Assembly: GCF_000813745.1 (NCBI RefSeq)
Contig: NZ_JWLC01000013.1
Span: forward strand, 1,498-65,497
Length of the DNA stretch: 64,000 bases
Source: Leisingera sp. ANG-M1
GTDB lineage: Bacteria; Pseudomonadota; Alphaproteobacteria; Rhodobacterales; Rhodobacteraceae
Direction of reading: 5' to 3'
Of this stretch, positions 1-64,000 are shown in pieces. Position 1 is the first letter of the stretch; every line of letters begins with the position of its first letter. The translations under genes and the position numbers were made by a program. Under the pieces are notes generated by a model. It was given only the letters and a program-made list of their open reading frames with translations. It was not told where the DNA came from and made no database searches.

Positions 1-833
1 GCCCCGGCCTGATCGGCGGGGTGATGTCGGGCGTGATGTGCGCCAAGGGGATCGCCGCCGCCACCGGTCTGCCGCTGGTGGGCGTGAACCATCTGGCCGG
101 CCATGCGCTGACCCCGCGGCTGACCGACGGCATTGCCTATCCCTACCTGATGCTGCTGGTTTCCGGCGGCCACTGCCAGTACCTGCTGGCCCGCGGGCCG
201 GAGGATTTCACCCGGCTCGGCGGCACCATCGACGATGCCCCGGGCGAGGCGTTCGACAAGACCGCCCGGCTTTTGGGCCTGCCGCAGCCCGGCGGCCCTT
301 CGGTGCAGGCTGAAGCCGAAGGCGGCGATCCCAAACGCTTCCGCTTCCCGCGGCCACTGCTGGACCGGCCGGATTGCAACCTGTCGTTCTCCGGCCTGAA
401 GACCGCGCTGATGCGGATGCGGGACCAGATCGTGGCAGAGAAAGGCGGTCTCACCCGCCAGGACCGCGCCGACCTTTGTGCCGGCTTCCAGGCGGCTGTG
501 GTGGATACGCTGGCAGAGAAAACCCGCCGGGCGATCCGCCTTTATCTGGAAGAGCAGCCTGCGCAGCCAACCGTTGCCGTGGCTGGCGGTGTGGCGGCAA
601 ATACCGCCATTCGAGCCGCGTTAGAGACTGTTTGTGCCGAGGCAGGCGCTGCCTTTACCGCGCCGCCGCTGCGGCTTTGCACGGATAACGCCGCCATGAT
701 CGCCTATGCCGGGCTGGAGCGGTTCAAGGCAGGCGCGCGCGACGGGCTGGACCTGACCGCCCGCCCGCGCTGGCCGCTCGACCAAACCAGCCCGGCGCTG
801 ATCGGATCCGGCCGCAAGGGAGCCAAGGCATGA
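1..833 (+). CDS. tsaD: tRNA N6-adenosine threonylcarbamoyltransferase TsaD (3' part, 5' end outside window)
   Basis: Transfers the threonylcarbamoyl group onto A37 of ANN-decoding tRNAs, with TsaE and TsaB. The reading frame is open from the first bases ([16 protein letters not shown]), so the start lies upstream of the window. Visible family motifs are the metal-binding NHLAGHA near the left edge, SGGHCQ in the nucleotide-binding fold, [10 protein letters not shown], and [12 protein letters not shown] near the C-terminus. About 277 residues are present of the roughly 360 usual for the family. The stop overlaps the gpsA start by four bases (ATGA), which suggests translational coupling. Its partner tsaE lies 11 kb downstream. 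Identification is firm; only the N-terminal part is missing. Confidence 0.95.
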
Positions 834-1792
834 GCATTTCGGTATTGGGATCGGGCGCGTTCGGCACCGCTTTGGCCATCTCTCTGGCCGGCAACGGGCC
901 AGTCACCCTCTGGGCCCGCAACGCCATGAAGGCGCAGTCGATGCAGGACAGCCGCCGCAACGGCACCCGCCTGCCCGGCGTGGCGCTGCCGGAAAACCTC
1001 TCTATCACTGCAGATATTGCCCAAGCCTGCGAATCTGACGTGCTGCTGCTGGCCGTGCCGATGCAGACACTTCGAGGCGTGCTGGAGGAGTTTCAGGCAC
1101 ATATGCGTGGCAAGACGCTTGTCGCCTGCTGCAAAGGGATCGAGCTGGACTCTGGCCTGGGCCCTATCGCCGTCATTCAGGAAGTCCTGCCAGAAGCAGA
1201 CGCCGCTCTGCTGACCGGCCCGAGTTTTGCTGCCGATATTGCCAGAGGGCTGCCGACCGCCCTGACGCTTGCCTGCGGCGATGCCGAGCAATGCAAGGTG
1301 CTGCAGGAGCAGTTGACCACCGCCAACCTGCGTCTTTACCGCACGACGGACACTGCCGGCGCCGAAATCGGCGGTGCATTGAAGAACGTCATGGCAATCG
1401 CTTGCGGCGCGGTCATCGGTGCGGGCCTCGGCGACAGCGCCCGTGCCGCCTTGATGACCCGCGGCTATGCCGAGATGCAGCGCATGGCGCTGGCCTGCGG
1501 TGCCAAGGCGGAAACGCTGGCTGGGCTGTCGGGCTTTGGCGACCTGACGCTCACCTGCAGTTCCGACCTGTCCCGCAACTACCGGCTGGGCCTCTCTATC
1601 GGCCGCGGCGAGGAGTTTGATTCCAGCATCACCGTCGAAGGCGCCGCCACCGCGCGGGCCGTTGCAGCGCAGGCCCAGCGGATGGGATTGGACATGCCGA
1701 TCACGCTCACGGTAACCAATTTGCTCGATCAGCGCTTGACGATCAGCGAGGCAGCGGCACATTTGCTTAAAAGACCATTAAAAGAGGAATAA
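830..1792 (+). CDS. gpsA: Glycerol-3-phosphate dehydrogenase [NAD(P)+]
   Basis: Reduces dihydroxyacetone phosphate to sn-glycerol-3-phosphate, the backbone for phospholipid synthesis; cytosolic. The 320-residue product opens with a Rossmann loop (GSGAFGTA, residues 7-14). It has the CKGIE segment around residue 102, TGPSFA around residue 130 and the substrate-binding [13 protein letters not shown] around residue 185, where Lys185 is the likely catalytic lysine. Length matches the bacterial family. The start overlaps the tsaD stop (ATGA) and the small YciI-like gene follows after one base, so all three probably share a transcript. Linkage of tsaD and gpsA is common in alphaproteobacteria. Confidence 0.96.
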
Positions 1793-1793
1793 A

Positions 1794-2066
1794 ATGCTCA
1801 TCGCATTGATTGCCCGCGACAAACCCGGCGCCCTGCAGACCCGTCTCGACAACCGCGACGCTCATCTGGCCTATATCAACGACACCGGTGTTGTGGCGCA
1901 GGCCGGCCCGCTCTTGGATCAGGATGGCAATATGGCCGGTTCCCTGGTTATTCTGGACGTCGAAGACATGGCAGCCGGCCAGGCCTGGGCGGACAGTGAT
2001 CCCTACAACAAGGCAGGCCTGTTTGAAGCTGTCGAACTGATCACCTGGAAAAAGGTCATCGGCTGA
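1794..2066 (+). CDS. YciI-like domain protein
   Basis: A 90-residue protein of the YciI-like (dimeric alpha-beta barrel) family. Family features visible are the MLIALIARDKPGA opening, an H-x-A-Y segment (DAHLAYI, residues 22-28) and a centre rich in Gly-Pro and Asp. The biochemical role is not settled for most family members; small dimeric barrels of this type include haloacid-processing and signalling proteins. It starts one base after gpsA and its stop shares one base with the start of the next gene (TGATG), so it sits inside a four-gene run tsaD-gpsA-yciI-EVE. Family assignment is confident, function is not known. Confidence 0.85.
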   Translation: MLIALIARDKPGALQTRLDNRDAHLAYINDTGVVAQAGPLLDQDGNMAGSLVILDVEDMAAGQAWADSDPYNKAGLFEAVELITWKKVIG

Positions 2067-2488
2067 TGCGTTACTGGCTGTTCAAATCCGAACCCTCCAC
2101 CTGGAGCTGGGATGACCAGGTCTCCAAAGGCGAAGACGGTGAGGAATGGGACGGCGTGCGCAACTACCAGGCGCGCAATTTCATGCGCGAGATGAAAATC
2201 GGCGACCGCGGGTTCTTCTATCACTCGCAGAAGGAAAAATCCGTGGTCGGCATCGTCGAGGTCTGCGCCGAGGCGCATCCCGACAGCACCACCGAGGACG
2301 CGCGCTGGGAATGCGTGGACATCAAGGCGGTGCGCCCCTTTGCCAAGCCGGTCTCTCTGGATCAGATCAAAACTGATCCGCGGCTTGAGGAAATGGTGCT
2401 GGTCAAAAACTCCCGCCTGTCGGTGCAGCCGGTGAGCGAGGCCGAGTGGTCCGCCATCTGCGCGCTGGGGGAGACAGATCCCGGCTGA
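2066..2488 (+). CDS. EVE domain-containing protein
   Basis: A 140-residue protein made almost entirely of one EVE domain, a PUA-like fold thought to bind modified bases in nucleic acid. Diagnostic segments are YWLFKSEPSTWSWDD at the N-terminus, GVRNYQARNFMREMKIGD around residues 30-47 and FFYHS just after. In E. coli-type genomes stand-alone EVE proteins sit in housekeeping operons; in phage-defence contexts EVE is fused to restriction enzymes, which is not the case here. It overlaps the preceding gene by one base (TGATG). The reaction, if any, is unknown; a role in reading modified DNA or RNA is inference from the fold. Confidence 0.9.
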   Translation: MRYWLFKSEPSTWSWDDQVSKGEDGEEWDGVRNYQARNFMREMKIGDRGFFYHSQKEKSVVGIVEVCAEAHPDSTTEDARWECVDIKAVRPFAKPVSLDQIKTDPRLEEMVLVKNSRLSVQPVSEAEWSAICALGETDPG

Positions 2489-2533
2489 TCTGCCAAGCTG
2501 CTCTCCACAGGCAGAAAAATCAGGGAGAGCATC

Positions 2534-2929
2534 ATGGAACTTGTAAGTGTGATTGCGGCGGCTGCGGCTGCCTTTGTGCTGGGCGCGGTCTATTACGGCG
2601 CCTTGGCCAAACCCTGGGTCGAGGCCGCAGGTGTGGAATGCGACGAGAACGGCAAACCGAAGGGCGGCCAGAGCCCGGCGATTTTTGCCATGGCCTTTGT
2701 TCTGCAGCTGATCGTCGCTGGCATGATGCGCCATGTGTTCACCCTGTCGGGCATCGATTCCCTGGGCGCGGGCCTGGTGGGCGGCGCCGGTGTCGGCTTG
2801 TTCTTCATCAGTCCCTGGATCGCGCTGAACAACATGTACGGGATGCGGCCGGTGAAGCTGACGCTGATCGACGGCGGTTATGCCACGCTGGCCTGCGCCG
2901 CTGCAGGTGCGGTGCTGGGGCTGTTCTGA
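2534..2929 (+). CDS. DUF1761 family membrane protein
   Basis: A 131-residue inner-membrane protein with about four hydrophobic segments: residues 2-24, roughly 50-68, 77-95 and the C-terminal 112-131. The pattern of a short N-terminal helix with YYG, followed by KPWVEA and a glycine-rich helix pair, fits the DUF1761 family. A GGGAG ribosome-binding site lies eight bases before ATG 2534. It starts 45 bases after the EVE gene, so it could be the last gene of that operon. A strong hairpin follows the gene. Function is unknown for the family. Confidence 0.75.
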   Translation: MELVSVIAAAAAAFVLGAVYYGALAKPWVEAAGVECDENGKPKGGQSPAIFAMAFVLQLIVAGMMRHVFTLSGIDSLGAGLVGGAGVGLFFISPWIALNNMYGMRPVKLTLIDGGYATLACAAAGAVLGLF

Positions 2930-2951
2930 TCCCGCTGCGCCTGAATTGAAA

Positions 2952-2987
2952 AAGGGAAGGTCTTGGGGACAAACAAGACCTTCCCTT
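2952..2987 (+). terminator. Strong hairpin after the DUF1761 gene
   Basis: Perfect 14-base-pair stem, 2952-2965 with 2974-2987 (AAGGGAAGGTCTTG and its complement), with an eight-base loop. It lies 22 bases after the DUF1761 stop. No long T-run follows, so termination is inferred from stem strength and position. Confidence 0.6.
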
Positions 2988-3148
2988 CCACCCCGCGTGC
3001 TCCATATCCACCACACGCGTATGAAAATCTCTGTCTTGGCCGTCCTGACCGTGACATCAGGTATAGGCTGCCCGGCCCCGATTCCGCAAAGCAATAACCC
3101 GGACAATGCGAGACAAATGGGAACGACATGCCGAGGCCGGAGTCCGGC

Positions 3149-3176
3149 TTGACAGGAATGACTCGTTATTTAACAA
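3149..3176 (+). promoter_or_regulatory. Sigma70-type promoter of the DUF899 gene
   Basis: TTGACA at 3149-3154, a 16-base spacer, then TAACAA at 3171-3176. The -35 matches consensus fully. The -10 lies inside a perfect palindrome (see next entry), which suggests repression by a dimeric regulator. The ATG follows about 40 bases downstream at 3218. Confidence 0.55.
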
Positions 3177-3187
3177 TATTGTTAAAT
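3168..3187. promoter_or_regulatory. 20-base perfect palindrome, likely operator
   Basis: ATTTAACAATATTGTTAAAT is a gapless perfect palindrome covering the -10 box of the promoter above. This layout is typical of operators for small winged-helix dimers such as ArsR or MarR family repressors. No regulator gene of that kind is in the window, so the cognate protein would have to be elsewhere. Confidence 0.6.
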
Positions 3188-3217
3188 TTAAAGCTTGCCA
3201 GCCGGAAAGGGTGAACC

Positions 3218-3863
3218 ATGCCTGTAAGCCTCCCCAATGAAAGCGCGGCCTACCGGGCTGCGCGCAATGAACTGCTGAAAGCCGAACTTGCGCTGCGGGC
3301 ACAGACGGAAGAGGTCGCCGCCCTGCGCCGCGCCCTGCCGGAAGGCGGGCTGGTTGCGCAAGACTACGGCTTCCGCAGCACCAGCGGGGCTGAGGTATCC
3401 ATGCGGGAGCTGTTTGGTGAAAACAGCACCCTTGCCATCTATTCGCTGATGTACGGACCGGAGGCCAAGGCGGCCTGCCCGATGTGTTCGGCTTTTCTGG
3501 ACGGCTGGCGCGGGCAGGTTTCCCACGCAGGAGCGAATGGGGTTTGCCGTTGTCGCGCAATCCTCACCAGAGCGGCTGGCGGCGCTGCAAGTGGAGAAGG
3601 GATGGCAGGCACTGCCGCTCTATTCTGCTGAAGGGACCAGTTATCAGCAGGATTACCTGGCCGAGAATGAAGCCGGCGCGCAGCTGCCGATGCTGCATGT
3701 CTTCACCCGCACCGGGGACAGCATCCGGCATTTCTGGGGGTCCGATATGTTCTTTGAGCCCAGCCCCTGGCAGCCCCGCCATATCGATGCGCTGTGGCCG
3801 CTCTGGAGCCTGTTCGACCTGACACCCGAGGGGCGCGGCAGCCATATGCCGAACCAGCGATGA
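3218..3863 (+). pseudogene. DUF899 (thioredoxin-like) family gene broken by a frameshift
   Basis: The first frame from ATG 3218 encodes a DUF899-like N-terminal half with the CPMCSAFLDGW motif; it runs out of homology near 3526. The C-terminal half continues one frame over, from about 3528 (QERMGFAVVAQSSPERL ... FEPSPWQPRHIDALWPLW) to the stop at 3863. A single extra base, or two missing bases, between about 3524 and 3536 explains the break; joined, the protein would be roughly 215 residues. A good ribosome-binding site (GAAAGGGTG) precedes ATG 3218. Either the gene is a recent pseudogene or the base is a sequencing error. DUF899 proteins are thioredoxin-fold proteins without settled function. 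Confidence 0.75.
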
Positions 3864-3927
3864 TCTGCATCGCCGGCAAACGCCTCGCTCAAGTATAGCC
3901 ACCTGCCCGTCGCGTCAGCGGCGGGCA

Positions 3928-3955
3928 CGCGCCCACCCGGGCAGACGCTCACCGC
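3928..3955 (+). repeat. Intergenic repeat, family 2, copy 1
   Basis: A 28-base segment starting CGCGCCCACC and ending ACGCTCACCGC is repeated with 27 of 28 bases identical at 24426-24453 (difference C/A at the eleventh base). In both copies a GC-rich hairpin (GCCCG...CGGGC type) lies just upstream, and both are in gaps between convergent genes, here the DUF899 gene and ahcY. Confidence 0.7.
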
Positions 3956-4002
3956 GAAACTCTAACGGCGCCAGTTGCCGAAACACTGCCAATCAAAGGA
4001 AA

Positions 4003-4030
4003 AGCGCCGCCGGATTGCTCCAGCGGCGCT
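4003..4030 (-). terminator. Rho-independent terminator of ahcY
   Basis: AGCGCCGC (4003-4010) pairs with GCGGCGCT (4023-4030) across a 12-base loop. On the minus strand the stem is followed by TTTT, about 22 bases past the ahcY stop. Confidence 0.8.
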
Positions 4031-4052
4031 GAATATTCAAAAGCGAAGCCGC

Positions 4053-5441
4053 TTAGTAGCGGTAGTGCTCCGGCTTGAACGGGCCTTCGGGCTTCACGCC
4101 GATGTAGGCAGCCTGCTCAGAGCTCAGCTGGGTCAGCTTGACGCCGATGCGGCCCAGGTGCAGGCGGGCGACCTTCTCGTCCAGATGCTTGGGCAGGATA
4201 TAGACGTCGTTTTCGTAGTTGTCGCCGCGGGTCCACAGCTCGATCTGGGCCAGCACCTGGTTGGTGAAGGACGCCGACATCACGAAGGACGGGTGGCCGG
4301 TGGCGTTGCCGAGGTTCAGCAGGCGGCCTTCGGACAGCAGGATGATGCGGCTGCCCGAGGGCATTTCGATCATGTCCACCTGGTCCTTGATGTTGGTCCA
4401 CTTGTGGTTCTTCAGCGCCGCAACCTGGATTTCGTTGTCGAAGTGGCCGATGTTGCCGACAATCGCCATGTCCTTCATCTCGCGCATATGCTCGATGCGG
4501 ATCACGTCCTTGTTGCCGGTGGTGGTGATGAAGACATCCGCGGTGGCAACTTCGTCTTCCAGAAGGGTGACTTCAAAACCGTCCATGGCGGCCTGCAGGG
4601 CGCAGATCGGGTCAGCTTCGGTCACTTTCACTCGGGCGCCGGCGCCGCGCAGGGAGGCAGCAGAGCCTTTGCCCACATCGCCATAGCCGCAGACCACTGC
4701 AACCTTGCCGGCCAGCATGGTGTCGGTGGCGCGGCGGATGCCGTCGACCAGCGATTCTTTGCAGCCGTATTTGTTGTCGAACTTGGACTTGGTGACCGAG
4801 TCGTTCACGTTGATCGCCGGGAACGGCAGCTGGCCGTTTTTCTGCAGCTCATACAGGCGGTGGACGCCGGTGGTGGTTTCCTCGGAAACACCCAGGATCG
4901 CATCACGGGTCTTGGTGAACCAGCCCGGGGAGGCTTCCATGCGTTTCTGGATCTGCGCCTTGATAACCGCTTCTTCCTCGGACTGCGGCACCGGGATGAT
5001 CTCTTCGCCGGCTTCGGCGCGGGCACCCAGCAGCACATAGAGAGTGGCGTCGCCGCCATCGTCCAGGATCAGGTTGGCGCCCTCGGGGAACATGAAGGAT
5101 TTATCCAAGTAATCCCAATGCTCTTCCAGCGACTGGCCCTTGATGGCGAAGACCGGAATGCCGGCTTCGGCGATTGCCGCGGCAGCGTGGTCCTGGGTCG
5201 AGAAGATGTTGCACGACGCCCAGCGCACATCGGCGCCCAGCGCCACCAGCGTTTCGATCAGAACCGCGGTCTGGATGGTCATGTGCAGCGAGCCGACGAT
5301 GCGCGCGCCTTTCAGCGGCTTGCTGTCGCCGTATTCCTCGCGCAGCGCCATCAGGCCCGGCATTTCCGTTTCAGCGATGTCCAGCTCTTTGCGGCCAAAG
5401 CCTGCCAGCGCGATGTCCTTGACGATATAATCCCCGGCCAT
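4053..5441 (-). CDS. ahcY: Adenosylhomocysteinase (S-adenosylhomocysteine hydrolase)
   Basis: Splits S-adenosylhomocysteine into adenosine and homocysteine, clearing the product of methylation reactions; cytosolic, NAD-dependent. The start MAGDYIVKD is preceded by GGAG six bases upstream, which gives 462 residues, the usual bacterial length; two upstream in-frame ATGs (5453, 5489) are less likely. Visible are SLHMT with His53, the bacterial insertion around residues 145-190, VTKSKFDN with catalytic Lys218, and the NAD loop CGYGDVGKG (251-259). The C-terminus ends KPEHYRY, as in the family. It is monocistronic with its own promoter and terminator. I saw no convincing SAH riboswitch in the leader. 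Confidence 0.97.
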
Positions 5442-5480
5442 AGTCTGCTCCATTCCGGTTACACGTAATCTTGCCGAAGG

Positions 5481-5508
5481 CCCTAACACCGGGAGTGTTT
5501 AGATTCAA
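5481..5508 (-). promoter_or_regulatory. Putative ahcY promoter
   Basis: Read on the minus strand: TTGAAT (5508-5503), a 16-base spacer and TTAGGG (5486-5481), about 40 bases before the ahcY ATG. Further upstream a short hairpin, CCTGAG/CTCAGG (5524-5529 and 5537-5542), lies in the same gap. Assignment rests on spacing and partial consensus only. Confidence 0.4.
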
Positions 5509-5592
5509 CGAAGATACGGGCAACCTGAGAATTGAGCTCAGGCCTTCAAGGCAGGGCAGGCTGTGGGGGGAAGCCTGTCAAGCTGCACAGGT

Positions 5593-5907
5593 TCAGCTTG
5601 GCGTACCCGGATCCGGCTCTTTTTCCGGGATATGAAAGAAGGACGAGCCGGTTGCGACAACGCAGCTGATCCCGTTTGCATGTGTCACCAGAACAGTAAA
5701 GGTTCCGGTTTCATCCGACGACCAGACCTCGATCACAGTGGCCTCGGGGCGGCTCTTCTGCAATCCGCCGGCGGTCAGCCGTTCGGAGTATCCGCTTTCC
5801 AGCTTAGCGGTCATCACCTCGCGGTCGCCGCAGCTGGCCGCAAAGGCCGGCGGGGCCGTCGCCGCCATGCCGAAGAGCAGGGAAAGACCTAACAGACGCT
5901 TAAACAT
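5593..5907 (-). CDS. Small secreted protein of unknown function
   Basis: 104 residues with a clear Sec signal peptide: positive MFKR, hydrophobic LLGLSLLFGMAAT and an AFA cleavage site near residue 23. The mature part is about 80 residues with two cysteines (SCGDRE and ISCVV), which could form a disulfide in the periplasm, and ends in a Pro/Asp-rich tail. I do not recognise a family. The gene stands alone: ahcY is on the same strand but has its own promoter, and the next gene is divergent. The codon pattern and signal peptide support a real gene; function cannot be assigned. Confidence 0.75.
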   Translation of the reverse strand: MFKRLLGLSLLFGMAATAPPAFAASCGDREVMTAKLESGYSERLTAGGLQKSRPEATVIEVWSSDETGTFTVLVTHANGISCVVATGSSFFHIPEKEPDPGTPS

Positions 5908-6161
5908 GACTTGCTCCTTTCGTTCGCATCACGTTCGCGAAAGGGGCTTGCCTGGGAGGGGCAATGACCCCCGTCGTACTATTAATATGGGGTCGCAAAG
6001 GGCTCTTTTCAAACTCACAACCGGTCAACCGGGTGTCAAAAGAGGTTATGAACCCATCCGTTTCCCCCCTTAACTTTTTGCAATTTCAGCCTATGGAAAC
6101 CGGGGCTTGCGCCCTATCCTGCGGCCTCACGAAGCAGACAAAAAAATTCGAGAGGCAGCCC

Positions 6162-6752
6162 ATGAAACACCCCCGCGCCTGGCAACGGATGCTCTCGGGG
6201 CGCCGCCTGGATCTGCTGGATCCGACCCCGGTGGATATCGAGATCGAGGACATCGCCCACGGGCTGGCCTTTGTTGCGCGGTGGAACGGCCAGACCCGGG
6301 GGGATTTCGCCTATTCGGTGGCCGAGCATTCGCTGCTGGTTGAGGATATTTTCACCCGGATGCGCCCCAAGGCGCCGGTCAAATGGCGGCTGGCAGCATT
6401 GCTGCATGACGCGCCGGAGTATGTGATCGGCGACATGATCTCGCCAGTGAAGGCCGCCGTGGGCCCGGGATACGGCGAGCTGGACCTGCGGCTGACTGCT
6501 GCCATTCACCTGCGGTTCGGGCTGCCGGCCGCCCTGCCCAAGACGGTGAAAGCGCAGATCAAACGGGCCGACAAGGTCAGCGCCTGGATGGAAGCCGTGC
6601 AGATTGCCGGATTTTCCGAGAAAGAAGCCACCAAGTTCTTTGGCCGGCCGAATGAGGATATCGTCCGCAACCTGGAGATCCGCCTGCGCCCGCCTGTCGA
6701 GGTGCGGCAGGATTTCGTTGCCCGGCATCATCAGCTTCTTGAGCAGATGTGA
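6162..6752 (+). CDS. HD-domain hydrolase, YfbR-like
   Basis: 196 residues of an HD-superfamily metal-dependent phosphohydrolase, closest in layout to YfbR/5'-deoxynucleotidase-type proteins. Metal-binding residues visible are His56 in VAEHSLLV, the H82-D83 pair in LAALLHDAPEYVIGD, and a later Asp in the IKRADKVSAWMEA helix. The start at 6162 is favoured by a GAGAGG ribosome-binding site; the frame stays open further upstream to 5964 but that stretch looks non-coding. The upstream gap contains an imperfect stem-loop, CTCTTTT (6003-6009) with AAAAGAG (6038-6044), of unknown purpose. The substrate is unknown; a role in nucleotide pool clean-up is inference. Confidence 0.85.
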   Translation: MKHPRAWQRMLSGRRLDLLDPTPVDIEIEDIAHGLAFVARWNGQTRGDFAYSVAEHSLLVEDIFTRMRPKAPVKWRLAALLHDAPEYVIGDMISPVKAAVGPGYGELDLRLTAAIHLRFGLPAALPKTVKAQIKRADKVSAWMEAVQIAGFSEKEATKFFGRPNEDIVRNLEIRLRPPVEVRQDFVARHHQLLEQM

Positions 6753-7156
6753 CGCCTGACAGTTCCGGACCCGGGCTGCCGGCATCACCCGTCCTGCCTG
6801 CCAACGGGTTCTGTCCGGCCAGGGCGCTGCCCTGCCGGTGTCTGCAGTCTGTTTTCTGCTGTCTGCTGGCGGTCTTGCGTATCCACCAAGCTGGTAAAGG
6901 AAGGCGGCGCCGCCAAAAGGCGGAGGCGGACGGGCATATCCGCCCGCGTGCTAAACGTTGTCTCTGCACGTCCCCGCAGAGGGGAACCTGTTCCTGAGTG
7001 CCGGGTGTGTCAGGCCCGGCGGTGACCGCGATCAGCCCGAACTATGACAGGCAGAGGAGAATTTTACGTGAAGCAAGCGTGCGCAGGGGACGCAACACCT
7101 GCGAGCGCCCCGCCATCGGTCAGGCGGGGCAGGAACTTCTACTTGAAATGCAGGGT
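6753..7156. other. 404-base gene-free interval
   Basis: Lies between the convergent HD hydrolase and regA genes. It contains a six-pair hairpin at 7000-7020 (GCCGGG/CCCGGC) and the regA-proximal hairpin listed separately. Short open frames here lack family resemblance and good codon use. No RNA gene was recognised. Confidence 0.6.
7107..7130 (-). terminator. Hairpin downstream of regA
   Basis: GCCCCGCC (7107-7114) and GGCGGGGC (7123-7130) form a perfect eight-pair GC-only stem with an eight-base loop, 27 bases after the regA stop. No T-run follows on the minus strand, so the terminator call is tentative. Confidence 0.5.
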
Positions 7157-7711
7157 TCAGCGCGGGCTGCGCTTGGCCAGGATCCGCTGCAGGGTGCGGC
7201 GGTGCATGTTCAGCCGCCGGGCGGTTTCCGAGACATTGCGGTCGCAAAGCTCGTAGATCCGCTGGATATGCTCCCAGCGCACGCGGTCGGCGCTCATCGG
7301 GTTTTCCGGCGGCGGCGGCAGCTCGTCCTCGCTGGCCAGCAGCGCATTCATGATGTCCGTGGCATCGGCCGGCTTGGACAGGTAGTCCGTGGCGCCGATT
7401 TTGACCGCGGCAACCGCGGTGGCGATGGCACCGTATCCGGTCAGCACCACAACCCGGCTGTCGGGGCGCTTCTCGCGCAGCACCTCAACCACGTCGAGGC
7501 CGTTGCCATCCTCCAGCCGCAGGTCGACCACCGCATAGGCCGGCGGCCGTGCTGTGGCGATAGCGCTGCCTGCGGCAACCGAGCCTGCGGTCTCCACCTC
7601 AAAGCCGCGTTTCTCCATTGCCTTGGCAAGACGCCGCAGAAACGGCTCGTCGTCATCGACCAGCAGCAGCGTCTTATCCGGTCCAATCTCCTGCAGAGCA
7701 GTTTCGGCCAT
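7157..7711 (-). CDS. regA: Redox response regulator RegA/PrrA/ActR
   Basis: Global redox response regulator that, when phosphorylated by RegB, activates or represses genes for respiration, carbon and nitrogen fixation and, in phototrophs, photosynthesis. The 184 residues show an N-terminal receiver with the acidic pair at 20-21 (VDDDE), phospho-acceptor Asp63 in VVDLRL, Thr in VLTGYGA and Lys in LSKPAD. A proline linker (ELPPPPE) then leads to a C-terminal Fis-type helix-turn-helix (NVSETARRLNMHRRTLQRIL) that is almost invariant in the family. senC lies 78 bases upstream on the same strand and regB is divergent, the standard arrangement in Rhodobacteraceae. Confidence 0.96.
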   Translation of the reverse strand: MAETALQEIGPDKTLLLVDDDEPFLRRLAKAMEKRGFEVETAGSVAAGSAIATARPPAYAVVDLRLEDGNGLDVVEVLREKRPDSRVVVLTGYGAIATAVAAVKIGATDYLSKPADATDIMNALLASEDELPPPPENPMSADRVRWEHIQRIYELCDRNVSETARRLNMHRRTLQRILAKRSPR

Positions 7712-7789
7712 GCCCGGTCCTCCGCGTCCTTTTTCTGTTCACGCAAGAATATGTCCGCGCGGCAGGAAAGGTCAAACAGCTATCCTGCT

Positions 7790-8410
7790 TCAGGTTTTGC
7801 TGATGAAGCAGGCGGCTTTCTCGGCCATCTGTTCGGCGGTTTCGTCGCGGCGGAAGAACTCGACAAAGCCAACTTCGGGCAGCACCAGGTAGGAGAAGGT
7901 GGAATGGTCGACCAGGTAGTAATCCTCGTCGCCCTCGTTCTTCTTGAAGTAGGTCTTATAAGCCTTGCTGGCGGCCTTCACCTGATCCAGCGAGCCGGTC
8001 AGCCCGATCATCTTCTCATGCAGGTTTTCGGCATAATCGCCCACTGCCTCAGGGGTATCGCGCTCCGGGTCGATGGAAATGAACACCGGCGTTACGCTCA
8101 TGCCGCGGTCTGCCAGCACATCAACCGCATCGGCGTTGCGGGCGGAATCCATCGGGCAGACGTCGGGGCAGAAGGTGTAGCCGAAATAGACAATCGACGG
8201 CTCGGTGATCACGTCCTTGTCGGTGACGGTCTCGCCCTTGGCATTGACCAGCTCAAACGGGCCGCCGATGGTGTCCGCGCCGCCGGCAATCTGGCTGCTG
8301 CGGCACTGTGCGAATTTGTCACCCCCATTGCCTCCCCGGGTCATCATCCAGGCGCCGCCCAGCAGGGCAGCAACAAATACGGCAGCAAGAAGAGCATATA
8401 GGCGGGTCAT
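7790..8410 (-). CDS. senC: SenC/SCO1/PrrC copper chaperone
   Basis: Membrane-anchored thioredoxin-fold protein that delivers copper to cytochrome c oxidase CuA or cbb3-type oxidases and affects RegB signalling. The 206 residues have one N-terminal transmembrane anchor (about residues 5-23), the copper-binding CPDVCP (Cys81 and Cys85) and the conserved His169 in LVDHSTF. Length and motifs match SCO proteins. It lies between regB (divergent, 38-71 bases away depending on start) and regA (same strand), matching the regB-senC-regA locus of Rhodobacter. The gene is sometimes called prrC. Confidence 0.94.
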   Translation of the reverse strand: MTRLYALLAAVFVAALLGGAWMMTRGGNGGDKFAQCRSSQIAGGADTIGGPFELVNAKGETVTDKDVITEPSIVYFGYTFCPDVCPMDSARNADAVDVLADRGMSVTPVFISIDPERDTPEAVGDYAENLHEKMIGLTGSLDQVKAASKAYKTYFKKNEGDEDYYLVDHSTFSYLVLPEVGFVEFFRRDETAEQMAEKAACFISKT

Positions 8411-8481
8411 GAGATCACACTTATCATCAGGGAAGGGTTGTTGATCGTTTGCGGCGCCAGACCTATCAAGAATTACAGCCG

Positions 8482-9924
8482 ATGCAACTGGCGCACGGCG
8501 TCACATCTGCGGGAGCACCGAAGTACATGAGCGAACGCCCTTTCCGGCTGATGAGCGGCCAGGAGCACAGCAACTGGATCCGGCTGCGCACGCTGATTCT
8601 GCTGCGCTGGGTGGCCATTGCCGGCCAGGTCACGGCCATCGCCGTGGCGCAGTACCGCTATAGCCTGCAGCTGGAGCTGGCCTTGTGCTATCTGGCTATC
8701 GGGGTTTCTGCCGCCGGCAACCTGATCGCCGTTTTTGCCTTTCCTGAGAACAAGCGCCTGAGCGAGTTCGAGAACTTCCTGATGGTACTGTTCGACCTCT
8801 TGCAGCTGGCGTTCCTCTTGTATCTGACCGGCGGGCTGAACAATCCTTTTGCGCTGCTGGTGCTGGGCCCGGTGACGATCTCTGCTGCCGTCATGGGGCT
8901 GCGCCCGACCCTGATCATCGGTGCCACCGCCATTATCCTGGTCACCCTGATGGCCGAGTTCCACCTGCCCCTGCGCACCGAGCAGGGGTTCATTCTGCGC
9001 ATCCCAGATATCTTCATTTTCGGCAACTGGATCGCCATCGTCATCGCCATCCTGTTCATTGGCGCCTATTCCTTCCGCGTCAGCAACGAGATGCGCTCGA
9101 TGTCGGATGCGCTGAGCGCCACCCAGCTAGCGCTGTCGCGCGAGCAGAAGTTGACCGACCTGGGCGGGGTTGTGGCCGCCGCCGCGCATGAGCTGGGCAC
9201 GCCGCTTGCGACCATAAAACTCACCAGCGCCGAGCTGATAGAGGAGCTTGATGACCGCCCCGACCTGCGCGAGGACGCAGCGCTGATCCGCGAGCAGGCT
9301 GACCGCTGCCGCGACATCCTGCGCGGCATGGGCCGGGCCGGCAAAGACGACCTGCACCTGCGCCAGGCGCCGTTCTCGACCCTGGTGAATGAGGCCGCTG
9401 AGCCGCATATGAACCGCGGCAAGGTAATTGTTTACAGCGAAGAGCCGCTGGAGGGCGGCGATTTCCAGCAGCCCACCGTTATGCGCAAGCCCGAGATTAT
9501 CCACGGGCTGCGCAACCTGGTGCAAAACGCCGTCGACTTTGCCAAAACCACTGTCTGGATCGATGCGGCCTGGAATGACGAGCGGATCACCCTGCGAATC
9601 TGCGACGACGGGCGCGGCTTCCCGCCGCAGCTGATCGGCCGGATCGGCGACCCCTTCGTGCGCCGCCGCCGCGGTGAAAGCGAGCTGAGACAGCGGCCGG
9701 AATATGAAGGCATGGGTCTGGGGCTGTTCATTGCCAAAACGCTGCTGGAACGCACCGGCGCCCAGCTGCGGTTCGCCAATGGAACGGATACGTTCCAGAC
9801 CCTCAACCCCTATCAGGACCGCCGCGGTGCTATTGTCGAAGTGTCCTGGCCGCGCAAGAAGATTGATGCCCTGGCAGGCGGCAGCAATCCGGCGCTTGGA
9901 AAAAATATTCCTCTAGAAATTTAA
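8482..9924 (+). CDS. regB: Redox sensor histidine kinase RegB/PrrB
   Basis: Membrane sensor kinase that phosphorylates RegA when the quinone pool is reduced. About six transmembrane segments cover residues 35-200 and include the quinone-binding heptapeptide GGLNNPF (117-123). The H-box AAAAHELGTPLATIK carries phospho-acceptor His236, and the redox-active cysteine is in ADRCRDILRGMG (Cys276). The ATPase domain has NLVQNAVDFA, DDGRGFP and GMGLGLFIAKTLLE. The start is uncertain: ATG 8482 is used, TTG 8449 extends the protein by 11 residues, and ATG 8527 (MSERPFRLM) shortens it by 15. All key residues are present, so it should be a working kinase. Confidence 0.95.
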   Translation: MQLAHGVTSAGAPKYMSERPFRLMSGQEHSNWIRLRTLILLRWVAIAGQVTAIAVAQYRYSLQLELALCYLAIGVSAAGNLIAVFAFPENKRLSEFENFLMVLFDLLQLAFLLYLTGGLNNPFALLVLGPVTISAAVMGLRPTLIIGATAIILVTLMAEFHLPLRTEQGFILRIPDIFIFGNWIAIVIAILFIGAYSFRVSNEMRSMSDALSATQLALSREQKLTDLGGVVAAAAHELGTPLATIKLTSAELIEELDDRPDLREDAALIREQADRCRDILRGMGRAGKDDLHLRQAPFSTLVNEAAEPHMNRGKVIVYSEEPLEGGDFQQPTVMRKPEIIHGLRNLVQNAVDFAKTTVWIDAAWNDERITLRICDDGRGFPPQLIGRIGDPFVRRRRGESELRQRPEYEGMGLGLFIAKTLLERTGAQLRFANGTDTFQTLNPYQDRRGAIVEVSWPRKKIDALAGGSNPALGKNIPLEI

Positions 9925-9946
9925 CTATTCACTTTTGGGCAACCAA

Positions 9947-9962
9947 TTAAACTTGATTTAAC
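9947..9962 (+). promoter_or_regulatory. CtrA-binding box upstream of the DivL-like gene
   Basis: TTAA (9947-9950), seven bases, TTAAC (9958-9962): an exact match to the full CtrA consensus TTAA-N7-TTAAC. It lies 52 bases before the ATG of the PAS gene and 23 bases after regB ends. CtrA is the master cell-cycle/motility regulator of alphaproteobacteria. Confidence 0.7.
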
Positions 9963-10013
9963 CTTTATTAGGGAACCATGCCGGTAAACGAGAGCTGAAT
10001 TGGGCAGGACGAC

Positions 10014-11561
10014 ATGCAGAACTTCGCTTCGATCGAGTGGTTTGTACTGGCAGCGCTGTGCGCGGCAACGGCCGCAGCCGCGGTCTGGTGGCTGTCGCCG
10101 GCGCCGCGCCGCCGCGGCATGGAGCACGACCTTCTGGCGGGCGACGGCCGCGCCGATGCGGTGTTCCTGTTCGACGACAACAGCCTGATCGGCTGGTCTT
10201 CGGGGGCACGCAAGTTCATCGGCGACCAGACCGAGAACTTCGATTGGAGCATGCTGCGCGACCAGCTTGCCCGCAGCTATCCCGGCCTGCCGCAATCGCC
10301 CGGTTTCCTCAAGGATGTCGGGCCTTTGGTGCTGTCGGGCACTGCCTCTGCCGAAAGCCGCGAGGCGCATTGCGAATGGATCGACGGGGTCACCCGCGTG
10401 CAGCTGCGCCGCAGCACCCTGGAAGAGCAAAACAAATCCCTGGATCAGGAGCTCACCACCCTGCGCGCCGCGGTGCATCAGGCGCCTTACCCGGTCTGGC
10501 TGCAGTCGGAAGAGGGCGATGTCACCTGGTCCAACCTCGCCTATGACGACCTCAGCCAGAAGATCCGCGGCCGCAACGCCGACTTTGCCGAACCCCTGTT
10601 CACCGATCTGCATGACCCGATGACCAGCGGCAAGCCGGAGCGGATCAGCATTCCGTTGCCGGAAAGCAGCAAGAAACTGTGGTACAACGTTTCGACCACC
10701 GAAACCGAAGCCGGCTGGCTCTGCCATGCGGTGGATGTGAACGCCGTGGTCGACGCTGAGGTTGCCCAGCGCAATTTTGTGCAGACCCTGGCGAAAACCT
10801 TTGCCCAGCTGTCGATCGGCCTGGCGATCTTTGACCGCAACCGCCAGCTGGTGCTGTTCAACCCGGTGCTGATCGACCTCACCGCCCTGCCCGCCAATTT
10901 CCTTAGCTCGCGCCCCAATCTGCTGACGTTCTTTGACCGGCTGCGCGATCAGCGGATGATGCCGGAGCCCAAAAGCTATTCCAGCTGGCGCCACCAGATG
11001 GCCGACCTTTTGGAGGCCGCCGCCGAAGGCCGTTACCAGGAAACCTGGTCGCTGCCGTCGGGCTCGGTCTACAAGGTCTCGGGCCGGCCGCACCCGGATG
11101 GTGCCATTGCCTTCCTGTTCGAGGACATCACCGCCGAGGTCACACTCACCCGCCAATTCCGCGCTGAGCTGGAGATGGGCCAGTCGATCATGGACCAGAT
11201 GGACGAGGCGATTGCGGTCTTTGCCAATGACGGCTCCATGACTTTCTCCAACAGCGCCTATGGCAGCCTGTGGCAGATGGACCCCGAAGCCAGCTTTGCC
11301 AAAGTGTCGATCATGGACGCCAGCCGGATCTGGCAGGACACCTGCGCGCCGACCCCGGTCTGGGGCGAGATCCGCGATTTTGTTGCCGGCTGCGAAGAGC
11401 GCGACACCTGGTGGGCCCACGTTCAGCTGCGCAACGGCACCCGGCTGATCTGCAAGGTCTCCGCCATCCAGAGCGGCGCCACCATGGTCAGCTTCCGCGC
11501 CCCGGAAACGGCCGCCCTGCCGGCAAGCCAGGAGCGCTTCCCCGCCATCAGCCAAAGCTGA
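10014..11561 (+). CDS. PAS-domain membrane protein, DivL-like
   Basis: 515 residues with one N-terminal transmembrane helix (about 8-27) followed by three PAS-like stretches. One is near residues 145-240 (VHQAPYPVWLQSEEGDVTWSN), a second near 255-370 (LSIGLAIFDRNRQLVLFNP) and a third near 385-490 (MDQMDEAIAVFANDGSMTFSN). No histidine-kinase H-box or ATPase domain is present. This matches the kinase-less DivL of Rhodobacterales, which acts with CckA-ChpT-CtrA; in Rhodobacter capsulatus DivL affects CtrA and gene transfer agent production. The CtrA box upstream fits this. An AGGA ribosome-binding site precedes ATG 10014. The DivL identity is inference; the PAS architecture is visible. Confidence 0.8.
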   Translation: MQNFASIEWFVLAALCAATAAAAVWWLSPAPRRRGMEHDLLAGDGRADAVFLFDDNSLIGWSSGARKFIGDQTENFDWSMLRDQLARSYPGLPQSPGFLKDVGPLVLSGTASAESREAHCEWIDGVTRVQLRRSTLEEQNKSLDQELTTLRAAVHQAPYPVWLQSEEGDVTWSNLAYDDLSQKIRGRNADFAEPLFTDLHDPMTSGKPERISIPLPESSKKLWYNVSTTETEAGWLCHAVDVNAVVDAEVAQRNFVQTLAKTFAQLSIGLAIFDRNRQLVLFNPVLIDLTALPANFLSSRPNLLTFFDRLRDQRMMPEPKSYSSWRHQMADLLEAAAEGRYQETWSLPSGSVYKVSGRPHPDGAIAFLFEDITAEVTLTRQFRAELEMGQSIMDQMDEAIAVFANDGSMTFSNSAYGSLWQMDPEASFAKVSIMDASRIWQDTCAPTPVWGEIRDFVAGCEERDTWWAHVQLRNGTRLICKVSAIQSGATMVSFRAPETAALPASQERFPAISQS

Positions 11562-11610
11562 GCCCGGAAACCGGCTTGCGGCGGATCAGCCGCGGCGCCA
11601 TTCTAGCGCC

Positions 11611-12087
11611 ATGACACCGAATACTGCGTCCCGCACGCTGAACTCACCGGATGATACGGCCCAACTGGCCGCAGAAATCGCCGGGGCCCTGCGCCCCGGC
11701 GATTGCCTGCTGCTGGAAGGGGTGATCGGGGCCGGCAAGACCCATTTCGCCCGCCATCTGATCCAATCGCTGATGGAGATTCCCGAGGATGTGCCCTCGC
11801 CGACGTTCACCCTGGTGCAGACCTATGACGTGCCTGCCGGCGAGCTGTGGCACACCGATCTTTACCGGCTGTCCTCGCTGGATGAACTGGAGGAGCTAGG
11901 CCTGACCGAAGCCTTCGACAGCGCCATCTGCCTGGTCGAATGGCCGGACCGGTTGGCCGAGCTGACGCCGCCCCACGCCCTGCACCTGGCCCTTGCCCTG
12001 GACCCGGAACACGAAGACCGCCGCCATCTGACGCTCCGCTGGAGCGATGCGAAATGGCAGCCCCTGATGGAGCGCATCTGCGCATGA
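11611..12087 (+). CDS. tsaE: tRNA threonylcarbamoyladenosine biosynthesis ATPase TsaE
   Basis: ATPase subunit needed for the t6A37 tRNA modification together with TsaD and TsaB. In 158 residues it shows the Walker A loop GVIGAGKTHFAR (residues 37-48), SPTFTLVQTYD after a short linker, HTDLYRLSSLDELEELGL in the middle and LVEWPDRL, all standard for the family. The stop overlaps the start of the next gene (ATGA). It opens a compact operon tsaE-amgK-murU-addB-addA, and this order downstream of a PAS/DivL-like gene is typical of Rhodobacterales. Confidence 0.94.
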   Translation: MTPNTASRTLNSPDDTAQLAAEIAGALRPGDCLLLEGVIGAGKTHFARHLIQSLMEIPEDVPSPTFTLVQTYDVPAGELWHTDLYRLSSLDELEELGLTEAFDSAICLVEWPDRLAELTPPHALHLALALDPEHEDRRHLTLRWSDAKWQPLMERICA

Positions 12088-13079
12088 GTGACCGCAACAC
12101 CCTGTGTGAGAACTTCCTCGCATCAACACCTTATGCCGCCTGGCAGCGGGGACCGCTGGCCGGCGATGCCTCCAACCGGCGCTATGAGCGGCTGGTGAAG
12201 GATGGCCGGACCGTCGTTCTGATGGACGCACCGCCCGAAAAGGGTGAGGACGTCCGCCCCTTCATCCGCATCGCGGAATACCTGCGCGCCCAGGGACTCA
12301 GCGCTCCGGAGATCCTGGCCCGGGATGCGGAACACGGCTTCCTGCTGCTGGAGGATCTGGGAGACGACCTGTTTGCCCGCGTTGTCCTGCGCGAACCGGC
12401 GCTGGAAAAGGAGCTTTATGAAGCAGCAACTGATGCGCTCGTGGCTCTGCATCAGGCACCGATGCCGGAATTGGAGCCTTACGGCCCGCGGATGATGGCG
12501 GAAATGGCGGGGCTGGCGCTTTCGAAATACCGCGATGGCATCCTGGGCGGCCACGATCCGCAGCTGCAATCCCGGTTCGAGGACCAGTTCGAAGATATCT
12601 TGCGCGAGACGATCAAAGGCGATCCGGTACTGGTCCAGCGCGATTATCACGCCGAAAACCTCCTGTGGCTGCCAGAGCGGGAAGGGGTGGCCCGGGTCGG
12701 CCTGCTGGATTTTCAGGACGCACGTTCCGGCCACCCGGCCTATGATCTGGTCTCGCTGCTGCAAGACGCGCGCCGCGATGTTCCGGCGGGTATCGAAATG
12801 CAAATGATCGACCGTTACATCTCCGCCGCCGGCGTGGACGAGTCCGGCTTCCGCACCGCCTATACGGTGCTGGGGGTGCAGCGGAACCTGCGTATTCTTG
12901 GCGTCTTTGCCCGGCTCAGCATGGACTACGGCAAACCGCATTACGTCGACCTGATTCCGCGGGTCTGGGACCATTTCATCCGCGGGCTGGAGCATCCCGC
13001 CTTGGCCCCGGTTGCAGGGCTTTTGCGCGACAGCCTGCCTGTCCCTACCCCGGACAACCTGAACAATCTGAGGCCCTGA
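12084..13079 (+). CDS. amgK: Aminoglycoside phosphotransferase-family sugar kinase, AmgK-like
   Basis: Probably phosphorylates N-acetylmuramate (and N-acetylglucosamine) at the anomeric position in peptidoglycan recycling. The 331-residue protein has the phosphotransferase fold: GPLAGDASNRRYERL near residue 20, the catalytic loop VQRDYHAENLLWLP and the metal-binding LLDFQDARSGHPAYDL. The start ATG 12084 overlaps the tsaE stop. The best support for AmgK rather than a generic phosphotransferase is the next gene, a MurU-type uridylyltransferase translated from an overlapping TGATG; the two act in series in the pathway known from Pseudomonas and Caulobacter. Some databases would only say phosphotransferase. 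Confidence 0.85.
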   Translation: MSDRNTLCENFLASTPYAAWQRGPLAGDASNRRYERLVKDGRTVVLMDAPPEKGEDVRPFIRIAEYLRAQGLSAPEILARDAEHGFLLLEDLGDDLFARVVLREPALEKELYEAATDALVALHQAPMPELEPYGPRMMAEMAGLALSKYRDGILGGHDPQLQSRFEDQFEDILRETIKGDPVLVQRDYHAENLLWLPEREGVARVGLLDFQDARSGHPAYDLVSLLQDARRDVPAGIEMQMIDRYISAAGVDESGFRTAYTVLGVQRNLRILGVFARLSMDYGKPHYVDLIPRVWDHFIRGLEHPALAPVAGLLRDSLPVPTPDNLNNLRP

Positions 13080-13771
13080 TGCAGCGCTCCCCTGATGCCG
13101 TCATGCTGTTTGCTGCGGGTTTTGGCACAAGGATGCGGGAGCTGACCCGCGACAAGCCGAAGCCGATGATCGAAGTCGCCGGCCGGCCGCTGATCACCCA
13201 CGCGCTGGAGCTGGCCAAGGCGATTCAGCCGGCCCGGATCGCGGCGAACCTGCATTACAAGCCTGAGCCGCTGCAAGCTTTGTTAGAGCCTGAAAACGTG
13301 CAGATCAGTCTCGAAAGCCCCGAAATCCTCGACACCGGCGGCGGGCTGCGCCACGCCCTACCCTTGCTGGGAGATGGGCCGGTTTTCACCATGAACACCG
13401 ATGCCATCTGGAAAGGGCCGAACCCGCTGCAACTGGCGCTTGAGGCCTGGGACCCGGACGCCATGGACGCGCTGCTGGTCTGCGTGCCGCTGGACCGTGC
13501 CGTGGGCCGCCCCGGCGGAGGCGATTTCTCGGCAGACGCCGAGGGCCGCATCAGCCGGAGCGGCAACCTGGTCTATGGCGGGGTGCAGATCCTGAAAACA
13601 GACGGGTTGCACCACGTCGAAGAACAAGTGTTCTCGCTGAACGTGCTGTGGAACAAAATGGCTGCGGACAACCGGCTGTTTGCACTGGAATATCCCGGCC
13701 GCTGGTGCGATGTGGGCCACCCCGAAGGGATTACCTTGGCCGAGGAGCTGATCGCCGCAGATGATGTTTGA
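13079..13771 (+). CDS. murU: N-acetylmuramate alpha-1-phosphate uridylyltransferase MurU
   Basis: Makes UDP-N-acetylmuramic acid from MurNAc-1-phosphate and UTP, bypassing MurA and so lowering dependence on the fosfomycin-sensitive step. The 230 residues show the nucleotidyltransferase signature MLFAAGFGTRMREL and DKPKPMIEVAGRPLI near the N-terminus, LDTGGGLRHALPLL and FTMNTDAIWKG in the middle and WCDVGHPEG near the end. It overlaps amgK by one base (TGATG) and addB by 11 bases. A glucose-1-phosphate-type nucleotidyltransferase is the only alternative and is less likely next to amgK. Confidence 0.9.
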   Translation: MQRSPDAVMLFAAGFGTRMRELTRDKPKPMIEVAGRPLITHALELAKAIQPARIAANLHYKPEPLQALLEPENVQISLESPEILDTGGGLRHALPLLGDGPVFTMNTDAIWKGPNPLQLALEAWDPDAMDALLVCVPLDRAVGRPGGGDFSADAEGRISRSGNLVYGGVQILKTDGLHHVEEQVFSLNVLWNKMAADNRLFALEYPGRWCDVGHPEGITLAEELIAADDV

Positions 13772-16694
13772 ACCCACCAGTACCCCGCGCGTCTTTGCCG
13801 TGCCCTGCGGCGTCGATTTCCCGCGGGCGCTGGTTGAAGGCCTGCGCGCCCGTACCCTCGGCCAGCCGCCCGAGGCTCTGGCCCGGGCCGAGCTGATCCT
13901 CAACACCTCCCGCATGGCGCGGCGGGTACGGATACTGTTTGATGACGGCCCTGCCCTTCTGCTGCCGCGGATGCTGATGCTGACGGATCTGGCCCAGCGC
14001 GCCACGCTGGAGGGCCTGCCGCCCGCTCTGCCGCCACTGCGGCGCCGGCTGGAGCTGTCGCAGCTGATCGCCAAGCTGCTGGACGCCCAGCCCGATCTGG
14101 CCTCGCGCGCCTCGCTCTATGATCTGTCTGACAGCCTGGCGGCGTTGATCGACGAAATGCAGGGTGAAGGCGTCAGCACCGATACCATCCGCAATCTTGA
14201 TGTCTCTGACATGTCCGGCCACTGGGCCCGGGCGCAGGCCTTTATCGGCATCGCGGATGAGTTCACCGGCCTGCATGAGGGCGCGATGGACGCCCAGGCG
14301 CGGCAGCGGCAGGTGGTGCTGAACCTGGTTGAACACTGGCAGCACACACCGCCGCAGCATCCGGTGATCCTGGCCGGCTCCACCGGCTCGCGCGGGACCA
14401 CGCTGCTGCTGATGCAGGCCATCGCCCGCCTGCCGCAAGGCGCCGTGGTGCTGCCTGGGTTCGACTTCGACCAGCCGGATCACGTCTGGAACGGCCTGGA
14501 TGACCCCATGATCTCGGAAGATCACCCGCAGTACCGGTTCCACAAGCTGATGAAAGACTTGGGGATTTCGCCGTCGGATGTACTCCCCTGGACTGGTGCA
14601 GCGCAGGTCTCGCCGGAACGGAACAAGCTGGTGTCGCTGGCCCTGCGCCCGGCCCCGGTCACAGATGCCTGGATGAGTGAAGGACCCAAGCTGGAAGGTT
14701 TGGACAGGGCCACAGAAAAAGTAACGCTGGTCGAGGCGCCCAGCCCCCGCTCCGAGGCGCTGGCCATTGCCTTGCGCCTGAGGCAGGCAGCCGAGGACGG
14801 CCAGACTGCTGCGCTGATCACTCCGGACCGAATGCTGACCCGCCAGGTTTCCGCCGCACTGGACCGCTGGGACATCCTGCCCGACGACTCGGCCGGCCAG
14901 CCTTTGCAGCTGTCTCCGCCGGGCCGCTTCCTGCGCCATGTGGCGGGACTGTTCTGCAAGCCGCTCACCTGTGACAGCCTGCTGACGCTGCTGAAACACC
15001 CGCTGACGCACGATGGCACGGACCGCGGCAATCACCTGCGCCAGACCCGCGAGCTGGAACTCTCCTTGCGCCGCAACGGCCCGCCCTTCCCCAATGCCGA
15101 AGCCTTTGCGCAGTTTGAGACGGGCCGGGAGCTGACACCTGGCTGGACAGCATGGCTGTCAGCCAGTTTCGCACATCAGGAGATCACCAGCACCCTGCCC
15201 CTGACGGACTGGGTCGAGCGCCTGCGCGATCTGGCCGAACGCATCGCGGCCGGCAGCCAGGCTGAGGGCTCCGGCACCCTTTGGGACAAGAAAGCCGGCC
15301 AAGCCGCGCTTGCTTGCATTGCAAACCTGGAGGCTGAGGCGCCTTATGGCGGCGAGATGTCCGCCCGTGATTTCGCTGACCTGCTGGGTGCTCTGCTGAG
15401 CCAAGGTGAAGTGCGCGACCGTGATGCGCCCTATGGCTCAATCATGATCTGGGGCACGCTGGAGGCCCGTGTGCAAGGGGCCGACCTGGTGATCCTTGGC
15501 GGCCTCAACGAAGGCAGCTGGCCCGAGGCCGCCTCTCCCGACCCCTGGCTGAACCGCCAACTGCGCAATCAGGCGGGGCTGTTGCTGCCGGAACGCCGCA
15601 TCGGCCTGTCGGCGCATGACTTCCAGCAGGCAATTGCCGCGCCCGAGGTCTGGCTGACACGCGCCGAACGCTCTGAGGAAGCCGATACCGTTCCCTCGCG
15701 CTGGCTGAACCGGCTGACCAACCTGCTGTCCGGCCTGCCGGAGCAAGGCGGCCGGGATGCGCTGGATGTCATGCGGGCCAAGGGCCGCCAATGGCTGGGC
15801 TGGGCCGAAGCGCTGGAAGAACCCACGCCGATCCCGCAAATGCCGCGGCCCTCGCCACGGCCGCCGGTTCCGAGTCGGCCGCGGCGGCTGACGATTACCG
15901 AAATTCCCCGGCTGATCCGCGACCCTTATGCGATTTACGCCAAGCATGTGCTGCGGCTGAAACCGCTCAATTCGCTGGTGCAGGAGCCGGACGCCCTGCT
16001 GCGCGGCATTGTCGTGCATGAAGTGTTTGAGCATTTTATCAAGGAAGCCCAGGCCGATCCTTCGCTGCTGACTGCTGATCACCTCATCACCAAGACCCGC
16101 GAATTGCTGGACACTCATGTGCCCTGGCCGGTTGCCCGCATCCTGTGGCACACGCGCATCCGCAAGATTGCCGGCGACTTTGTGCTGGCGGAACAGGAAC
16201 GCCAGTCCCGCGCCAAGCCGATTGCGTTTGAGGCCAAGGGCAGCGCCCGGCTGGATCCGCTGGATTTCACCATCGCCTGCCGCGCCGACCGGATCGACAT
16301 GGATGAGTGCGGCTTCCTGCATCTTTACGACTACAAGACCGGCGCGCCTCCTTCTGAAGCCCAGCAGAAGAAGTTCGAAAAACAGCTGCTGATCGAGGCT
16401 GCGATGGCTGAAGAAGGCGCCTTTGAGGATCTTGGTGCAGCCGAGGTCGCCCGTGCTCTGTTCATAGGATTGGGCAGCAAGATGAAGGAAGTGCGCGCAC
16501 CCTTAGACGAGCAGCCACCGGCCAAGGTCTGGGACGAATTACGCACCCTGATCGGAGCCTATTTCGAACCTGAACAAGGGTATTCGAGCCGGCGCATGGT
16601 GCACCGGGACGACATCGCCGGCGACTATGACCACCTGGCGCGCTACGGTGAATGGGACCGCAGCGCCACGCCGCAGCCGGAGGATCTGGCATGA
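13761..16694 (+). CDS. addB: Double-strand break repair protein AddB
   Basis: Subunit of the AddAB helicase-nuclease that resects DNA double-strand breaks before RecA loading. At 977 residues it has the alphaproteobacterial AddB length. It lacks a canonical Walker A loop, as expected in this group, and has the helicase-like SQGEVRDRDAPYGSIMIWG and VILGGLNEGSWPEAASPDPW segments around residues 550-600. A C-terminal PD-(D/E)XK nuclease domain ends with the IACRADRIDMDE and LHLYDYKTGAPP motifs near 840-870. A start three bases later (second ATG) is equally possible. It overlaps murU by 11 bases and addA by four, so the subunits are probably made in step. Confidence 0.95.
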   Translation: MMFEPTSTPRVFAVPCGVDFPRALVEGLRARTLGQPPEALARAELILNTSRMARRVRILFDDGPALLLPRMLMLTDLAQRATLEGLPPALPPLRRRLELSQLIAKLLDAQPDLASRASLYDLSDSLAALIDEMQGEGVSTDTIRNLDVSDMSGHWARAQAFIGIADEFTGLHEGAMDAQARQRQVVLNLVEHWQHTPPQHPVILAGSTGSRGTTLLLMQAIARLPQGAVVLPGFDFDQPDHVWNGLDDPMISEDHPQYRFHKLMKDLGISPSDVLPWTGAAQVSPERNKLVSLALRPAPVTDAWMSEGPKLEGLDRATEKVTLVEAPSPRSEALAIALRLRQAAEDGQTAALITPDRMLTRQVSAALDRWDILPDDSAGQPLQLSPPGRFLRHVAGLFCKPLTCDSLLTLLKHPLTHDGTDRGNHLRQTRELELSLRRNGPPFPNAEAFAQFETGRELTPGWTAWLSASFAHQEITSTLPLTDWVERLRDLAERIAAGSQAEGSGTLWDKKAGQAALACIANLEAEAPYGGEMSARDFADLLGALLSQGEVRDRDAPYGSIMIWGTLEARVQGADLVILGGLNEGSWPEAASPDPWLNRQLRNQAGLLLPERRIGLSAHDFQQAIAAPEVWLTRAERSEEADTVPSRWLNRLTNLLSGLPEQGGRDALDVMRAKGRQWLGWAEALEEPTPIPQMPRPSPRPPVPSRPRRLTITEIPRLIRDPYAIYAKHVLRLKPLNSLVQEPDALLRGIVVHEVFEHFIKEAQADPSLLTADHLITKTRELLDTHVPWPVARILWHTRIRKIAGDFVLAEQERQSRAKPIAFEAKGSARLDPLDFTIACRADRIDMDECGFLHLYDYKTGAPPSEAQQKKFEKQLLIEAAMAEEGAFEDLGAAEVARALFIGLGSKMKEVRAPLDEQPPAKVWDELRTLIGAYFEPEQGYSSRRMVHRDDIAGDYDHLARYGEWDRSATPQPEDLA

Positions 16695-19600
16695 CCATCC
16701 GCGACGCCGCCTCCGAGGCGCAGTTCCGCGCCGCCCGCCCGGATGCCTCCACCTGGCTGGCGGCAAATGCCGGCTCCGGCAAGACCAAAGTGCTGACCGA
16801 CCGGGTTGCGCGGCTGTTGCTGAAGGGCGTGCAACCGCAGCATATCCTCTGCCTCACCTATACCAAGGCCGCCGCCAGCGAGATGCAGAACCGGCTGTTC
16901 AAGCGGTTGGGCGAATGGGCGATGCTGGGTGATCCGGCGCTGATTGGTGCCCTGACAGAGCTGGGCGAGGTCAACACCGCCGCCGAGGATCTCGCCAAAG
17001 CGCGCACGCTCTTTGCGCGCGCCATCGAGACGCCGGGCGGGCTGAAGATCCAGACCATCCACTCCTTTTGTTCGTCGCTCCTGCGCCGCTTTCCGCTGGA
17101 GGCTGGCGTCAGCCCGCAGTTCTCGGAAATGGACGACCGCGCGGGCCAGTTGCTGCGGGCGGAAATCATGGAGGATTTTGCCCAAGGCGACGAGGCCCCG
17201 CTGGTCGATGCGCTGGCGCGGCATGTCAGCGACAGCGATTTTGAGACCCTGACCGCCGCCATTTGCCAGCGCCGCGCCGATTTTGGCCAGCCGCTGGACC
17301 GGGGCGGCCTGTTGGAGCTGTTCGAACTGCCCGAAGGTTTTGACGAGGCTGCACTGGAGGAACTGGTGTTCCTTGGCGGTGAAGAGGAACTGCTGCAGCG
17401 CACCCGCGAGATGCTGGGGCAGGGCGGTGCGACCGATCAAAAGGCCGCTGCCAAGCTGGCGGGTATCACCGAACCCACACTTGGTGATCTCGGCACGCTG
17501 GAAAGCATCTTCCTGACCGGCGCCAGTACAAAGGAACCGTTCACCGCCAAGGTTGGCAAGTTCCCGACCAAGAAACTGCGTGAGTCCCACCTCTCGCTGA
17601 TGGACCGGTTAGAGCCGCTGATGTTGCGGGTGGAGGATGCCCGTGCCAAGCGGCTCGGCCTCACCGCCGCCCGCAAGAGCCACCATCTGCACCGTTTCGC
17701 CGCCGCCTTTCTGCCGGAGTACGAGCGCCGCAAGCAGTTGCGCGGCTGGCTCGACTTTGATGATCTGATCCTGAAGGCCCGGCAGTTGCTGAACGATCCG
17801 GGCGTGGCGGCCTGGGTTCTGTATCGGCTGGATGGCGGCATCGGCCATATTTTGGTGGACGAGGCGCAGGATACCAGCCCGGTGCAATGGGACGTGATCG
17901 AGAAGCTGGCGCAGGAATTCACTGCCGGCGAGGGCGCGCGGTCGGATGTGGAGCGCACGATCTTTGTGGTCGGCGACAAGAAGCAGTCGATTTATTCCTT
18001 CCAGGGCGCTGACCCGGATGCGTTTGACCGGATGCAACAGGAATTTGGCAAGCGGCTGGCGGAAACCGGGGCAGGGCTGCAGGATGCCTCGCTTGATTTC
18101 TCCTTCCGCTCCTCCGCCGCGATCCTGAAACTGGTTGATTTGGTGTTCAAGGATAGCCCCCGGGCTGGCTTCCGCAAGGAAGCGCTGCACCGAGCCTTCA
18201 AATCCGATCTGCCGGGCCGGGTGGACCTGTGGCCGGTGGTCGAAAAGGTCGAGGATGACGAGGATCCCGACTGGACCAGCCCCGTCGACCGCCCCAGCAG
18301 CCGCCATCACACGGTGATCCTGGCCGAACGGATCGCGCGTTCGATCAAACAGATGATCGAAACCGGTGTGACCATCCCCGAGGACGGTGCGGAGCGCGGC
18401 ACCTTCCGGCGCCGGCCGGTGACAGCCGGCGATTTCCTGATCCTGGTACAGCGGCGCTCGGACTTGTTCTCGGAAATCATCCGCGCCTGCAAAAAGGCTG
18501 AGCTGCCCATCGCCGGTGCTGACCGGTTGAAGGTGGGGGCGGAACTGGCGGTGAAGGACATCGCCGCACTGCTGCGGTTCCTGGCGCTGCCCGAAGACTC
18601 TTTGTCGCTGGCAGAGGCTCTGAAATCGCCGCTGTTCGGCTGGGGGGAACAGGCGCTGTTCGACCTCGCGCACCGGCGGGAGGCGATGTACCTGTGGCCG
18701 GCGCTGCGCGAACGGGCAGGGGAGTTCCCGGAAACCATGGCGGTGCTGAACGACCTGCGCGCCAATGCCGATTTCCTGCGCCCCTTCGACCTGATCGAAC
18801 GCATTCTGACCCGCCACGGCGGCCGCCAGAAACTGCTGGGCCGGCTGGGTCCGGAGGCCGAGGACGGCATCAATGCGCTGCTGTCGCAGGCTCTCGCCTA
18901 TGAGCGGACGGATGTGCCGAGCCTGACCGGGTTTCTGGTCTGGATGCAAACCGATGATCTGGAAATCAAACGCCAGATGAGCGCCGCCGGCGACATGATC
19001 CGGGTGATGTCGGTGCATGGCTCCAAGGGTCTGGAAGCGCCGATCGTGATCCTGCCGGACACCGCGAAACGGCGGCCGCCGACGGATGCAGAGATTATGC
19101 TGGCCGATGGCACACCGGTCTGGAAGGTGCCGAAGGAGCAGATGCCCGCCGCCATGCTGGCGGCCCGCGAAGCAGCGCAGGAGAAGCTGCAAAACGAGCG
19201 GCTGCGACTCTTGTATGTGGCTCTAACCCGGGCGGAGAAGTGGCTGATTGTCGCCGCCGCCGGCGACGCAGGTGAAGCCGGCGACAGCTGGTACCGCATG
19301 GTCGAAGGTGCCATGCGGGAAGGCGGCGCCATGGAGTGCGAGACTGGTGGCGGCACAGGCCTGCGCATGCAGCATGGTGATTGGGACGGTCTGCCGCTGG
19401 AAGTGCCGCCAGTCCTCGAAACTGCTAAGTATTCCCTGCCGGAGGTCTTCACCCGGCCCGCCCGTTCCTATGAAGCACCGACGTCGGCGCTCAGCCCCTC
19501 GGACCTGGGCGGAGCAAAGGCTCTGCCCGGTGATCAGGGCCTGGACGAAGAGGCTGCCAAAGCCCGCGGAAGCCGGCTGCACCTGCTGCTGGAGCATCTG

Positions 19601-20044
19601 CCGGGCCGGCCCGAGGCAGACTGGCCGCTACTGGCGCAGAACCTGCTTCAGGGCAGTGAAGACACTGCAGAACTTCTGGGCGAAGCCTCGGCAGTGCTGA
19701 AAAATCCGGCCCTTTTGCACATCTTCCAGCCGGATGCGCTGGCTGAAGTGCCGGTCACGGCGGAACTGCAGGGCAACCGCCTGCACGGCATCATCGACCG
19801 GCTGATTGTCACACCGGAAAAAGTCCTGGCTGTGGATTTCAAATCCAACGCCACATTGCCTGAAACGCCTGAGCAATGCCCCGAAGGCCTGCTCCGTCAG
19901 ATGGGCGCCTATGCCTATGCGCTGGCACAGATTTACCCGGACCGGATCATTGAGACCGCGCTTCTGTGGACCAGCACAGCAACCCTGATGCCGCTTCCGC
20001 ACGAGCGCATGACAGAGGCGCTGCTGCGGCGGATGGAACCTTGA
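16691..20044 (+). CDS. addA: Double-strand break repair helicase-nuclease AddA
   Basis: UvrD-like helicase with a fused nuclease; works with AddB in recombinational repair. In 1117 residues the superfamily 1 helicase motifs appear in order: Walker A ANAGSGKTKVLTDRV (25-39), LTYTKAAASEMQNR, the Walker B HILVDEAQDTSPVQWD around 390, VVGDKKQSIYSFQGADPD around 425, VMSVHGSKGLEAPIV around 775 and LLYVALTRAEKWL around 845. A C-terminal nuclease domain with GIIDRLIVTPEKVLAVDFKSN is present. The start ATG 16691 overlaps the addB stop (ATGA). Motifs are intact, so the enzyme should be active. Confidence 0.96.
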   Translation: MTIRDAASEAQFRAARPDASTWLAANAGSGKTKVLTDRVARLLLKGVQPQHILCLTYTKAAASEMQNRLFKRLGEWAMLGDPALIGALTELGEVNTAAEDLAKARTLFARAIETPGGLKIQTIHSFCSSLLRRFPLEAGVSPQFSEMDDRAGQLLRAEIMEDFAQGDEAPLVDALARHVSDSDFETLTAAICQRRADFGQPLDRGGLLELFELPEGFDEAALEELVFLGGEEELLQRTREMLGQGGATDQKAAAKLAGITEPTLGDLGTLESIFLTGASTKEPFTAKVGKFPTKKLRESHLSLMDRLEPLMLRVEDARAKRLGLTAARKSHHLHRFAAAFLPEYERRKQLRGWLDFDDLILKARQLLNDPGVAAWVLYRLDGGIGHILVDEAQDTSPVQWDVIEKLAQEFTAGEGARSDVERTIFVVGDKKQSIYSFQGADPDAFDRMQQEFGKRLAETGAGLQDASLDFSFRSSAAILKLVDLVFKDSPRAGFRKEALHRAFKSDLPGRVDLWPVVEKVEDDEDPDWTSPVDRPSSRHHTVILAERIARSIKQMIETGVTIPEDGAERGTFRRRPVTAGDFLILVQRRSDLFSEIIRACKKAELPIAGADRLKVGAELAVKDIAALLRFLALPEDSLSLAEALKSPLFGWGEQALFDLAHRREAMYLWPALRERAGEFPETMAVLNDLRANADFLRPFDLIERILTRHGGRQKLLGRLGPEAEDGINALLSQALAYERTDVPSLTGFLVWMQTDDLEIKRQMSAAGDMIRVMSVHGSKGLEAPIVILPDTAKRRPPTDAEIMLADGTPVWKVPKEQMPAAMLAAREAAQEKLQNERLRLLYVALTRAEKWLIVAAAGDAGEAGDSWYRMVEGAMREGGAMECETGGGTGLRMQHGDWDGLPLEVPPVLETAKYSLPEVFTRPARSYEAPTSALSPSDLGGAKALPGDQGLDEEAAKARGSRLHLLLEHLPGRPEADWPLLAQNLLQGSEDTAELLGEASAVLKNPALLHIFQPDALAEVPVTAELQGNRLHGIIDRLIVTPEKVLAVDFKSNATLPETPEQCPEGLLRQMGAYAYALAQIYPDRIIETALLWTSTATLMPLPHERMTEALLRRMEP

Positions 20045-20069
20045 CGATCTGTTAAGCCGTACATAGGTT
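20041..20069 (+). promoter_or_regulatory. Putative trxA promoter
   Basis: TTGACG at 20041-20046 overlaps the addA stop codon; a 17-base spacer leads to TAGGTT at 20064-20069, 40 bases before the trxA ATG. It suggests that trxA has its own transcription start in addition to read-through from addBA. Confidence 0.45.
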
Positions 20070-20108
20070 CCAACTCCAGTTGCCACATAACTCCATGGAG
20101 ACATGCAT

Positions 20109-20429
20109 ATGTCCACCGTAGCCGTCACCGACGCCACCTTTGACGCCGAAGTCAAGAACTCCGATATCCCCGTTGTGGTGGATTTCTGGGCTGAGTGGTG
20201 CGGTCCCTGCAAGCAGATTGGCCCGGCTCTGGAAGAGCTGGCCGCGGAATTCGACGGCAAGGTGAAAATTGCCAAGGTCGACGTTGACAGCAACCCGAAC
20301 TCCGCCGCCGCAATGGGCGTGCGCGGCATCCCGGCGCTGTTCATCTTCAAGGACGGCCAGGTGATCTCGAACCGGGCCGGCGCCGCCCCCAAGGCTGCGC
20401 TGCAGAGCTGGATCGAAGACGCGATCTAA
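20109..20429 (+). CDS. trxA: Thioredoxin
   Basis: Small cytosolic dithiol reductase that reduces protein disulfides and supplies electrons to enzymes such as ribonucleotide reductase and MsrA. The 106-residue product has the WCGPC active site (Cys31 and Cys34), preceded by VVVDFWAE and followed by the cis-proline loop [14 protein letters not shown] 20109 is chosen because GGAG at 20097-20100 is eight bases away; the upstream ATG 20103 would leave only two. It follows addA by 64 bases and ends before a strong terminator. addAB next to trxA is typical of Rhodobacterales. Confidence 0.96.
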
Positions 20430-20456
20430 GCCGGATCCCTATTAAAGGGTTTCAGA

Positions 20457-20486
20457 GGGCTGTCCCCGCGGGGACGGCCCTTTTTT
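20457..20486 (+). terminator. Rho-independent terminator of trxA
   Basis: GGGC-t-GTCCCC pairs with GGGGAC-g-GCCC (20457-20480), followed at once by six T residues (20481-20486). It lies 27 bases after the trxA stop and should end the tsaE-to-trxA transcription unit. Confidence 0.9.
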
Positions 20487-20586
20487 CATGCCCTGCGCTC
20501 TGGTGCAGTAGCCGGCGGCAAACTGGCTCTTTCCTTTGCGCCGCCACCCTGCGACGGTCCGCGCCGAGACAGGTACAGGAGGCACT

Positions 20587-20934
20587 ATGGCCAAGACACG
20601 GGTACTGGTGGAATTCGGCATGGGCACGTCGCTGCGGCGCGAGGACTATACCGAGGCCGCCCGCCGCGCGATCAAGGATGCGCTGTGGCACAACTCCGTC
20701 AGCATGGCGGAGCTGTTTGATTTCCAGAAGGAAGACATGATCATCGACGCCGAGATCGGTGTGCAGAAGCCAGAGGCCGTCGACACAGACGCGCTGAAGG
20801 AGATCTTCCCCTACGGCCGGCCCAGCATCCGGGTAGTGGAAGGCGGTTTGAACATCGAGAAACCCCACGGCGGGCGCACGGTGATCGCCAATGCCGCCGT
20901 TGTGGTGTCCTTTGATATGGAGGCCGCGCAATGA
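20587..20934 (+). CDS. Lin0512 family protein, first of a tandem pair
   Basis: 115 residues of the Lin0512 family (TIGR02058-type conserved hypothetical). Family hallmarks are VLVEFGMGTSLRREDYTEAA near the N-terminus, RAIKDALWHNSVSM, DAEIGVQKPEAVD in the middle and IRVVEGGLNIEKPHGG later. The AGGAGG ribosome-binding site six bases before ATG 20587 decides the start. The next gene is a paralogue with the same motif order and overlaps by four bases, so the two are co-translated and may form a hetero-oligomer. No enzymatic function is established for the family. Confidence 0.85.
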   Translation: MAKTRVLVEFGMGTSLRREDYTEAARRAIKDALWHNSVSMAELFDFQKEDMIIDAEIGVQKPEAVDTDALKEIFPYGRPSIRVVEGGLNIEKPHGGRTVIANAAVVVSFDMEAAQ

Positions 20935-21296
20935 GCGAGAAACGCATCATCCTGGAAATGGGTATGGGCAATGACCTTTACGGCCAGGACTATACCAAGG
21001 CGGCGCGGCGCGCGGTGCAGGACGCGCTGCATCACTCCTCGATCACGCTGTTTTCCAAGCTGGGGATCGATCACAGCGAAATGCGCGTCGAGGTGACCAT
21101 CGGCGTGCAGCAGCCGGAGGCAGTGGATTGCGGTCTGGTGGCTGAAGACCTGCCGCGGGGCCGGGCCAATGTGAGGGCGGTCAAGGGCGGCCTGGATGTG
21201 GAGGATGCCGAGGCCGGCACCCGGCATGTGGTTGCCACGGCTGCGATTGAGGCCTGGGTTCCGGACCAGGCCGGAAAGTACAAGATCAGCGGCTGA
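20931..21296 (+). CDS. Lin0512 family protein, second of a tandem pair
   Basis: 121 residues, paralogue of the upstream gene: ILEMGMGNDLYGQDYTKAA, RAVQDALHHSSITLFSK, VEVTIGVQQPEAVDCG and VRAVKGGLDVEDAEAG align in order with its neighbour. It matches the Lin0512 consensus better than the first copy (GQDYTKAARRAV), so the first may be the specialised partner. Start overlaps the upstream stop (ATGA). A bidirectional terminator follows. Function unknown. Confidence 0.87.
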   Translation: MSEKRIILEMGMGNDLYGQDYTKAARRAVQDALHHSSITLFSKLGIDHSEMRVEVTIGVQQPEAVDCGLVAEDLPRGRANVRAVKGGLDVEDAEAGTRHVVATAAIEAWVPDQAGKYKISG

Positions 21297-21316
21297 AAGC
21301 AGTCTCTAACATAGAA

Positions 21317-21340
21317 AAAGCCGCCCAACCGGGCGGCTTT
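21317..21340. terminator. Bidirectional terminator between the Lin0512 pair and DUF1127
   Basis: AAAGCCGCCC (21317-21326) pairs perfectly with GGGCGGCTTT (21331-21340) over a four-base loop; A-rich on the left and T-rich on the right, so it can serve the Lin0512 operon and the convergent DUF1127 gene. Confidence 0.85.
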
Positions 21341-21365
21341 AGAAAACTCAGTTCTGGCCGGCGGA

Positions 21366-21557
21366 TTACAGCGACGCGATGTCGCCGCGGACCAGGCCGA
21401 TATCTGCCAGCTGGGCGTCCGACAGCTTGTCCAGAGCGTTACGCGTCTGGCGGGTCTCGTTCCATTCCACGAGAGCAGTTTTCACGTTGATCAGTGTGTC
21501 GACCACGCGGAGAACGGTGACTGCTCCGAGCGGCGCGTAGATGTTTGCGGTAGTCAT
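21366..21557 (-). CDS. DUF1127 family small protein
   Basis: 63 residues with the DUF1127 C-terminal signature ETRQTRNALDKLSDAQLADI followed by GLVRGDIASL. DUF1127 proteins of alphaproteobacteria are small arginine-rich proteins linked in some species to small-RNA turnover, phosphate or carbon metabolism and motility. The start ATG 21557 follows AAGGA at good distance; the longer upstream frame is unlikely to be translated. Convergent with the Lin0512 operon across a shared terminator. Exact role here is unknown. Confidence 0.88.
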   Translation of the reverse strand: MTTANIYAPLGAVTVLRVVDTLINVKTALVEWNETRQTRNALDKLSDAQLADIGLVRGDIASL

Positions 21558-21698
21558 TGCGCTAGTCCTTCTGAGAAACAGCCGACCCTGTGCCGGTTGT
21601 GAGCCCCATGTAGGATGTGCTGCTGAGTCCCACAATTGCTGGAATCTCAGCCCCGCTCTGCACTGGCTGCATGGCGGGTTGCTTAGGTTTTAACGCGG

Positions 21699-22616
21699 TC
21701 AGACCGGCCATCCGGCCGCCTTCAGGCGGCACCGTATCTTCTCCTCCGCAGTATCCAGCCCGCCGTTGATCGACATCTGCTGCCAGAACCAATGCACATA
21801 GCCTGCATAGTCCGGCTGCAGATGCGGGCCCATCTCCAACGCCGCTGCCGCGCCGTCCTGGATGACATTTGCGGCGATGTGGTGAAAGTCGATCTGCCCG
21901 AACAGAACCGCCGGTTTGGCAAAGAAGTACCCGAAGAAGGCAGCAGAGGAGTTCTGCGTCACCACGTAATCGCAGCCGGCCAGCAATCCGGCCATGCCGC
22001 CGGTGCGCACTGTCAGACGGGGAAAACGCTTTTCCAGCTGTTCAAGCGCCGCCAGTTCCTCGGCGGAATAGGTCTCTTTCGGATGCAGGGTCGCCACCAC
22101 AGGGCGGGTCCGGTCGTGCTCCAGCACCTGTTCCACCATGCGAAGCGGCGAACAGCATTGGAACGACCGGTGCTGAAGCAGGCGGCCTTGCAGCGGAATA
22201 TAGACAAAGCCCTGTTTGTCCGCCTGTGCCGCGGCGGGGCCGAACTGCCGGTTTTGCCAGAACTTGTAAAAGCGCTGCGCTTCTTTGCGATCCGCCTTTT
22301 CCGCCGGGAAGCTGCTGCGGGCAACCTGCCAGTCCCAGCGCTTGGCCGTGGTTTCGATGGCCCAGAACGGGTACTCATACACTTTGCGCATGGTCAGCGC
22401 CCGGTCGTGGAACGGATCCGCCATGTGGAACATGGCATACCCCGGGCGGGAAACCGACAAGGTGAGCTGCTCTTGTTTCGGGCCGGTGAAGGCGACGGAG
22501 AACCCGGCTTCCCGCACGACATTGCACAGCTTGTTGATGAAATTGTGCCGCCCCGCCTCTGCGCGCCGGCGCAGGCTGTCGTGCAGATAGAAGGTAAGAA
22601 TACGTGCCTCGCTCAT
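21699..22616 (-). CDS. Unknown protein, possibly capsule/surface-glycan related
   Basis: 305 residues, no signal peptide or membrane segment. The C-terminal half reads like a GT-B-type fold: VVATLHPKETYSAEELAALE, then GCDYVVTQNSSAAFFGYFFAKPAVLFGQIDFHH, which recalls the C-terminal domain of capsule polysaccharide synthesis (KpsS-like) and related glycosyltransferases where an Asn-Ser-Ser/Thr loop precedes a helix and a short conserved hydrophobic strand. The N-terminal half starts ILTFYLHDSLRRRAEAG and is not recognised. It is a single gene, divergent from hslV across about 100 bases. A surface-glycan role is a guess from local resemblance. Confidence 0.55.
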   Translation of the reverse strand: MSEARILTFYLHDSLRRRAEAGRHNFINKLCNVVREAGFSVAFTGPKQEQLTLSVSRPGYAMFHMADPFHDRALTMRKVYEYPFWAIETTAKRWDWQVARSSFPAEKADRKEAQRFYKFWQNRQFGPAAAQADKQGFVYIPLQGRLLQHRSFQCCSPLRMVEQVLEHDRTRPVVATLHPKETYSAEELAALEQLEKRFPRLTVRTGGMAGLLAGCDYVVTQNSSAAFFGYFFAKPAVLFGQIDFHHIAANVIQDGAAAALEMGPHLQPDYAGYVHWFWQQMSINGGLDTAEEKIRCRLKAAGWPV

Positions 22617-22662
22617 TCCCAGATTGATAAGGCTGCTGTGCCTGCGGGGGCAAGACCGCTTT

Positions 22663-22695
22663 CCCTTGTGCCGGATAGGGGATGGTTCCATATAA
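22663..22695 (+). promoter_or_regulatory. Possible heat-shock (RpoH-type) promoter of hslV
   Basis: CCCTTG at 22663-22668 and CCATATAA at 22688-22695, about 25 bases before the hslV ATG. The -10 half resembles the RpoH CCATAT element; the -35 half lacks the usual GAAA and the spacing is long, so confidence is low. HslVU is a heat-shock protease in well-studied bacteria. Confidence 0.3.
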
Positions 22696-22719
22696 AGGGC
22701 AACTCAATTGGAGGCATGA

Positions 22720-23283
22720 ATGGCAGACGATCAATTCCCCGGCTGGCACGGCACAACCATTATCGGCGTAAAGAAGGGCGGCGAGGTGGTTATCGCCGGC
22801 GACGGCCAGGTGTCGCTGGGCCAAACCGTGATCAAGGGCACCGCCCGCAAGGTGCGCCGCCTGTCGCCCGGCGGCTTTGACGTGGTTGCCGGTTTTGCCG
22901 GCTCGACCGCGGATGCCTTCACCCTGCTGGAGCGGCTGGAAGCCAAGCTTGAGGCGACACCGGGCCAGCTGGCCCGCGCCAGCGTGGAGCTCGCCAAGGA
23001 CTGGCGCACCGACAAATACCTGCAGAAGCTGGAGGCGATGCTGATCGTCACCGATGGCAAGGACATGTTTGTGATCACCGGCGCCGGCGACGTTCTGGAG
23101 CCAGAGCATGATGTGGCGGCCATCGGTTCGGGCGGCAATTTCGCCCTGGCTGCGGCGCGCGGCATGATGGACAGCGAAAAATCCGCCGAAGGAGTGGCCC
23201 GCGATGCGATGGCCATCGCTGCCGACATCTGCGTCTACACCAATGGCAACCTGACCGTCGAAACCATCGGCCAGGACAGCTGA
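22720..23283 (+). CDS. hslV: ATP-dependent protease peptidase subunit HslV (ClpQ)
   Basis: Proteolytic core of the HslUV (ClpYQ) two-component protease that degrades misfolded and regulatory proteins. The 187-residue product has a short pro-segment ending HG and then the catalytic N-terminal threonine motif TTIIGV (Thr12), [30 protein letters not shown], and [17 protein letters not shown], all diagnostic. The GGAGG-type ribosome-binding site lies before ATG 22720. The partner hslU is 1.9 kb downstream and not adjacent: a DUF2157 gene and an inverted DM13 gene lie between. Confidence 0.97.
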
Positions 23284-23284
23284 G

Positions 23285-24355
23285 ATGAGCCGCATCAGCC
23301 AGGATGATTTGCGGGCTGCGGTTGGCTCCGGTCTGCTGAGCGAGGCGCAGGCAGCCTCGCTGCTGGCGCTGGCCGACAGTCGGCGGGGTGCGCGGGAGAA
23401 CCTGGCACCGGGAGATGAACCGTTTGAGCTGTTCAAAGGGTTCAACGAGATCTTTATTGTCATTGGCCTTTTGATCCTGGCTTCCGGCTGGATGGCCTTC
23501 ACCGCGGTGGATCTGGCCGGCTCGCTGGGCGGCTATCAGCAAAAAGCAGTCTATTCCGCTGCCGCCGGCGCCGTGGTCCTGTGGATCTTGTCCGAGTATT
23601 TCATTCGCCGCCGCCGTATGGTGGCGCCGGCGATTGCGCTGTCGCTGCTGTGGGCCGGGAATGCGGGCACCGGTTTTGCGGCGCATTTCTCGCAACCGTT
23701 CATGATCGCGCAGAACGATTATTCCAGCCTGCCGTTGCCTTTTGCGCTGGCAACACTGGCCATTGCCGTGTTCTGGCTGCGCTTCCGGGTGCCCTTTGCA
23801 ATGGCGCTGATCGCCTTGGGGGTCTTTGTCTTTGCCTTGCTGACTGGCGCTATCCAGGCCGGCACCCCGGCAGGGGTGAGCGACCTGTTCCTGCTGTCGG
23901 CCAGCGGACCCTTTGCCTGGATCACCCTGGCCGTCGGCTTTGCCGTCTTTGCCGTGGCGATGGCTTTTGACCTCAGCGACCCGCACCGGGTGACGCGGCG
24001 GTCGGCGCAGGGGTTCTGGCTGCACGTTGTTGCCGCGCCGGCCCTGGTCAACACCATCGCGCTGAGCCTGCTGGACGCGGGTACCTCAGGCTCCAACATG
24101 CTGCTGTTTGGTGTTCTGCTGCTGTTTGCCCTGATTGCGATCATCATCGACCGCCGGTCGTTCCTAATTGCCGCCATCGGCTACAGCGTCACGCTGGCCG
24201 GCACGGTGTTCAACGGCGAGGGCACCGCGATCACAATCCTGGCGCTTGGCGTGTTCCTGGTGGCCCTGGGTGCGTTTTGGAGCCGGATCCGGGCTGCGCT
24301 GCTGGCGCCGCTTAGCGGGGTACTGCCCTTGCATCGGCTGCCGCCGTCTCACTAA
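23285..24355 (+). CDS. DUF2157 domain integral membrane protein
   Basis: 356 residues. The N-terminal 45 residues are soluble (DLRAAVGSGLLSEAQAASLL), which matches the DUF2157 cytoplasmic start, followed by about ten hydrophobic segments to the C-terminus, including FIVIGLLILASGWMAF, AAAGAVVLWILSEYF and MLLFGVLLLFALIAIIID. It starts one base after hslV ends and is probably co-transcribed with it. Transport or sensing has been suggested for relatives without proof. No other domain is visible. Confidence 0.8.
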   Translation: MSRISQDDLRAAVGSGLLSEAQAASLLALADSRRGARENLAPGDEPFELFKGFNEIFIVIGLLILASGWMAFTAVDLAGSLGGYQQKAVYSAAAGAVVLWILSEYFIRRRRMVAPAIALSLLWAGNAGTGFAAHFSQPFMIAQNDYSSLPLPFALATLAIAVFWLRFRVPFAMALIALGVFVFALLTGAIQAGTPAGVSDLFLLSASGPFAWITLAVGFAVFAVAMAFDLSDPHRVTRRSAQGFWLHVVAAPALVNTIALSLLDAGTSGSNMLLFGVLLLFALIAIIIDRRSFLIAAIGYSVTLAGTVFNGEGTAITILALGVFLVALGAFWSRIRAALLAPLSGVLPLHRLPPSH

Positions 24356-24425
24356 TTCAATCGAACTCATCGGCTGTCGCGCTAGCGGCAGCCACGCGCC
24401 TGCCCGCCCCATGGCGGGCGCGTAC

Positions 24426-24453
24426 CGCGCCCACCAGGGCAGACGCTCACCGC
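24426..24453 (+). repeat. Intergenic repeat, family 2, copy 2
   Basis: Second copy of the 28-base element at 3928-3955 (27 of 28 identical). Directly upstream, GCCCGCC/GGCGGGC forms a strong hairpin with a CCAT loop (about 24401-24418), extended by ACGC/GCGT. It lies between the convergent DUF2157 and DM13 genes. Confidence 0.7.
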
Positions 24454-24514
24454 CCAGCAGGACCGAGCTGACCAAAGGCAGCAAGCACTAGCGCTTTGCT
24501 CCCTTAACAGAAAA

Positions 24515-24538
24515 AGGGCTGAGCAAATGCCCAGCCCT
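24515..24538 (-). terminator. Terminator of the DM13 gene
   Basis: AGGGCTG (24515-24521) and CAGCCCT (24532-24538) form the outer stem, with AGCA/TGC inside. On the minus strand it is followed by TTTTT, 34 bases after the DM13 stop. Confidence 0.75.
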
Positions 24539-24572
24539 CCCTTTGGCTTCGCTAGGTGAGTGGCGGCGCCGG

Positions 24573-24968
24573 TTACTTGATCTTGGCAACGCCCAGCGGC
24601 ACGCCGGCGACTTCGCACCAGATGTAGACTTCGTTGTGCTTGGAAATGTCCCAGGTGGCGGGCACCGCGTAACGCTGTTTGCCGGTCAGGCTGAGCAGCG
24701 CGCCCAGCTTGGTGTCGGGGTCGTATTTGCCGTCCTTGCCCAGGGCGACGCGCGGATCCGGGCCGCCGTCCAGCGAGAAATCATCGCCCAGTTCGACGAT
24801 GTAGCGGCCGCCTTCCTCAACGATTTTGACAGCCCCGGAAGTCACGTGGTTGGAGCGGCCCTCGAAATGGCCTTTGACGCCGCCGGCAACGGCTGCGGTT
24901 GCGCCGGTGAGGGTCACGGCGGCGGTGGTTGCAGCGGCGGCTGCGAAGAAGGAACGGCGATTCAGCAT
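24573..24968 (-). CDS. DM13 domain-containing protein with twin-arginine signal
   Basis: 131 residues. The N-terminus NRRSFFAAAAATTAAVTLTG is a twin-arginine (Tat) signal, so the protein is probably exported folded to the periplasm. The remainder is one DM13 domain: GHFEGRSNHVTSGAVKIVE, YIVELGDDFSLDGGPDPRV, and the conserved cysteine strand VYIWCEVAGVPLGVAKI at the end. DM13 has been proposed to act in redox or electron transfer chemistry through this cysteine; Tat export would fit a cofactor-bearing protein. The AGGGAG site before ATG 24968 sets the start. It sits inverted between hslV-DUF2157 and hslU. Confidence 0.85.
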   Translation of the reverse strand: MLNRRSFFAAAAATTAAVTLTGATAAVAGGVKGHFEGRSNHVTSGAVKIVEEGGRYIVELGDDFSLDGGPDPRVALGKDGKYDPDTKLGALLSLTGKQRYAVPATWDISKHNEVYIWCEVAGVPLGVAKIK

Positions 24969-25170
24969 TGTTGTCTCCCTTTGGCTCCTGAACAAAACGC
25001 TGGCTGCATCTGGGCAGGTTCGCGTTCAAAAAGAAACCGGGGCTCACCGGCCTATTATCTGGCGTGTTTGGTGCGTGTTCCGGCGTGAGGTATCCGTGAT
25101 CAAGGCGTGATCGGCTTGTGTTTTTCGCGCCCATGATTAGGTTCCCGGTGAAACAAGAAAGCTGAGAGAC

Positions 25171-26484
25171 ATGACCGATCTGACCCCGCGCGAAATCGTT
25201 TCCGAACTGGACCGCTTTATCATCGGCCAGAAGGAGGCCAAGCGTGCCGTGGCCGTGGCCCTGCGCAGCCGCTGGCGGCGCAAGCAGCTGGCAGACGACC
25301 TGCGCGACGAGGTCTATCCGAAGAACATCCTGATGATCGGCCCCACCGGTGTCGGCAAGACCGAGATCTCGCGCCGTCTCGCAAAGCTGGCGCGGGCGCC
25401 GTTCATCAAGATTGAGGCCACCAAGTTCACCGAGGTCGGATATGTCGGCCGCGACGTGGAACAGATCATCCGCGATCTGGTCGACAGCGCCATTGCCCAG
25501 ACCCGCGAGTACATGCGCGAGGAAGTGAAGGCCAACGCCCACAAGGCGGCCGAGGACCGTGTGGTCGAGGCCATCGCCGGCACCGACGCGCGCGACGCTA
25601 CCCGCGAAATGTTCCGCAAGAAGCTGAAGGCAGGCGAGCTGGACGACACCGTGATCGAGCTCGATGTGGCCGATACCTCAAACCCGATGGGCAATATGTT
25701 CGACATTCCCGGCCAGCCGGGCGGCGGCAATATGGGGATGCTGAACCTCGGCGATCTGTTCGGCAAAGCCATGGGCGGGCGCACCACCCGCAAGAAGATG
25801 ACCGTGGCCGAAAGCTATGAGGTGCTGATCGGCGAGGAGGCGGACAAGCTGCTGGATGATGAAACCGTCACCCGTACCGCGCTGGAATCGGTTGAGCAGA
25901 ACGGCATCGTGTTCCTGGATGAGATCGACAAGGTCTGCGCCCGGCAGGAGACCCGCGGCGGCGATGTCAGCCGCGAGGGCGTGCAGCGCGACCTGCTGCC
26001 GCTGATCGAAGGCACTACCGTCAGCACCAAGCACGGGCCAGTGAAAACCGACCACATCCTGTTTATTGCCTCGGGCGCCTTCCACATCGCCAAGCCCTCG
26101 GACCTTCTGCCTGAACTGCAGGGCCGCCTGCCGATCCGGGTGAACCTGCGGGCGCTGACCGAGGGCGATTTCGTGCGCATCCTGACCGAGACCGACAATG
26201 CGCTGACCCGCCAGTATACTGCGCTGATGGGCACTGAGGAGGTCGAGGTCACCTTCACCGAAGACGGTATCGCGGCGCTGGCCAAGATTGCGGCTGAGGT
26301 CAACCAGACCGTCGAAAACATCGGTGCGCGCCGGCTTTACACGGTGATGGAGCGGGTGTTTGAGGAGCTGTCCTTTACCGCGCCGGACCGCTCGGGCGAG
26401 GCGGTGACCGTCGATGCCAGCTTTGTCATGAAGCATCTGGGCGAGCTGGGCCGGTCCGCCGACGTCAGCCGTTACGTGCTGTAA
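25171..26484 (+). CDS. hslU: ATP-dependent protease ATPase subunit HslU (ClpY)
   Basis: AAA+ unfoldase that feeds substrates to HslV. The 437-residue protein starts [20 protein letters not shown] as in the family, with Walker [10 protein letters not shown] (57-65), the pore loop [11 protein letters not shown] around residue 91, the intermediate domain (about 110-240, containing [15 protein letters not shown]), Walker [14 protein letters not shown] around 247 and sensor residues in [13 protein letters not shown] near 385. Length and motifs are complete. It is transcribed alone, divergent from the DM13 gene, unlike the adjacent hslVU layout of many bacteria. Confidence 0.97.
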
Positions 26485-26566
26485 ACCGCCGGAACCGGGC
26501 CGGGTCTCTGGACATTGGCGGCAGGTGCAGTAGCCTGCCGTCAATTGGTTTTGAGGGCAGATATCA

Positions 26567-27682
26567 ATGCTGGGCCTGCGCGCGGTTGCCGCTTTGTTAC
26601 TGATCGGACTGGGGGGATGTGCAGACCGGTCCTACAGCCCCACCGTGCCCGAAGCACTGGAAGTGGGCACCGCGAAGACCGTCTTTGCCGCCACCACCCG
26701 CGAACCGCTGCCTGACGGGACCTTTGGGTCGGAGCGGGCTGAGGACTTCAGCCTGCTGGAACTCACCGTGTCGATCCCGCCGGGGCATGCGGCCGGGGAC
26801 CTGAAGTTCGGCTATGGTGATCCCGACCCGTTGCGTGAGTTCACCATGGCCGGGCGCAAGACCTTTGCGTCAGAGGCTGATTTCACGGCCCGCCTGCAGC
26901 AGGAACTGAGCAAATTTCCCAGCAAACAGCGGGAAGTGACGCTGTTTGTGCATGGGTTCAACTCCACCCAGGCCGAGACCGCCTTCCGGGCCGCACAGCT
27001 GAGCCATGATATCGAAATCCCCGGCGCGACGGTTGTTTATTCCTGGCCCAGCAAGGGTAAGCCGCTGGGCTATGCCTATGACGGCGACAGCGTGCTGTTT
27101 GCCCGCGATGGTCTGGAGCGGCTGCTGCGGCACTTGCGGGCCTCGGGCGTCGACCGGATCGTGATCGTGGCGCATTCCATGGGCGGGCTGCTGACGATGG
27201 AAACCCTGCGGCAGATCGAGATTCAAACCCCAGGCTGGGCGGCCAGGAACCTGGGCGGGGTGGTGCTGATGTCACCGGATCTGGATGTCGATGTCTTCAA
27301 AACGCAAATGCGCCGGTTTGAAAAAGTGCCGGAGCCCTTCCTGATCTTCGTCTCCCGCAAGGACAATATCCTGACTTTGTCGCAGCGCCTGCGCGGGCTG
27401 GACGGGCGCGAGCGGCTGGGCAATCTCGACAACATCGAAGAGGTGAAGGAATTCCCGGTCGGCATTATCGACACCACCGAGTTTGCCGAGGAAGCTGGCT
27501 CGCAGCATTTTGTCGCCGCAACTTCGCCGGCGCTGCTGGCCCTGCTGAACGGTGCGCAGGAGACCACCGAAACGTTCAAACGCGAGAGCGTGCCTATAGG
27601 GCGGATCCTGCCGGGGCAGATTGTCATCCGGGATAACGCGACCCAAGTCTCGTTAAGTGCACCGCTCAGCAGCGACAAGTAG
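26567..27682 (+). CDS. Alpha/beta hydrolase lipoprotein (DUF900-like)
   Basis: 371 residues. The N-terminal signal ends in the lipobox LGGC (Cys18), so the protein is probably lipid-anchored in the envelope. The hydrolase core has the oxyanion segment VTLFVHGFNSTQAETAFRAA, a strand GATVVYSWPSKGK, the nucleophile elbow IVAHSMGGLLTMETL, and MSPDLDVDVF, which resembles the DUF900 family of predicted serine hydrolases. The substrate is unknown; esterase or lipase activity is an inference from the fold. It follows hslU by 82 bases and is convergent with smr, leaving a 15-base gap. Confidence 0.85.
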   Translation: MLGLRAVAALLLIGLGGCADRSYSPTVPEALEVGTAKTVFAATTREPLPDGTFGSERAEDFSLLELTVSIPPGHAAGDLKFGYGDPDPLREFTMAGRKTFASEADFTARLQQELSKFPSKQREVTLFVHGFNSTQAETAFRAAQLSHDIEIPGATVVYSWPSKGKPLGYAYDGDSVLFARDGLERLLRHLRASGVDRIVIVAHSMGGLLTMETLRQIEIQTPGWAARNLGGVVLMSPDLDVDVFKTQMRRFEKVPEPFLIFVSRKDNILTLSQRLRGLDGRERLGNLDNIEEVKEFPVGIIDTTEFAEEAGSQHFVAATSPALLALLNGAQETTETFKRESVPIGRILPGQIVIRDNATQVSLSAPLSSDK

Positions 27683-27697
27683 CACAGGCAGCGAGGT

Positions 27698-28285
27698 TCA
27701 GCGGGCGCGGCGCAGATACACGTAGTACGCGCCTTCTCCGCCGTGACTGATATGGGCGGGCGTCACTTGCAGCACCGCCTGGGCTAAGGGCGGCAGCGCC
27801 AGCCATTGCGGCACCTTGTGGCGCAGCACCCCGCGCGGCACCGGAATCGGACCCGGCTCATCCCGGTGCTTGCCCTTGCCAGTGACCACCAGCACCAGCC
27901 GCTTGCCCGAGGCCTGGGCAGACAGAATGAAGCGGGTCAGGGCAGGGTGGGCCCCATCGATGCGCATGCCGTGCAGGTCCAGCTTGCCCTCGGGCCGGAT
28001 CTTGCCGCGCTTCATGCGGCGGAAGGACTTCTCGTCCATCTTCACCGGATCGCTGGCCAGGCTGCGGGCGATCGAGGGCTTGAGGTCGTGTTTCACCGGT
28101 TTTGGCTTGGCGCGGCTGCCGAGTTCAAACGGGTCGAGCCGCGGCTCCGGATGTTTGACCGGTTTCGGCTTGGGTTTCGGCGGATAGGGCGGCGTGGAGT
28201 GAGAGCCGGGCGACAGGCGCTCAGTCTGCTTGACGACCTTCTGCCAGAGGTCGATCTCGTCTTCCGTCAATTTCCGCCGTGTCAT
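27698..28285 (-). CDS. Smr domain protein
   Basis: 195 residues. A low-complexity, Lys/Pro-rich N-terminal half (PYPPKPKPKPVKHPEPRLD) leads to a C-terminal Smr domain (about 95-190) with the LDLHGMRIDGAHPALTRFI and LVLVVTGKGKH signatures. Smr domains are nicking endonuclease-like folds found at the C-terminus of MutS2; stand-alone bacterial copies have unclear targets, possibly RNA (ribosome rescue, SmrB-like) or DNA. The gene starts directly after mltA ends, with no gap, forming the operon tim44-like/mltA/smr common to this group. Confidence 0.88.
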   Translation of the reverse strand: MTRRKLTEDEIDLWQKVVKQTERLSPGSHSTPPYPPKPKPKPVKHPEPRLDPFELGSRAKPKPVKHDLKPSIARSLASDPVKMDEKSFRRMKRGKIRPEGKLDLHGMRIDGAHPALTRFILSAQASGKRLVLVVTGKGKHRDEPGPIPVPRGVLRHKVPQWLALPPLAQAVLQVTPAHISHGGEGAYYVYLRRAR

Positions 28286-29338
28286 TCAAAGGTCTTCCGG
28301 CAACATTGCATAGGCCCGCTGGATCGGCAGCAGCACCACCATCCGCCCGGGGTCTTTCATTGTGCCGGCCGTTTGTCCAGCCTCGTCGCCGGTGCCGACA
28401 AAGATATCAGCCCGCTGTGCACCCTTGATGGCGGATCCGGTATCCTGCGCCACCATCAGCCGGCGCAGCGGCATATGGCCGTCCTTTTCCACCCAGACCG
28501 GCGCGCCCAGCGGGGTATAGGCGGGATCGGCGGCAATGGTGCGCATCGGCGTGACCGAGCGGTTCATGGCACCCAGAGGACCCTTGGAGGCAGCGACTTT
28601 GCGCACCTCGCGGAAAAAGACGTAGGAGGGATTGTGAAACAGCAGCTCCTTGCCGTCCACCGGGTTGCGGCGCACCCAGGACTTGATCACCTGGGCGCTG
28701 ACCTGATGGGCGTTGTAGACACCGCGGCGGACCAGTTCGCGGCCGATGGATTTGTATTCGTGCCCGTTGGCACCGCCATAGCCAACCCGGATCATCGAGC
28801 CGTCCGGCAGGCGGATCCGGCCGGAGCCCTGGATTTGCAGAAAGAACAGCTCGACCGGGTCGTCGACCCAGGCAATCTCCAGCCCGCGGCGCTCCATCAC
28901 GCCGCTGGTCAAAATGTCCCGGCGCGGCAGCCACAGATTGGTTTGGCGCGCCTCAGGCGGCATCTTGTAGACCGGATAGCGATAACGGCCAGATGGGTAG
29001 CGGGAGCCGTTCAGCTCAGGCTCAAAGTAACCTGTGAAGAGGGCGGCATTGCCGTCCTCGATCAGCACCGGGCGGAAGAAGAGTTCAAAAAAGGCCCGGG
29101 CGCCTTCCGGTGCCTGGGAATGCGCGGCCTTGCAGAGGGCCGCCCAATCGGGGTCCTTGAGGTCGCGGCAGGTTTCCAGAAAAACTGACAGCGCCGCGGC
29201 GTGGTCGTCCTCGGCCCAGCCCTGCAGGTCGGAAAACTCCAGCATGCTGGAGACGGTCTCGGATTGCGCCCCGGAGGCGGTCATTGCGGCACCTGCAAAT
29301 GCAGCTGCCGCCAGTGCCCCCCGAAGCGCGGCAATCAT
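28286..29338 (-). CDS. mltA: Membrane-bound lytic murein transglycosylase A
   Basis: Cleaves peptidoglycan glycan strands to 1,6-anhydromuropeptides in the periplasm. 350 residues with a signal peptide ending around ASGA (24) but no lipobox, so unlike E. coli MltA it is probably soluble. The family blocks are FTGYFEPELNGSR, ILTSGVMERRGLEIAWVDDP, FLQIQGSGRIRL and, in the C-terminal 3D domain, LMVAQDTGSAIKGAQRADI, which carries the catalytic aspartate. It overlaps the upstream Tim44-like gene by four bases and abuts smr. With AmgK-MurU elsewhere in the window it suggests active wall turnover and recycling. Confidence 0.94.
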   Translation of the reverse strand: MIAALRGALAAAAFAGAAMTASGAQSETVSSMLEFSDLQGWAEDDHAAALSVFLETCRDLKDPDWAALCKAAHSQAPEGARAFFELFFRPVLIEDGNAALFTGYFEPELNGSRYPSGRYRYPVYKMPPEARQTNLWLPRRDILTSGVMERRGLEIAWVDDPVELFFLQIQGSGRIRLPDGSMIRVGYGGANGHEYKSIGRELVRRGVYNAHQVSAQVIKSWVRRNPVDGKELLFHNPSYVFFREVRKVAASKGPLGAMNRSVTPMRTIAADPAYTPLGAPVWVEKDGHMPLRRLMVAQDTGSAIKGAQRADIFVGTGDEAGQTAGTMKDPGRMVVLLPIQRAYAMLPEDL

Positions 29339-29991
29339 GCGTCCGTCGCGACCAGCTGCCAGTTGGGGTCGTCCGCGCCCATGTTGCGGGCAAAGACCCA
29401 GGTGTCCTTCTGGCGTTTCACTGCCTTCGGGTCACCTTCGACAATGTCGCCGCCGCGGTCGCGGACAACCGAAGTCATCTCACCCACAAAGCGCATAGTG
29501 ATCTCGGCACGGCCGGACTGCGCGTCGAACTGCGCATCGGCCACGGTGGTTTCGCGCACGCCGATGAACTCGGCCTCGATCTTCAGACCCTGATCCTCGC
29601 GCTGTGCGACGGCATCGACAAAGCTGTCGAACACATCTTCTGCCAGGAAGGGCTGGATGTCGTCCAGGTTGCCATGCTCAAAGCCCATCAGGATCATTTC
29701 ATAGGCGCCACGGGCGCCCTGAACAAATTCCTGCACCTGGAACGACGGCTCTGCCCGTTTCATCTCAGCCAGTGCCCGCGCCTGCGGGCTGTCATCGGCG
29801 ACATAGTCGGTGATGTCCCGGTCCGGCCCGCCTTCGATCACTTCCAGATCGGGACGGCGGCCGCGCGCTTCGGATTGCGGCAACGGCGGCTTTTCAAAGC
29901 CTTCGCGTGTTCCGAGCACGCTTTTCAAGCGCAGGATCAGAAACACAGCAATACCGGCCAAAACCAAAAGCTGAATCACAGGCGACTCCAT
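29335..29991 (-). CDS. Tim44-like domain protein (TimA type)
   Basis: 218 residues with an N-terminal transmembrane helix (VIQLLVLAGIAVFLILRL, about 5-22), a charged linker, and a C-terminal Tim44-like domain (about 85-215: FVQGARGAYEMILMGFEHGN, FVGEMTSVVRD, DTWVFARNMGADDPNWQLVAT). Tim44-like proteins of alphaproteobacteria (TimA) are membrane proteins related to the mitochondrial import motor subunit; the bacterial role is not settled. The gene overlaps mltA by four bases and is divergent from fxsA-secB, so protein-export genes flank it on both sides. Confidence 0.88.
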   Translation of the reverse strand: MESPVIQLLVLAGIAVFLILRLKSVLGTREGFEKPPLPQSEARGRRPDLEVIEGGPDRDITDYVADDSPQARALAEMKRAEPSFQVQEFVQGARGAYEMILMGFEHGNLDDIQPFLAEDVFDSFVDAVAQREDQGLKIEAEFIGVRETTVADAQFDAQSGRAEITMRFVGEMTSVVRDRGGDIVEGDPKAVKRQKDTWVFARNMGADDPNWQLVATDA

Positions 29992-30106
29992 GGATACCTC
30001 ATGCTAGGCGTTCGTGCTTGGTTTGAAACCAAAGCGGTCAAGTCTTATGTAGGTGACGGGCGGGGGCAAGTCTACCGCTGCAGCGTATGATCTCAAGGAA
30101 ACCCTA

Positions 30107-30607
30107 ATGTATCTTTTCCTGGCCTTCCTGATGGTTCCCATCATTGAAATCGCTTTGTTTATTCAGGTGGGGGGCGCCATCGGTCTGTGGCCGACCCTGG
30201 CCATCGTGGTGCTGACCGCGGTGATCGGCACCTGGCTGGTGAAAACCCAAGGTAGGATGGCAATGGGGCAGCTGCGGTCCTCGTTTCAGCAATTGAACGA
30301 TCCGGCAGAACCCTTGGCGCATGGGGCTATGATCCTGTTTGCAGGCGCTTTGCTGCTGACGCCTGGTTTCTTTACCGACGCCTTCGGCTTTGCGCTGCTG
30401 ATGCCGCCGGTGCGGCTGGCGGTGTACCGCTACCTGCGCGCCCGTGTCACAGTGGCGCAGTTCCAGATGGGGCCGGGCAGCATGCAGGGGCGCCACTACC
30501 CAGGAACCGCGGGCCGGCCCGATGACATCATCGACGGCGATTACGAAGATGTGACCCCGGGGAAGCGCCCTGAGGGCCCGTCGGGCTGGGTTGACGGCCC
30601 CCGTTGA
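30107..30607 (+). CDS. fxsA: FxsA family membrane protein
   Basis: 166 residues with three to four hydrophobic segments: YLFLAFLMVPIIEIALFI (2-19), LWPTLAIVVLTAVIGTWLV (29-47) and, later, ILFAGALLLTPGFFTDAFGF. These, including the LLTPGFFTDAFGFALL loop, are the FxsA hallmark. In E. coli FxsA is the suppressor of F exclusion of phage T7 when overproduced; its natural function is unknown. The start ATG 30107 is set by AGGA eight bases upstream. It ends 57 bases before secB and is probably co-transcribed. Confidence 0.9.
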   Translation: MYLFLAFLMVPIIEIALFIQVGGAIGLWPTLAIVVLTAVIGTWLVKTQGRMAMGQLRSSFQQLNDPAEPLAHGAMILFAGALLLTPGFFTDAFGFALLMPPVRLAVYRYLRARVTVAQFQMGPGSMQGRHYPGTAGRPDDIIDGDYEDVTPGKRPEGPSGWVDGPR

Positions 30608-30663
30608 GATACCCGGATCAAGCTGTTAAGCACGGTCCAAAGCATTTTTTCAGGAGTATCTCC

Positions 30664-31152
30664 ATGGCCGAAAACGGCGAAGCCCAGCAGCAGCCCCAGG
30701 TTCAGATGAACATTCTGGGCCAGTTCATCCGCGACATGTCGTTTGAAAACGTGATGGCGCAGAAAGGCACCGGCGGCGACGTGCAGCCCGACGTCAGTGT
30801 GCAGGTGAACCTGGATGCGAAAAAGCGTTCGGCCGAGAACCAGTATGAGGTTGTCACCAAGCTGACCGTCGAGTCCAAGAACAAGGAAGGCGGCAACGTC
30901 CTGTTTGTGCTGGAGCTGGAATATGTCGGCGTGTTCAACATCGCCGGCGTGCCGGAAGACCAGCTGCACCCGTTCCTGCTGATCGAGTGCCCGCGCCAGA
31001 CCTTCCCGTTCCTGCGCCGCATCGTGTCGGACATCACCCGCGACGGCGGCTTCCCGCCGCTGAACCTGGACAATATCGATTTCGTCGCGATCTACCGCAA
31101 CGAACTGGCCCGCCGCCAGCAAGAGGCCGCTGCGGCTGCGCCGACCCAGTAA
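30664..31152 (+). CDS. secB: Protein-export chaperone SecB
   Basis: Cytosolic tetrameric chaperone that keeps secretory proteins unfolded and hands them to SecA. 162 residues with NILGQFIRDMSFENVMAQK at the start, LVVELELEYVGVF-type core (here LFVLELEYVGVFNI), and the family-specific PFLLIECPRQTFPFLRRIV and GGFPPLNLDNIDFVAIY. ATG 30664 follows AGGAG at seven bases, so the longer upstream frame is not used. It is preceded by fxsA and followed by a strong terminator shared with convergent dnaQ. Confidence 0.96.
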   Translation: MAENGEAQQQPQVQMNILGQFIRDMSFENVMAQKGTGGDVQPDVSVQVNLDAKKRSAENQYEVVTKLTVESKNKEGGNVLFVLELEYVGVFNIAGVPEDQLHPFLLIECPRQTFPFLRRIVSDITRDGGFPPLNLDNIDFVAIYRNELARRQQEAAAAAPTQ

Positions 31153-31173
31153 GGATTCAGAGTTTTGAAACAG

Positions 31174-31208
31174 AAAACGCCGCTGATATTCAGCGGCGTT
31201 TTTCTTTT
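31174..31208. terminator. Terminator between secB and dnaQ
   Basis: A 13-base perfect stem, AAAACGCCGCTGA (31174-31186) with TCAGCGGCGTTTT (31190-31202), tight three-base loop, then a T-rich tail. Symmetric A and T flanks suit both convergent genes. Confidence 0.9.
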
Positions 31209-31252
31209 TCCCGGCCGGCTTGGGTGAACCTGCGTGGGCCACGCTGCGTAGG

Positions 31253-31978
31253 TCAGGACGCCTTCCACAGGGCGTCATCGCCCATCTTGGCCACAAAGGC
31301 CTCGTGCGCGGCCTGTTCCTCGGCTGTGATCCGCGAGGGCAGGGGCGTTTGCCGCTGGGCAGGGCGCCAGTCGTCTTCCACATGAACCGAGCTGGAGGAG
31401 GCCTGCGTTGACAGGCCGAAATCCGGCTGCCGGCCGCCGATCAGCTCCAGATAGACATCGGCCAGGATCTCGGAGTCGAGCAGCGCCCCATGCAGGGTCC
31501 GGTTGGAGTTGTCGATGTTGAAGCGGCGGCACAGCGCATCCAGCGTCGCCGGCGAGCCCGGGAACCGCTGGCGGGCCATGGCCAGCGTATCAATGGCCTG
31601 ATCCATCGGCAATTTCGGCAGCCCCATCCAGCCAAGTTCGGCGTTCAGGAACTTCATATCAAAGCTGGCGTTGTGAATGACCAGCTTGGAGTCCTGCACG
31701 AAGTCCAGAAATTTCTGACCAATCTTGGCAAACACCGGCTTGTCCCGCAGGGTCACGGCACCAGGTTCGGGTTTCTGCGGCGGCTCCAGCAGATCCGGGC
31801 CGATACCGTGCACCGAGAATGCCTCGGCCGGCATCGAGCGCTCCGGGTTCATGTATTCGTGGAACGTCTTGCCGGTGGGCATGTGGTTGTAGAGCTCCAC
31901 CGCGCCGATCTCGACAATCCGGTCGCCGGAGAAGGGATCAAAGCCGGTGGTTTCGGTATCAAGAACGATTTCACGCAT
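31253..31978 (-). CDS. dnaQ: DNA polymerase III epsilon subunit (3'-5' proofreading exonuclease)
   Basis: Proofreading subunit of the replicative polymerase. 241 residues with Exo I VLDTETTGFDP (Asp7 and Glu9), Exo II HNASFDMKFLNAEL and Exo III HGALLDSEILADVYLEL, so all DEDDh residues are present. The C-terminal tail after about 190 is the flexible linker that binds the alpha subunit. It is the last gene of the operon maf-aroE-coaE-dnaQ and overlaps coaE by eight bases. Location next to the origin candidate is typical of Rhodobacterales. Confidence 0.96.
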   Translation of the reverse strand: MREIVLDTETTGFDPFSGDRIVEIGAVELYNHMPTGKTFHEYMNPERSMPAEAFSVHGIGPDLLEPPQKPEPGAVTLRDKPVFAKIGQKFLDFVQDSKLVIHNASFDMKFLNAELGWMGLPKLPMDQAIDTLAMARQRFPGSPATLDALCRRFNIDNSNRTLHGALLDSEILADVYLELIGGRQPDFGLSTQASSSSVHVEDDWRPAQRQTPLPSRITAEEQAAHEAFVAKMGDDALWKAS

Positions 31979-32564
31979 GGGCCAGTTTGCTCCTGATATC
32001 TGCGAGGATCTCTGCCACCTGCGCCTCGGCGTGTTCCAAAGTGTCCGTTTCGATCACGTAATCGGCGCGGGCGCGCTTGTCCTCAATCGGCATCTGCTTT
32101 TGCAGGATGTGCCGGAACTGCTCAACCGTCATCGTGCCGCGGGCCAGAACCCGCTGCTGCTGGGTTTCGGCATCGACGCTCACACAGGCCACTGCGTCCA
32201 TTTCGGCATTGCCGCCGGTTTCAAACAGCAGCGGGATGTCAAAGACCAGGACATCGCTTTGCGCCTTCGCCCGGAAGGCGGCCCGGTCCTGCGCAACCAA
32301 GGGATGCACGATGGCTTCGATGCGTTTTAATGCGTCCGGGTCAGCGCCAATGATCTGTTTCAAGACGGCCCGGCTGACTTCGCCATCCTCGATGGCCCCG
32401 GGGAAGGCGGCCTGCATCGGCCCGACTGCCGCTCCGCCCTTGCCGTACAGCCGGTGCACCGCCGCATCGGCATCCCACACCGCGCAGCCCTGGGCCGCGA
32501 ACAGTTTGGCGGTGGTGCTTTTGCCCATGCCGATGGAGCCGGTAAGGCCGAGGCTGAAACTCAT
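31971..32564 (-). CDS. coaE: Dephospho-CoA kinase
   Basis: Last step of coenzyme A synthesis: ATP-dependent phosphorylation of the 3'-hydroxyl of dephospho-CoA. 197 residues with Walker A GLTGSIGMGKSTTAKL near the N-terminus, WDADAAVHRLYGKGG, IVHPLVAQDRAAF and the lid-region VLARGTMTVEQFRHILQKQMP. Overlaps aroE by four bases and dnaQ by eight within one operon. Confidence 0.95.
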   Translation of the reverse strand: MSFSLGLTGSIGMGKSTTAKLFAAQGCAVWDADAAVHRLYGKGGAAVGPMQAAFPGAIEDGEVSRAVLKQIIGADPDALKRIEAIVHPLVAQDRAAFRAKAQSDVLVFDIPLLFETGGNAEMDAVACVSVDAETQQQRVLARGTMTVEQFRHILQKQMPIEDKRARADYVIETDTLEHAEAQVAEILADIRSKLAHA

Positions 32565-33394
32565 CTGAGCGCCGCCGCGCGGGTGGCTGCATCCACGTCG
32601 GGGCGGTGGCCGAACCAGCGCTCGAAACCCGGAACCGCCTGATGCAGCAGCATGCCGAGCCCATCGACCACCGTGCAGCCGGCCTCCTCGGCTGTTTGCA
32701 GCAGGTCGGTTTTCAGCGGCGCATAGATCAGATCTGTCACCACGGCATTGCGCTGCAGCCCGTCCAGCGGCACCCGCAGGCGCGGCTTGCCGACCATGCC
32801 CAGCGAGGTGGTGTTCACGATCAGCGCACCTTCTTCAATAATATTGCCGGCCTGGACCCAATCAGACACTTTCACCTGGCTGCCAAAATCGCTCTGCAGC
32901 TGCTCGGCGCGGTCGCGGGTGCGGTTGGTCAGCAGGATCTCGGGCACGCCGGCCTCCAGCAGCGAGGCCACCACCGCGCGGCAGGCGCCGCCGGCGCCCA
33001 GCACCACGGCCGGCCCGGACTGCGGTTCCCACAGCGGCGCGCCCTGATGCAGGTTGGTAATAAAACCATAGCCGTCTGTGTTGTCGGCCATGATGGTGCC
33101 GTCCTTGCGGAAGATCAGCGTATTGGCCGCACCAATCAGCTTGGCCCGGTCGGTGACCTTGTCAGCAATCTCCATCACCGCTTCCTTGTGCGGGATGGTC
33201 ACGTTGGCGCCGACAAACCCCATCTTCGGCATCATCCGGATAGTGTCCGCCAGATCTTCGGGCTCCACATGCATCGGCACATAATGGCCGGCGATCCCAT
33301 GGGTGTTCAGCCAGTGACGGTGCAGCTGCGGAGATTTGGAATGTGCAACCGGACAGCCGATAACGCCGGCGAGCGGGATTTTTGCTTCTGTCAT
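32561..33394 (-). CDS. aroE: Shikimate dehydrogenase
   Basis: NADPH-dependent reduction of 3-dehydroshikimate in aromatic amino acid synthesis. 277 residues with the substrate site GCPVAHSKSPQLHRHW (13-28), NVTIPHKEAVM carrying the catalytic lysine (about residue 70), DNTDGYGF with the catalytic Asp (about 106), and the NADP loop VLGAGGACRAVVASLL (about 130). QAVPGFERWFG closes the C-terminus. Overlaps maf and coaE by four bases each. Confidence 0.96.
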   Translation of the reverse strand: MTEAKIPLAGVIGCPVAHSKSPQLHRHWLNTHGIAGHYVPMHVEPEDLADTIRMMPKMGFVGANVTIPHKEAVMEIADKVTDRAKLIGAANTLIFRKDGTIMADNTDGYGFITNLHQGAPLWEPQSGPAVVLGAGGACRAVVASLLEAGVPEILLTNRTRDRAEQLQSDFGSQVKVSDWVQAGNIIEEGALIVNTTSLGMVGKPRLRVPLDGLQRNAVVTDLIYAPLKTDLLQTAEEAGCTVVDGLGMLLHQAVPGFERWFGHRPDVDAATRAAALR

Positions 33395-33990
33395 TGCTCG
33401 ATTACCCCTTGCAGGCCTAAGTAACTGATAAGCTCCATCAGCGGCAATCCCAAGACATTAAAGTAGCTTCCGTCAATGGAGGCAAAGAGGCGCACGCCTT
33501 CCTCCTCCAGTTTATAAGCTCCCACCGCGTGGCGGATGCTGTCCCAGTTGCGGGACACATAGTCCTGCAGATAAGCATCCGAGCATTTCCGCATCACCAG
33601 CCGGACCTGCCCCACATGGCGCCAGATCGGTTCGCCATCGCGGTAGATCACCGCGGCCGACAGCAGCATATGCCGCTTGCCGCACATTTCCTTGAGCTGC
33701 GCCAGCGCAACCTCTTCGCTGGTTGGCTTGGAAAGTAGTTTCCCTTCGAAATCAAGCACCTGATCACAGCCTAGCACCAGTTTGCCCGGATGTTTGCCGC
33801 TGATCTTGCGTGCCTTGGCCTCAGCCAGCGCATCGGCGATGTCGCGCGGCGGCGCCTGTTCAGCCAGCAGCGCGGCCTTGATCGCCTCTTCATCCAGCCG
33901 CGGCACGTCGGTTTCAAATTCTATGCATGCCTGGCGCAGAAGATGCGCCCGGATTTCGGAACCGGAAGCCAGCACTATGTGGGCAGTCAT
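33391..33990 (-). CDS. maf: Maf family nucleoside triphosphate pyrophosphatase
   Basis: Hydrolyses non-canonical or selected nucleoside triphosphates, a house-cleaning enzyme also linked to septum formation. 199 residues with the Maf opening IVLASGSEIRAHLLRQA, an acidic RLDEEAIKAALL loop, KLVLGCDQVLDFEGKLLSKP with the conserved aspartate, and the C-terminal GSYFNVLGLPLMELISYLG. The motif at the start is SGSEIR rather than the textbook SxSPRR, so it belongs to the subgroup with a diverged phosphate loop. It is the first gene of maf-aroE-coaE-dnaQ and its ATG sits at the edge of the origin candidate. Confidence 0.93.
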   Translation of the reverse strand: MTAHIVLASGSEIRAHLLRQACIEFETDVPRLDEEAIKAALLAEQAPPRDIADALAEAKARKISGKHPGKLVLGCDQVLDFEGKLLSKPTSEEVALAQLKEMCGKRHMLLSAAVIYRDGEPIWRHVGQVRLVMRKCSDAYLQDYVSRNWDSIRHAVGAYKLEEEGVRLFASIDGSYFNVLGLPLMELISYLGLQGVIEQ

Positions 33991-34200
33991 GTGGAAAACC
34001 CCGTGGGAAAGACGCAGATTGTTTCAGGACGTTTTGTATGGTTTTCCACGCTCAAGTAAAGACTACAGGGGTTGACGCAAATCTCAGGATTCAGCCGGCT
34101 GAGTCGTCCTTTGTGAGTCAGGATAACTTTGAATCCGTGGATATGCCGGCTCTCCCCGGATCATCCCTGCCTTATCCCCAAGTACGGATAGGTAAACACA

Positions 34201-34234
34201 TTCTTAACGCACCTTATTTCTAAGGCGTTAAGAA
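34201..34234. repeat. Inverted repeat within the origin candidate
   Basis: TTCTTAACGC (34201-34210) and GCGTTAAGAA (34225-34234) are perfect complements, and inside them CCTTA/TAAGG (34212-34216, 34221-34225) pair again. The TTAAC arms recall CtrA half-sites but the spacing is not the canonical seven bases. Confidence 0.6.
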
Positions 34235-34347
34235 AATTTCCACGACTCCGGTCCCATCCAAGCTGGAATCTTATCCCTGCTGGGGATAAGCGGAGGAGGA
34301 CTCACTTATCCACCGGAATCCACGCACACTACAAAAACATCATCCTT

Positions 34348-34369
34348 CTAATAATCATTTAATTATTAG
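34348..34369. repeat. AT-only inverted repeat at the hemJ-side edge of the origin candidate
   Basis: CTAATAAT (34348-34355) and ATTATTAG (34362-34369) with a six-base spacer, in the most AT-rich part of the interval. Could be part of the unwinding element or the hemJ promoter region. Confidence 0.5.
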
Positions 34370-34399
34370 AGAGATCAGATCAGTTCGGGAGAACAGCCC

Positions 34400-34855
34400 A
34401 TGGACCTGAGCGATGTCATGTTCACGCTCTACCCATATGCCAAATCGCTGCACATCATGGCTGTCCTCAGCTGGATGGCAGGTCTCTTCTATCTCCCCCG
34501 TCTGTTTGTGTATCACGTGGAGCAGGCTGAGAATGTGCAGGAAGCAGTGCCGATCTTCCTTCAAATGGAAGAGAAGCTCCTCAGGATCATCATGCGCCCG
34601 GCAATGTATGTCTCCTGGGCTGCAGGGCTGTTCATCGTTCTAACGCCTGGAATCGTCGACTGGAGCTACATCTGGCCCTGGACCAAGGGCGTTTCAGTGA
34701 TTGCCATGACCTGGTTCCACCATTGGCTGCTGTTCCGCTACCGCGATTTCAAAGAAGGCAGGAATACTCTCACCGGCCGGCAGTTCCGGATGATGAATGA
34801 GGTCCCCACCGTGCTGATGCTGATGATTGTGGTTTCGGTCACCTTCAAATTCTGA
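34400..34855 (+). CDS. hemJ: Protoporphyrinogen IX oxidase HemJ
   Basis: Membrane enzyme that oxidises protoporphyrinogen IX to protoporphyrin IX in haem and chlorophyll synthesis, used where HemG and HemY are absent. 151 residues with four transmembrane helices and the conserved haem-ligand segment YAKSLHIMAVLSWMAGLFYL (His in SLHIM), then FVYHVE, LRIIMRPAMYVSWAAG and WFHHWLLFRYRDF. A GGGAG ribosome-binding site precedes ATG 34400. In several Rhodobacterales hemE or hemH lies near here; neither is present between the origin candidate and rho. Confidence 0.94.
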   Translation: MDLSDVMFTLYPYAKSLHIMAVLSWMAGLFYLPRLFVYHVEQAENVQEAVPIFLQMEEKLLRIIMRPAMYVSWAAGLFIVLTPGIVDWSYIWPWTKGVSVIAMTWFHHWLLFRYRDFKEGRNTLTGRQFRMMNEVPTVLMLMIVVSVTFKF

Positions 34856-34883
34856 CGCAGAAGCGCAGAAACAGGCCCAGCAG

Positions 34884-34910
34884 CGCCGGAACGCTTGCAG
34901 CCGGCGTTTG
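34884..34910 (+). terminator. Possible terminator after hemJ
   Basis: CGCCGG (34884-34889) and CCGGCG (34901-34906) form a six-pair stem followed by TTT, 29 bases after the hemJ stop. Weak; partial termination before rho is possible. Confidence 0.4.
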
Positions 34911-34994
34911 ACTCACCTGAAACGAGTCCCTATGTATGGCTCTCAACGGGCCCGTCCGGGCATTTCGTGTTTTCCAATCCTGTCGTCAGACCGA

Positions 34995-35013
34995 CCCCCT
35001 GGGCAAACGGGGG
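34995..35013 (+). promoter_or_regulatory. Hairpin in the rho leader
   Basis: CCCCC (34995-34999) and GGGGG (35009-35013) pair across nine bases, 18 bases before the rho ATG. Rho genes are often autoregulated through their leaders; this stem lies next to the ribosome-binding region. Role inferred. Confidence 0.35.
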
Positions 35014-35031
35014 AGTAGAGGCCGTATATAT

Positions 35032-36303
35032 ATGACCGTGCAATCCCTGAATCTGTCCGATCTCAAGGCAAAAAGCCCCAAAGCGCTGCTGGCAATGGCC
35101 GAGGAGCTGGAGATCGAAAACGCCTCGACCATGCGCAAGGGCGAGATGATGTTCCAGATCCTGCGCGAACGCGCGGATGAGGGCTGGGAAATCGGCGGCG
35201 ACGGCGTGCTGGAAGTGCTGCAGGACGGTTTCGGTTTTCTGCGCTCGCCCGAAGCCAACTATCTGCCGGGTCCGGATGACATCTATGTTTCCCCCGATAT
35301 GATCCGCCAGTGGTCGCTGCGCACCGGCGACACCGTGGAAGGCCAGATCAAGGCTCCGCTCGACAGTGAGCGTTACTTTGCGCTGACCAATGTCACCAAG
35401 ATCAACTTTGAGGAGCCGGAAAAGGCCCGTCACAAGATTGCCTTCGACAACCTGACCCCGCTCTACCCGGATGAGCGTCTGAAGATGGAGATCGAGGATC
35501 CCACCATCAAGGACCGTTCCGCCCGGGTGATCGACTTGGTTGCGCCGATCGGCAAAGGCCAGCGTTCGCTGATCGTGGCGCCGCCGCGGACCGGTAAAAC
35601 GGTGATCCTGCAGAACATCGCCCACTCGATCGAAAAGAACCACCCGGAGTGCTACCTGATCGTTCTGCTGATCGACGAGCGCCCGGAAGAGGTGACCGAC
35701 ATGCAGCGCTCGGTGAAGGGTGAGGTTGTCTCCTCCACCTTTGACGAGCCGGCGACCCGGCACGTTGCGGTCTCCGAAATGGTCATCGAAAAGGCCAAGC
35801 GTTTGGTGGAACATAAACGAGATGTTGTGATTCTTCTCGACTCGATCACAAGACTTGGTAGGGCCTTTAACACCGTGGTGCCGTCCTCGGGCAAGGTTCT
35901 GACCGGTGGTGTCGACGCAAACGCGCTGCAGCGCCCCAAACGCTTCTTTGGTGCCGCGCGCAATATCGAAGAGGGCGGTTCGCTGACCATCATTGCCACC
36001 GCGCTGATCGACACCGGCTCGCGCATGGACGAGGTGATCTTTGAAGAATTCAAAGGCACCGGTAACTCGGAAATCGTGCTGGACCGTAAGATTGCCGACA
36101 AACGCGTGTTCCCGGCGATCGACATCCTCAAATCCGGCACCCGGAAAGAGGACCTGCTGGTCGACAAAGTCGATCTGGCCAAGACATTTGTGCTGCGCCG
36201 GATCCTGAACCCGATGGGCACCACCGACGCGATTGAGTTCCTGCTGTCGAAGCTGAAGCAGACCAAGTCGAACTCTGAGTTCTTCGACTCGATGAACACC
36301 TGA
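35032..36303 (+). CDS. rho: Transcription termination factor Rho
   Basis: Hexameric RNA-dependent ATPase that ends transcription of untranslated RNA. The 423-residue product starts [20 protein letters not shown]. It shows the RNA-binding [20 protein letters not shown] (about 66-85), Walker [16 protein letters not shown] (about 183), [18 protein letters not shown] (Walker B region) and the secondary RNA-site [11 protein letters not shown]-type loop (here [16 protein letters not shown]). ATG 35032 gives the normal length; the frame is open a further 96 bases upstream. The linkage rho-mnmE-mnmG-rsmG-parAB is the typical origin-side cluster. Confidence 0.97.
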
Positions 36304-36333
36304 TCCGGGCCGGCGAGAGAGAAGGGCCACCCA

Positions 36334-37620
36334 ATGGACACGATCTTTGCGCTGGCCTCCGCTCAAGGCAAGGCCGGGGTTGCGGTGATCCGCGTCTCCG
36401 GCCCTTTGGCGTTGGAGGCTGGTGTTCAGCTATGCGGCCGTGCTTTGCCGGCGCGGCGCTCCAGCCTGCGGGTTCTGCGGGACGAATCAGGTGAACGCCT
36501 GGACGAGGCGCTGGTTCTTACCTTCTCCGCTCCGAATAGCTTTACGGGCGAAAATACTGTTGAATTTCAAACACATGGAAGCACTGCCGTCGTAACTGCA
36601 GTGCTCGATTCGCTTGGACGAATCAGTGGTTTGAGAATGGCAGAACCCGGGGAGTTCACCCGCCGGGCGCTGGAAAACGGCAATCTGGATTTGGCCCAGG
36701 TTGAAGGCCTGGCTGATCTGATCGATGCAGAAACCGAAGCCCAACGCAAACAGGCGCAGGTGATTCTCGCCGGCGGGCTTGGAGATCTGGCCGAGAAATG
36801 GCGGGCAAATCTGATCCGGGCGGCCTCCTTGATAGAGGTCACTATCGACTTTGCCGACGAAGAAGTGCCTGTCGACGTTACGCCGGAGGTTGTCGGCCTG
36901 CTGCAAAACGTTCAAGCCGGCTTGGAACAGGAAACCGCCGGCGTCAAATTTGCAGAGCGGATCCGCAGCGGTTTTGAAGTGGCTATCATTGGTGCACCCA
37001 ATGTCGGGAAGTCGACGCTTTTGAATGCGCTGGCCGGCCGCGAAGCAGCGATCACTTCTGAGTATGCCGGCACTACACGCGATATCATCGAAGTCCGTAT
37101 GGACCTCGCCGGCTTGCCTGTTACCCTATTGGACACTGCCGGCCTGCGGGACACGGATGACCACGTCGAAGGTATCGGCATCGCCCTGGCTCGCAAACGG
37201 GCGGAAGATGCGGATCTTCGTGTTTTTCTGGCGGAGGACGATGAACTCCTCGATGTGGAAATGCGGGCCGGCGACATCCGCTTGCGTCCCAAGGCCGATT
37301 TGCGGGAGGACGCCGGCAATGCGGTTTCTGGCCGGTCCGGTCAGGGAATCGATCATCTGGTTGATCACATTTCCAAGATTTTGCAGAACCGTTCTGCCCA
37401 GGCCGGCATTGCCACCCGTGCGCGGCACCGGGATGCTATGCTGACAGCTCTGGTGAATTTAAAGGAAGCACAGGATATCCTGCAGCGTGGTCCGGAGTTT
37501 TATGATATTGCAGCCGAGGAAATGCGGTCGGCGATCCGGGCTTTGGAAATGCTTGTGGGCCGGATCGGCGTTGAAAACCTGCTGGACGAGATCTTCTCGA
37601 GTTTCTGCTTAGGAAAGTGA
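36334..37620 (+). CDS. mnmE: tRNA uridine-5-carboxymethylaminomethyl modification GTPase MnmE
   Basis: With MnmG it makes the cmnm5U34 wobble modification in tRNAs. 428 residues: N-terminal tetrahydrofolate-binding domain ([34 protein letters not shown]), helical domain, and a G-domain with G1 [14 protein letters not shown] (about 221-234), [12 protein letters not shown] and the G3 DTAGLRD. The C-terminal SSFCLGK corresponds to the catalytic FC(I/L)GK tail. The G4 position reads RLRPKADL rather than NKxD, a weak match. It is 30 bases after rho and five before mnmG. Confidence 0.96.
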
Positions 37621-37624
37621 AGGA

Positions 37625-39508
37625 GTGTTTCACGTGAAACATTCAGCATACGATGTCATCGTAGTAGGCGGCGGGCACGCCGGCACCGAAGCCGCCCATG
37701 CCGCAGCGCGCATGGGTGTACGGACCGCTCTGGTCACGCTGGACCGCAGCGGGATTGGCGTTATGTCCTGCAATCCTGCAATCGGCGGCCTGGGCAAGGG
37801 GCATCTGGTTCGGGAAATTGACGCACTGGACGGGGTGATGGGCCGGGTGGCCGACTTGGCAGGTATCCAATTCCGTTTGCTCAACCGGCGTAAAGGGCCG
37901 GCAGTTCAAGGGCCAAGAGCGCAGTCGGACCGTTCAATTTACCGGGCTGAAATGCTGAAGCTGACAGAAGCTCAGAGCAATCTCGATATCGTCGAAGGCG
38001 AAGTCACTGACTTTGTGATGGATGGGAAAACCGTCGCCGGCGTGGTCCTTGCCGATGGCAGCGAGATCTCCAGCCGCGCAGTGATTCTGACCTCCGGCAC
38101 CTTCCTGCGCGGCGTCATTCACATCGGTGATGTTTCCAGGCCGGGCGGGCGTATGGGCGACAAGCCCTCCGACCGGTTGGCAGAACGCCTCGACAGCTTT
38201 GACCTTCCTTTGGGCAGGTTGAAGACCGGGACACCGCCGAGGCTTGACGGGCGGACGATCAACTGGAGTATCCTGGATGAGCAGCCTGGTGATAAAGATC
38301 CGGTCTTCTTCTCCTTCCTGACGAAGAAACTGAACGCAAAGCAGGTTTCTTGCGGGATCACCCACACCAATTCAAAGACACATGACATTATCCGGAAGAA
38401 TCTGGACCGCTCTGCCATGTATGGAGGGCACATAGAGGGGGTGGGGCCGCGGTACTGTCCGTCAATCGAGGATAAGATTGTCCGTTTCGCCGATAAGGAC
38501 TCTCATCAGATCTTTTTGGAACCAGAGGGCGTTTCCGACCACACCGTGTATCCCAATGGAATTTCGACGAGCCTTCCGCTGGATGTACAGGAGGATTATG
38601 TCCGCTCGATCAAAGGACTGGAGAATGCAGAAATCCTGCAGCCGGGCTATGCGATTGAATATGACTACGTCGATCCGCGCGCGCTCTCACTGGATCTGGC
38701 CCTGAAAGAGGTTCCCGGACTGTACCTTGCAGGGCAGATCAACGGCACCACGGGCTACGAAGAAGCTGCTGCCCAGGGGCTTGTTGCTGGCCTGAACGCT
38801 GCTCTGCGCTGCAAGGGCAGGGAACCTGCCGTATTTGGCCGCTCCAACAGCTACATCGGGGTGATGATAGATGACCTCACCACCAACGGGGTGAGTGAGC
38901 CCTACCGGATGTTCACATCGCGAGCGGAGTTCCGGCTGTCTTTGCGTGCGGATAATGCCGACCAGAGATTGACACCAATGGCGATCGAGCTCGGATGTGT
39001 CGGGGCGGAGCGGCAAGCGGCATTCCAGGACAAGAGCGAACGCCTTGAGGCAGCGCGTTCAACCCTGGAGGCAGCCAGCTTTACGCCCAAGCAGGTTCTG
39101 GAGGCCGGTATTCGCGTCAACCAGGATGGCAATAAGCGCTCCGGGCTGGACGTCTTGGCGTTTCCGGATGTGACTTTTGAGGACATGCTTCCGTTGCTGC
39201 CGGAACTTTCCGTAGCCGAAAGTGACATCCGCAGGCAAGTCGAACGGGATGCATTGTATGCCAATTACATTGCCCGGCAGGAGCGGGAGATATCCGCGAT
39301 GAAGCGGGACGAGGGTTATGTCATTCCTGCCGGCTTTGTATATGACGGGATTGAGGGCCTTTCTAAGGAACTGCAGCAGAAACTTGCTCGCGCTCAGCCG
39401 GAAACTCTGGCACAGGCGGCTCGGATTGACGGTATAACCCCGGCTGCCTTGGCTCTTCTGCTCGCTCGGCTTCGGAAGGAGCAGGGCCGCCAGGGGAAAT
39501 CCGCATGA
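37625..39508 (+). CDS. mnmG: tRNA uridine-5-carboxymethylaminomethyl modification enzyme MnmG (GidA)
   Basis: FAD-dependent partner of MnmE in wobble-uridine modification. 627 residues starting from GTG 37625 ([10 protein letters not shown]). Motifs: the dinucleotide loop [21 protein letters not shown] (about 11-31), [58 protein letters not shown], and [15 protein letters not shown]. An upstream AGGAG supports the GTG start. The first codons coincide with a perfect parS site (37626-37641), and downstream rsmG overlaps by four bases. Confidence 0.97.
37626..37641. promoter_or_regulatory. parS: parS centromere site 1 (ParB-binding)
   Basis: TGTTTCACGTGAAACA, a perfect 16-base palindrome identical to the universal parS consensus. 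It overlaps the GTG start and first codons of mnmG, 3.3 kb left of parB. Confidence 0.95.
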
Positions 39509-40122
39509 ACCAGAAAGAAATTCTCGCATCCCTGGATGTTTCACGTGAAACAATGCAGCGGCTGGAAATCTTTGAGCAAGTGATCCGGAAGTGGAATCCG
39601 AAGATCAATCTGGTTTCCAAAAACAGCCTGGATCACCTTTGGACGCGGCATATAGCTGACTCCGTTCAAGTGTTCAGGTGCGGCGAAAGGGGCAGCCTCT
39701 GGACAGATATCGGTTCTGGTGGCGGGTTCCCCGGTGTGATTGTAGCCATCCTGGCTGCTGACGAAGAGCCGGACATGAAAGTAACGCTGATCGAAAGCGA
39801 TCAGAGGAAATCTGCATTCCTGCGGTCCGCTGCCAGAGAATGCGGCGTCAGTCTCACCGTTATTTCAAAGAGAATCGAACAAGCTGACCCTCAGAACGCG
39901 GATATTCTATCCGCCCGGGCGCTGGCAGACCTGTCTCTCCTTCTTGAATTCTCGGAACGCCACTTGGCAGCCGGCGGTACCGCGCTGTTTCCAAAGGGAG
40001 TTACTTGGAAAAAAGAAGTGGATAACGCGCGGCAGCAATGGCGCTTTGATGCGGAACCGGTTAGAAGTCTGACAGAACCAGAAGCAGTAATCCTGAAAAT
40101 TAGGGGAGTGGCACGTGTCTGA
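39505..40122 (+). CDS. rsmG: 16S rRNA (guanine527-N7)-methyltransferase RsmG (GidB)
   Basis: SAM-dependent methylation of G527 in 16S rRNA; loss gives low-level streptomycin resistance in several bacteria. 205 residues with [20 protein letters not shown] at the start, [21 protein letters not shown], the SAM loop [17 protein letters not shown] (around 70-86) and [14 protein letters not shown]-type segment (here [16 protein letters not shown]). It overlaps mnmG by four bases and parA by eight. A second parS site lies within its codons 11-16. Confidence 0.95.
39537..39552. promoter_or_regulatory. parS: parS centromere site 2 (ParB-binding)
   Basis: TGTTTCACGTGAAACA again, perfect and identical to site 1, 1,911 bases downstream, inside rsmG (coding VSRET). 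Two exact copies so close to parAB leave little doubt about function. Confidence 0.95.
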
Positions 40123-40924
40123 TTGTTCCCGGCCTGAGGGGCCTCGTATTATCGCGGTGGCAAATCAAAAAGGCGGGGTAGGGAAGACAACGACAGCCAT
40201 AAATCTCGCAGCGGCGCTGGTTGAGTGCGGGTTGCGGGTGCTGGTTGTGGACCTGGATCCGCAGGGGAATGCTTCTACCGGGCTTGGGATAGAGCCGTCG
40301 GACAGGGATCTGACGACCTATGACCTGCTTGTCGAAGACGCGTCGCTGACAGACGTGATCCGGCAGACGGAAATCGAAGATCTTTGCATCATTCCGGCTA
40401 CTGTTGATCTCAGCTCAGCGGATATAGAACTGTTTACCAATGAGAAGCGCAGCTTTCTCTTGCACGATGCGCTGCGGCAAACGGCGATGGATGAATACGA
40501 TTGGGACTATGTGCTGATTGACTGCCCGCCTTCCTTGAACCTTCTGACAGTCAACGCCATGGTGGCGTCGCATTCTGTGCTGGTGCCGCTGCAAAGCGAA
40601 TTCTTTGCGCTGGAAGGTGTTACTCAGTTGATGCTGACGATCCGCGAAGTACGGCAGTCGGCCAATCCTGCGCTGCGGATCGAGGGAATCGTCCTTACTA
40701 TGTTCGACCGGCGTAATAACCTGTCGCAGCAGGTTGAGCAGGATGCCCGCGACAATCTGGGTGAGCTCGTGTTTCAAACCAAAATCCCGCGCAACGTTCG
40801 GGTCAGCGAGGCACCGTCGTATGCCCAGCCGGTTCTGAACTATGATACAAACTCGCAGGGAGCACAGGCCTATCGCGCCCTGGCGGAAGAAATCCTCAAT
40901 AAACATCACAAGATTGCGGCGTAA
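40115..40924 (+). CDS. parA: Chromosome partitioning ATPase ParA
   Basis: Walker-type ATPase that segregates the ParB-parS complex at the origin. 269 residues starting at GTG 40115, with the deviant Walker [22 protein letters not shown] (residues 15-35), [29 protein letters not shown] and [18 protein letters not shown]. The MinD/ParA signature lysine (KGGVGKTT) is present. Overlaps rsmG by eight bases; parB follows after 26 bases. Gene order parA-parB next to parS confirms a chromosomal ParABS system. Confidence 0.97.
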
Positions 40925-40950
40925 ATGCAGAAGACGTACCGGAGGCAACC

Positions 40951-41844
40951 ATGGCAGAAAAAAAAGCAAAACCGCGCGGGCTCGGCCGGGGGCTGTCGGC
41001 GTTGATGGCAGATGTGAACCCTGCGCCGGTGAGCACGCAGGCTGAGGCACCGCGGAATGCGGAAATTCTGGTGCCGATTGAAAACGTCGTTGCCAACCCG
41101 AACCAGCCGCGCCGGCAGTTTCTGCAGGAGGATCTGGATGACCTGACCGCCTCCATCAAGGAAAAGGGTGTTTTGCAGCCGCTGATCGTGCGGCCGCGCC
41201 CTGGCGGACAATATGAAATTGTCGCCGGCGAACGCCGCTGGCGTGCCTCGCAGGCGGCGCAGCTGCATGAAGTGCCGGTGCTGATCCGGGACTACTCCGA
41301 TCTCGAGATGATGGAAGTTGCCATCATCGAGAACATTCAGCGCTCTGACCTCAACGCGATGGAAGAGGCGCAGAGCTATAAGCAGCTGATGGAGAAGTTC
41401 GGCCATACCCAGGAAAAGATGGCAGAGGCGCTTGGCAAAAGCCGCAGCCATATTGCCAATCTGGTGCGGCTGCTGCATTTGCCCGAGGACGTGCAGATCC
41501 TGGTGCAGGAGCGGAAGCTGTCTGCCGGCCACGCACGGGCTTTGATTACGTCGGATCATGCGTCCGATCTGGCTAAGAAGATTGTGAAAGGTGGTCTATC
41601 CGTCCGCGCGACTGAGGCTTTGGTGAAGAAAGATGCTGCCGGCTATCAAACCGCTGCGGCAAAGAAACCGAAGAAAGCGGTTGAAAAGGACGCAGACACT
41701 CGCGCCTTGGAAGGTGATCTGTCAGCGATGCTGAAGATGAAGGTCTCCATAGATCACAAGTCGGGCGGGGAAAGCGGCTCGGTGACGATCAGCTATGAGG
41801 ATCTGGATCAGCTGGATGAGCTGTGCAATCTGCTTAGCCGCTAG
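40951..41844 (+). CDS. parB: Chromosome partitioning protein ParB
   Basis: parS-binding CTPase that spreads on DNA and loads SMC. 297 residues with the N-terminal ParA-binding basic segment [18 protein letters not shown], the boxes [15 protein letters not shown] and [36 protein letters not shown], the helix-turn-helix [20 protein letters not shown], and a C-terminal dimerisation domain after a Lys-rich linker (about 230-245). GGAGG precedes ATG 40951. Its 3' end overlaps the convergent DUF454 gene by 11 bases. Confidence 0.97.
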
Positions 41845-42187
41845 GCCGGGTCCAGATAAAGATCAGAACGGCTGAGAGCACCAGCGCTTGGATCCCCAAT
41901 ACATGAGTGGGAACGCCAACCAGTAGGGAAATGCCAAAGACGGCGGCAATCGAAATGGTTGCCGCCTTTTTTGCGCCCGGCCGGATGGCACCGTGGTCGC
42001 GCCAGTCAGTGATCATCGGGCCAAAGACATTATGGGCCAAGATCCAATTGTGCAGACGGTCCGAGGAATTGGCAAAGAAGAAGGCGGCAAGCAGCAGGAA
42101 GGGAACCGTCGGCAGGAGAGGCAGGACAATGCCGATGACGGCCAGGGCAACAAAAAGAAGTCCAAGGCCGGCGTAGAGAAAACGCAT
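41834..42187 (-). CDS. DUF454 (YbaN-like) membrane protein
   Basis: 117 residues with two N-terminal hydrophobic segments (LGLLFVALAVIGIVLPLLPTV and FLLLAAFFFANSS) and two C-terminal ones (ATISIAAVFGISLLVGVPT; GIQALVLSAVLIFIW). IGIVLPLLPTVPFLLLAAFF with SSDRLHNWILAH is the DUF454 (YbaN) signature. Function unknown; YbaN is a small inner-membrane protein sometimes co-regulated with priC or iron genes in enterobacteria. Its 3' end overlaps parB tail-to-tail by 11 bases, and hemW starts its stop four bases away upstream on the same strand. Confidence 0.87.
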   Translation of the reverse strand: MRFLYAGLGLLFVALAVIGIVLPLLPTVPFLLLAAFFFANSSDRLHNWILAHNVFGPMITDWRDHGAIRPGAKKAATISIAAVFGISLLVGVPTHVLGIQALVLSAVLIFIWTRPSG

Positions 42188-42191
42188 TGCT

Positions 42192-43346
42192 TCAATCCAT
42201 CAACAGGTCGCGGAGAACCGCATTCAATACCGCGCGGCCTTGATGAGTCGCGCGCAGCCTCTGGTCAGAGATAGTGACCATACCTAACTGTACAAGGTCA
42301 TCCAGCCGGTTTTCAGGCAGGTCACGGTCCGCGAGCTGGGAATACCGCACCATATCCAGGCCTTCAGATAGGCGCATCCCCATCATCAGGTATTCAGCCG
42401 CTGCATCTTCCTTAACCAGAGCCTCTCGCAGGGATTCGCCGTTGCCTTTACGGACAGCATCCAGCCAGGCACCAGGGGAGAGGTGGGTCTCAGTGGCGTA
42501 GCGGGTGCCGTTCAGGGTAAGGCGGCCATGGGCGCCGGGGCCGATGCCGGCGTAGTCGCCATAGCGCCAGTAGATCAGGTTGTGCCGCGATTCCGAACCG
42601 GGCTTTGCATGGTTGGAGATTTCATAGCCACCCATACCGAAGTCCGCGCAGATCTCCTGCGTGGCCTGGTACATGTCGGCGGAGGTGTCATCGCTCGGCA
42701 GGTTGCGCAGCTTGCCGCGGGCGTAGCGGTCACCAAAGGCTGTGCCGTCTTCGATGGTGAGCTGGTACAACGACAGATGGTCGATTGCCATCGACAGGGC
42801 TTCGCGCAGTTCAGCCTGCCAAGCCTCCAGGGATTGGCCCTGGCGGGCATAGATCAGATCAAAGCTCACACGGTCAAAACAATTGCGGGCGATGTCAAAG
42901 GCGGCCTTGGCTTCAGACACACTGTGGATGCGACCCAGACGGCGCAGATCCTCGTCGTTCAGAGCCTGAATGCCCATAGAGACCCTGTTGAGGCCGGCAT
43001 CGCGGTAGCCGGTAAACCGGCCAGCCTCGACAGAGCCTGGGTTTGCTTCAAGAGAGATCTCTATGTCGTTGGCAAAGGGCCAGATTTCACGTGCCCGTTC
43101 GATAATGGCAGAGACTGTTTCGGGCAGCATCAGGGACGGGGTGCCGCCACCGAAGAAAATCGAGTTCAGAACGCGGCCTGATAGCTGTTCAGAGAGTCTG
43201 TCCAGTTCGGCCAAATAGGCCCTAACCCATAGGTTCTGGTCTATTTTAGCGGAGACATGGCTGTTGAAGTCGCAATAGGGGCATTTGGCCTGGCAGAAGG
43301 GCCAATGCACATAGAGGCCAAAGCCCCCATTGCGCCAGTCATCCAC
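42192..43346 (-). CDS. hemW: Radical SAM protein HemW (haem chaperone, CPDase-like)
   Basis: Radical SAM family member related to coproporphyrinogen III dehydrogenase HemN; HemW proteins act as haem chaperones. The start GTG 43346 gives [20 protein letters not shown]; the frame is open upstream but that stretch lies in rdgB. The CxxxCxxC cluster motif is CQAKCPYC, and FGGGTPSLM, GVQALND-type IQALNDEDLRRLGR and SNHAKPGSESRHNLIYW also match the family. 384 residues, normal length. It overlaps the upstream rdgB by eight bases in the order rph-rdgB-hemW. Confidence 0.93.
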   Translation of the reverse strand: MDDWRNGGFGLYVHWPFCQAKCPYCDFNSHVSAKIDQNLWVRAYLAELDRLSEQLSGRVLNSIFFGGGTPSLMLPETVSAIIERAREIWPFANDIEISLEANPGSVEAGRFTGYRDAGLNRVSMGIQALNDEDLRRLGRIHSVSEAKAAFDIARNCFDRVSFDLIYARQGQSLEAWQAELREALSMAIDHLSLYQLTIEDGTAFGDRYARGKLRNLPSDDTSADMYQATQEICADFGMGGYEISNHAKPGSESRHNLIYWRYGDYAGIGPGAHGRLTLNGTRYATETHLSPGAWLDAVRKGNGESLREALVKEDAAAEYLMMGMRLSEGLDMVRYSQLADRDLPENRLDDLVQLGMVTISDQRLRATHQGRAVLNAVLRDLLMD

Positions 43347-43953
43347 CGAAACAGCCCTGGACGAACCGGGCCACCGCTTTGCCGCGGTGGCTGATCTTGT
43401 TTTTCTCTGCCGGATCCATTTCGGCGCAGGTGATGTCAAAACCGTCAGGCTGGAACATCGGATCGTAGCCAAAGCCGTGTTCGCCGCGGATCGGCCAGAC
43501 CAGCTGGCCGGGCATTACGCCTTCGAAGACTTCGTCATGGCCGTCGGGCCAGGCAATGACCAGGGTGCAGCGGAACTGGGCGGTGCGGGGGGCATTGGCA
43601 CCGGCGGCGTTCAGTTCGTCATTGGCGCGGGTCATCGCCATTTTGAAGTCGCGCCCGTTGGGGGTTTCGGCCCAATCGGCGGTATAGACTCCGGGGGCGC
43701 CATTCAGTGCGTCGATGGTGATGCCGGAGTCATCGGAAAGGGCAGGGAGGCCGGTGGCCTTGGCCGCGGCATGGGCTTTGATGCGGGCATTGCCGACGAA
43801 GGTGTCCTCGGTTTCTTCCGGTTCCGGCAGATTCATTTCGTCGGCGCCTACCACACTCACACCGAACGGAGCGAGAATCTCGGAGATCTCCTGCAGCTTG
43901 CCCCTGTTGTGGGTGGCGACAAGCAGCTTGCCGCCTTCCAGTTTGCGGATCAT
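43339..43953 (-). CDS. rdgB: dITP/XTP pyrophosphatase RdgB
   Basis: Removes deaminated purine triphosphates (dITP, XTP) from the nucleotide pool. 204 residues with [20 protein letters not shown] at the N-terminus, [39 protein letters not shown] and [10 protein letters not shown] near the C-terminus, all diagnostic. Overlaps rph by four bases (upstream) and hemW by eight (downstream). Confidence 0.96.
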
Positions 43954-44663
43954 TTGCAGGCGGCCCTCTGCATCTCGGCAAGTTCGGCGGTGCCTTTGGC
44001 AGCCAAGTCCATCAGCTGGTTCATCTGGTCGCGGGAGAAGATGGAGCCTTCGGCCGACATCTGAACTTCGATCAGCTTGCCGGAGCCGGTCATGATGAAG
44101 TTGCCGTCCACGCCGGCCTCGGAGTCTTCCGGATAGTCGAGGTCCAGCACCGTTTGGCCGGCATAGATGCCGCAGGACACCGCGGCGACTGGATCCATCA
44201 GTGGGTCGATCTGCACGTCGCCGGCCTTCATCAGCTTGTTGACCGCCAGGCGCAGCGCCACCCAGCCGCCGGTGATCGAGGCGCAGCGGGTGCCGCCGTC
44301 GGCCTGCAGCACGTCGCAGTCGACGGTGATCTGGCGCTCTCCCAGGGCAACGCGGTCGACGCCGGCCCGCAAGGCGCGGCCAATCAGACGCTGGATTTCA
44401 ACGGTGCGGCCGCCCTGTTTGCCCGAGGAAGCCTCGCGGCGCATGCGGGTGTTGGTGGCGCGGGGCAGCATGCCGTATTCGGCGGTGACCCAGCCCAAAC
44501 CGGTGCCTTTGATGAACGGCGGCACGCGGTCTTCGATGGTGGCAGTGCAGAGCACGTGGGTGTCGCCCATCTTGATCAGGCAGGAGCCCTCGGCGTGTTT
44601 GGTGAAACCGGTCTCGATCGAGACGGCGCGCATTTCATTCAATTCTCGTCCGGAGGGTCGCAT
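43950..44663 (-). CDS. rph: Ribonuclease PH
   Basis: Phosphorolytic exoribonuclease that trims the 3' ends of tRNAs. 237 residues from ATG 44663 ([20 protein letters not shown]), with [55 protein letters not shown] and [11 protein letters not shown]-type [18 protein letters not shown]. Length is standard. First gene of the minus-strand run rph-rdgB-hemW, divergent from hrcA, sharing the 143-base gap. Confidence 0.96.
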
Positions 44664-44724
44664 GATACATCCTTTTGCTGTTGGCTTGGGGATAGCCCCC
44701 GGGACCAAGGCGATGCAAGCCCGA

Positions 44725-44752
44725 TTGACCTTTTGGCCTGCTGCTCTTTAAT
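44725..44752 (+). promoter_or_regulatory. Putative hrcA promoter
   Basis: TTGACC (44725-44730), 16-base spacer, TTTAAT (44747-44752), about 55 bases before the hrcA ATG. Sigma70-like. No clear CIRCE inverted repeat was seen in this gap, so autoregulation by HrcA at this site is not supported. Confidence 0.45.
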
Positions 44753-44806
44753 GACATCTTGGCAGCGGCTTCTTATGTTGAAACCGCAAGACACGCTGGA
44801 AGGCCG

Positions 44807-45871
44807 ATGAGTGACCCGCAAAACATTCTGCAGGATCTGAACGACCGTTCCCGGGAAGTGTTCCGGACGGTGGTGGAAAGCTATCTGGAGAGCGGCGATC
44901 CGGTGGGCAGCCGCACGCTGACGCGTTCACTAAGTGAGAAGGTCAGCGCGGCGACAGTGCGCAATGTGATGCAGGATCTGGAGTTCTTGGGGCTCTTGGA
45001 CAGCCCGCATATCAGTGCCGGACGGGTGCCGACGCAGCTGGGTTTGCGGATGTTTGTCGATGGCCTTCTGGAGGTCGAGGACCTGAAAGCCCAGGACCGT
45101 CAAAAGATTGACGCGACCCTGGGCAAGAACGCCGGCGACGTGGGCGGCATGCTGGACCGCGTGGGCGCGGCGCTGTCGGGCGTCACGCAGGGGGCGTCGC
45201 TGGTGCTGACACCCAAGCACGAGGCCGAGATCCGCCATATCGAGTTTGTCTCGCTGGCGCATGACCGGGCGCTGGTGGTTCTGGTGTTTTCGGACGGCCA
45301 CGTGGAGAACCGTCTGTTCACGCCGCCGCCGGGGCAGACGCCCAGTTCGATGCGGGAGGCGGCGAACTTCCTCAATGCGCTTATTGAAGGGCGGACGCTG
45401 AGTGAGGTGCAGCGGCAGATCCAGGGTGAGATCTCGGCACGGCGGCAGGAGATCGACAGTCTGGCGCATGCTATGATCGAAAGCGGTCTGGCGGTTTGGG
45501 AAGATGACGGCAGCGATCAGGCCCGGCTGATTGTCCGGGGCCGTGCGAATCTGCTGGCAGAGACCGGTGCAGCGGAGGAGCTGGAGCGGATCCGCACCCT
45601 GTTTGACGACCTGGAGCGCAAGCGCGATATCGCCGAATTCCTGGAACTGACCGAGGACGGCGAGGGCGTGCGCATTTTTATCGGTTCGGAGAACAAACTT
45701 TTCTCACTTTCGGGTTCCTCTTTGGTGGTGTCTCCCTATATGAACGCGGATCGAAAGATCATTGGTGCGGTGGGGGTGATTGGCCCGACGCGCCTGAATT
45801 ACGGACGGATCGTGCCGATTGTGGACTATACGGCACAACTGGTCGGCAAGCTGTTGTCGGACCGGAGTTAG
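44807..45871 (+). CDS. hrcA: Heat-inducible transcriptional repressor HrcA
   Basis: Repressor that binds the CIRCE operator of groESL and related heat-shock operons. 354 residues; helix-turn-helix segment VESYLESGDPVGSRTLTRSL with ATVRNVMQDLEFLGLLDSPH in the first 70 residues, then SAGRVPTQLGLRMFVDGLL, and the C-terminal sensor part ending PTRLNYGRIVPIVDYTAQLV. The ATG 44807 fits the family start. Linkage hrcA-grpE in the same direction is common in alphaproteobacteria; grpE follows after nine bases. Confidence 0.96.
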   Translation: MSDPQNILQDLNDRSREVFRTVVESYLESGDPVGSRTLTRSLSEKVSAATVRNVMQDLEFLGLLDSPHISAGRVPTQLGLRMFVDGLLEVEDLKAQDRQKIDATLGKNAGDVGGMLDRVGAALSGVTQGASLVLTPKHEAEIRHIEFVSLAHDRALVVLVFSDGHVENRLFTPPPGQTPSSMREAANFLNALIEGRTLSEVQRQIQGEISARRQEIDSLAHAMIESGLAVWEDDGSDQARLIVRGRANLLAETGAAEELERIRTLFDDLERKRDIAEFLELTEDGEGVRIFIGSENKLFSLSGSSLVVSPYMNADRKIIGAVGVIGPTRLNYGRIVPIVDYTAQLVGKLLSDRS

Positions 45872-45880
45872 AGGTGAAAC

Positions 45881-46441
45881 ATGGCAGAGCTCAAGGACGA
45901 AGACTTTCTGGATGACATCGCCGCCGCCGAGGCTGAAGAGCTGGCGACGCAGACCGAGGAATTTGATGACGCCTCGCTGGAAATCGATGCGCTCCGGGCG
46001 GAACGGGATGAGCTGAAAGACCGCTTCATGCGGGCGCTGGCGGATGCCGAGAATGCCCGCAAGCGCGGTGACAAGGCACGCCGCGAGGCGGAGAATTATG
46101 GTGGTTCGAAACTGGCCCGCGACATGCTGCCGGTCTATGACAACATGAAGCGCGCGATTGAAGCCGCCACCGACGAGCAGCGTGAAGTGTCTGCGGCGCT
46201 GATCGAAGGTGTGGAACTGACCATGCGTTCGCTGCTGGGTGTGTTTGAGAAGCACGGCATCCGGATTGTCTCGCCCGAGGTCGGCGACAAGTTCGACCCG
46301 AAGGTGCATGAAGCGATGTTTGAGGCCCCTGTGCCGGGCACCAAGGCGGGCGACATCATTCAGGTGTCGGCGGAAGGCTTCATGCTGCATGACCGCCTGC
46401 TGCGCGCGGCGCAGGTTGGCGTGTCTTCGACGCCTGCATGA
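45881..46441 (+). CDS. grpE: Nucleotide exchange factor GrpE
   Basis: Exchange factor for the DnaK chaperone. 186 residues: an acidic, coiled-coil N-terminal half (about 1-90) with ERDELKDRFMRALADAENARKR, then the beta domain containing GVELTMRSLLGVFEKHGI, FDPKVHEAMFEAPVPGTKAG and IIQVSAEGFMLHDRLLRAAQVGV. The stop is followed by a terminator and a repeat. Co-transcribed with hrcA, which fits a heat-shock operon. Confidence 0.96.
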   Translation: MAELKDEDFLDDIAAAEAEELATQTEEFDDASLEIDALRAERDELKDRFMRALADAENARKRGDKARREAENYGGSKLARDMLPVYDNMKRAIEAATDEQREVSAALIEGVELTMRSLLGVFEKHGIRIVSPEVGDKFDPKVHEAMFEAPVPGTKAGDIIQVSAEGFMLHDRLLRAAQVGVSSTPA

Positions 46442-46445
46442 TGGG

Positions 46446-46497
46446 TGCGCCCTTGCGGGCGCTGCCTCCGGCGGGAGTATTTTTGGCAAGATGAAAG
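46446..46497 (+). repeat. Intergenic repeat, family 1, copy A
   Basis: Reads ...GCGCTGCCTCCGGCGGGAG then TATTTTTGGCAAGATGAAAG. It shares layout and core with copies at 56046-56106 and, inverted, 53538-53610: a GGCGCTGCC-type GC block, then [G]TATTTT, then CAxGAxGAA. Located between the convergent grpE and mutS genes, directly before the grpE terminator. Confidence 0.7.
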
Positions 46498-46526
46498 AGC
46501 GGTCCCGGTTGGGGCCGCTTTTGTTT
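46498..46526 (+). terminator. Terminator of grpE
   Basis: AGCGG and CCC (46498-46506) pair with GGG and CCGCT (46512-46519) around a one-base bulge, followed by TTTTGTTT. Lies 57 bases after the grpE stop; just overlaps the end of mutS on the other strand. Confidence 0.7.
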
Positions 46527-49155
46527 AGCCTGCGGCTTCTTTCAGCTTGTAGAGCATTTCCAGCGCTTCACGCGGGCTGAGGTCATCCGGGTGAATGCTG
46601 GCCAGGAGTTCTTCTGCAGGAGAGGGGCCTGCGGGGGCTTTGGGCTGTGGCGGTGGGACAGCTGCAAACAGGGGCAGGTCGTCGATCTGGATCTTGGTAC
46701 CGCCTTCGCGGCTGCCTTGTTCCAGCATATCGAGGACGTCGCGGGCACGGGCCACCACAGAAGCGGGGAGGCCGGCCAGCTGTGCCACTTGCACACCGTA
46801 AGAGCGGTCGGCAGCGCCTTTGCGGACCTCGTGCAGGAAGATCACCTCGCCTTCCCATTCCTTGACCGCAACGGTGGCGTTGTCGACGCCTTCCAGTTTG
46901 GCGGCAAGCTGGGTCAGCTCGTGGTAGTGGGTGGCGAACAGCGCGCGGGAGCGGTTCACTTCGTGCAGATGTTCAAGTGTTGCCCAGGCAATGGACAGGC
47001 CGTCATAGGTGGCGGTGCCGCGGCCGATTTCATCCAGGATCACCAATGCGCGGTCGTCGGCCTGATTCAGGATCGCGGCGGTTTCGACCATCTCGACCAT
47101 GAAGGTGGAGCGGCCTCGGGCCAGGTCGTCCGAGGCGCCGACACGGCTGAACAGTTGGCTGACCAGGCCGATATGGGCAGCCTCGGCCGGGACATAGCTG
47201 CCCATCTGGGCGAGCAGGGCGATCAGCGCGTTCTGGCGCAGGAAGGTCGATTTACCGGCCATGTTGGGACCGGTCAGCAGCCAGACAGCGGCGCCGTCCT
47301 GGGCGGTGAGATCGCAGTCATTGGCCACGAAGGTCTCGCCACCTTGCTGGCGCAGGGCCTGTTCCACAACCGGGTGGCGGCCGCCTTCCACGTGGAACGC
47401 ACGGCTGTTGTCGACTTTGGGGCGGGTCCAATTCTCGCCGCGGGCGAGGTCTGCGAGGCCTGTGAGCAGGTCCAATTCGGCCAGTCCGCGGGCGGCGGTG
47501 TTGAGCCGGGCTGCGCAGTCCAGGATAGCGCCTGAAAGCCGTGCATAGAGCCGTTTTTCGATCTCCAGCGCCAGGTTGCCTGCGTTAAGGATGCGGGTCT
47601 CGATCTCGCTGAGCTCCACCGTGGTGAAACGCACCTGGTTGGCGGTTGTCTGGCGGTGGATGTATGTCTCATTCAGCGGCGGCGACATCATCTTGTCCGC
47701 ATGGGTCGCGGTGGTTTCGATGAAATAGCCCAGCACATTGTTGTGCTTGATCTTTAGCGAGGCAACGCCAGTGTGTTCGGCGTATTGCTTCTGCATCGAG
47801 GCAATGACCGAGCGGCCTTCGTCGCGCAGGGTGCGGGCCTCGTCCAGTTCCGGGTCATAACCGGTGGCGATGAAACCGCCGTCGCGGGCCAGCAAGGGCG
47901 GTTCGGCAATCAGGGCTGCGTCCAGCAGGGAGAGCAGGTCATCGAACCCCTGCAATTCAGACATGGCGCGGGCCATCAGTTCGGGCAGGTTCTGACCAGA
48001 GCAAAGATCAGCAATCACCTCTGCCTGAGAAAGCCCGTTTCGGATGGCGGCCAGGTCACGGGGACCGCCGCGCTCCAAGGCGAGGCGTGACAATGCCCGG
48101 TCAAGGTCAGGGGTCTTACGCAGTGAAGCACGCAGATCTTCTGCGGTCTGCGTTTTATCAACAGTGAAGTCCAGAGCGGCAAGGCGCTGGTGGATCACAT
48201 CCAGACTGCGCGAGGGGCTGGACAGGCGCTGTTCCAGCAGACGGGCGCCGCCGGGGGTGACGGTACGATCTACAACCGACAGAAGCGAGCCGGCCCGGCC
48301 GCCGGACAGCGAGCGGGTCAGTTCCAGATTGCGGCGGGTTGCGGCATCAATCTGCACCACCCGGTCCTGGGCCTCCTGCTGCGGCGGCTGCAGCAGCGGC
48401 AGTTTGCCCTTTTGGGTGATCTCCAGATAGTCGATCAGCGCACCCATGGCTGAGACTTCCGCACGGGTGAAGGTGCCGAAGCCGTCCAAGGCGCTGACGT
48501 TGAACAGGCTGCAGATCCGTTTCTCCGCTGCGGTGCTGTCAAAGCTTGCCTTGCCCAGCGGGGTCAGCGGGATTTTGTACTCATCAGCCAACGGCAGCGC
48601 GGCGTCAAAGGCGGGGCCGTCGGCGACGATCAGTTCGGAGGGGGCGAGGCGGGCCAGTTCGGGAGACAGGCGAACCCGGGCAACCGGCATCACGTGAAAC
48701 GCGCCGGTGGAGATATCAGCCCAGGCCAGCGCGGCCTCGTCGCGCAGTTCGGAATAGGAGACCAGGAAATTGTGGCGGCGTGCCTCCAGCAGGGAATCCT
48801 CGGTCAGGGTACCGGGGGTCACCAGCCGCACCACATCACGCTTCACCACGGATTTGTAGCCGCGTTTCTTGGCCTCGGCCGGGCTTTCCATTTGTTCGCC
48901 CACGGCGACGCGGAAGCCTTTGCGGATCAGGGTCAGCAGGTAGCCTTCGGCTGCATGGACCGGCACGCCGCACATCGGGATGTCTTCACCGTTGTGTTTG
49001 CCGCGTTTGGTCAGCGCGATGTCCAGGGCCTCGGCCGCATTCACCGCGTCCTCAAAGAACATCTCGTAGAAATCGCCCATCCGGTAAAAAAGCAGCGCGT
49101 CCGCATGCGCTGCCTTGATCTCGAGATACTGCGCCATCATGGGCGTTACGGTCAT
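46525..49155 (-). CDS. mutS: DNA mismatch repair protein MutS
   Basis: Recognises base mismatches and small loops and starts mismatch repair with MutL. 876 residues: mismatch-binding domain with FYRMGDFYEMFFEDA (Phe-x-Glu), connector, lever and clamp domains, then the ATPase with Walker A TGPNMAGKSTFLRQ (around 620), SRVGASDDLARGRSTFMVEM and Walker B LVILDEIGRGTATYDGLS. ATG 49155 follows GGGGGA at seven bases; an upstream frame extends to 49188. No MutL-MutS operon partner is nearby. Convergent with grpE across the repeat. Confidence 0.97.
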   Translation of the reverse strand: MTVTPMMAQYLEIKAAHADALLFYRMGDFYEMFFEDAVNAAEALDIALTKRGKHNGEDIPMCGVPVHAAEGYLLTLIRKGFRVAVGEQMESPAEAKKRGYKSVVKRDVVRLVTPGTLTEDSLLEARRHNFLVSYSELRDEAALAWADISTGAFHVMPVARVRLSPELARLAPSELIVADGPAFDAALPLADEYKIPLTPLGKASFDSTAAEKRICSLFNVSALDGFGTFTRAEVSAMGALIDYLEITQKGKLPLLQPPQQEAQDRVVQIDAATRRNLELTRSLSGGRAGSLLSVVDRTVTPGGARLLEQRLSSPSRSLDVIHQRLAALDFTVDKTQTAEDLRASLRKTPDLDRALSRLALERGGPRDLAAIRNGLSQAEVIADLCSGQNLPELMARAMSELQGFDDLLSLLDAALIAEPPLLARDGGFIATGYDPELDEARTLRDEGRSVIASMQKQYAEHTGVASLKIKHNNVLGYFIETTATHADKMMSPPLNETYIHRQTTANQVRFTTVELSEIETRILNAGNLALEIEKRLYARLSGAILDCAARLNTAARGLAELDLLTGLADLARGENWTRPKVDNSRAFHVEGGRHPVVEQALRQQGGETFVANDCDLTAQDGAAVWLLTGPNMAGKSTFLRQNALIALLAQMGSYVPAEAAHIGLVSQLFSRVGASDDLARGRSTFMVEMVETAAILNQADDRALVILDEIGRGTATYDGLSIAWATLEHLHEVNRSRALFATHYHELTQLAAKLEGVDNATVAVKEWEGEVIFLHEVRKGAADRSYGVQVAQLAGLPASVVARARDVLDMLEQGSREGGTKIQIDDLPLFAAVPPPQPKAPAGPSPAEELLASIHPDDLSPREALEMLYKLKEAAG

Positions 49156-49257
49156 GAAAAGTCCCCCGGGGTCGTCGTTGCATGACATTTACATTGGGGG
49201 GAGTCCGAGGGAAACCCGGATGTGCCTGCCGCCGGGCAGCCCGGCGGCAGGCTGCTG

Positions 49258-50091
49258 TCAGTAGAGATTGCGCAGGGTGTCCGGCATAGTGTTAACGATG
49301 GAGAGCGCCACGGTGCTTAGCTGCTGCTGTGCCTGAAGAGCGCGCCATTGAGTTGCCGCCTCTTCCATGCTGGTGTCGATCATCGAGCTGACGCCTTGGG
49401 TGATCGAATCCGACAGTTTGCCGACAAAACTGTTCTGGCTGGCCAGGTTGTTTGCACTGGCGCCCAATGCCGCCGAACTGTCGATTGCAAAAGACAGAAA
49501 GCCTTCGATTTCGCTCAGGGCGGTCATGGCGCTGGCGCTGTCCGTGATTGCAGTGCGGTTGCCGATGTCAAACAGCGGGCTGCCTTCGAAATCTGCGCCG
49601 CCGACGCTGATGATGGAGAGGCTGCCGGTTCCGGAAAGGGAGGACGCAACGGTCAGCGAGGTGCCGCCGCTGCCGTCGACATCGGTTTTCAGCAAGTTCA
49701 CACCGTTGAAACTGGCGGAGGAGATAATCGAATTGATCTTCTCGGACTTCTTGGCCAGCGCGGCTTCGAACTTGCTGAAGTCGCCCATGCCGCTTGCTGC
49801 CATCACCGCAAGTGACCGCATTTCCGTCAGGGTGTCGGTGATCTGCTCCGCCCCGGCAGACGCTACGGCCACGGTTGCCTCGCCCAGGGACAGAGAGTCC
49901 GAGACGGACTGCAAACCGGAAATATCCGAATTCATCAGTTCGGATATGGCCCAAAGCGCGGCGCTGTCCTGCGCCGTATTGACTTCCTTACCGGTCGAGA
50001 TGCTGTCCTGAACAGTGTTGAGCTGCGTATTCACACCGCCCAGAGTCTGCAGGGCGACCATCGCACCGGAATTGTTGTGGATGCTTATCAT
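49258..50091 (-). CDS. Orphan flagellin
   Basis: 277 residues with a flagellin N-terminal D0/D1 domain (INNSGAM-type start ISIHNNSGAMVALQTLGGVN, then ISTGKEVNTAQDSAALWAISE) and a C-terminal D1/D0 helix (SFVGKLSDSITQGVSSMIDT, ALQAQQQLSTVALSIVN). The central part is short and Gly/Ser-rich, so a compact filament subunit is expected. No other flagellar gene is in the window; the main flagellar cluster must be elsewhere. The upstream gap has a CtrA-like box. The protein could be a minor or specialised flagellin. Confidence 0.85.
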   Translation of the reverse strand: MISIHNNSGAMVALQTLGGVNTQLNTVQDSISTGKEVNTAQDSAALWAISELMNSDISGLQSVSDSLSLGEATVAVASAGAEQITDTLTEMRSLAVMAASGMGDFSKFEAALAKKSEKINSIISSASFNGVNLLKTDVDGSGGTSLTVASSLSGTGSLSIISVGGADFEGSPLFDIGNRTAITDSASAMTALSEIEGFLSFAIDSSAALGASANNLASQNSFVGKLSDSITQGVSSMIDTSMEEAATQWRALQAQQQLSTVALSIVNTMPDTLRNLY

Positions 50092-50205
50092 TCCTCATTG
50101 TTCCTTTGATCCTATGCCCGGTTGCCGGGCGGACAGATGTCATTCTGACAGGTGCTTTCCCGGTTTGGTTTCCGACCCGAGCGCCACCTGGCGTTCAGGT
50201 GCAGG

Positions 50206-50221
50206 TTAACATCTACTGAAC
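50206..50221. promoter_or_regulatory. CtrA-like box in the flagellin upstream gap
   Basis: TTAA (50206-50209), seven bases, TGAAC (50217-50221): one mismatch to TTAA-N7-TTAAC. It lies about 115 bases upstream of the flagellin start in the 297-base gap shared with the divergent malic enzyme gene. The rest of the gap shows no other clear motif. Confidence 0.4.
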
Positions 50222-50388
50222 AAATGAAGCGGCGGCCGGTCTACTTTGAGGCGAAAACCTGACGGTATTTATCGTGTTTTAGCCGCTTTTATCTCAATTC
50301 TGGCTATACAGATTCTTGAAACCCTTGATTGAGGGCCGCGGTTGGCTGGGATAAGAGGGTCTCCGACGAGGAGAGGACACGAGTTTCA

Positions 50389-52644
50389 ATGCCCAAATCA
50401 AAGATCACCAATGAAGAAGCCCTGGCGTTCCACCTGCAGCCGACGCCGGGTAAATGGGAGATCAACGCCACCGTCCCGATGACGACGCAGCGGGACTTGT
50501 CGCTGGCCTACTCTCCGGGTGTGGCGGTTCCTTGCGAAGCAATCGCTGAGAACCCTGAAACCGCTTATGATTATACCAACAAGGGCAACCTGGTTGCGGT
50601 GATCTCTAACGGTACCGCAGTGCTGGGGCTTGGGAACCTGGGCGCGCTGGGCTCCAAGCCGGTGATGGAAGGCAAGTCGGTTCTGTTCAAGCGGTTTGCC
50701 GATGTGAACTCGATCGACATCGAACTGGACACCGAAGACCCGGACAAGTTCATCGATGCGGTGAAACTGATGGGGCCGACCTTTGGCGGCATCAACCTGG
50801 AAGACATCAAGGCGCCCGAATGTTTCATCATCGAGCAGCGCCTGAAGGAAGAGATGGACATTCCGGTCTTCCACGACGACCAGCACGGCACTGCGGTGAT
50901 CTGCGCGGCCGGCCTGATCAATGCTTTGCATCTGTCGGGCAAGAAGATTGAGGACGTGAAAATCGTTCTCAACGGTGCCGGCGCGGCGGGCATTGCCTGT
51001 ATCGAGCTGCTGAAAGCCATGGGTGCGCGGCACGAGAACTGTATCGTCTGCGACACCAAGGGTGTGATTTTCCAGGGCCGCACCGAGGGCATGAACCAGT
51101 GGAAATCGGCACATGCCATCTCCACCGATCTGCGCACGCTGGAAGAGGCGATGCGTGGCGCCGATGTGTTCCTTGGCGTTTCGGTCAAAGGTGCGGTGAC
51201 CCAGGAGATGGTTGCCTCCATGGCCGACAATCCGGTGATTTTTGCGATGGCCAACCCGGATCCGGAGATCACCCCGGAAGAGGCGCATGAAGTGCGTGTG
51301 GATGCCATCGTTGCCACCGGGCGCTCGGACTATCCGAACCAGGTCAACAACGTGCTGGGCTTCCCCTATCTGTTCCGCGGTGCGCTGGACATCCACGCCC
51401 GTGCCATCAACGATGAGATGAAGATCGCCTGTGCCCATGCGCTGGCCGCACTGGCACGCGAGGATGTGCCGGATGAGGTGGCGCTGGCCTATGGAAAATC
51501 GCTCTCCTTTGGCCGGGATTACATCATCCCGACCCCGTTCGATCCGCGTTTGATCCACCGGATCCCGCCGGCGGTTGCCAAGGCGGGCATGGACACCGGT
51601 GCGGCACGGCGTCCGATTGTCGACATGGATGCCTATGAGGTTGGCCTCAAGTCCCGCATGGACCCGACCGCCTCGATCCTGCGCGGCCTCAACGCACGGG
51701 CCCGTTCAGCCCAGTCGCGGATGATCTTTGCCGAGGGCGATGACCCGCGGGCGCTGCGCGCCGCGGTGATGTACCAGCGCTCGGGCTTTGGCAAATCGCT
51801 GGTGGTCGGCCGTCAGGAAGATGTGCGCGAGAAACTGGAAAAAGCCGGCTTGGGCGACGCAGTGCGCGAGCTTGAGGTGGTCAATGCCGCCAACACCCCG
51901 CATTTTGATGCCTATAAGGATTTCCTCTACAGCCGCCTGCAGCGCAAAGGGTTTGACCACAAGGACATTCACCGCCTGGTCGGCCGCGACCGGCATGTGT
52001 TTTCGAGCCTGATGCTGGCGCATGGCCATGGCGACGGTCTGGTGACCGGGGCCACCCGGAAATCTGCACATGTGCTGGAACGGATCAACCATGTGTTTGA
52101 TGCCGATGCCGAGCATGGTGTTGCAGGCGTCACCGCGCTTTTGCACAAAGGCCGGATCGTGCTGATCGGCGACACGCTGGTGCATGAATGGCCGGACGAG
52201 AACCACCTGGCCAATATCGCCGAGCGCGCCGCCGGCGTGGCCCGCCATATGGGGCTTGAGCCGCGTGTTGCTTTTGTCAGCTTCTCGACCTTTGGCTATC
52301 CGGTGTCGGAACGGGCCGAGAAGATGCATGTCGCCCCCACCGTACTGGATCAGCGCGGAGTCGATTTTGAGTACGAAGGCGAAATGACCGTTGATGTGGC
52401 GCTGAACGAGCGGGCACAGCGGTATTACCCGTTCCAGCGCCTGACCGGCCCGGCCAACATCCTGATCGTGCCGGCCCGCCACTCGGCCTCGATCTCGGTC
52501 AAGCTGATGCAGGAGATGGGCGGCGCCACCGTGATCGGTCCGATCCTGTCGGGCATCGACAAGCCGATCCAGATCTGTTCAACCACCTCCACCACCAATG
52601 ACATTCTGAACATGGCGGTGCTGGCGGCCTGCAACATCGGGTGA
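50389..52644 (+). CDS. maeB: NADP-dependent malic enzyme with C-terminal phosphotransacetylase domain
   Basis: Oxidative decarboxylation of malate to pyruvate with NADP. 751 residues: malic enzyme N-terminal part (SLAYSPGVAVPCEAI, DYTNKGNLVAVISNGTAVLGLGNLGALGSKPVMEGK), NAD(P)-binding part (FHDDQHGTAVICAAGLI, IVLNGAGAAGIACIELL), and from about residue 430 a phosphate acetyltransferase-like domain (FAEGDDPRALRAAVM, FSSLMLAHGHGDGLVTGATR). This MaeB fusion is standard in proteobacteria; the C-terminal domain is regulatory rather than catalytic. ATG 50389 is the likely start. Confidence 0.96.
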   Translation: MPKSKITNEEALAFHLQPTPGKWEINATVPMTTQRDLSLAYSPGVAVPCEAIAENPETAYDYTNKGNLVAVISNGTAVLGLGNLGALGSKPVMEGKSVLFKRFADVNSIDIELDTEDPDKFIDAVKLMGPTFGGINLEDIKAPECFIIEQRLKEEMDIPVFHDDQHGTAVICAAGLINALHLSGKKIEDVKIVLNGAGAAGIACIELLKAMGARHENCIVCDTKGVIFQGRTEGMNQWKSAHAISTDLRTLEEAMRGADVFLGVSVKGAVTQEMVASMADNPVIFAMANPDPEITPEEAHEVRVDAIVATGRSDYPNQVNNVLGFPYLFRGALDIHARAINDEMKIACAHALAALAREDVPDEVALAYGKSLSFGRDYIIPTPFDPRLIHRIPPAVAKAGMDTGAARRPIVDMDAYEVGLKSRMDPTASILRGLNARARSAQSRMIFAEGDDPRALRAAVMYQRSGFGKSLVVGRQEDVREKLEKAGLGDAVRELEVVNAANTPHFDAYKDFLYSRLQRKGFDHKDIHRLVGRDRHVFSSLMLAHGHGDGLVTGATRKSAHVLERINHVFDADAEHGVAGVTALLHKGRIVLIGDTLVHEWPDENHLANIAERAAGVARHMGLEPRVAFVSFSTFGYPVSERAEKMHVAPTVLDQRGVDFEYEGEMTVDVALNERAQRYYPFQRLTGPANILIVPARHSASISVKLMQEMGGATVIGPILSGIDKPIQICSTTSTTNDILNMAVLAACNIG

Positions 52645-52650
52645 TCCGGC

Positions 52651-53523
52651 ATGGCGATCTGGAACCTGGGCTCGATCAACGCGGATATGGTTTATGCCAT
52701 GCCGCATCTGCCGGCGGCGGGGGAGACCCTTGCCGCCTCCAGCCTGGATAGGTTCCTGGGCGGCAAGGGGGCCAATATGTCGGTTGCTGCAGTCCGGGCC
52801 GGCAGCGAAGTGCATCACATTGGTGCCGTAGGGCCGGACGGGCATTGGGCGGTGGAGCGGCTGCAGAGCTATGGCGTCGGGATTGAGCATGTTACCCAGA
52901 TCAATACGCCAACAGGCCATGCCATTATCGCAGTGGAGCCGGATGGGGAAAATCAAATCATCCTGTTCCCCGGCTCCAACCGGGCGCTGAGCCAAGAACA
53001 GCTGAAACAGGCTCTATCAAAGGCAAAGCCTGATGATATCCTGGTGATGCAGAATGAAACCAGCCTGCAGGCTGAAGCGGCGCAGCTGGGCCGGCAGCTG
53101 GGTTTGCGGGTCTGCTACGCGGCGGCCCCCTTTGATGCCGATGCGGTGCAGGCGGTGCTGCCGTTTCTGGACTTTCTGATCCTGAATGAAGTCGAGGCGG
53201 CACAGCTTGAGCAGGCCATTGGGAAGCCGCCCGGCGCAATCGGCGTCAGGGATGTGATCATCACGCTTGGTGCCAAGGGCGCCCGGCATATCGACGGCGA
53301 TACGGGCACAACTCAGGAGGTTCCGGCCCTACCGGTTACCGCGGTTGACACCACTGGTGCCGGCGACACATTCACCGGCTATGTGCTGGCAAGCCTGGAC
53401 CAGGGCCTGGCCATGGAGAAGGCAATGGCAACAGCCAGCCGCGCCGCGGCATTGATGGTGACACGCCACGGCACTGCAGATGTCATTCCAGAGCTGACAG
53501 AGGTACAGGGCGCCCGTTTCTGA
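52651..53523 (+). CDS. PfkB family sugar kinase (ribokinase-like)
   Basis: Phosphorylates a sugar or nucleoside with ATP. 290 residues with the PfkB opening WNLGSINADMVYAMPHLPAAGET, first signature LGGKGANMSVAAVRAGSEVHHIGAVG (about 33-58) and second signature VDTTGAGDTFTGYVLASLDQG near 232-252, containing the catalytic aspartate. The pattern with NADM is ribokinase-like, but the substrate could be another sugar and no sugar-transport genes are adjacent. It starts six bases after maeB and may share its transcript. Confidence 0.87.
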   Translation: MAIWNLGSINADMVYAMPHLPAAGETLAASSLDRFLGGKGANMSVAAVRAGSEVHHIGAVGPDGHWAVERLQSYGVGIEHVTQINTPTGHAIIAVEPDGENQIILFPGSNRALSQEQLKQALSKAKPDDILVMQNETSLQAEAAQLGRQLGLRVCYAAAPFDADAVQAVLPFLDFLILNEVEAAQLEQAIGKPPGAIGVRDVIITLGAKGARHIDGDTGTTQEVPALPVTAVDTTGAGDTFTGYVLASLDQGLAMEKAMATASRAAALMVTRHGTADVIPELTEVQGARF

Positions 53524-53537
53524 TCCAGGGCGCCCTG

Positions 53538-53610
53538 CTTCTTTCTGGTTCAAAATACCTCGGGGGAATTGGCCGTCAGGCCAAGGGGGCAGCGCCCCGC
53601 TTCAGTACCC
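53538..53610 (-). repeat. Intergenic repeat, family 1, copy C
   Basis: On the minus strand it reads GGGGCGCTGCCCCC ... CCCCCGAGGTATTTTGAACC then AGAAAGAAG, the same layout as copies A and B. It fills the gap between the convergent sugar kinase and msrA genes. Confidence 0.65.
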
Positions 53611-54267
53611 CTTGGCAAAAGGCGCGTCATCTCCCCACAACTGCGCTACCCGCGCGTCGCGTCCGCAGGCCTGGCGGTAACGCTTATAGGCTGCCGCCTG
53701 CCTTTTGGGGCCAAAGCGGGTAAACACCAGGCTGTCGCCTTTGTAGTAGTCCTGGTGATAGTCTTCTGCCTCGTAAAAGGTTCCAGCCTGCAGGACCGGT
53801 GTCACGATGTTCTGCCCCAGGGCTTCTTGCGCCTCGGCTTTGACTTGCTTTGCAAGGCTCTTTTCCTCTGGGTTAGAGACAAACACGGCCGTGCGGTAGC
53901 TGTCTCCGCGGTCGCAGAACTGACCGCCGTCATCGGTGGGATCCACCGAACGGAAGAACAGTTCCAGCAGGCGCTCCCGCGATACTTTTGCCGGATCAAA
54001 GGTGATCTGCACCGCCTCGTAGTGGCCGCTTCCGCCGCCGGTCACGTCCTTGTAAGTAGGATTTTCCGTTTTGCCGCCGGTGTAGCCCGACACCGCTTCA
54101 ATCACCCCCGGCACGCTTTCAAAATCACTTTCCACGCACCAGAAGCAACCGCCGGCCACGGTAAGCACTTCGGTAGATTGTGCTTGCAGCGGGTTGGTGT
54201 GCGCCACTGTGCCGATGGCAATGAGACCCATCAGGGCCAAGGGTTTCAGTCTCTCCAGAACACGCAT
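53602..54267 (-). CDS. msrA: Peptide methionine sulfoxide reductase MsrA (secreted form)
   Basis: Repairs oxidised methionine (S-form) in proteins using thioredoxin-type reductants. 221 residues with an N-terminal signal peptide (RLKPLALMGLIAIGTVAHTN, mature from about residue 30), so it probably acts in the periplasm, unlike cytosolic MsrA. The active site is GGCFWCVESDFESVPGV, followed by GYTGGKTENPTYKDVTGGGSGH, YHQDYYKGD and the Tyr-rich C-terminus. GGAGG five bases before ATG 54267 decides the start over an upstream ATG (54279). Confidence 0.94.
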   Translation of the reverse strand: MRVLERLKPLALMGLIAIGTVAHTNPLQAQSTEVLTVAGGCFWCVESDFESVPGVIEAVSGYTGGKTENPTYKDVTGGGSGHYEAVQITFDPAKVSRERLLELFFRSVDPTDDGGQFCDRGDSYRTAVFVSNPEEKSLAKQVKAEAQEALGQNIVTPVLQAGTFYEAEDYHQDYYKGDSLVFTRFGPKRQAAAYKRYRQACGRDARVAQLWGDDAPFAKGY

Positions 54268-54373
54268 CTCTGCCTCCATCCTGTTTTGCAGCCACCCTGC
54301 CGGCTGAGCTTGCGCGGCTCAACCCGCGGCGCCCGCATTTCACGGACAGGTGACAGCAAGTTACTGCTTGGAA

Positions 54374-54385
54374 ATTGGATCCAAT
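54374..54385. promoter_or_regulatory. 12-base palindrome upstream of the class IV aminotransferase
   Basis: ATTGGATCCAAT, a perfect palindrome 31 bases before the ATG, which makes it a candidate operator, for example for a GntR-family repressor. Such short palindromes also occur by chance. Confidence 0.3.
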
Positions 54386-54415
54386 ATTACTAGTTTGCGC
54401 CCGCAGGAGGACATC

Positions 54416-55324
54416 ATGACCGAAAAAATGAGCACCCATCAGGCTGAAGAAGATCAGCGCAACGAAGAGATCCTGATCTATCTGAACGGTGAAATCCTCC
54501 CCAAGGCCGAGGCCAAGGTGAGTGTCTATGACAGCGGTTTCATGCTGGGAGACGGGGTGTGGGAAGGGCTGCGGCTCTACAACGGCACTTGGGCTTTCAT
54601 TGACGAGCATCTGGACCGTTTGTTTGAGGCCGCCAAGGCCATTGACCTGGATATTGGCATGGATCGGGACGGCGTGAAAAATGCCGTATTAGAGACGCAA
54701 AAAGCCAATGGCATGACCACCGATGCCCATGCCCGCCTGATGGTGACGCGGGGGGTAAAGACCCGGCCGTTCCAGCACCCGTCGCTGTCGCAGCAGGGGC
54801 CGACAATGACCATCATCATGGAGCATTCACGCCCAAATCTGCCGCGTCCGATCAAGCTGGCCACAGTGCCGCATATCCGCGGGCTGCCGATGACCCAGGA
54901 TCCCAAGCTCAACTCTCACTCCAAGCTGAATTGCATCATTGCCTGCATTGCAGCCGAGAAGGCTGGCGCGGATGAAGCGCTGATGCTGGACGTGAATGGT
55001 TTTGTGAACACCACCAACGCCTGCAACTTCTTCATTGTGCGCAAAGGTGAGGTTTGGACCTCGACCGGCGACTACTGCATGAACGGGATCACCCGCCAGA
55101 AGGTGATTGACCTGTGCCGGGAAAACGGCATTCCGGTGCATGAACGGAACTATTCTCTGGTCGATACCTATGGCGCCGATGAGGCCTTCCTGACCGGCAC
55201 CTTCGGTGCTCAGACGCCGGTGGGGGATATCGACGGGCGGCAAATCGGCAGCGGAACGATGGGTCCGGTGACCGAGCGCATCCGTGGCCTGTATAAAGCG
55301 CTTATAGAGCGGGAGTGCGCCTGA
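54416..55324 (+). CDS. Class IV PLP-dependent aminotransferase (branched-chain/D-amino acid type)
   Basis: Transfers amino groups between an amino acid and a 2-oxo acid. 302 residues: YLNGEILPKAEAKVSVYDSG at the start, then VWEGLRLYNG, RGLPMTQDPKLNSHSKLNC with catalytic Lys170, and ALMLDVNGFVNTTNACNFFIV. The overall pattern places it in the BCAT / D-alanine aminotransferase / aminodeoxychorismate lyase group; branched-chain aminotransferase (IlvE) is the most common annotation but substrate specificity cannot be read from the sequence. AGGAGG five bases before ATG 54416 fixes the start. Coupled by TGATG to the next gene. Confidence 0.85.
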   Translation: MTEKMSTHQAEEDQRNEEILIYLNGEILPKAEAKVSVYDSGFMLGDGVWEGLRLYNGTWAFIDEHLDRLFEAAKAIDLDIGMDRDGVKNAVLETQKANGMTTDAHARLMVTRGVKTRPFQHPSLSQQGPTMTIIMEHSRPNLPRPIKLATVPHIRGLPMTQDPKLNSHSKLNCIIACIAAEKAGADEALMLDVNGFVNTTNACNFFIVRKGEVWTSTGDYCMNGITRQKVIDLCRENGIPVHERNYSLVDTYGADEAFLTGTFGAQTPVGDIDGRQIGSGTMGPVTERIRGLYKALIERECA

Positions 55325-56037
55325 TGCGGATTGCCATGTGGTCCGGCCCGCGGAACCTGTCGACGGCGATGATGTATGCCTTTGGCAACCGCGGCGACTG
55401 CGCGGTGGCGGATGAGCCGTTTTATGCGGCCTACCTGGCGATGACCGGGCTGGACCACCCGATGCGGGCGGAGATTCTGGACAGCCAGTCGCAGGATCCG
55501 GAAACCGTAGCGGAGGCGCTGCTGGGGCCGGTTCCTGAGGCCAAACCGTTTTTTTATCAGAAGCACATGACCCACCACATGATCCCCGGCGTGCCGCGGG
55601 ACTGGATGCGCGATGTCACCAATGTGTTCCTGATCCGCCACCCGGCGCGTGTGATTGCCTCTTATGCGGTGAAACGGGAAAACCCGGCGCTGGAGGATAT
55701 CGGGTTCCGCCAGCAGGCCGAGCTGTTTGATCTGGTGCGCAGCTGGGGGCAAACACCTGTCGTCGTGGACAGTCATGATGTCCGCGAGGATCCGGCGGCC
55801 AAGCTGGAGCAGCTGTGCGAGGCTATCGGCATGCCCTTCTCGCCCAGGATGCTGATCTGGCCGAAGGGCGGTCACAAGGATGATGGTGTTTGGGCCGCGC
55901 ACTGGTACGGAGCGGTTTGGAGCTCCACCGGGTTTGCCGGGGCGGAAGGGCCGCTGCCGGAGGTTCCGGACGAACTGCAGCCTGTGCTGGAGGCAGCGAT
56001 GCCCTACTATGAGCAGATGAGGGCGGCGAAGATCTGA
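55324..56037 (+). CDS. Sulfotransferase-like P-loop protein
   Basis: 237 residues with the PAPS-binding pattern of sulfotransferases: the 5'-phosphosulfate loop MWSGPRNLSTAMMYAFGNRG near the N-terminus and the 3'-phosphate segment VFLIRHPARVIASYAV (about 103-118). A catalytic base cannot be pointed to. It overlaps the aminotransferase gene by one base (TGATG), so both are made together and may act on the same substrate. Some homologues are named branched-chain aminotransferase-associated sulfotransferase or hypothetical. Function is unproven. Confidence 0.8.
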   Translation: MRIAMWSGPRNLSTAMMYAFGNRGDCAVADEPFYAAYLAMTGLDHPMRAEILDSQSQDPETVAEALLGPVPEAKPFFYQKHMTHHMIPGVPRDWMRDVTNVFLIRHPARVIASYAVKRENPALEDIGFRQQAELFDLVRSWGQTPVVVDSHDVREDPAAKLEQLCEAIGMPFSPRMLIWPKGGHKDDGVWAAHWYGAVWSSTGFAGAEGPLPEVPDELQPVLEAAMPYYEQMRAAKI

Positions 56038-56045
56038 AGGTAGGA

Positions 56046-56106
56046 GGGGCTTTGCCCCTCGCGCCTGCGGCGCTCACCCCAGGATATTTTGGGCAAGAGG
56101 AAAAGC
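56046..56106 (+). repeat. Intergenic repeat, family 1, copy B
   Basis: GGGGCTTTGCCCC hairpin, then GCGGCGCTCACCCCAGGATATTTTGGGCAAGAGGAAAAG: same layout as copies A and C. It lies between the convergent sulfotransferase-like and SCP2 genes. Confidence 0.7.
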
Positions 56107-56391
56107 TTAGGCGATCAGCTTGCTGAGTTTCATGGCGATGCTCATGTCGCCGGAAATTTTGATCTTGCCCATCATCACGGCAGTCATCGGGTTTAGCTTG
56201 CCGCTCAGCAGTTTGGTCAGGTTCTCGGCCGATAGCCGCAAGGTGCAGTCGGCATCGCGGTCTGTGGTGCCGGCGTCTCCGCCGGCCAGGACAATCACAC
56301 CCTCCTCACCGCAGTCGAATTTGAGTGAGCCGTCAAAGCTCTTGCCGGCCAAGCCGTCCCGGATGTGTGCGGCAATCTCGTCCAGTGCCAT
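56107..56391 (-). CDS. SCP2 sterol-binding domain protein
   Basis: 94 residues consisting of a single SCP2 domain: LDEIAAHIRDGLAGKSFDGSLKFDCGEEGV, then DADCTLRLSAENLTKLLSGKLNPMTAVMMGKIKISGDMSIAMKLSKLI, which includes the typical GDM/A lipid-pocket end. Such small stand-alone SCP2 proteins bind acyl chains or sterol-like lipids; physiological ligand unknown. GGGAGG precedes ATG 56391 by five bases. Transcribed alone. Confidence 0.88.
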   Translation of the reverse strand: MALDEIAAHIRDGLAGKSFDGSLKFDCGEEGVIVLAGGDAGTTDRDADCTLRLSAENLTKLLSGKLNPMTAVMMGKIKISGDMSIAMKLSKLIA

Positions 56392-56469
56392 ATGATCCTC
56401 CCGTACTGTGGGAAGAGTTAGGCAGGCAGGTGCTTGCAGACAATATTGACCAAAGGGGAAGCCGCGGCG

Positions 56470-56934
56470 TTACCCGGCGGCAAGCGCGTCTTGGGTCAGC
56501 GGGCAGGGCTGGCCGCCGTAGAAGGCATCAAGCACCTGCTGGAATTCCCCGGGCGCATCCGGCACCGCGGTAAACAGGGTCATTGAGGAGCGCAGCTTCT
56601 TGGCGTCAATGCCGCCGAGGATCTGTGCAGCGTCCTGGTCCTGATGCGACAGCATCAGCCGGCTGACCTCGACCAGGCGGGCGCGCAGTTTCTCGTGGTT
56701 CAGATAGGCGGTGGCTTCGTTGAGATCTTCGATCCCGTAGAGCTGCGCCATATGAGAACGGCCGAGCTCTGCCAGCTGGGGGAAGACGAACCACATCCAG
56801 TGGCTCGTCTTCTGTCCTGCAGTGAGCTCACTCAGGACATCCGCCCAAACGGTGTCCTGAGCTTCGACGAACATATCCAGCTCTTCCGCGAAATCGTCCT
56901 CGAAATCGCCGTCTATATCGTCGTATTCACTCAT
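56470..56934 (-). CDS. DUF1810 family protein
   Basis: 154 residues with an acidic N-terminal tail ([20 protein letters not shown]) and the DUF1810 core [37 protein letters not shown] and [19 protein letters not shown]. The acidic tail before the domain is unusual compared with shorter relatives. Overlaps the stop of argG by four bases, so it is translated together with it. Function of the family is unknown. Confidence 0.88.
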
Positions 56935-58157
56935 TTCTTGACGCGGCGCTCGCGGGCGGCCAGCAGCTTGAGACGCAGAGCGTTCAGCTGGATGAAGCCT
57001 GCAGCGTCTTTCTGGTCGTAAGCGCCGGCGTCTTCTTCAAAGGTCACATGGGCTTCGGAGTAGAGCGAGTTCTCGGACCAGCGGCCGACAGTGTTCACCG
57101 AGCCCTTGTAGAGTTTCACGCGCACGGTGCCGGAAACATGGGTTTGGCTCGCGTCGATTGCGGCCTGCAGCATTTCGCGCTCCGGGGAGTACCAGAAGCC
57201 GTTGTAGATCAGCTCGGCGTATTGCGGCATCAGCTGGTCTTTCAGATGCATGGCGCCGCGGTCCATGGTGATGGATTCGATGCCGCGGTGGGCTTCCAGC
57301 ATGATGGTGCCGCCCGGGGTTTCGTAGATGCCGCGCGACTTCATGCCGACAAAGCGGCCTTCGACCAGGTCGAGGCGGCCGATGCCGTGCTTGCGGCCGT
57401 ATTCGTTCAGTGTGGTCAGGATGGTTGCCGGGGACATCGCCTCGCCGTTGATGGCAACCGGATCGCCTTTTTCAAAGGTGATCTCGATGAATTCCGGGGT
57501 GTCGGGTGCGTCTTCGGGATGCACGGTGCGCTGGTAGACATAGTCGGGCGCCATTTCCGCCGGATCTTCCAGAACTTTGCCCTCGGACGAGGTGTGCAGC
57601 AGGTTGGCGTCGACCGAGAAGGGGGCCTCGCCGCGCTTGTCCTTGGCGATCGGGATCTGGTGCGCCTCGGCGAATTCCAGCAGCTTGGTGCGCGAGGACA
57701 GGTCCCACTCGCGCCAGGGCGCGATCACCTTGATGTCGGGGTTCAGCGCGTAGGCCGCCAGTTCGAAACGAACCTGATCGTTGCCCTTGCCGGTGGCGCC
57801 GTGGGAAACGGCGTCGGCACCGGTCTGTTCGGCGATTTCCACCAGGCGCTTGGAGATCAGCGGGCGGGCGATGGAGGTGCCCAGCAGATACAGGCCCTCG
57901 TAGACCGCATTGGCGCGGAACATCGGGAAGACGAAGTCGCGGACAAATTCCTCGCGCACATCTTCGATGAAGATGTTTTCCGGCTTGATGCCCAGCATTT
58001 CCGCTTTCTTGCGGGCGGGCTCCAGCTCTTCACCCTGGCCGAGGTCGGCGGTGAAGGTGACAACTTCGCAGCCGTATTCGGTCTGCAGCCATTTCAGGAT
58101 GATCGAGGTGTCGAGGCCGCCGGAATAGGCGAGCACAACTTTCTTGGGCGCGGACAT
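56931..58157 (-). CDS. argG: Argininosuccinate synthase
   Basis: Joins citrulline and aspartate, using ATP, in arginine synthesis. 408 residues from ATG 58157 with the ATP loop [18 protein letters not shown] near the N-terminus, [37 protein letters not shown], and [17 protein letters not shown] near the C-terminus. The open frame extends upstream but the family start is clear. DUF1810 follows with a four-base overlap. No other arginine gene is in the window. Confidence 0.96.
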
Positions 58158-58294
58158 GGAATTCCCTCTCAGGTCAGAACGTCTGGGGCGTAGCGGGTTT
58201 TGCCCGGAAGGGCAAGGTTGTCCGGGGTTTTCTAATCCGCCGGGCACGCATAACGTGCGCGGCAAAACAGAATGATCTTTTGGAGACGTAGGCT

Positions 58295-59059
58295 ATGAAA
58301 GCGTGGTCGATTTTCGCCCATTCACTTGGGATGGTTATCCGCAACATTAAAGAGGCGGTTCAGATCGCACTGGTTCCGGCGGCGATTGCCTTTGGGGTGT
58401 TGCTGGCTCTGGGAGCGACAGCAGGGCTGAGCTTTTCTGCATTCTCTGATCAGGCCGCAATGGAGCAGATGTTGGTGGAGAACTCGGGCAGTTTTGCGGG
58501 CGGGATTCTTGTGTTCTGGCTTTTGATCATGGTTACGATGCTGTGGATCGTTGTGTCCTGGCACCGGTTTGTTCTGCTGGAAGAATATCCGTCCGGCTGG
58601 GTGCCGGCCTTCCGGTTTGACCGTATGCTGTCCTATTTCGGGCATGGCTTGCTGATGTTGCTGGTTGCATTTGCCATCATGGTACCAATCATGCTGCTCA
58701 TCATGACTGTTTCCGCGGTGGCGCCGGCTGTTTCGATCATTGTTATGGTTGTCGCCTACCTGGCCCTGCTGGTTGCGATGTACCGGCTGGTGCCGGTGCT
58801 GCCGGCAGCAGCTATTGGCAAGCCATTAAAACTGACAGAAGCCTGGAACGCGACAGCGGGGGCCAATGGGACAATTATTGCGCTCTTCCTGATTATGGTG
58901 GCGTTTCAGATCTTGATTCAACTTGCGGCGGCTGTCGTTTTGATGATCCCGGTTATCGGTGCCATCATCGTCTTTGCGGCGATGCTTATCCTGTCGTTGG
59001 TGAGCGCCAGCGTCCTAACCACGTTCTATGGCCATTATGTCGAAGGCCGCCCGATCTAA
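58295..59059 (+). CDS. Multi-pass membrane protein of unknown function
   Basis: 254 residues with about six hydrophobic segments: near 22-48 (ALVPAAIAFGVLLALGATAG), 70-90 (GGILVFWLLIMVTMLWIVV), 112-140, 145-170, 185-215 and 215-245. A single amphipathic WHRFVLLEEYP stretch separates the second and third. I do not recognise the family, though the layout (six helices, GAIIVF- and LMIPVIGAII-type repeats) resembles glycerophosphodiester phosphodiesterase membrane domains. GGAG precedes ATG 58295. It is divergent from argG and followed by a terminator. Confidence 0.7.
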   Translation: MKAWSIFAHSLGMVIRNIKEAVQIALVPAAIAFGVLLALGATAGLSFSAFSDQAAMEQMLVENSGSFAGGILVFWLLIMVTMLWIVVSWHRFVLLEEYPSGWVPAFRFDRMLSYFGHGLLMLLVAFAIMVPIMLLIMTVSAVAPAVSIIVMVVAYLALLVAMYRLVPVLPAAAIGKPLKLTEAWNATAGANGTIIALFLIMVAFQILIQLAAAVVLMIPVIGAIIVFAAMLILSLVSASVLTTFYGHYVEGRPI

Positions 59060-59086
59060 CTCCCGGTATTCTTATGTATGCATTTC

Positions 59087-59112
59087 GCCCGCCCCTTGCC
59101 TTGGGGGCGGGC
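59087..59112 (+). terminator. Terminator after the membrane-protein gene
   Basis: GCCCGCCCC (59087-59095) and GGGGCGGGC (59104-59112), perfect nine-pair stem with an eight-base loop, 28 bases after the stop and 20 before the ilvA ATG. No strong T-run. Confidence 0.6.
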
Positions 59113-59131
59113 TTGCGCCACTGAAGGTGGC

Positions 59132-60358
59132 ATGAGCGATTTCAAGACCCAGGCCCGCAAGGCCGAGGCGGCGATGCGCGATGTGTTTCCGCCCACGCCG
59201 CTTCAACGCAATGTGCATCTGTCCGAGCGTTTCGGCGCCGACATCTATCTGAAGCGCGAAGACCTGAGCCCGGTCCGCTCTTACAAGATCCGGGGCGCGC
59301 TGAATGCGATGCGCAAGCAGCCCGATCAGGAACTGTTTGTCTGCGCCTCGGCCGGCAACCACGCACAGGGCGTCGCCTTTATGTGCCGCCACATGGGCAA
59401 ACGCGGGGTGATCTTTATGCCGGTCACCACGCCGCAGCAGAAGATCCAGAAAACCCGGATGTTCGGCGGCGACAATATCGAGATCCACCTGGTTGGCGAT
59501 TATTTCGACATCTGCCTGGCTGCCGCGCAGGAGTGGTGCGCCAAGGAGGGCGGGCATTTCCTGTCGCCCTTTGACGATGCGGATGTGATCGAAGGCCAGG
59601 CCTCGATTGCGGTGGAGATTGAGGCGCAGCTGGGCAAGGCGCCGGATCACGTGATCCTGCCAGTGGGTGGCGGCGGCATGTCTTCCGGCGTTGCCTCTTG
59701 GTTCGGCGAGGAGGTGCACAGCCTGTTTGTGGAACCCTCCGGCGGCGCTTGCCTGCGCGCGGCGCTGGCTGCGGGCAAGCCCGTAGCGCTGGAGCATGTC
59801 GATACCTTTTGCGATGGCGCTGCGGTGGGACGGATCGGCAATCAGACCTTTAACATCCTGAAGGATGTGCCGCTTCCGGATGTGCTCAGCGTGGCCGAGG
59901 ACCGGATTTGCGCCACCATCATTGAAATGCTGAACGTTGAGGGCATCGTGTTGGAGCCGGCCGGGGCGCTGGCGGTTGAGGCGCTGCAGGACGTGCGCAG
60001 CTGGATCCGGGGCAAGACCGTGGTGTGCCTGACGTCAGGCGGCAACTTCGATTTTGAGCGTCTGCCCGAGGTCAAGGAACGGGCGCAGCGGTATTCCGGC
60101 GTCAAGAAGTACTTCATCCTGCGGCTGCCGCAGCGGCCCGGCGCGCTGAAGGAGTTTCTGGGCATTCTGGGCCCGGAGGACGACATCGCCCGCTTTGAGT
60201 ACATGAAGAAATCGGCGCGCAACTTCGGCTCGGTTCTGATCGGGATCGAAACCAAGCGGCCGGAGAATTTTGAGCTGCTGTTTGCGCGGCTTGATGCGGC
60301 GGGGATGACCTATACCGATATCACCCAGGACGAGACATTGGCTCAATTCGTGATCTGA
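59132..60358 (+). CDS. ilvA: Threonine ammonia-lyase (dehydratase) IlvA
   Basis: PLP enzyme that converts threonine to 2-oxobutyrate, the first step to isoleucine. 408 residues starting at ATG 59132 (MSDFKTQARKAEAAM), with KREDLSPVRSYKIRGALNAM carrying PLP-Lys52, CASAGNHAQGVAF, HVILPVGGGGMSSGVA for PLP phosphate, and a C-terminal ACT-like regulatory domain (LRLPQRPGALKEFLGILGPE). The longer upstream frame is unlikely. The single ACT domain is typical of this subtype. AAGGTGG serves as ribosome-binding site. Confidence 0.94.
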   Translation: MSDFKTQARKAEAAMRDVFPPTPLQRNVHLSERFGADIYLKREDLSPVRSYKIRGALNAMRKQPDQELFVCASAGNHAQGVAFMCRHMGKRGVIFMPVTTPQQKIQKTRMFGGDNIEIHLVGDYFDICLAAAQEWCAKEGGHFLSPFDDADVIEGQASIAVEIEAQLGKAPDHVILPVGGGGMSSGVASWFGEEVHSLFVEPSGGACLRAALAAGKPVALEHVDTFCDGAAVGRIGNQTFNILKDVPLPDVLSVAEDRICATIIEMLNVEGIVLEPAGALAVEALQDVRSWIRGKTVVCLTSGGNFDFERLPEVKERAQRYSGVKKYFILRLPQRPGALKEFLGILGPEDDIARFEYMKKSARNFGSVLIGIETKRPENFELLFARLDAAGMTYTDITQDETLAQFVI

Positions 60359-60373
60359 GTCCGGTCTCCGGGA

Positions 60374-60697
60374 TTAGAATCTTTCCGACAGGCCGGTCAG
60401 GAATGCGGACTTCGAATCGTGGAATTTGCTGATGATGGCGGCGACGTCGACGCTCTCTGCGTCGCCTTGTGCGGATCTCCGCTCGCCATCCAGGCATAGT
60501 GCTGAAAATTCCTCAAACCCCAGGTTGAGAGCGCTGCCTTTCAGGAAATGCAGGTCCTGCTCCAGCTGGCTGCTGCCGCCGCCCTGAAGTTTGCCGATAA
60601 CTTCCTCGACCTCTTCCAGAAAGATTTCAACGACTTCCTCGAAATCCTCTGCGCCGACTTCTTCACGAAGCTCGGTCACGCGCGGCCAGTCAATCAT
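60374..60697 (-). CDS. Hpt domain protein (histidine phosphotransfer)
   Basis: 107 residues forming one Hpt helical bundle with the phosphoryl-accepting His50 in DLHFLKGSALNLGFEEFSAL, the classic HxxKG-SxxxG pattern. It is a phosphorelay intermediate between a hybrid kinase and a response regulator. It is divergent, 188 bases away, from a response regulator with a PP2C-type phosphatase output, which is the natural candidate target. The kinase that phosphorylates it is not in the window. Confidence 0.92.
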   Translation of the reverse strand: MIDWPRVTELREEVGAEDFEEVVEIFLEEVEEVIGKLQGGGSSQLEQDLHFLKGSALNLGFEEFSALCLDGERRSAQGDAESVDVAAIISKFHDSKSAFLTGLSERF

Positions 60698-60885
60698 GTT
60701 TCAACGTCCTTAGGATCTGTCGCGATAGGTCATTTCATAAGTTGATTGCAGTAAAAATATAGTGAATTAAAGGGGGAAGCTCAAATTTTAGGTTTCACCG
60801 CCTGTTAAATTTCTGGACCGATAGTATCACAAGATCATCTGATTTTGCCATTTGTGAGGTGCCTTCGGTGCTGCCAGAAAGTTCG

Positions 60886-62139
60886 ATGGACAACGAGGAC
60901 CACACAGTGGCCGGATCAATACGCCGTGTGCTGGTTGTCGATGACAGCCGACTGCAAAGACGCATCCTTGTGGCTTCTCTCAAGAAGTGGGGGTTCGAGG
61001 TTGTCGAGGCCGAGAGCGGCGAGGCGGCGATGGAGATCTGCCGGGCCGAAACTCCGGATCTGATCCTCAGCGACTGGATGATGCCGGGCATGAACGGGCT
61101 GGAGTTTTGCCGGGCGTTCCGGGACAGCTCCAGCGAAGACTATGCCTATTTCATCCTGCTGACCTCCAAGAGCGAAAAGAACGAGGTGGCCGAGGGGCTG
61201 GACGCCGGCGCCGATGATTTCCTGACCAAACCGGTCAGCTCGGATGAGCTGCGTGCACGGATTTCCGCGGGTGAGCGGATCCTGCGGATGCAGCGGGAAC
61301 TGTCTGAGAAGAACCGCATCGTGTCGGAAACTCTGGGGGAGCTGCAGCGGGTTTATGATGCAATCGACAAGGACTTGATCCAGGCCCGCAAGATCCAGGA
61401 ATCGCTGGTGCCGGAATTGTCCAAGGATTTCGGCTCCTCAACCGTTAGCCTGCTGCTGAAGCCCTGCGGCCATATCGGCGGCGACCTGGTGGGCATGTTC
61501 TCTCCAGGGGTGAATCGAATCGGGTTTTACTCCATCGACGTGTCCGGCCATGGCATTACGTCGGCGATGATGACGGCGCGGCTTGGCGGCTATCTGTCCT
61601 CGAATTACTTCGATCAGAACGTCGGGATGGAGAAACGCTTCAACCGGTTTTACGCTTTGCGCCAGCCCGAGGAAGTGGCCAGCCTGCTGAATGCCAGGCT
61701 GATCGCCGATACCGGGATCGAAGAGTATTTCACCATGGCCTATTGCATCGCCGACTTGCGCAGCGGTGTGGTCAAGATGGTGCAGGCAGGCCACCCGCAT
61801 CCGCTGCTGCTGCGCAAAAGCGGCGAGTTGGAGTTTATCGGCAAAGGCGGCGTGCCGGTGGGGCTGGTGCCTGATATCGGCTACAGCCAGGAAGAATTCA
61901 CCATGGAGCAGGGCGACCGCCTTCTGTTGTTCTCTGACGGGTTCACCGAGGCGCGGCTTGAAGACGGCTCTATGCTGGAGCCCGAGGGCCTGCTCGACCT
62001 GGTGGGAAAATGCAGCCCGGATCAGAGCGGCAAGGAATTCCTGGACGATCTCTACTGGCACCTGACTCAGGTGATGAGCAAGGAGCATGGCTTGGAGGAT
62101 GATGTCTCAGCCACGCTGTTCGAGTACCAAGGCCCCTAG
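60886..62139 (+). CDS. Response regulator with SpoIIE/PP2C phosphatase domain, RbaY-like
   Basis: 417 residues from ATG 60886 (GTG 60859 is an alternative start, nine codons longer). Receiver domain with acidic pair [10 protein letters not shown], phospho-acceptor Asp63 in [11 protein letters not shown], and [31 protein letters not shown]; a coiled-coil linker; then a SpoIIE-type PP2C phosphatase with [21 protein letters not shown] and [10 protein letters not shown]. Such regulators dephosphorylate an anti-sigma factor antagonist (partner switch). RbaY of Rhodobacter capsulatus, which has this architecture, modulates gene transfer agent production. The Hpt gene is divergent. Homology to RbaY itself is an inference. 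Confidence 0.87.
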
Positions 62140-62218
62140 AAACCTTCTTCCGTTGTCCGCCAGACCACCCCGGCCGAGGCTGGGATTTTGTGTTTTTGGG
62201 AAGGCGATTTTTCCGGGC

Positions 62219-62662
62219 TTACAGCCGTGCGGCCAGTTGGGCTGCGAAATGGCGGTCTCCGGCATTGCCGAGCCGGGCCGCGGCTTCCTGCGGATCCATC
62301 CATAGCGCTTCGTGGCCGTCTTCCAGCGGCGGTCCGATCCGGCGCAGCGGGCGGGCAATATAGATATGGCAGAGCTTTTCAGCCCACAGATCATATTCCG
62401 GCATATAGGCAAACCGCCGGAACACACCCAGTTTGCGCGGGGCGGAGATTTTCCAGCCGGTTTCCTCGTACACCTCGCGGTGCAGGGCTGGAATGGGTGA
62501 TTCGCCTGGATCAATGCCGCCGCCCGGCAGCTGCAAATCGGGGTCGGGATCATATTGGCAGGTGACCAGCAGCTTGCCGTCCCGTGGCAGCAGCGCATAA
62601 GCGCCGGGGCGTCTGCGATAGGTCTGGCCCTTCTGCGGCGTGTCGCCAAATCGTCTGATCAC
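62219..62662 (-). CDS. NUDIX hydrolase
   Basis: 147 residues with the NUDIX box GGGIDPGESPIPALHREVYEETGW (about 47-70; Gx5Ex7REVxEExGx) after a GDxR-like opening IRRFGDTPQKGQTYRRRPGAY. Members hydrolyse nucleoside diphosphate-X compounds; here the substrate is unknown. It is followed downstream by the convergent response-regulator gene and divergent from hslO. A second NUDIX gene (CoA pyrophosphatase-like) starts at the right edge. Confidence 0.9.
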   Translation of the reverse strand: MIRRFGDTPQKGQTYRRRPGAYALLPRDGKLLVTCQYDPDPDLQLPGGGIDPGESPIPALHREVYEETGWKISAPRKLGVFRRFAYMPEYDLWAEKLCHIYIARPLRRIGPPLEDGHEALWMDPQEAAARLGNAGDRHFAAQLAARL

Positions 62663-62739
62663 AGGCCTGCCTCTTCACTCTTCTGCGGTTTCTCCTATAT
62701 AGCCCCGGTATGCCAATCCCCGGCGCGTAAGGAAACCCC

Positions 62740-63726
62740 ATGACCATTGGTTCGAAAATCGCGTGGGACGACACCGTCCTGCCCTTCCAGCTTGATGCAT
62801 CCGACATGCGCGGCCGCGTGGCGCGGCTGGACGGCGTGCTGGACGGTATCCTGAAACAGCATGACTATCCGCAGGTGGTCGAGGCGCTGGTCGCCGAGAT
62901 GGCGCTGCTGACAGCGCTGATCGGCCAGACCATCTCGCTGCGCTGGAAACTGTCGCTGCAAGTGCAGTCCAAAGGCGCGGTGCGGATGATTGCCACCGAC
63001 TATTACGCGCCGCAGAAAGAGGGCGAGATTGGCCAGATCCGTGCCTATGCCAGCTTTGACCGCGAGCGGCTGACCGATGGCGATCCGTTCGAGCAGGTGG
63101 GCGAGGGGTATTTTGCTATTCTGATCGACCAGGGCAACGGCACCCAGCCCTACCAGGGCATCACGCCGCTGGCCGGCGGTTCGCTCAGCGCCTGCGCCGA
63201 GGCCTATTTTGCGCAGTCCGAACAGCTGCCGACCATGTTCAAGCTGAGCTTTGGCAAATCGGCTGCGCCCGGCGTGGCCGAGCATTGGCGCGCAGGCGGT
63301 GTCATGCTGCAGAGTATGCCCAAGGCGTCGCCCTTTGCCGCCCAGAGCGAAGGTGAAGGCGAGATTCTGCTGGCCGGCGATTTGGTCGCCGGCGAGGAAG
63401 AAGAGAACTGGAACCGGGTCACCATGCTGATGAACACGGTCGAAGAACTGGAACTTATCGGACCGTCCGTCACACCCACCGACCTGCTGGTCCGATTGTT
63501 TCACGAGGAACAACCGCGGGTCTATGACTTCCAGCCGGTGCGCTTTGGCTGCACCTGCTCGGAAGAGCGTGTGCGCCAAAGCCTGTCGATCTACTCGGCA
63601 AAGGACATTGGAACCATGACGAACGAGGATGGCCGGGTCACTGCCGACTGTCAGTTCTGCGGTGCGCACTATGATCTGGACCCGGCGTCGCTTGGCTTTG
63701 ATGCGGACAATCCGCCCAGTGAGTGA
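62740..63726 (+). CDS. hslO: Redox-activated chaperone Hsp33 (HslO)
   Basis: Holdase chaperone that becomes active on oxidative unfolding. 328 residues with an N-terminal substrate-binding half (LDGVLDGILKQHDYPQVVEAL, QVQSKGAVRMIATDYY) and a C-terminal zinc switch: CTC (GCTCSEERVR) and CQFC (DCQFCGAHYDLD), spaced as CxC-Xn-CxxC. All four zinc cysteines are present. Its stop overlaps the start of the next gene. Confidence 0.94.
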   Translation: MTIGSKIAWDDTVLPFQLDASDMRGRVARLDGVLDGILKQHDYPQVVEALVAEMALLTALIGQTISLRWKLSLQVQSKGAVRMIATDYYAPQKEGEIGQIRAYASFDRERLTDGDPFEQVGEGYFAILIDQGNGTQPYQGITPLAGGSLSACAEAYFAQSEQLPTMFKLSFGKSAAPGVAEHWRAGGVMLQSMPKASPFAAQSEGEGEILLAGDLVAGEEEENWNRVTMLMNTVEELELIGPSVTPTDLLVRLFHEEQPRVYDFQPVRFGCTCSEERVRQSLSIYSAKDIGTMTNEDGRVTADCQFCGAHYDLDPASLGFDADNPPSE

Positions 63727-64000
63727 GGCCGCGCAGGATCTCACCCAAAAACTTGCTGCCGCGCTGGGCAAACAGGGCGGCGGCTCATCCGATTTTGACC
63801 TGAACCCCGGCACCGTTCTGCCGGAAGGGCGCAAGCTGCGGCCGGCCGGCGTGCTGGTGCCGGTCTCGATAGCCACAGGTACCCCGCGGCTGATCCTGAC
63901 CAAACGGTCCTCGGCGCTGAAACACCACCCGGGCCAAATCGCCTTTCCCGGCGGCAAGGTGGATGCCGGCGATGCGGACGCCTGCGCTGCGGCGCTGCGC
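63719..64000 (+). CDS. NUDIX CoA pyrophosphatase-like protein (5' part, cut by window edge)
   Basis: Opens with MSEAAQDLTQKLAAALGKQG and continues with LRPAGVLVPVSIATGTPRLI, then LTKRSSALKHHPGQIAFPGGKVD and the beginning of a NUDIX box before the window ends. The KHHPGQIAFPGG segment is the signature of NudL/CoA diphosphatases (UPF0035). The GTG start 63719 overlaps the hslO stop region by eight bases; an upstream in-frame ATG at 63701 would add six residues. Only about 94 residues are visible. Coupled translation with hslO is likely. Confidence 0.85.
   Translation, partial: MSEAAQDLTQKLAAALGKQGGGSSDFDLNPGTVLPEGRKLRPAGVLVPVSIATGTPRLILTKRSSALKHHPGQIAFPGGKVDAGDADACAAALR

Follow-up and report, generated by a model that had tools for sequence, protein, structure and literature searches.

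The question raised by this locus is whether replication of the chromosome starts in a gene-free gap of 409 bases (33991-34399) that separates the divergent genes maf (minus strand) and hemJ (plus strand). The window, that is, the whole 64-kb stretch of DNA analyzed here, corresponds to C5:1498-65497 in an assembly of 91 contigs and 5.37 Mb, and contig C5 ends 1.5 kb to the left of it. The top matches of the window HemJ are from Leisingera (97% to Leisingera sp. ANG-Vp, then 92-95%). The gap had been proposed as oriC in a first-pass annotation, and this proposal is supported by the GC skew of a relative, the nearby parS sites, the conserved elements and length of the gap, and the gene order; given in addition the density of DnaA boxes and the least stable 30-mer of the window, we predict, with a probability of about 95%, that the gap is the chromosomal oriC of this Leisingera-type Rhodobacteraceae bacterium. 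The bounds of the gap were placed correctly by that annotation, to the base, and the gap and its two flanking genes are as follows.

33991-34399, no strand: candidate oriC, the maf-hemJ intergenic gap, with a box cluster, conservation of the gap, and a skew minimum beside the homologous gap of genome G075
33391-33990, minus strand: maf, left flank; TIGR00172 and PF02545, both above cut-offs
34400-34855, plus strand: hemJ, right flank; PF03653, 180 bits against a cut-off of 34.2

Against TIGR00701 the same HemJ protein scores 112 bits, under the cut-off of 138. To the left of maf lie aroE, coaE, and dnaQ; to the right of hemJ lie rho, mnmE, mnmG, rsmG, parA, and parB. The GC content of the gap is 0.47 versus 0.62 for the window, and an Rfam scan of the window returned zero families above threshold.

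All five TTATCC cores that had been claimed for the gap were recovered, at 34121-34126 (minus), 34172-34177 (plus), 34271-34276 (plus), 34284-34289 (minus), and 34306-34311 (plus). Two degenerate boxes, b1 and b3, were absent from the earlier list, which brings the number of candidate box places to seven.

33990-33998, minus strand: DnaA box b1, degenerate, TTTTCCACA, 1 mismatch; abuts the maf start codon
34118-34126, minus strand: DnaA box b2, TTATCCTGA, exact TTATCC core
34136-34144, minus strand: DnaA box b3, degenerate, ATATCCACG, 2 mismatches
34172-34180, plus strand: DnaA box b4, TTATCCCCA, exact TTATCC core
34271-34279, plus strand: DnaA box b5, TTATCCCTG, exact TTATCC core
34281-34289, minus strand: DnaA box b6, TTATCCCCA, exact TTATCC core
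34306-34314, plus strand: DnaA box b7, TTATCCACC, exact core; points 5' to 3' at the AT-rich element

A further 9-mer with 2 mismatches lies at 34042-34050 (plus); no perfect TTATCCACA 9-mer is present in the gap, its best 9-mers having 1 mismatch. The clustering of the cores is far above background. A 480-kb sample of the same genome has TTATCC at 0.181 per kb on both strands, that is, 0.074 expected per 409 bases against the five observed (Poisson P for at least five of about 2e-8), and any other 200 bases of this sample or of the window contain at most two cores. None of 5000 dinucleotide shuffles of the gap contained five or more, and the window as a whole shows just a mild excess (18 cores versus a shuffle mean of 11). 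Thus the intergenic cluster of DnaA boxes that is expected of an oriC is found here, with seven box places, five of which coincide with conservation peaks.

These peaks come from a comparison with relatives, for which 109 loci were fetched from 29 of the 98 Rhodobacteraceae genomes with a HemJ match and from the best 80 of 195 contig-database matches, a sampling that skews the set toward close relatives. In 108 of the 109, maf stands opposite hemJ across the gap; the exception, L077, is a contig end that starts 602 bases before hemJ. Taken with the window, the 109 maf-hemJ gaps measure 341-450 bases (median 401), and removal of six duplicates left 103 distinct gaps for alignment. Conservation peaks at b1, b2, b4, b6, and b7, at ACAAAANCATCATCCTT (34331-34347), in the AT-rich stretch, and at GTTTTGTATG (34031-34040); b3 and b5 have no peak. 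When a core is counted if it falls within four columns of the window's box, 80 of the 103 gaps have exact TTATCC at b2 and 64 have it at b4. With up to one mismatch allowed, the core is found at b7 in 96 gaps (27 exact; commonest forms T[TA]ATCCAC), at b1 in 88 (14 exact), at b3 in 82 (27 exact), and at b6 in 72 (33 exact); b5 is the weakest kept of the seven (46, with 20 exact). Exact TTATCC is missing altogether from 5 of the 109 gaps. The peak at 34031-34040 stands apart from all DnaA boxes, and we offer no explanation for it; TTTGTATG is found exactly in 60 of the 109 gaps.

One end of the gap had been described as AT-rich and the gap as containing inverted repeats. Both descriptions hold: nearest-neighbor energies calculated across the 64-kb window place its least stable 30-mer at 34346-34375, and inverted repeats are present.

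34331-34347, plus strand: conserved block ACAAAAACATCATCCTT, between b7 and the AT-rich element; 1.3-1.4 bits per column
34346-34375, no strand: candidate DNA unwinding element, AT-rich, with inverted repeat I2; the least stable 30-mer in 64 kb

By sequence stability, 34346-34375 is thus the candidate for the AT-rich unwinding element of an oriC, and the column information of the preceding block is among the highest in the gap. The strict form of the block (17 fixed bases, 1 mismatch) was found in 12 of 120 Rhodobacteraceae genomes, in 8 of these 12 directly upstream of a hemJ, the window's own copy not counted. In the class it was found in 8 of 289 genomes with the window's own included, which is about the chance level by our own estimate, and its use as a class-wide marker was rejected. 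Genomes G070 and G076 have the 17-base block although neither gave a HemJ match, which suggests that the origin may stay in place where hemJ is gone.

Starting from 34339, seven consecutive triplets have T in the middle position, or A on the opposite strand, and in this resemble DnaA-trios, the strand convention for such a reading being in part general background. A run of at least three such triplets occurs in 73% of the 103 gaps; these belong to one inherited block and hence are not independent tests. As in the basal unwinding system (BUS) of B. subtilis, a box faces the AT-rich element and a run of middle-A triplets precedes that element on the opposite strand. However, the published search rule asks for at least three DnaA-trios no more than 16 bases from a DnaA box that has 2 mismatches or fewer (PMC8287927), whereas a spacer of 24 bases separates b7 and the run, and the BUS assignment was therefore rejected.

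The window itself shows a GC skew that is about zero or weakly positive on the left and strongly positive on the right, with a local dip at 34-35 kb; the minimum of the window's cumulative skew is not at the gap, and the dip follows a positive stretch from 16 to 31 kb. By itself the window's own skew would not settle the place of the origin. Two large genes at 13761-20044 (plus), with PD-(D/E)XK nuclease and UvrD helicase domains and presumably AddB/AddA-like, point at the origin, and part of the weak skew on its left may be due to them.

The first-pass annotation had named a skew minimum elsewhere as what would count against the gap, and this was examined in G075, which has the nearest HemJ (77% identity) among 120 Rhodobacteraceae genomes searched and presumably has its whole chromosome in a 3.65-Mb contig that begins at dnaA (coordinate 16). 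In 35 stretches of 20 kb, about 19% of the contig, the skew is positive from 1 to about 1.64 Mb, negative from 1.73 to about 3.51 Mb with a single exception (+0.016 at 2.18 Mb), and then positive again. The cumulative minimum, located in 120 contiguous kb, falls in the 2.5-kb bin 3520501-3523000, which adjoins the homologous maf-hemJ gap at about 3523243-3523647, a position derived from that of hemJ and the gap length; the reverse switch, at about 1.64-1.73 Mb, is about half a chromosome away from the gap. Thus a skew minimum at the locus was found in the relative, and a local dip in the window itself. Twenty stretches each were sampled in G003, where the skew is noisy and roughly consistent, and in G093, where it was uninformative as a further test. 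A search of G075 with the DnaA model also returned 15 equal-scoring partial matches (E 1.8e-10, 247-aa frames), which we take to be probably copies of an IstB-type transposon ATPase.

The partition genes and their sites, which are expected close to an oriC, are found on the right of the gap.

37626-37641 (C5:39123-39138), no strand: parS 1, perfect 16-base palindrome, inside mnmG
39537-39552 (C5:41034-41049), no strand: parS 2, perfect, inside rsmG
40115-41844, plus strand: parA and parB; Pfam AAA_31 (ParA-type) and ParB_N, HTH_ParB, ParB_C

These two sites, 3.2 and 5.1 kb from the gap, are the only ones in the 5.37-Mb genome that match, with up to 1 mismatch, what we take to be the 16-base parS consensus.

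The experimentally mapped Caulobacter origin is described as lying between hemE and COG1806 (PMC1914354). According to the same description, Cori of C. crescentus resembles our gap in its length (404 versus 409 bp), its DnaA boxes, and its AT-rich element, but contains five CtrA sites, whereas the gap has a single loose match and no strict site (TTAA-N7-TTAA). Of the 109 maf-hemJ gaps, 17 contain strict CtrA sites; those of the window and of Leisingera do not. A single match to the loose IHF consensus of PMC1914354 lies at 34353, within the AT-rich element, and a stricter pattern gave none. Cori is flanked by both hemE and COG1806, the gap by neither, and the two were likened through the published description and gene order. 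A search for COG1806 (PF03618) gave no match in the window's genome or in 7 of 10 further genomes.

The order of the genes was established for nine genomes. It is maf-COG1806, gap, hemE-hemJ-rho in G004, G054, and G101; maf, gap, hemE-hemJ-rho in G093 and G017; and maf, gap, hemJ-rho, the same as in the window, in G003, G055, and G045. The outer genes of the relatives with hemE/COG1806 flanks are those of the window, dnaQ-coaE-aroE-maf on one side and hemJ-rho-mnmE-mnmG on the other. In the ninth genome hemE-hemJ-rho is present (G083:C55:75000-88000, L264) with no maf, aroE, coaE, or dnaQ beside it in the 13 kb read, and the flank opposite hemE seems rearranged. Judging by this series, the gap of the window is probably homologous to the place of Cori; the simplest reading, and one that we infer, is that COG1806 left first, then hemE, and that the origin stayed put.

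The elements within the gaps weaken this link. Five hemE-type gaps, of about 380-460 bases between match edges, contain 0 (G004), 2 (G054), 4 (G101), 0 (G093), and 1 (G017) TTATCC cores and no CATCATC block, versus 4, 3, and 4 cores in the hemJ-type gaps of G003, G055, and G045, two of which have the block (it is absent from G045). Boxes common to both types were sought and proved weak. The link to Caulobacter thus comes from gene order and not from common elements.

The first-pass annotation had also singled out the missing hemE. The gene is indeed not at the gap, lying in this genome on a separate contig (C56), but there is nothing unusual in that for Rhodobacteraceae. Among 98 hemJ-bearing genomes of the family, 91 were used for the count (the window's own and six with weak matches being excluded), and 89 of the 91 had a hemE listed. 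It adjoins hemJ in 6 of them, shares the contig at a distance of at least 74 kb in 16, and is on another contig in 67, in some of which a contig break between hemE and hemJ is possible.

Several other explanations of these observations were weighed. The origin could lie close to dnaA, which is some 197 kb right of the gap, in which case the gap would be a DnaA-titrating or regulatory cluster. Indeed, dnaA shares contig C5 with the gap, the sampled skew is about zero or negative at C5:180-230 kb and positive past dnaA, and three TTATCC cores, above background, are found within about 600 bases upstream of the gene (L001 454, 552, and 1057; dnaA from 1501). However, in the sampled stretches of G075 dnaA has positive skew to either side and no switch, parS and parAB sit at the gap instead, and boxes upstream of dnaA are expected from its autoregulation; the cores at L001 454-1062 are possibly such autoregulatory boxes. 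We consider a dnaA origin very unlikely, although these three cores, together with the weakness of the boxes shared by hemE-type and hemJ-type gaps, slightly lower our confidence in the oriC reading of the gap.

Still less probable is an origin that moved away together with hemE, here to C56. The Caulobacter origin does adjoin hemE by the published description (PMC1914354), but in the sampled stretches no sign change of the skew was found around hemE in either G075 (502 kb) or C56, and the order around the gap is retained apart from hemE and COG1806. We give as little credence to the reading of the gap as nothing more than a long promoter region in which DnaA acts as a transcription regulator. 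It is true that maf and hemJ diverge from the gap and that DnaA boxes can act in gene regulation; on the other hand, a simple consensus scan returned no sigma-70-like promoter (a weak argument, as shuffles give 0.8), the length of about 400 bases is steady in the 109 maf-hemJ gaps as well as in the five hemE-type ones, and the skew minimum of G075 lies beside the gap.

Under the preferred oriC reading, the gap could work as follows. DnaA would bind some seven boxes (b2 and b4 are kept best; the others are weaker) and would oligomerize toward b7, which faces the AT-rich element. The duplex would then open over the conserved CATCATCCTT/AT-rich stretch, two replisomes would load there, and segregation of the new origins would fall to ParB bound at both parS sites, 3-5 kb right of the gap. 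DnaA binding, the place of unwinding, and use in the cell are what we infer from sequence.

The least ordinary point about this gap is the dense array of GANTC beside the DnaA boxes in Leisingera.

34088-34320, no strand: eight GANTC (CcrM) sites, starting at 34088, 34101, 34115, 34131, 34244, 34266, 34299, and 34316

Three of them, at 34115, 34266, and 34299, are at boxes b2, b5, and b7, which they overlap, adjoin, or come within 2 bases of. The expected number is 0.50 from the genome sample and 2.37 from shuffles of the gap, of which 4 in 5000 had at least eight. Such density is not unique to the origin, and this claim was rejected: eight sites also fall within 409 bases or less at one place outside the origin in the 480-kb sample, in L014 (G000:C2:1-20000). 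The number of sites varies from 0 to 12 among the 109 gaps, with none in 23; the window and the nine gaps closest to it (L053-L060, L065) have 5-9, L073 has 12, and L076 has 10. In an alignment of nine Leisingera-type sequences (the window, L053-L058, L060, and L065), the sites at 34101, 34115, and 34299 are kept in all nine, although the middle base at 34299 takes three forms; eight sequences keep 34088, 34266, and 34316, seven keep 34244, and five keep 34131. The sites align within Leisingera, and partly beyond. A CcrM-like methylase of 367 aa is encoded in the genome (PDB 6pbd CcrMI, E 5e-167; Pfam N6_N4_Mtase and RAMA).

GANTC sites were already known in Caulobacter origins by the account in PMC3973325, so that the array of the gap is a variation on a known feature, with a putative function. 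It is a tentative and rather doubtful suggestion that, in Leisingera and a few allied genera, CcrM methylation gates initiation, the eight GANTC sites, three of them at or near DnaA boxes, remaining hemimethylated once initiation has occurred and lowering the affinity of DnaA. The proposed gating, in a gap that has no strict CtrA site, would be a counterpart of the GATC-based sequestration of E. coli. A possible role of CcrM at origins could be approached through this natural variation in site number between gaps.

Leisingera origins may be listed in DoriC. In the main texts of the open-access literature we found no paper on a maf-hemJ gap or a loss of hemE when searching for hemE with oriC in Rhodobacterales or Rhodobacteraceae. 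Origins of 101 Rhodobacteraceae chromosomes were predicted by Ori-Finder with criteria akin to ours, namely a GC disparity minimum, DnaA boxes (TTATCCACA, TGTGGATAT, and another), and proximity of parAB; the main text of that paper mentions neither hemE nor maf nor Leisingera (PMC6699656). As described in the respective texts, R. sphaeroides origins were imaged and located by cumulative skew (PMC6315104), and Ori-Finder origins were used with parAB named as the anchor (PMC8116508).

The gap is very probably the place at which replication of the main chromosome of this marine bacterium begins, an ordinary alphaproteobacterial start site from which the usual neighbor genes have moved away. The origin of a Leisingera-type chromosome is thereby narrowed to 409 bases. 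The hemE landmark fails in most of the sampled Rhodobacteraceae genomes and the remaining neighborhood stays; maf-hemJ with parS looks like a better origin landmark for the family. Finally, among the matches, L059, titled Nocardioides marinus, and L126, titled Flavobacteriia bacterium, have hemJ-maf loci of the Rhodobacteraceae type (HemJ 83% and 61%), L126 being identical in coordinates and match to the Roseobacter MAG L127; by their sequence, the titles of both records look wrong.
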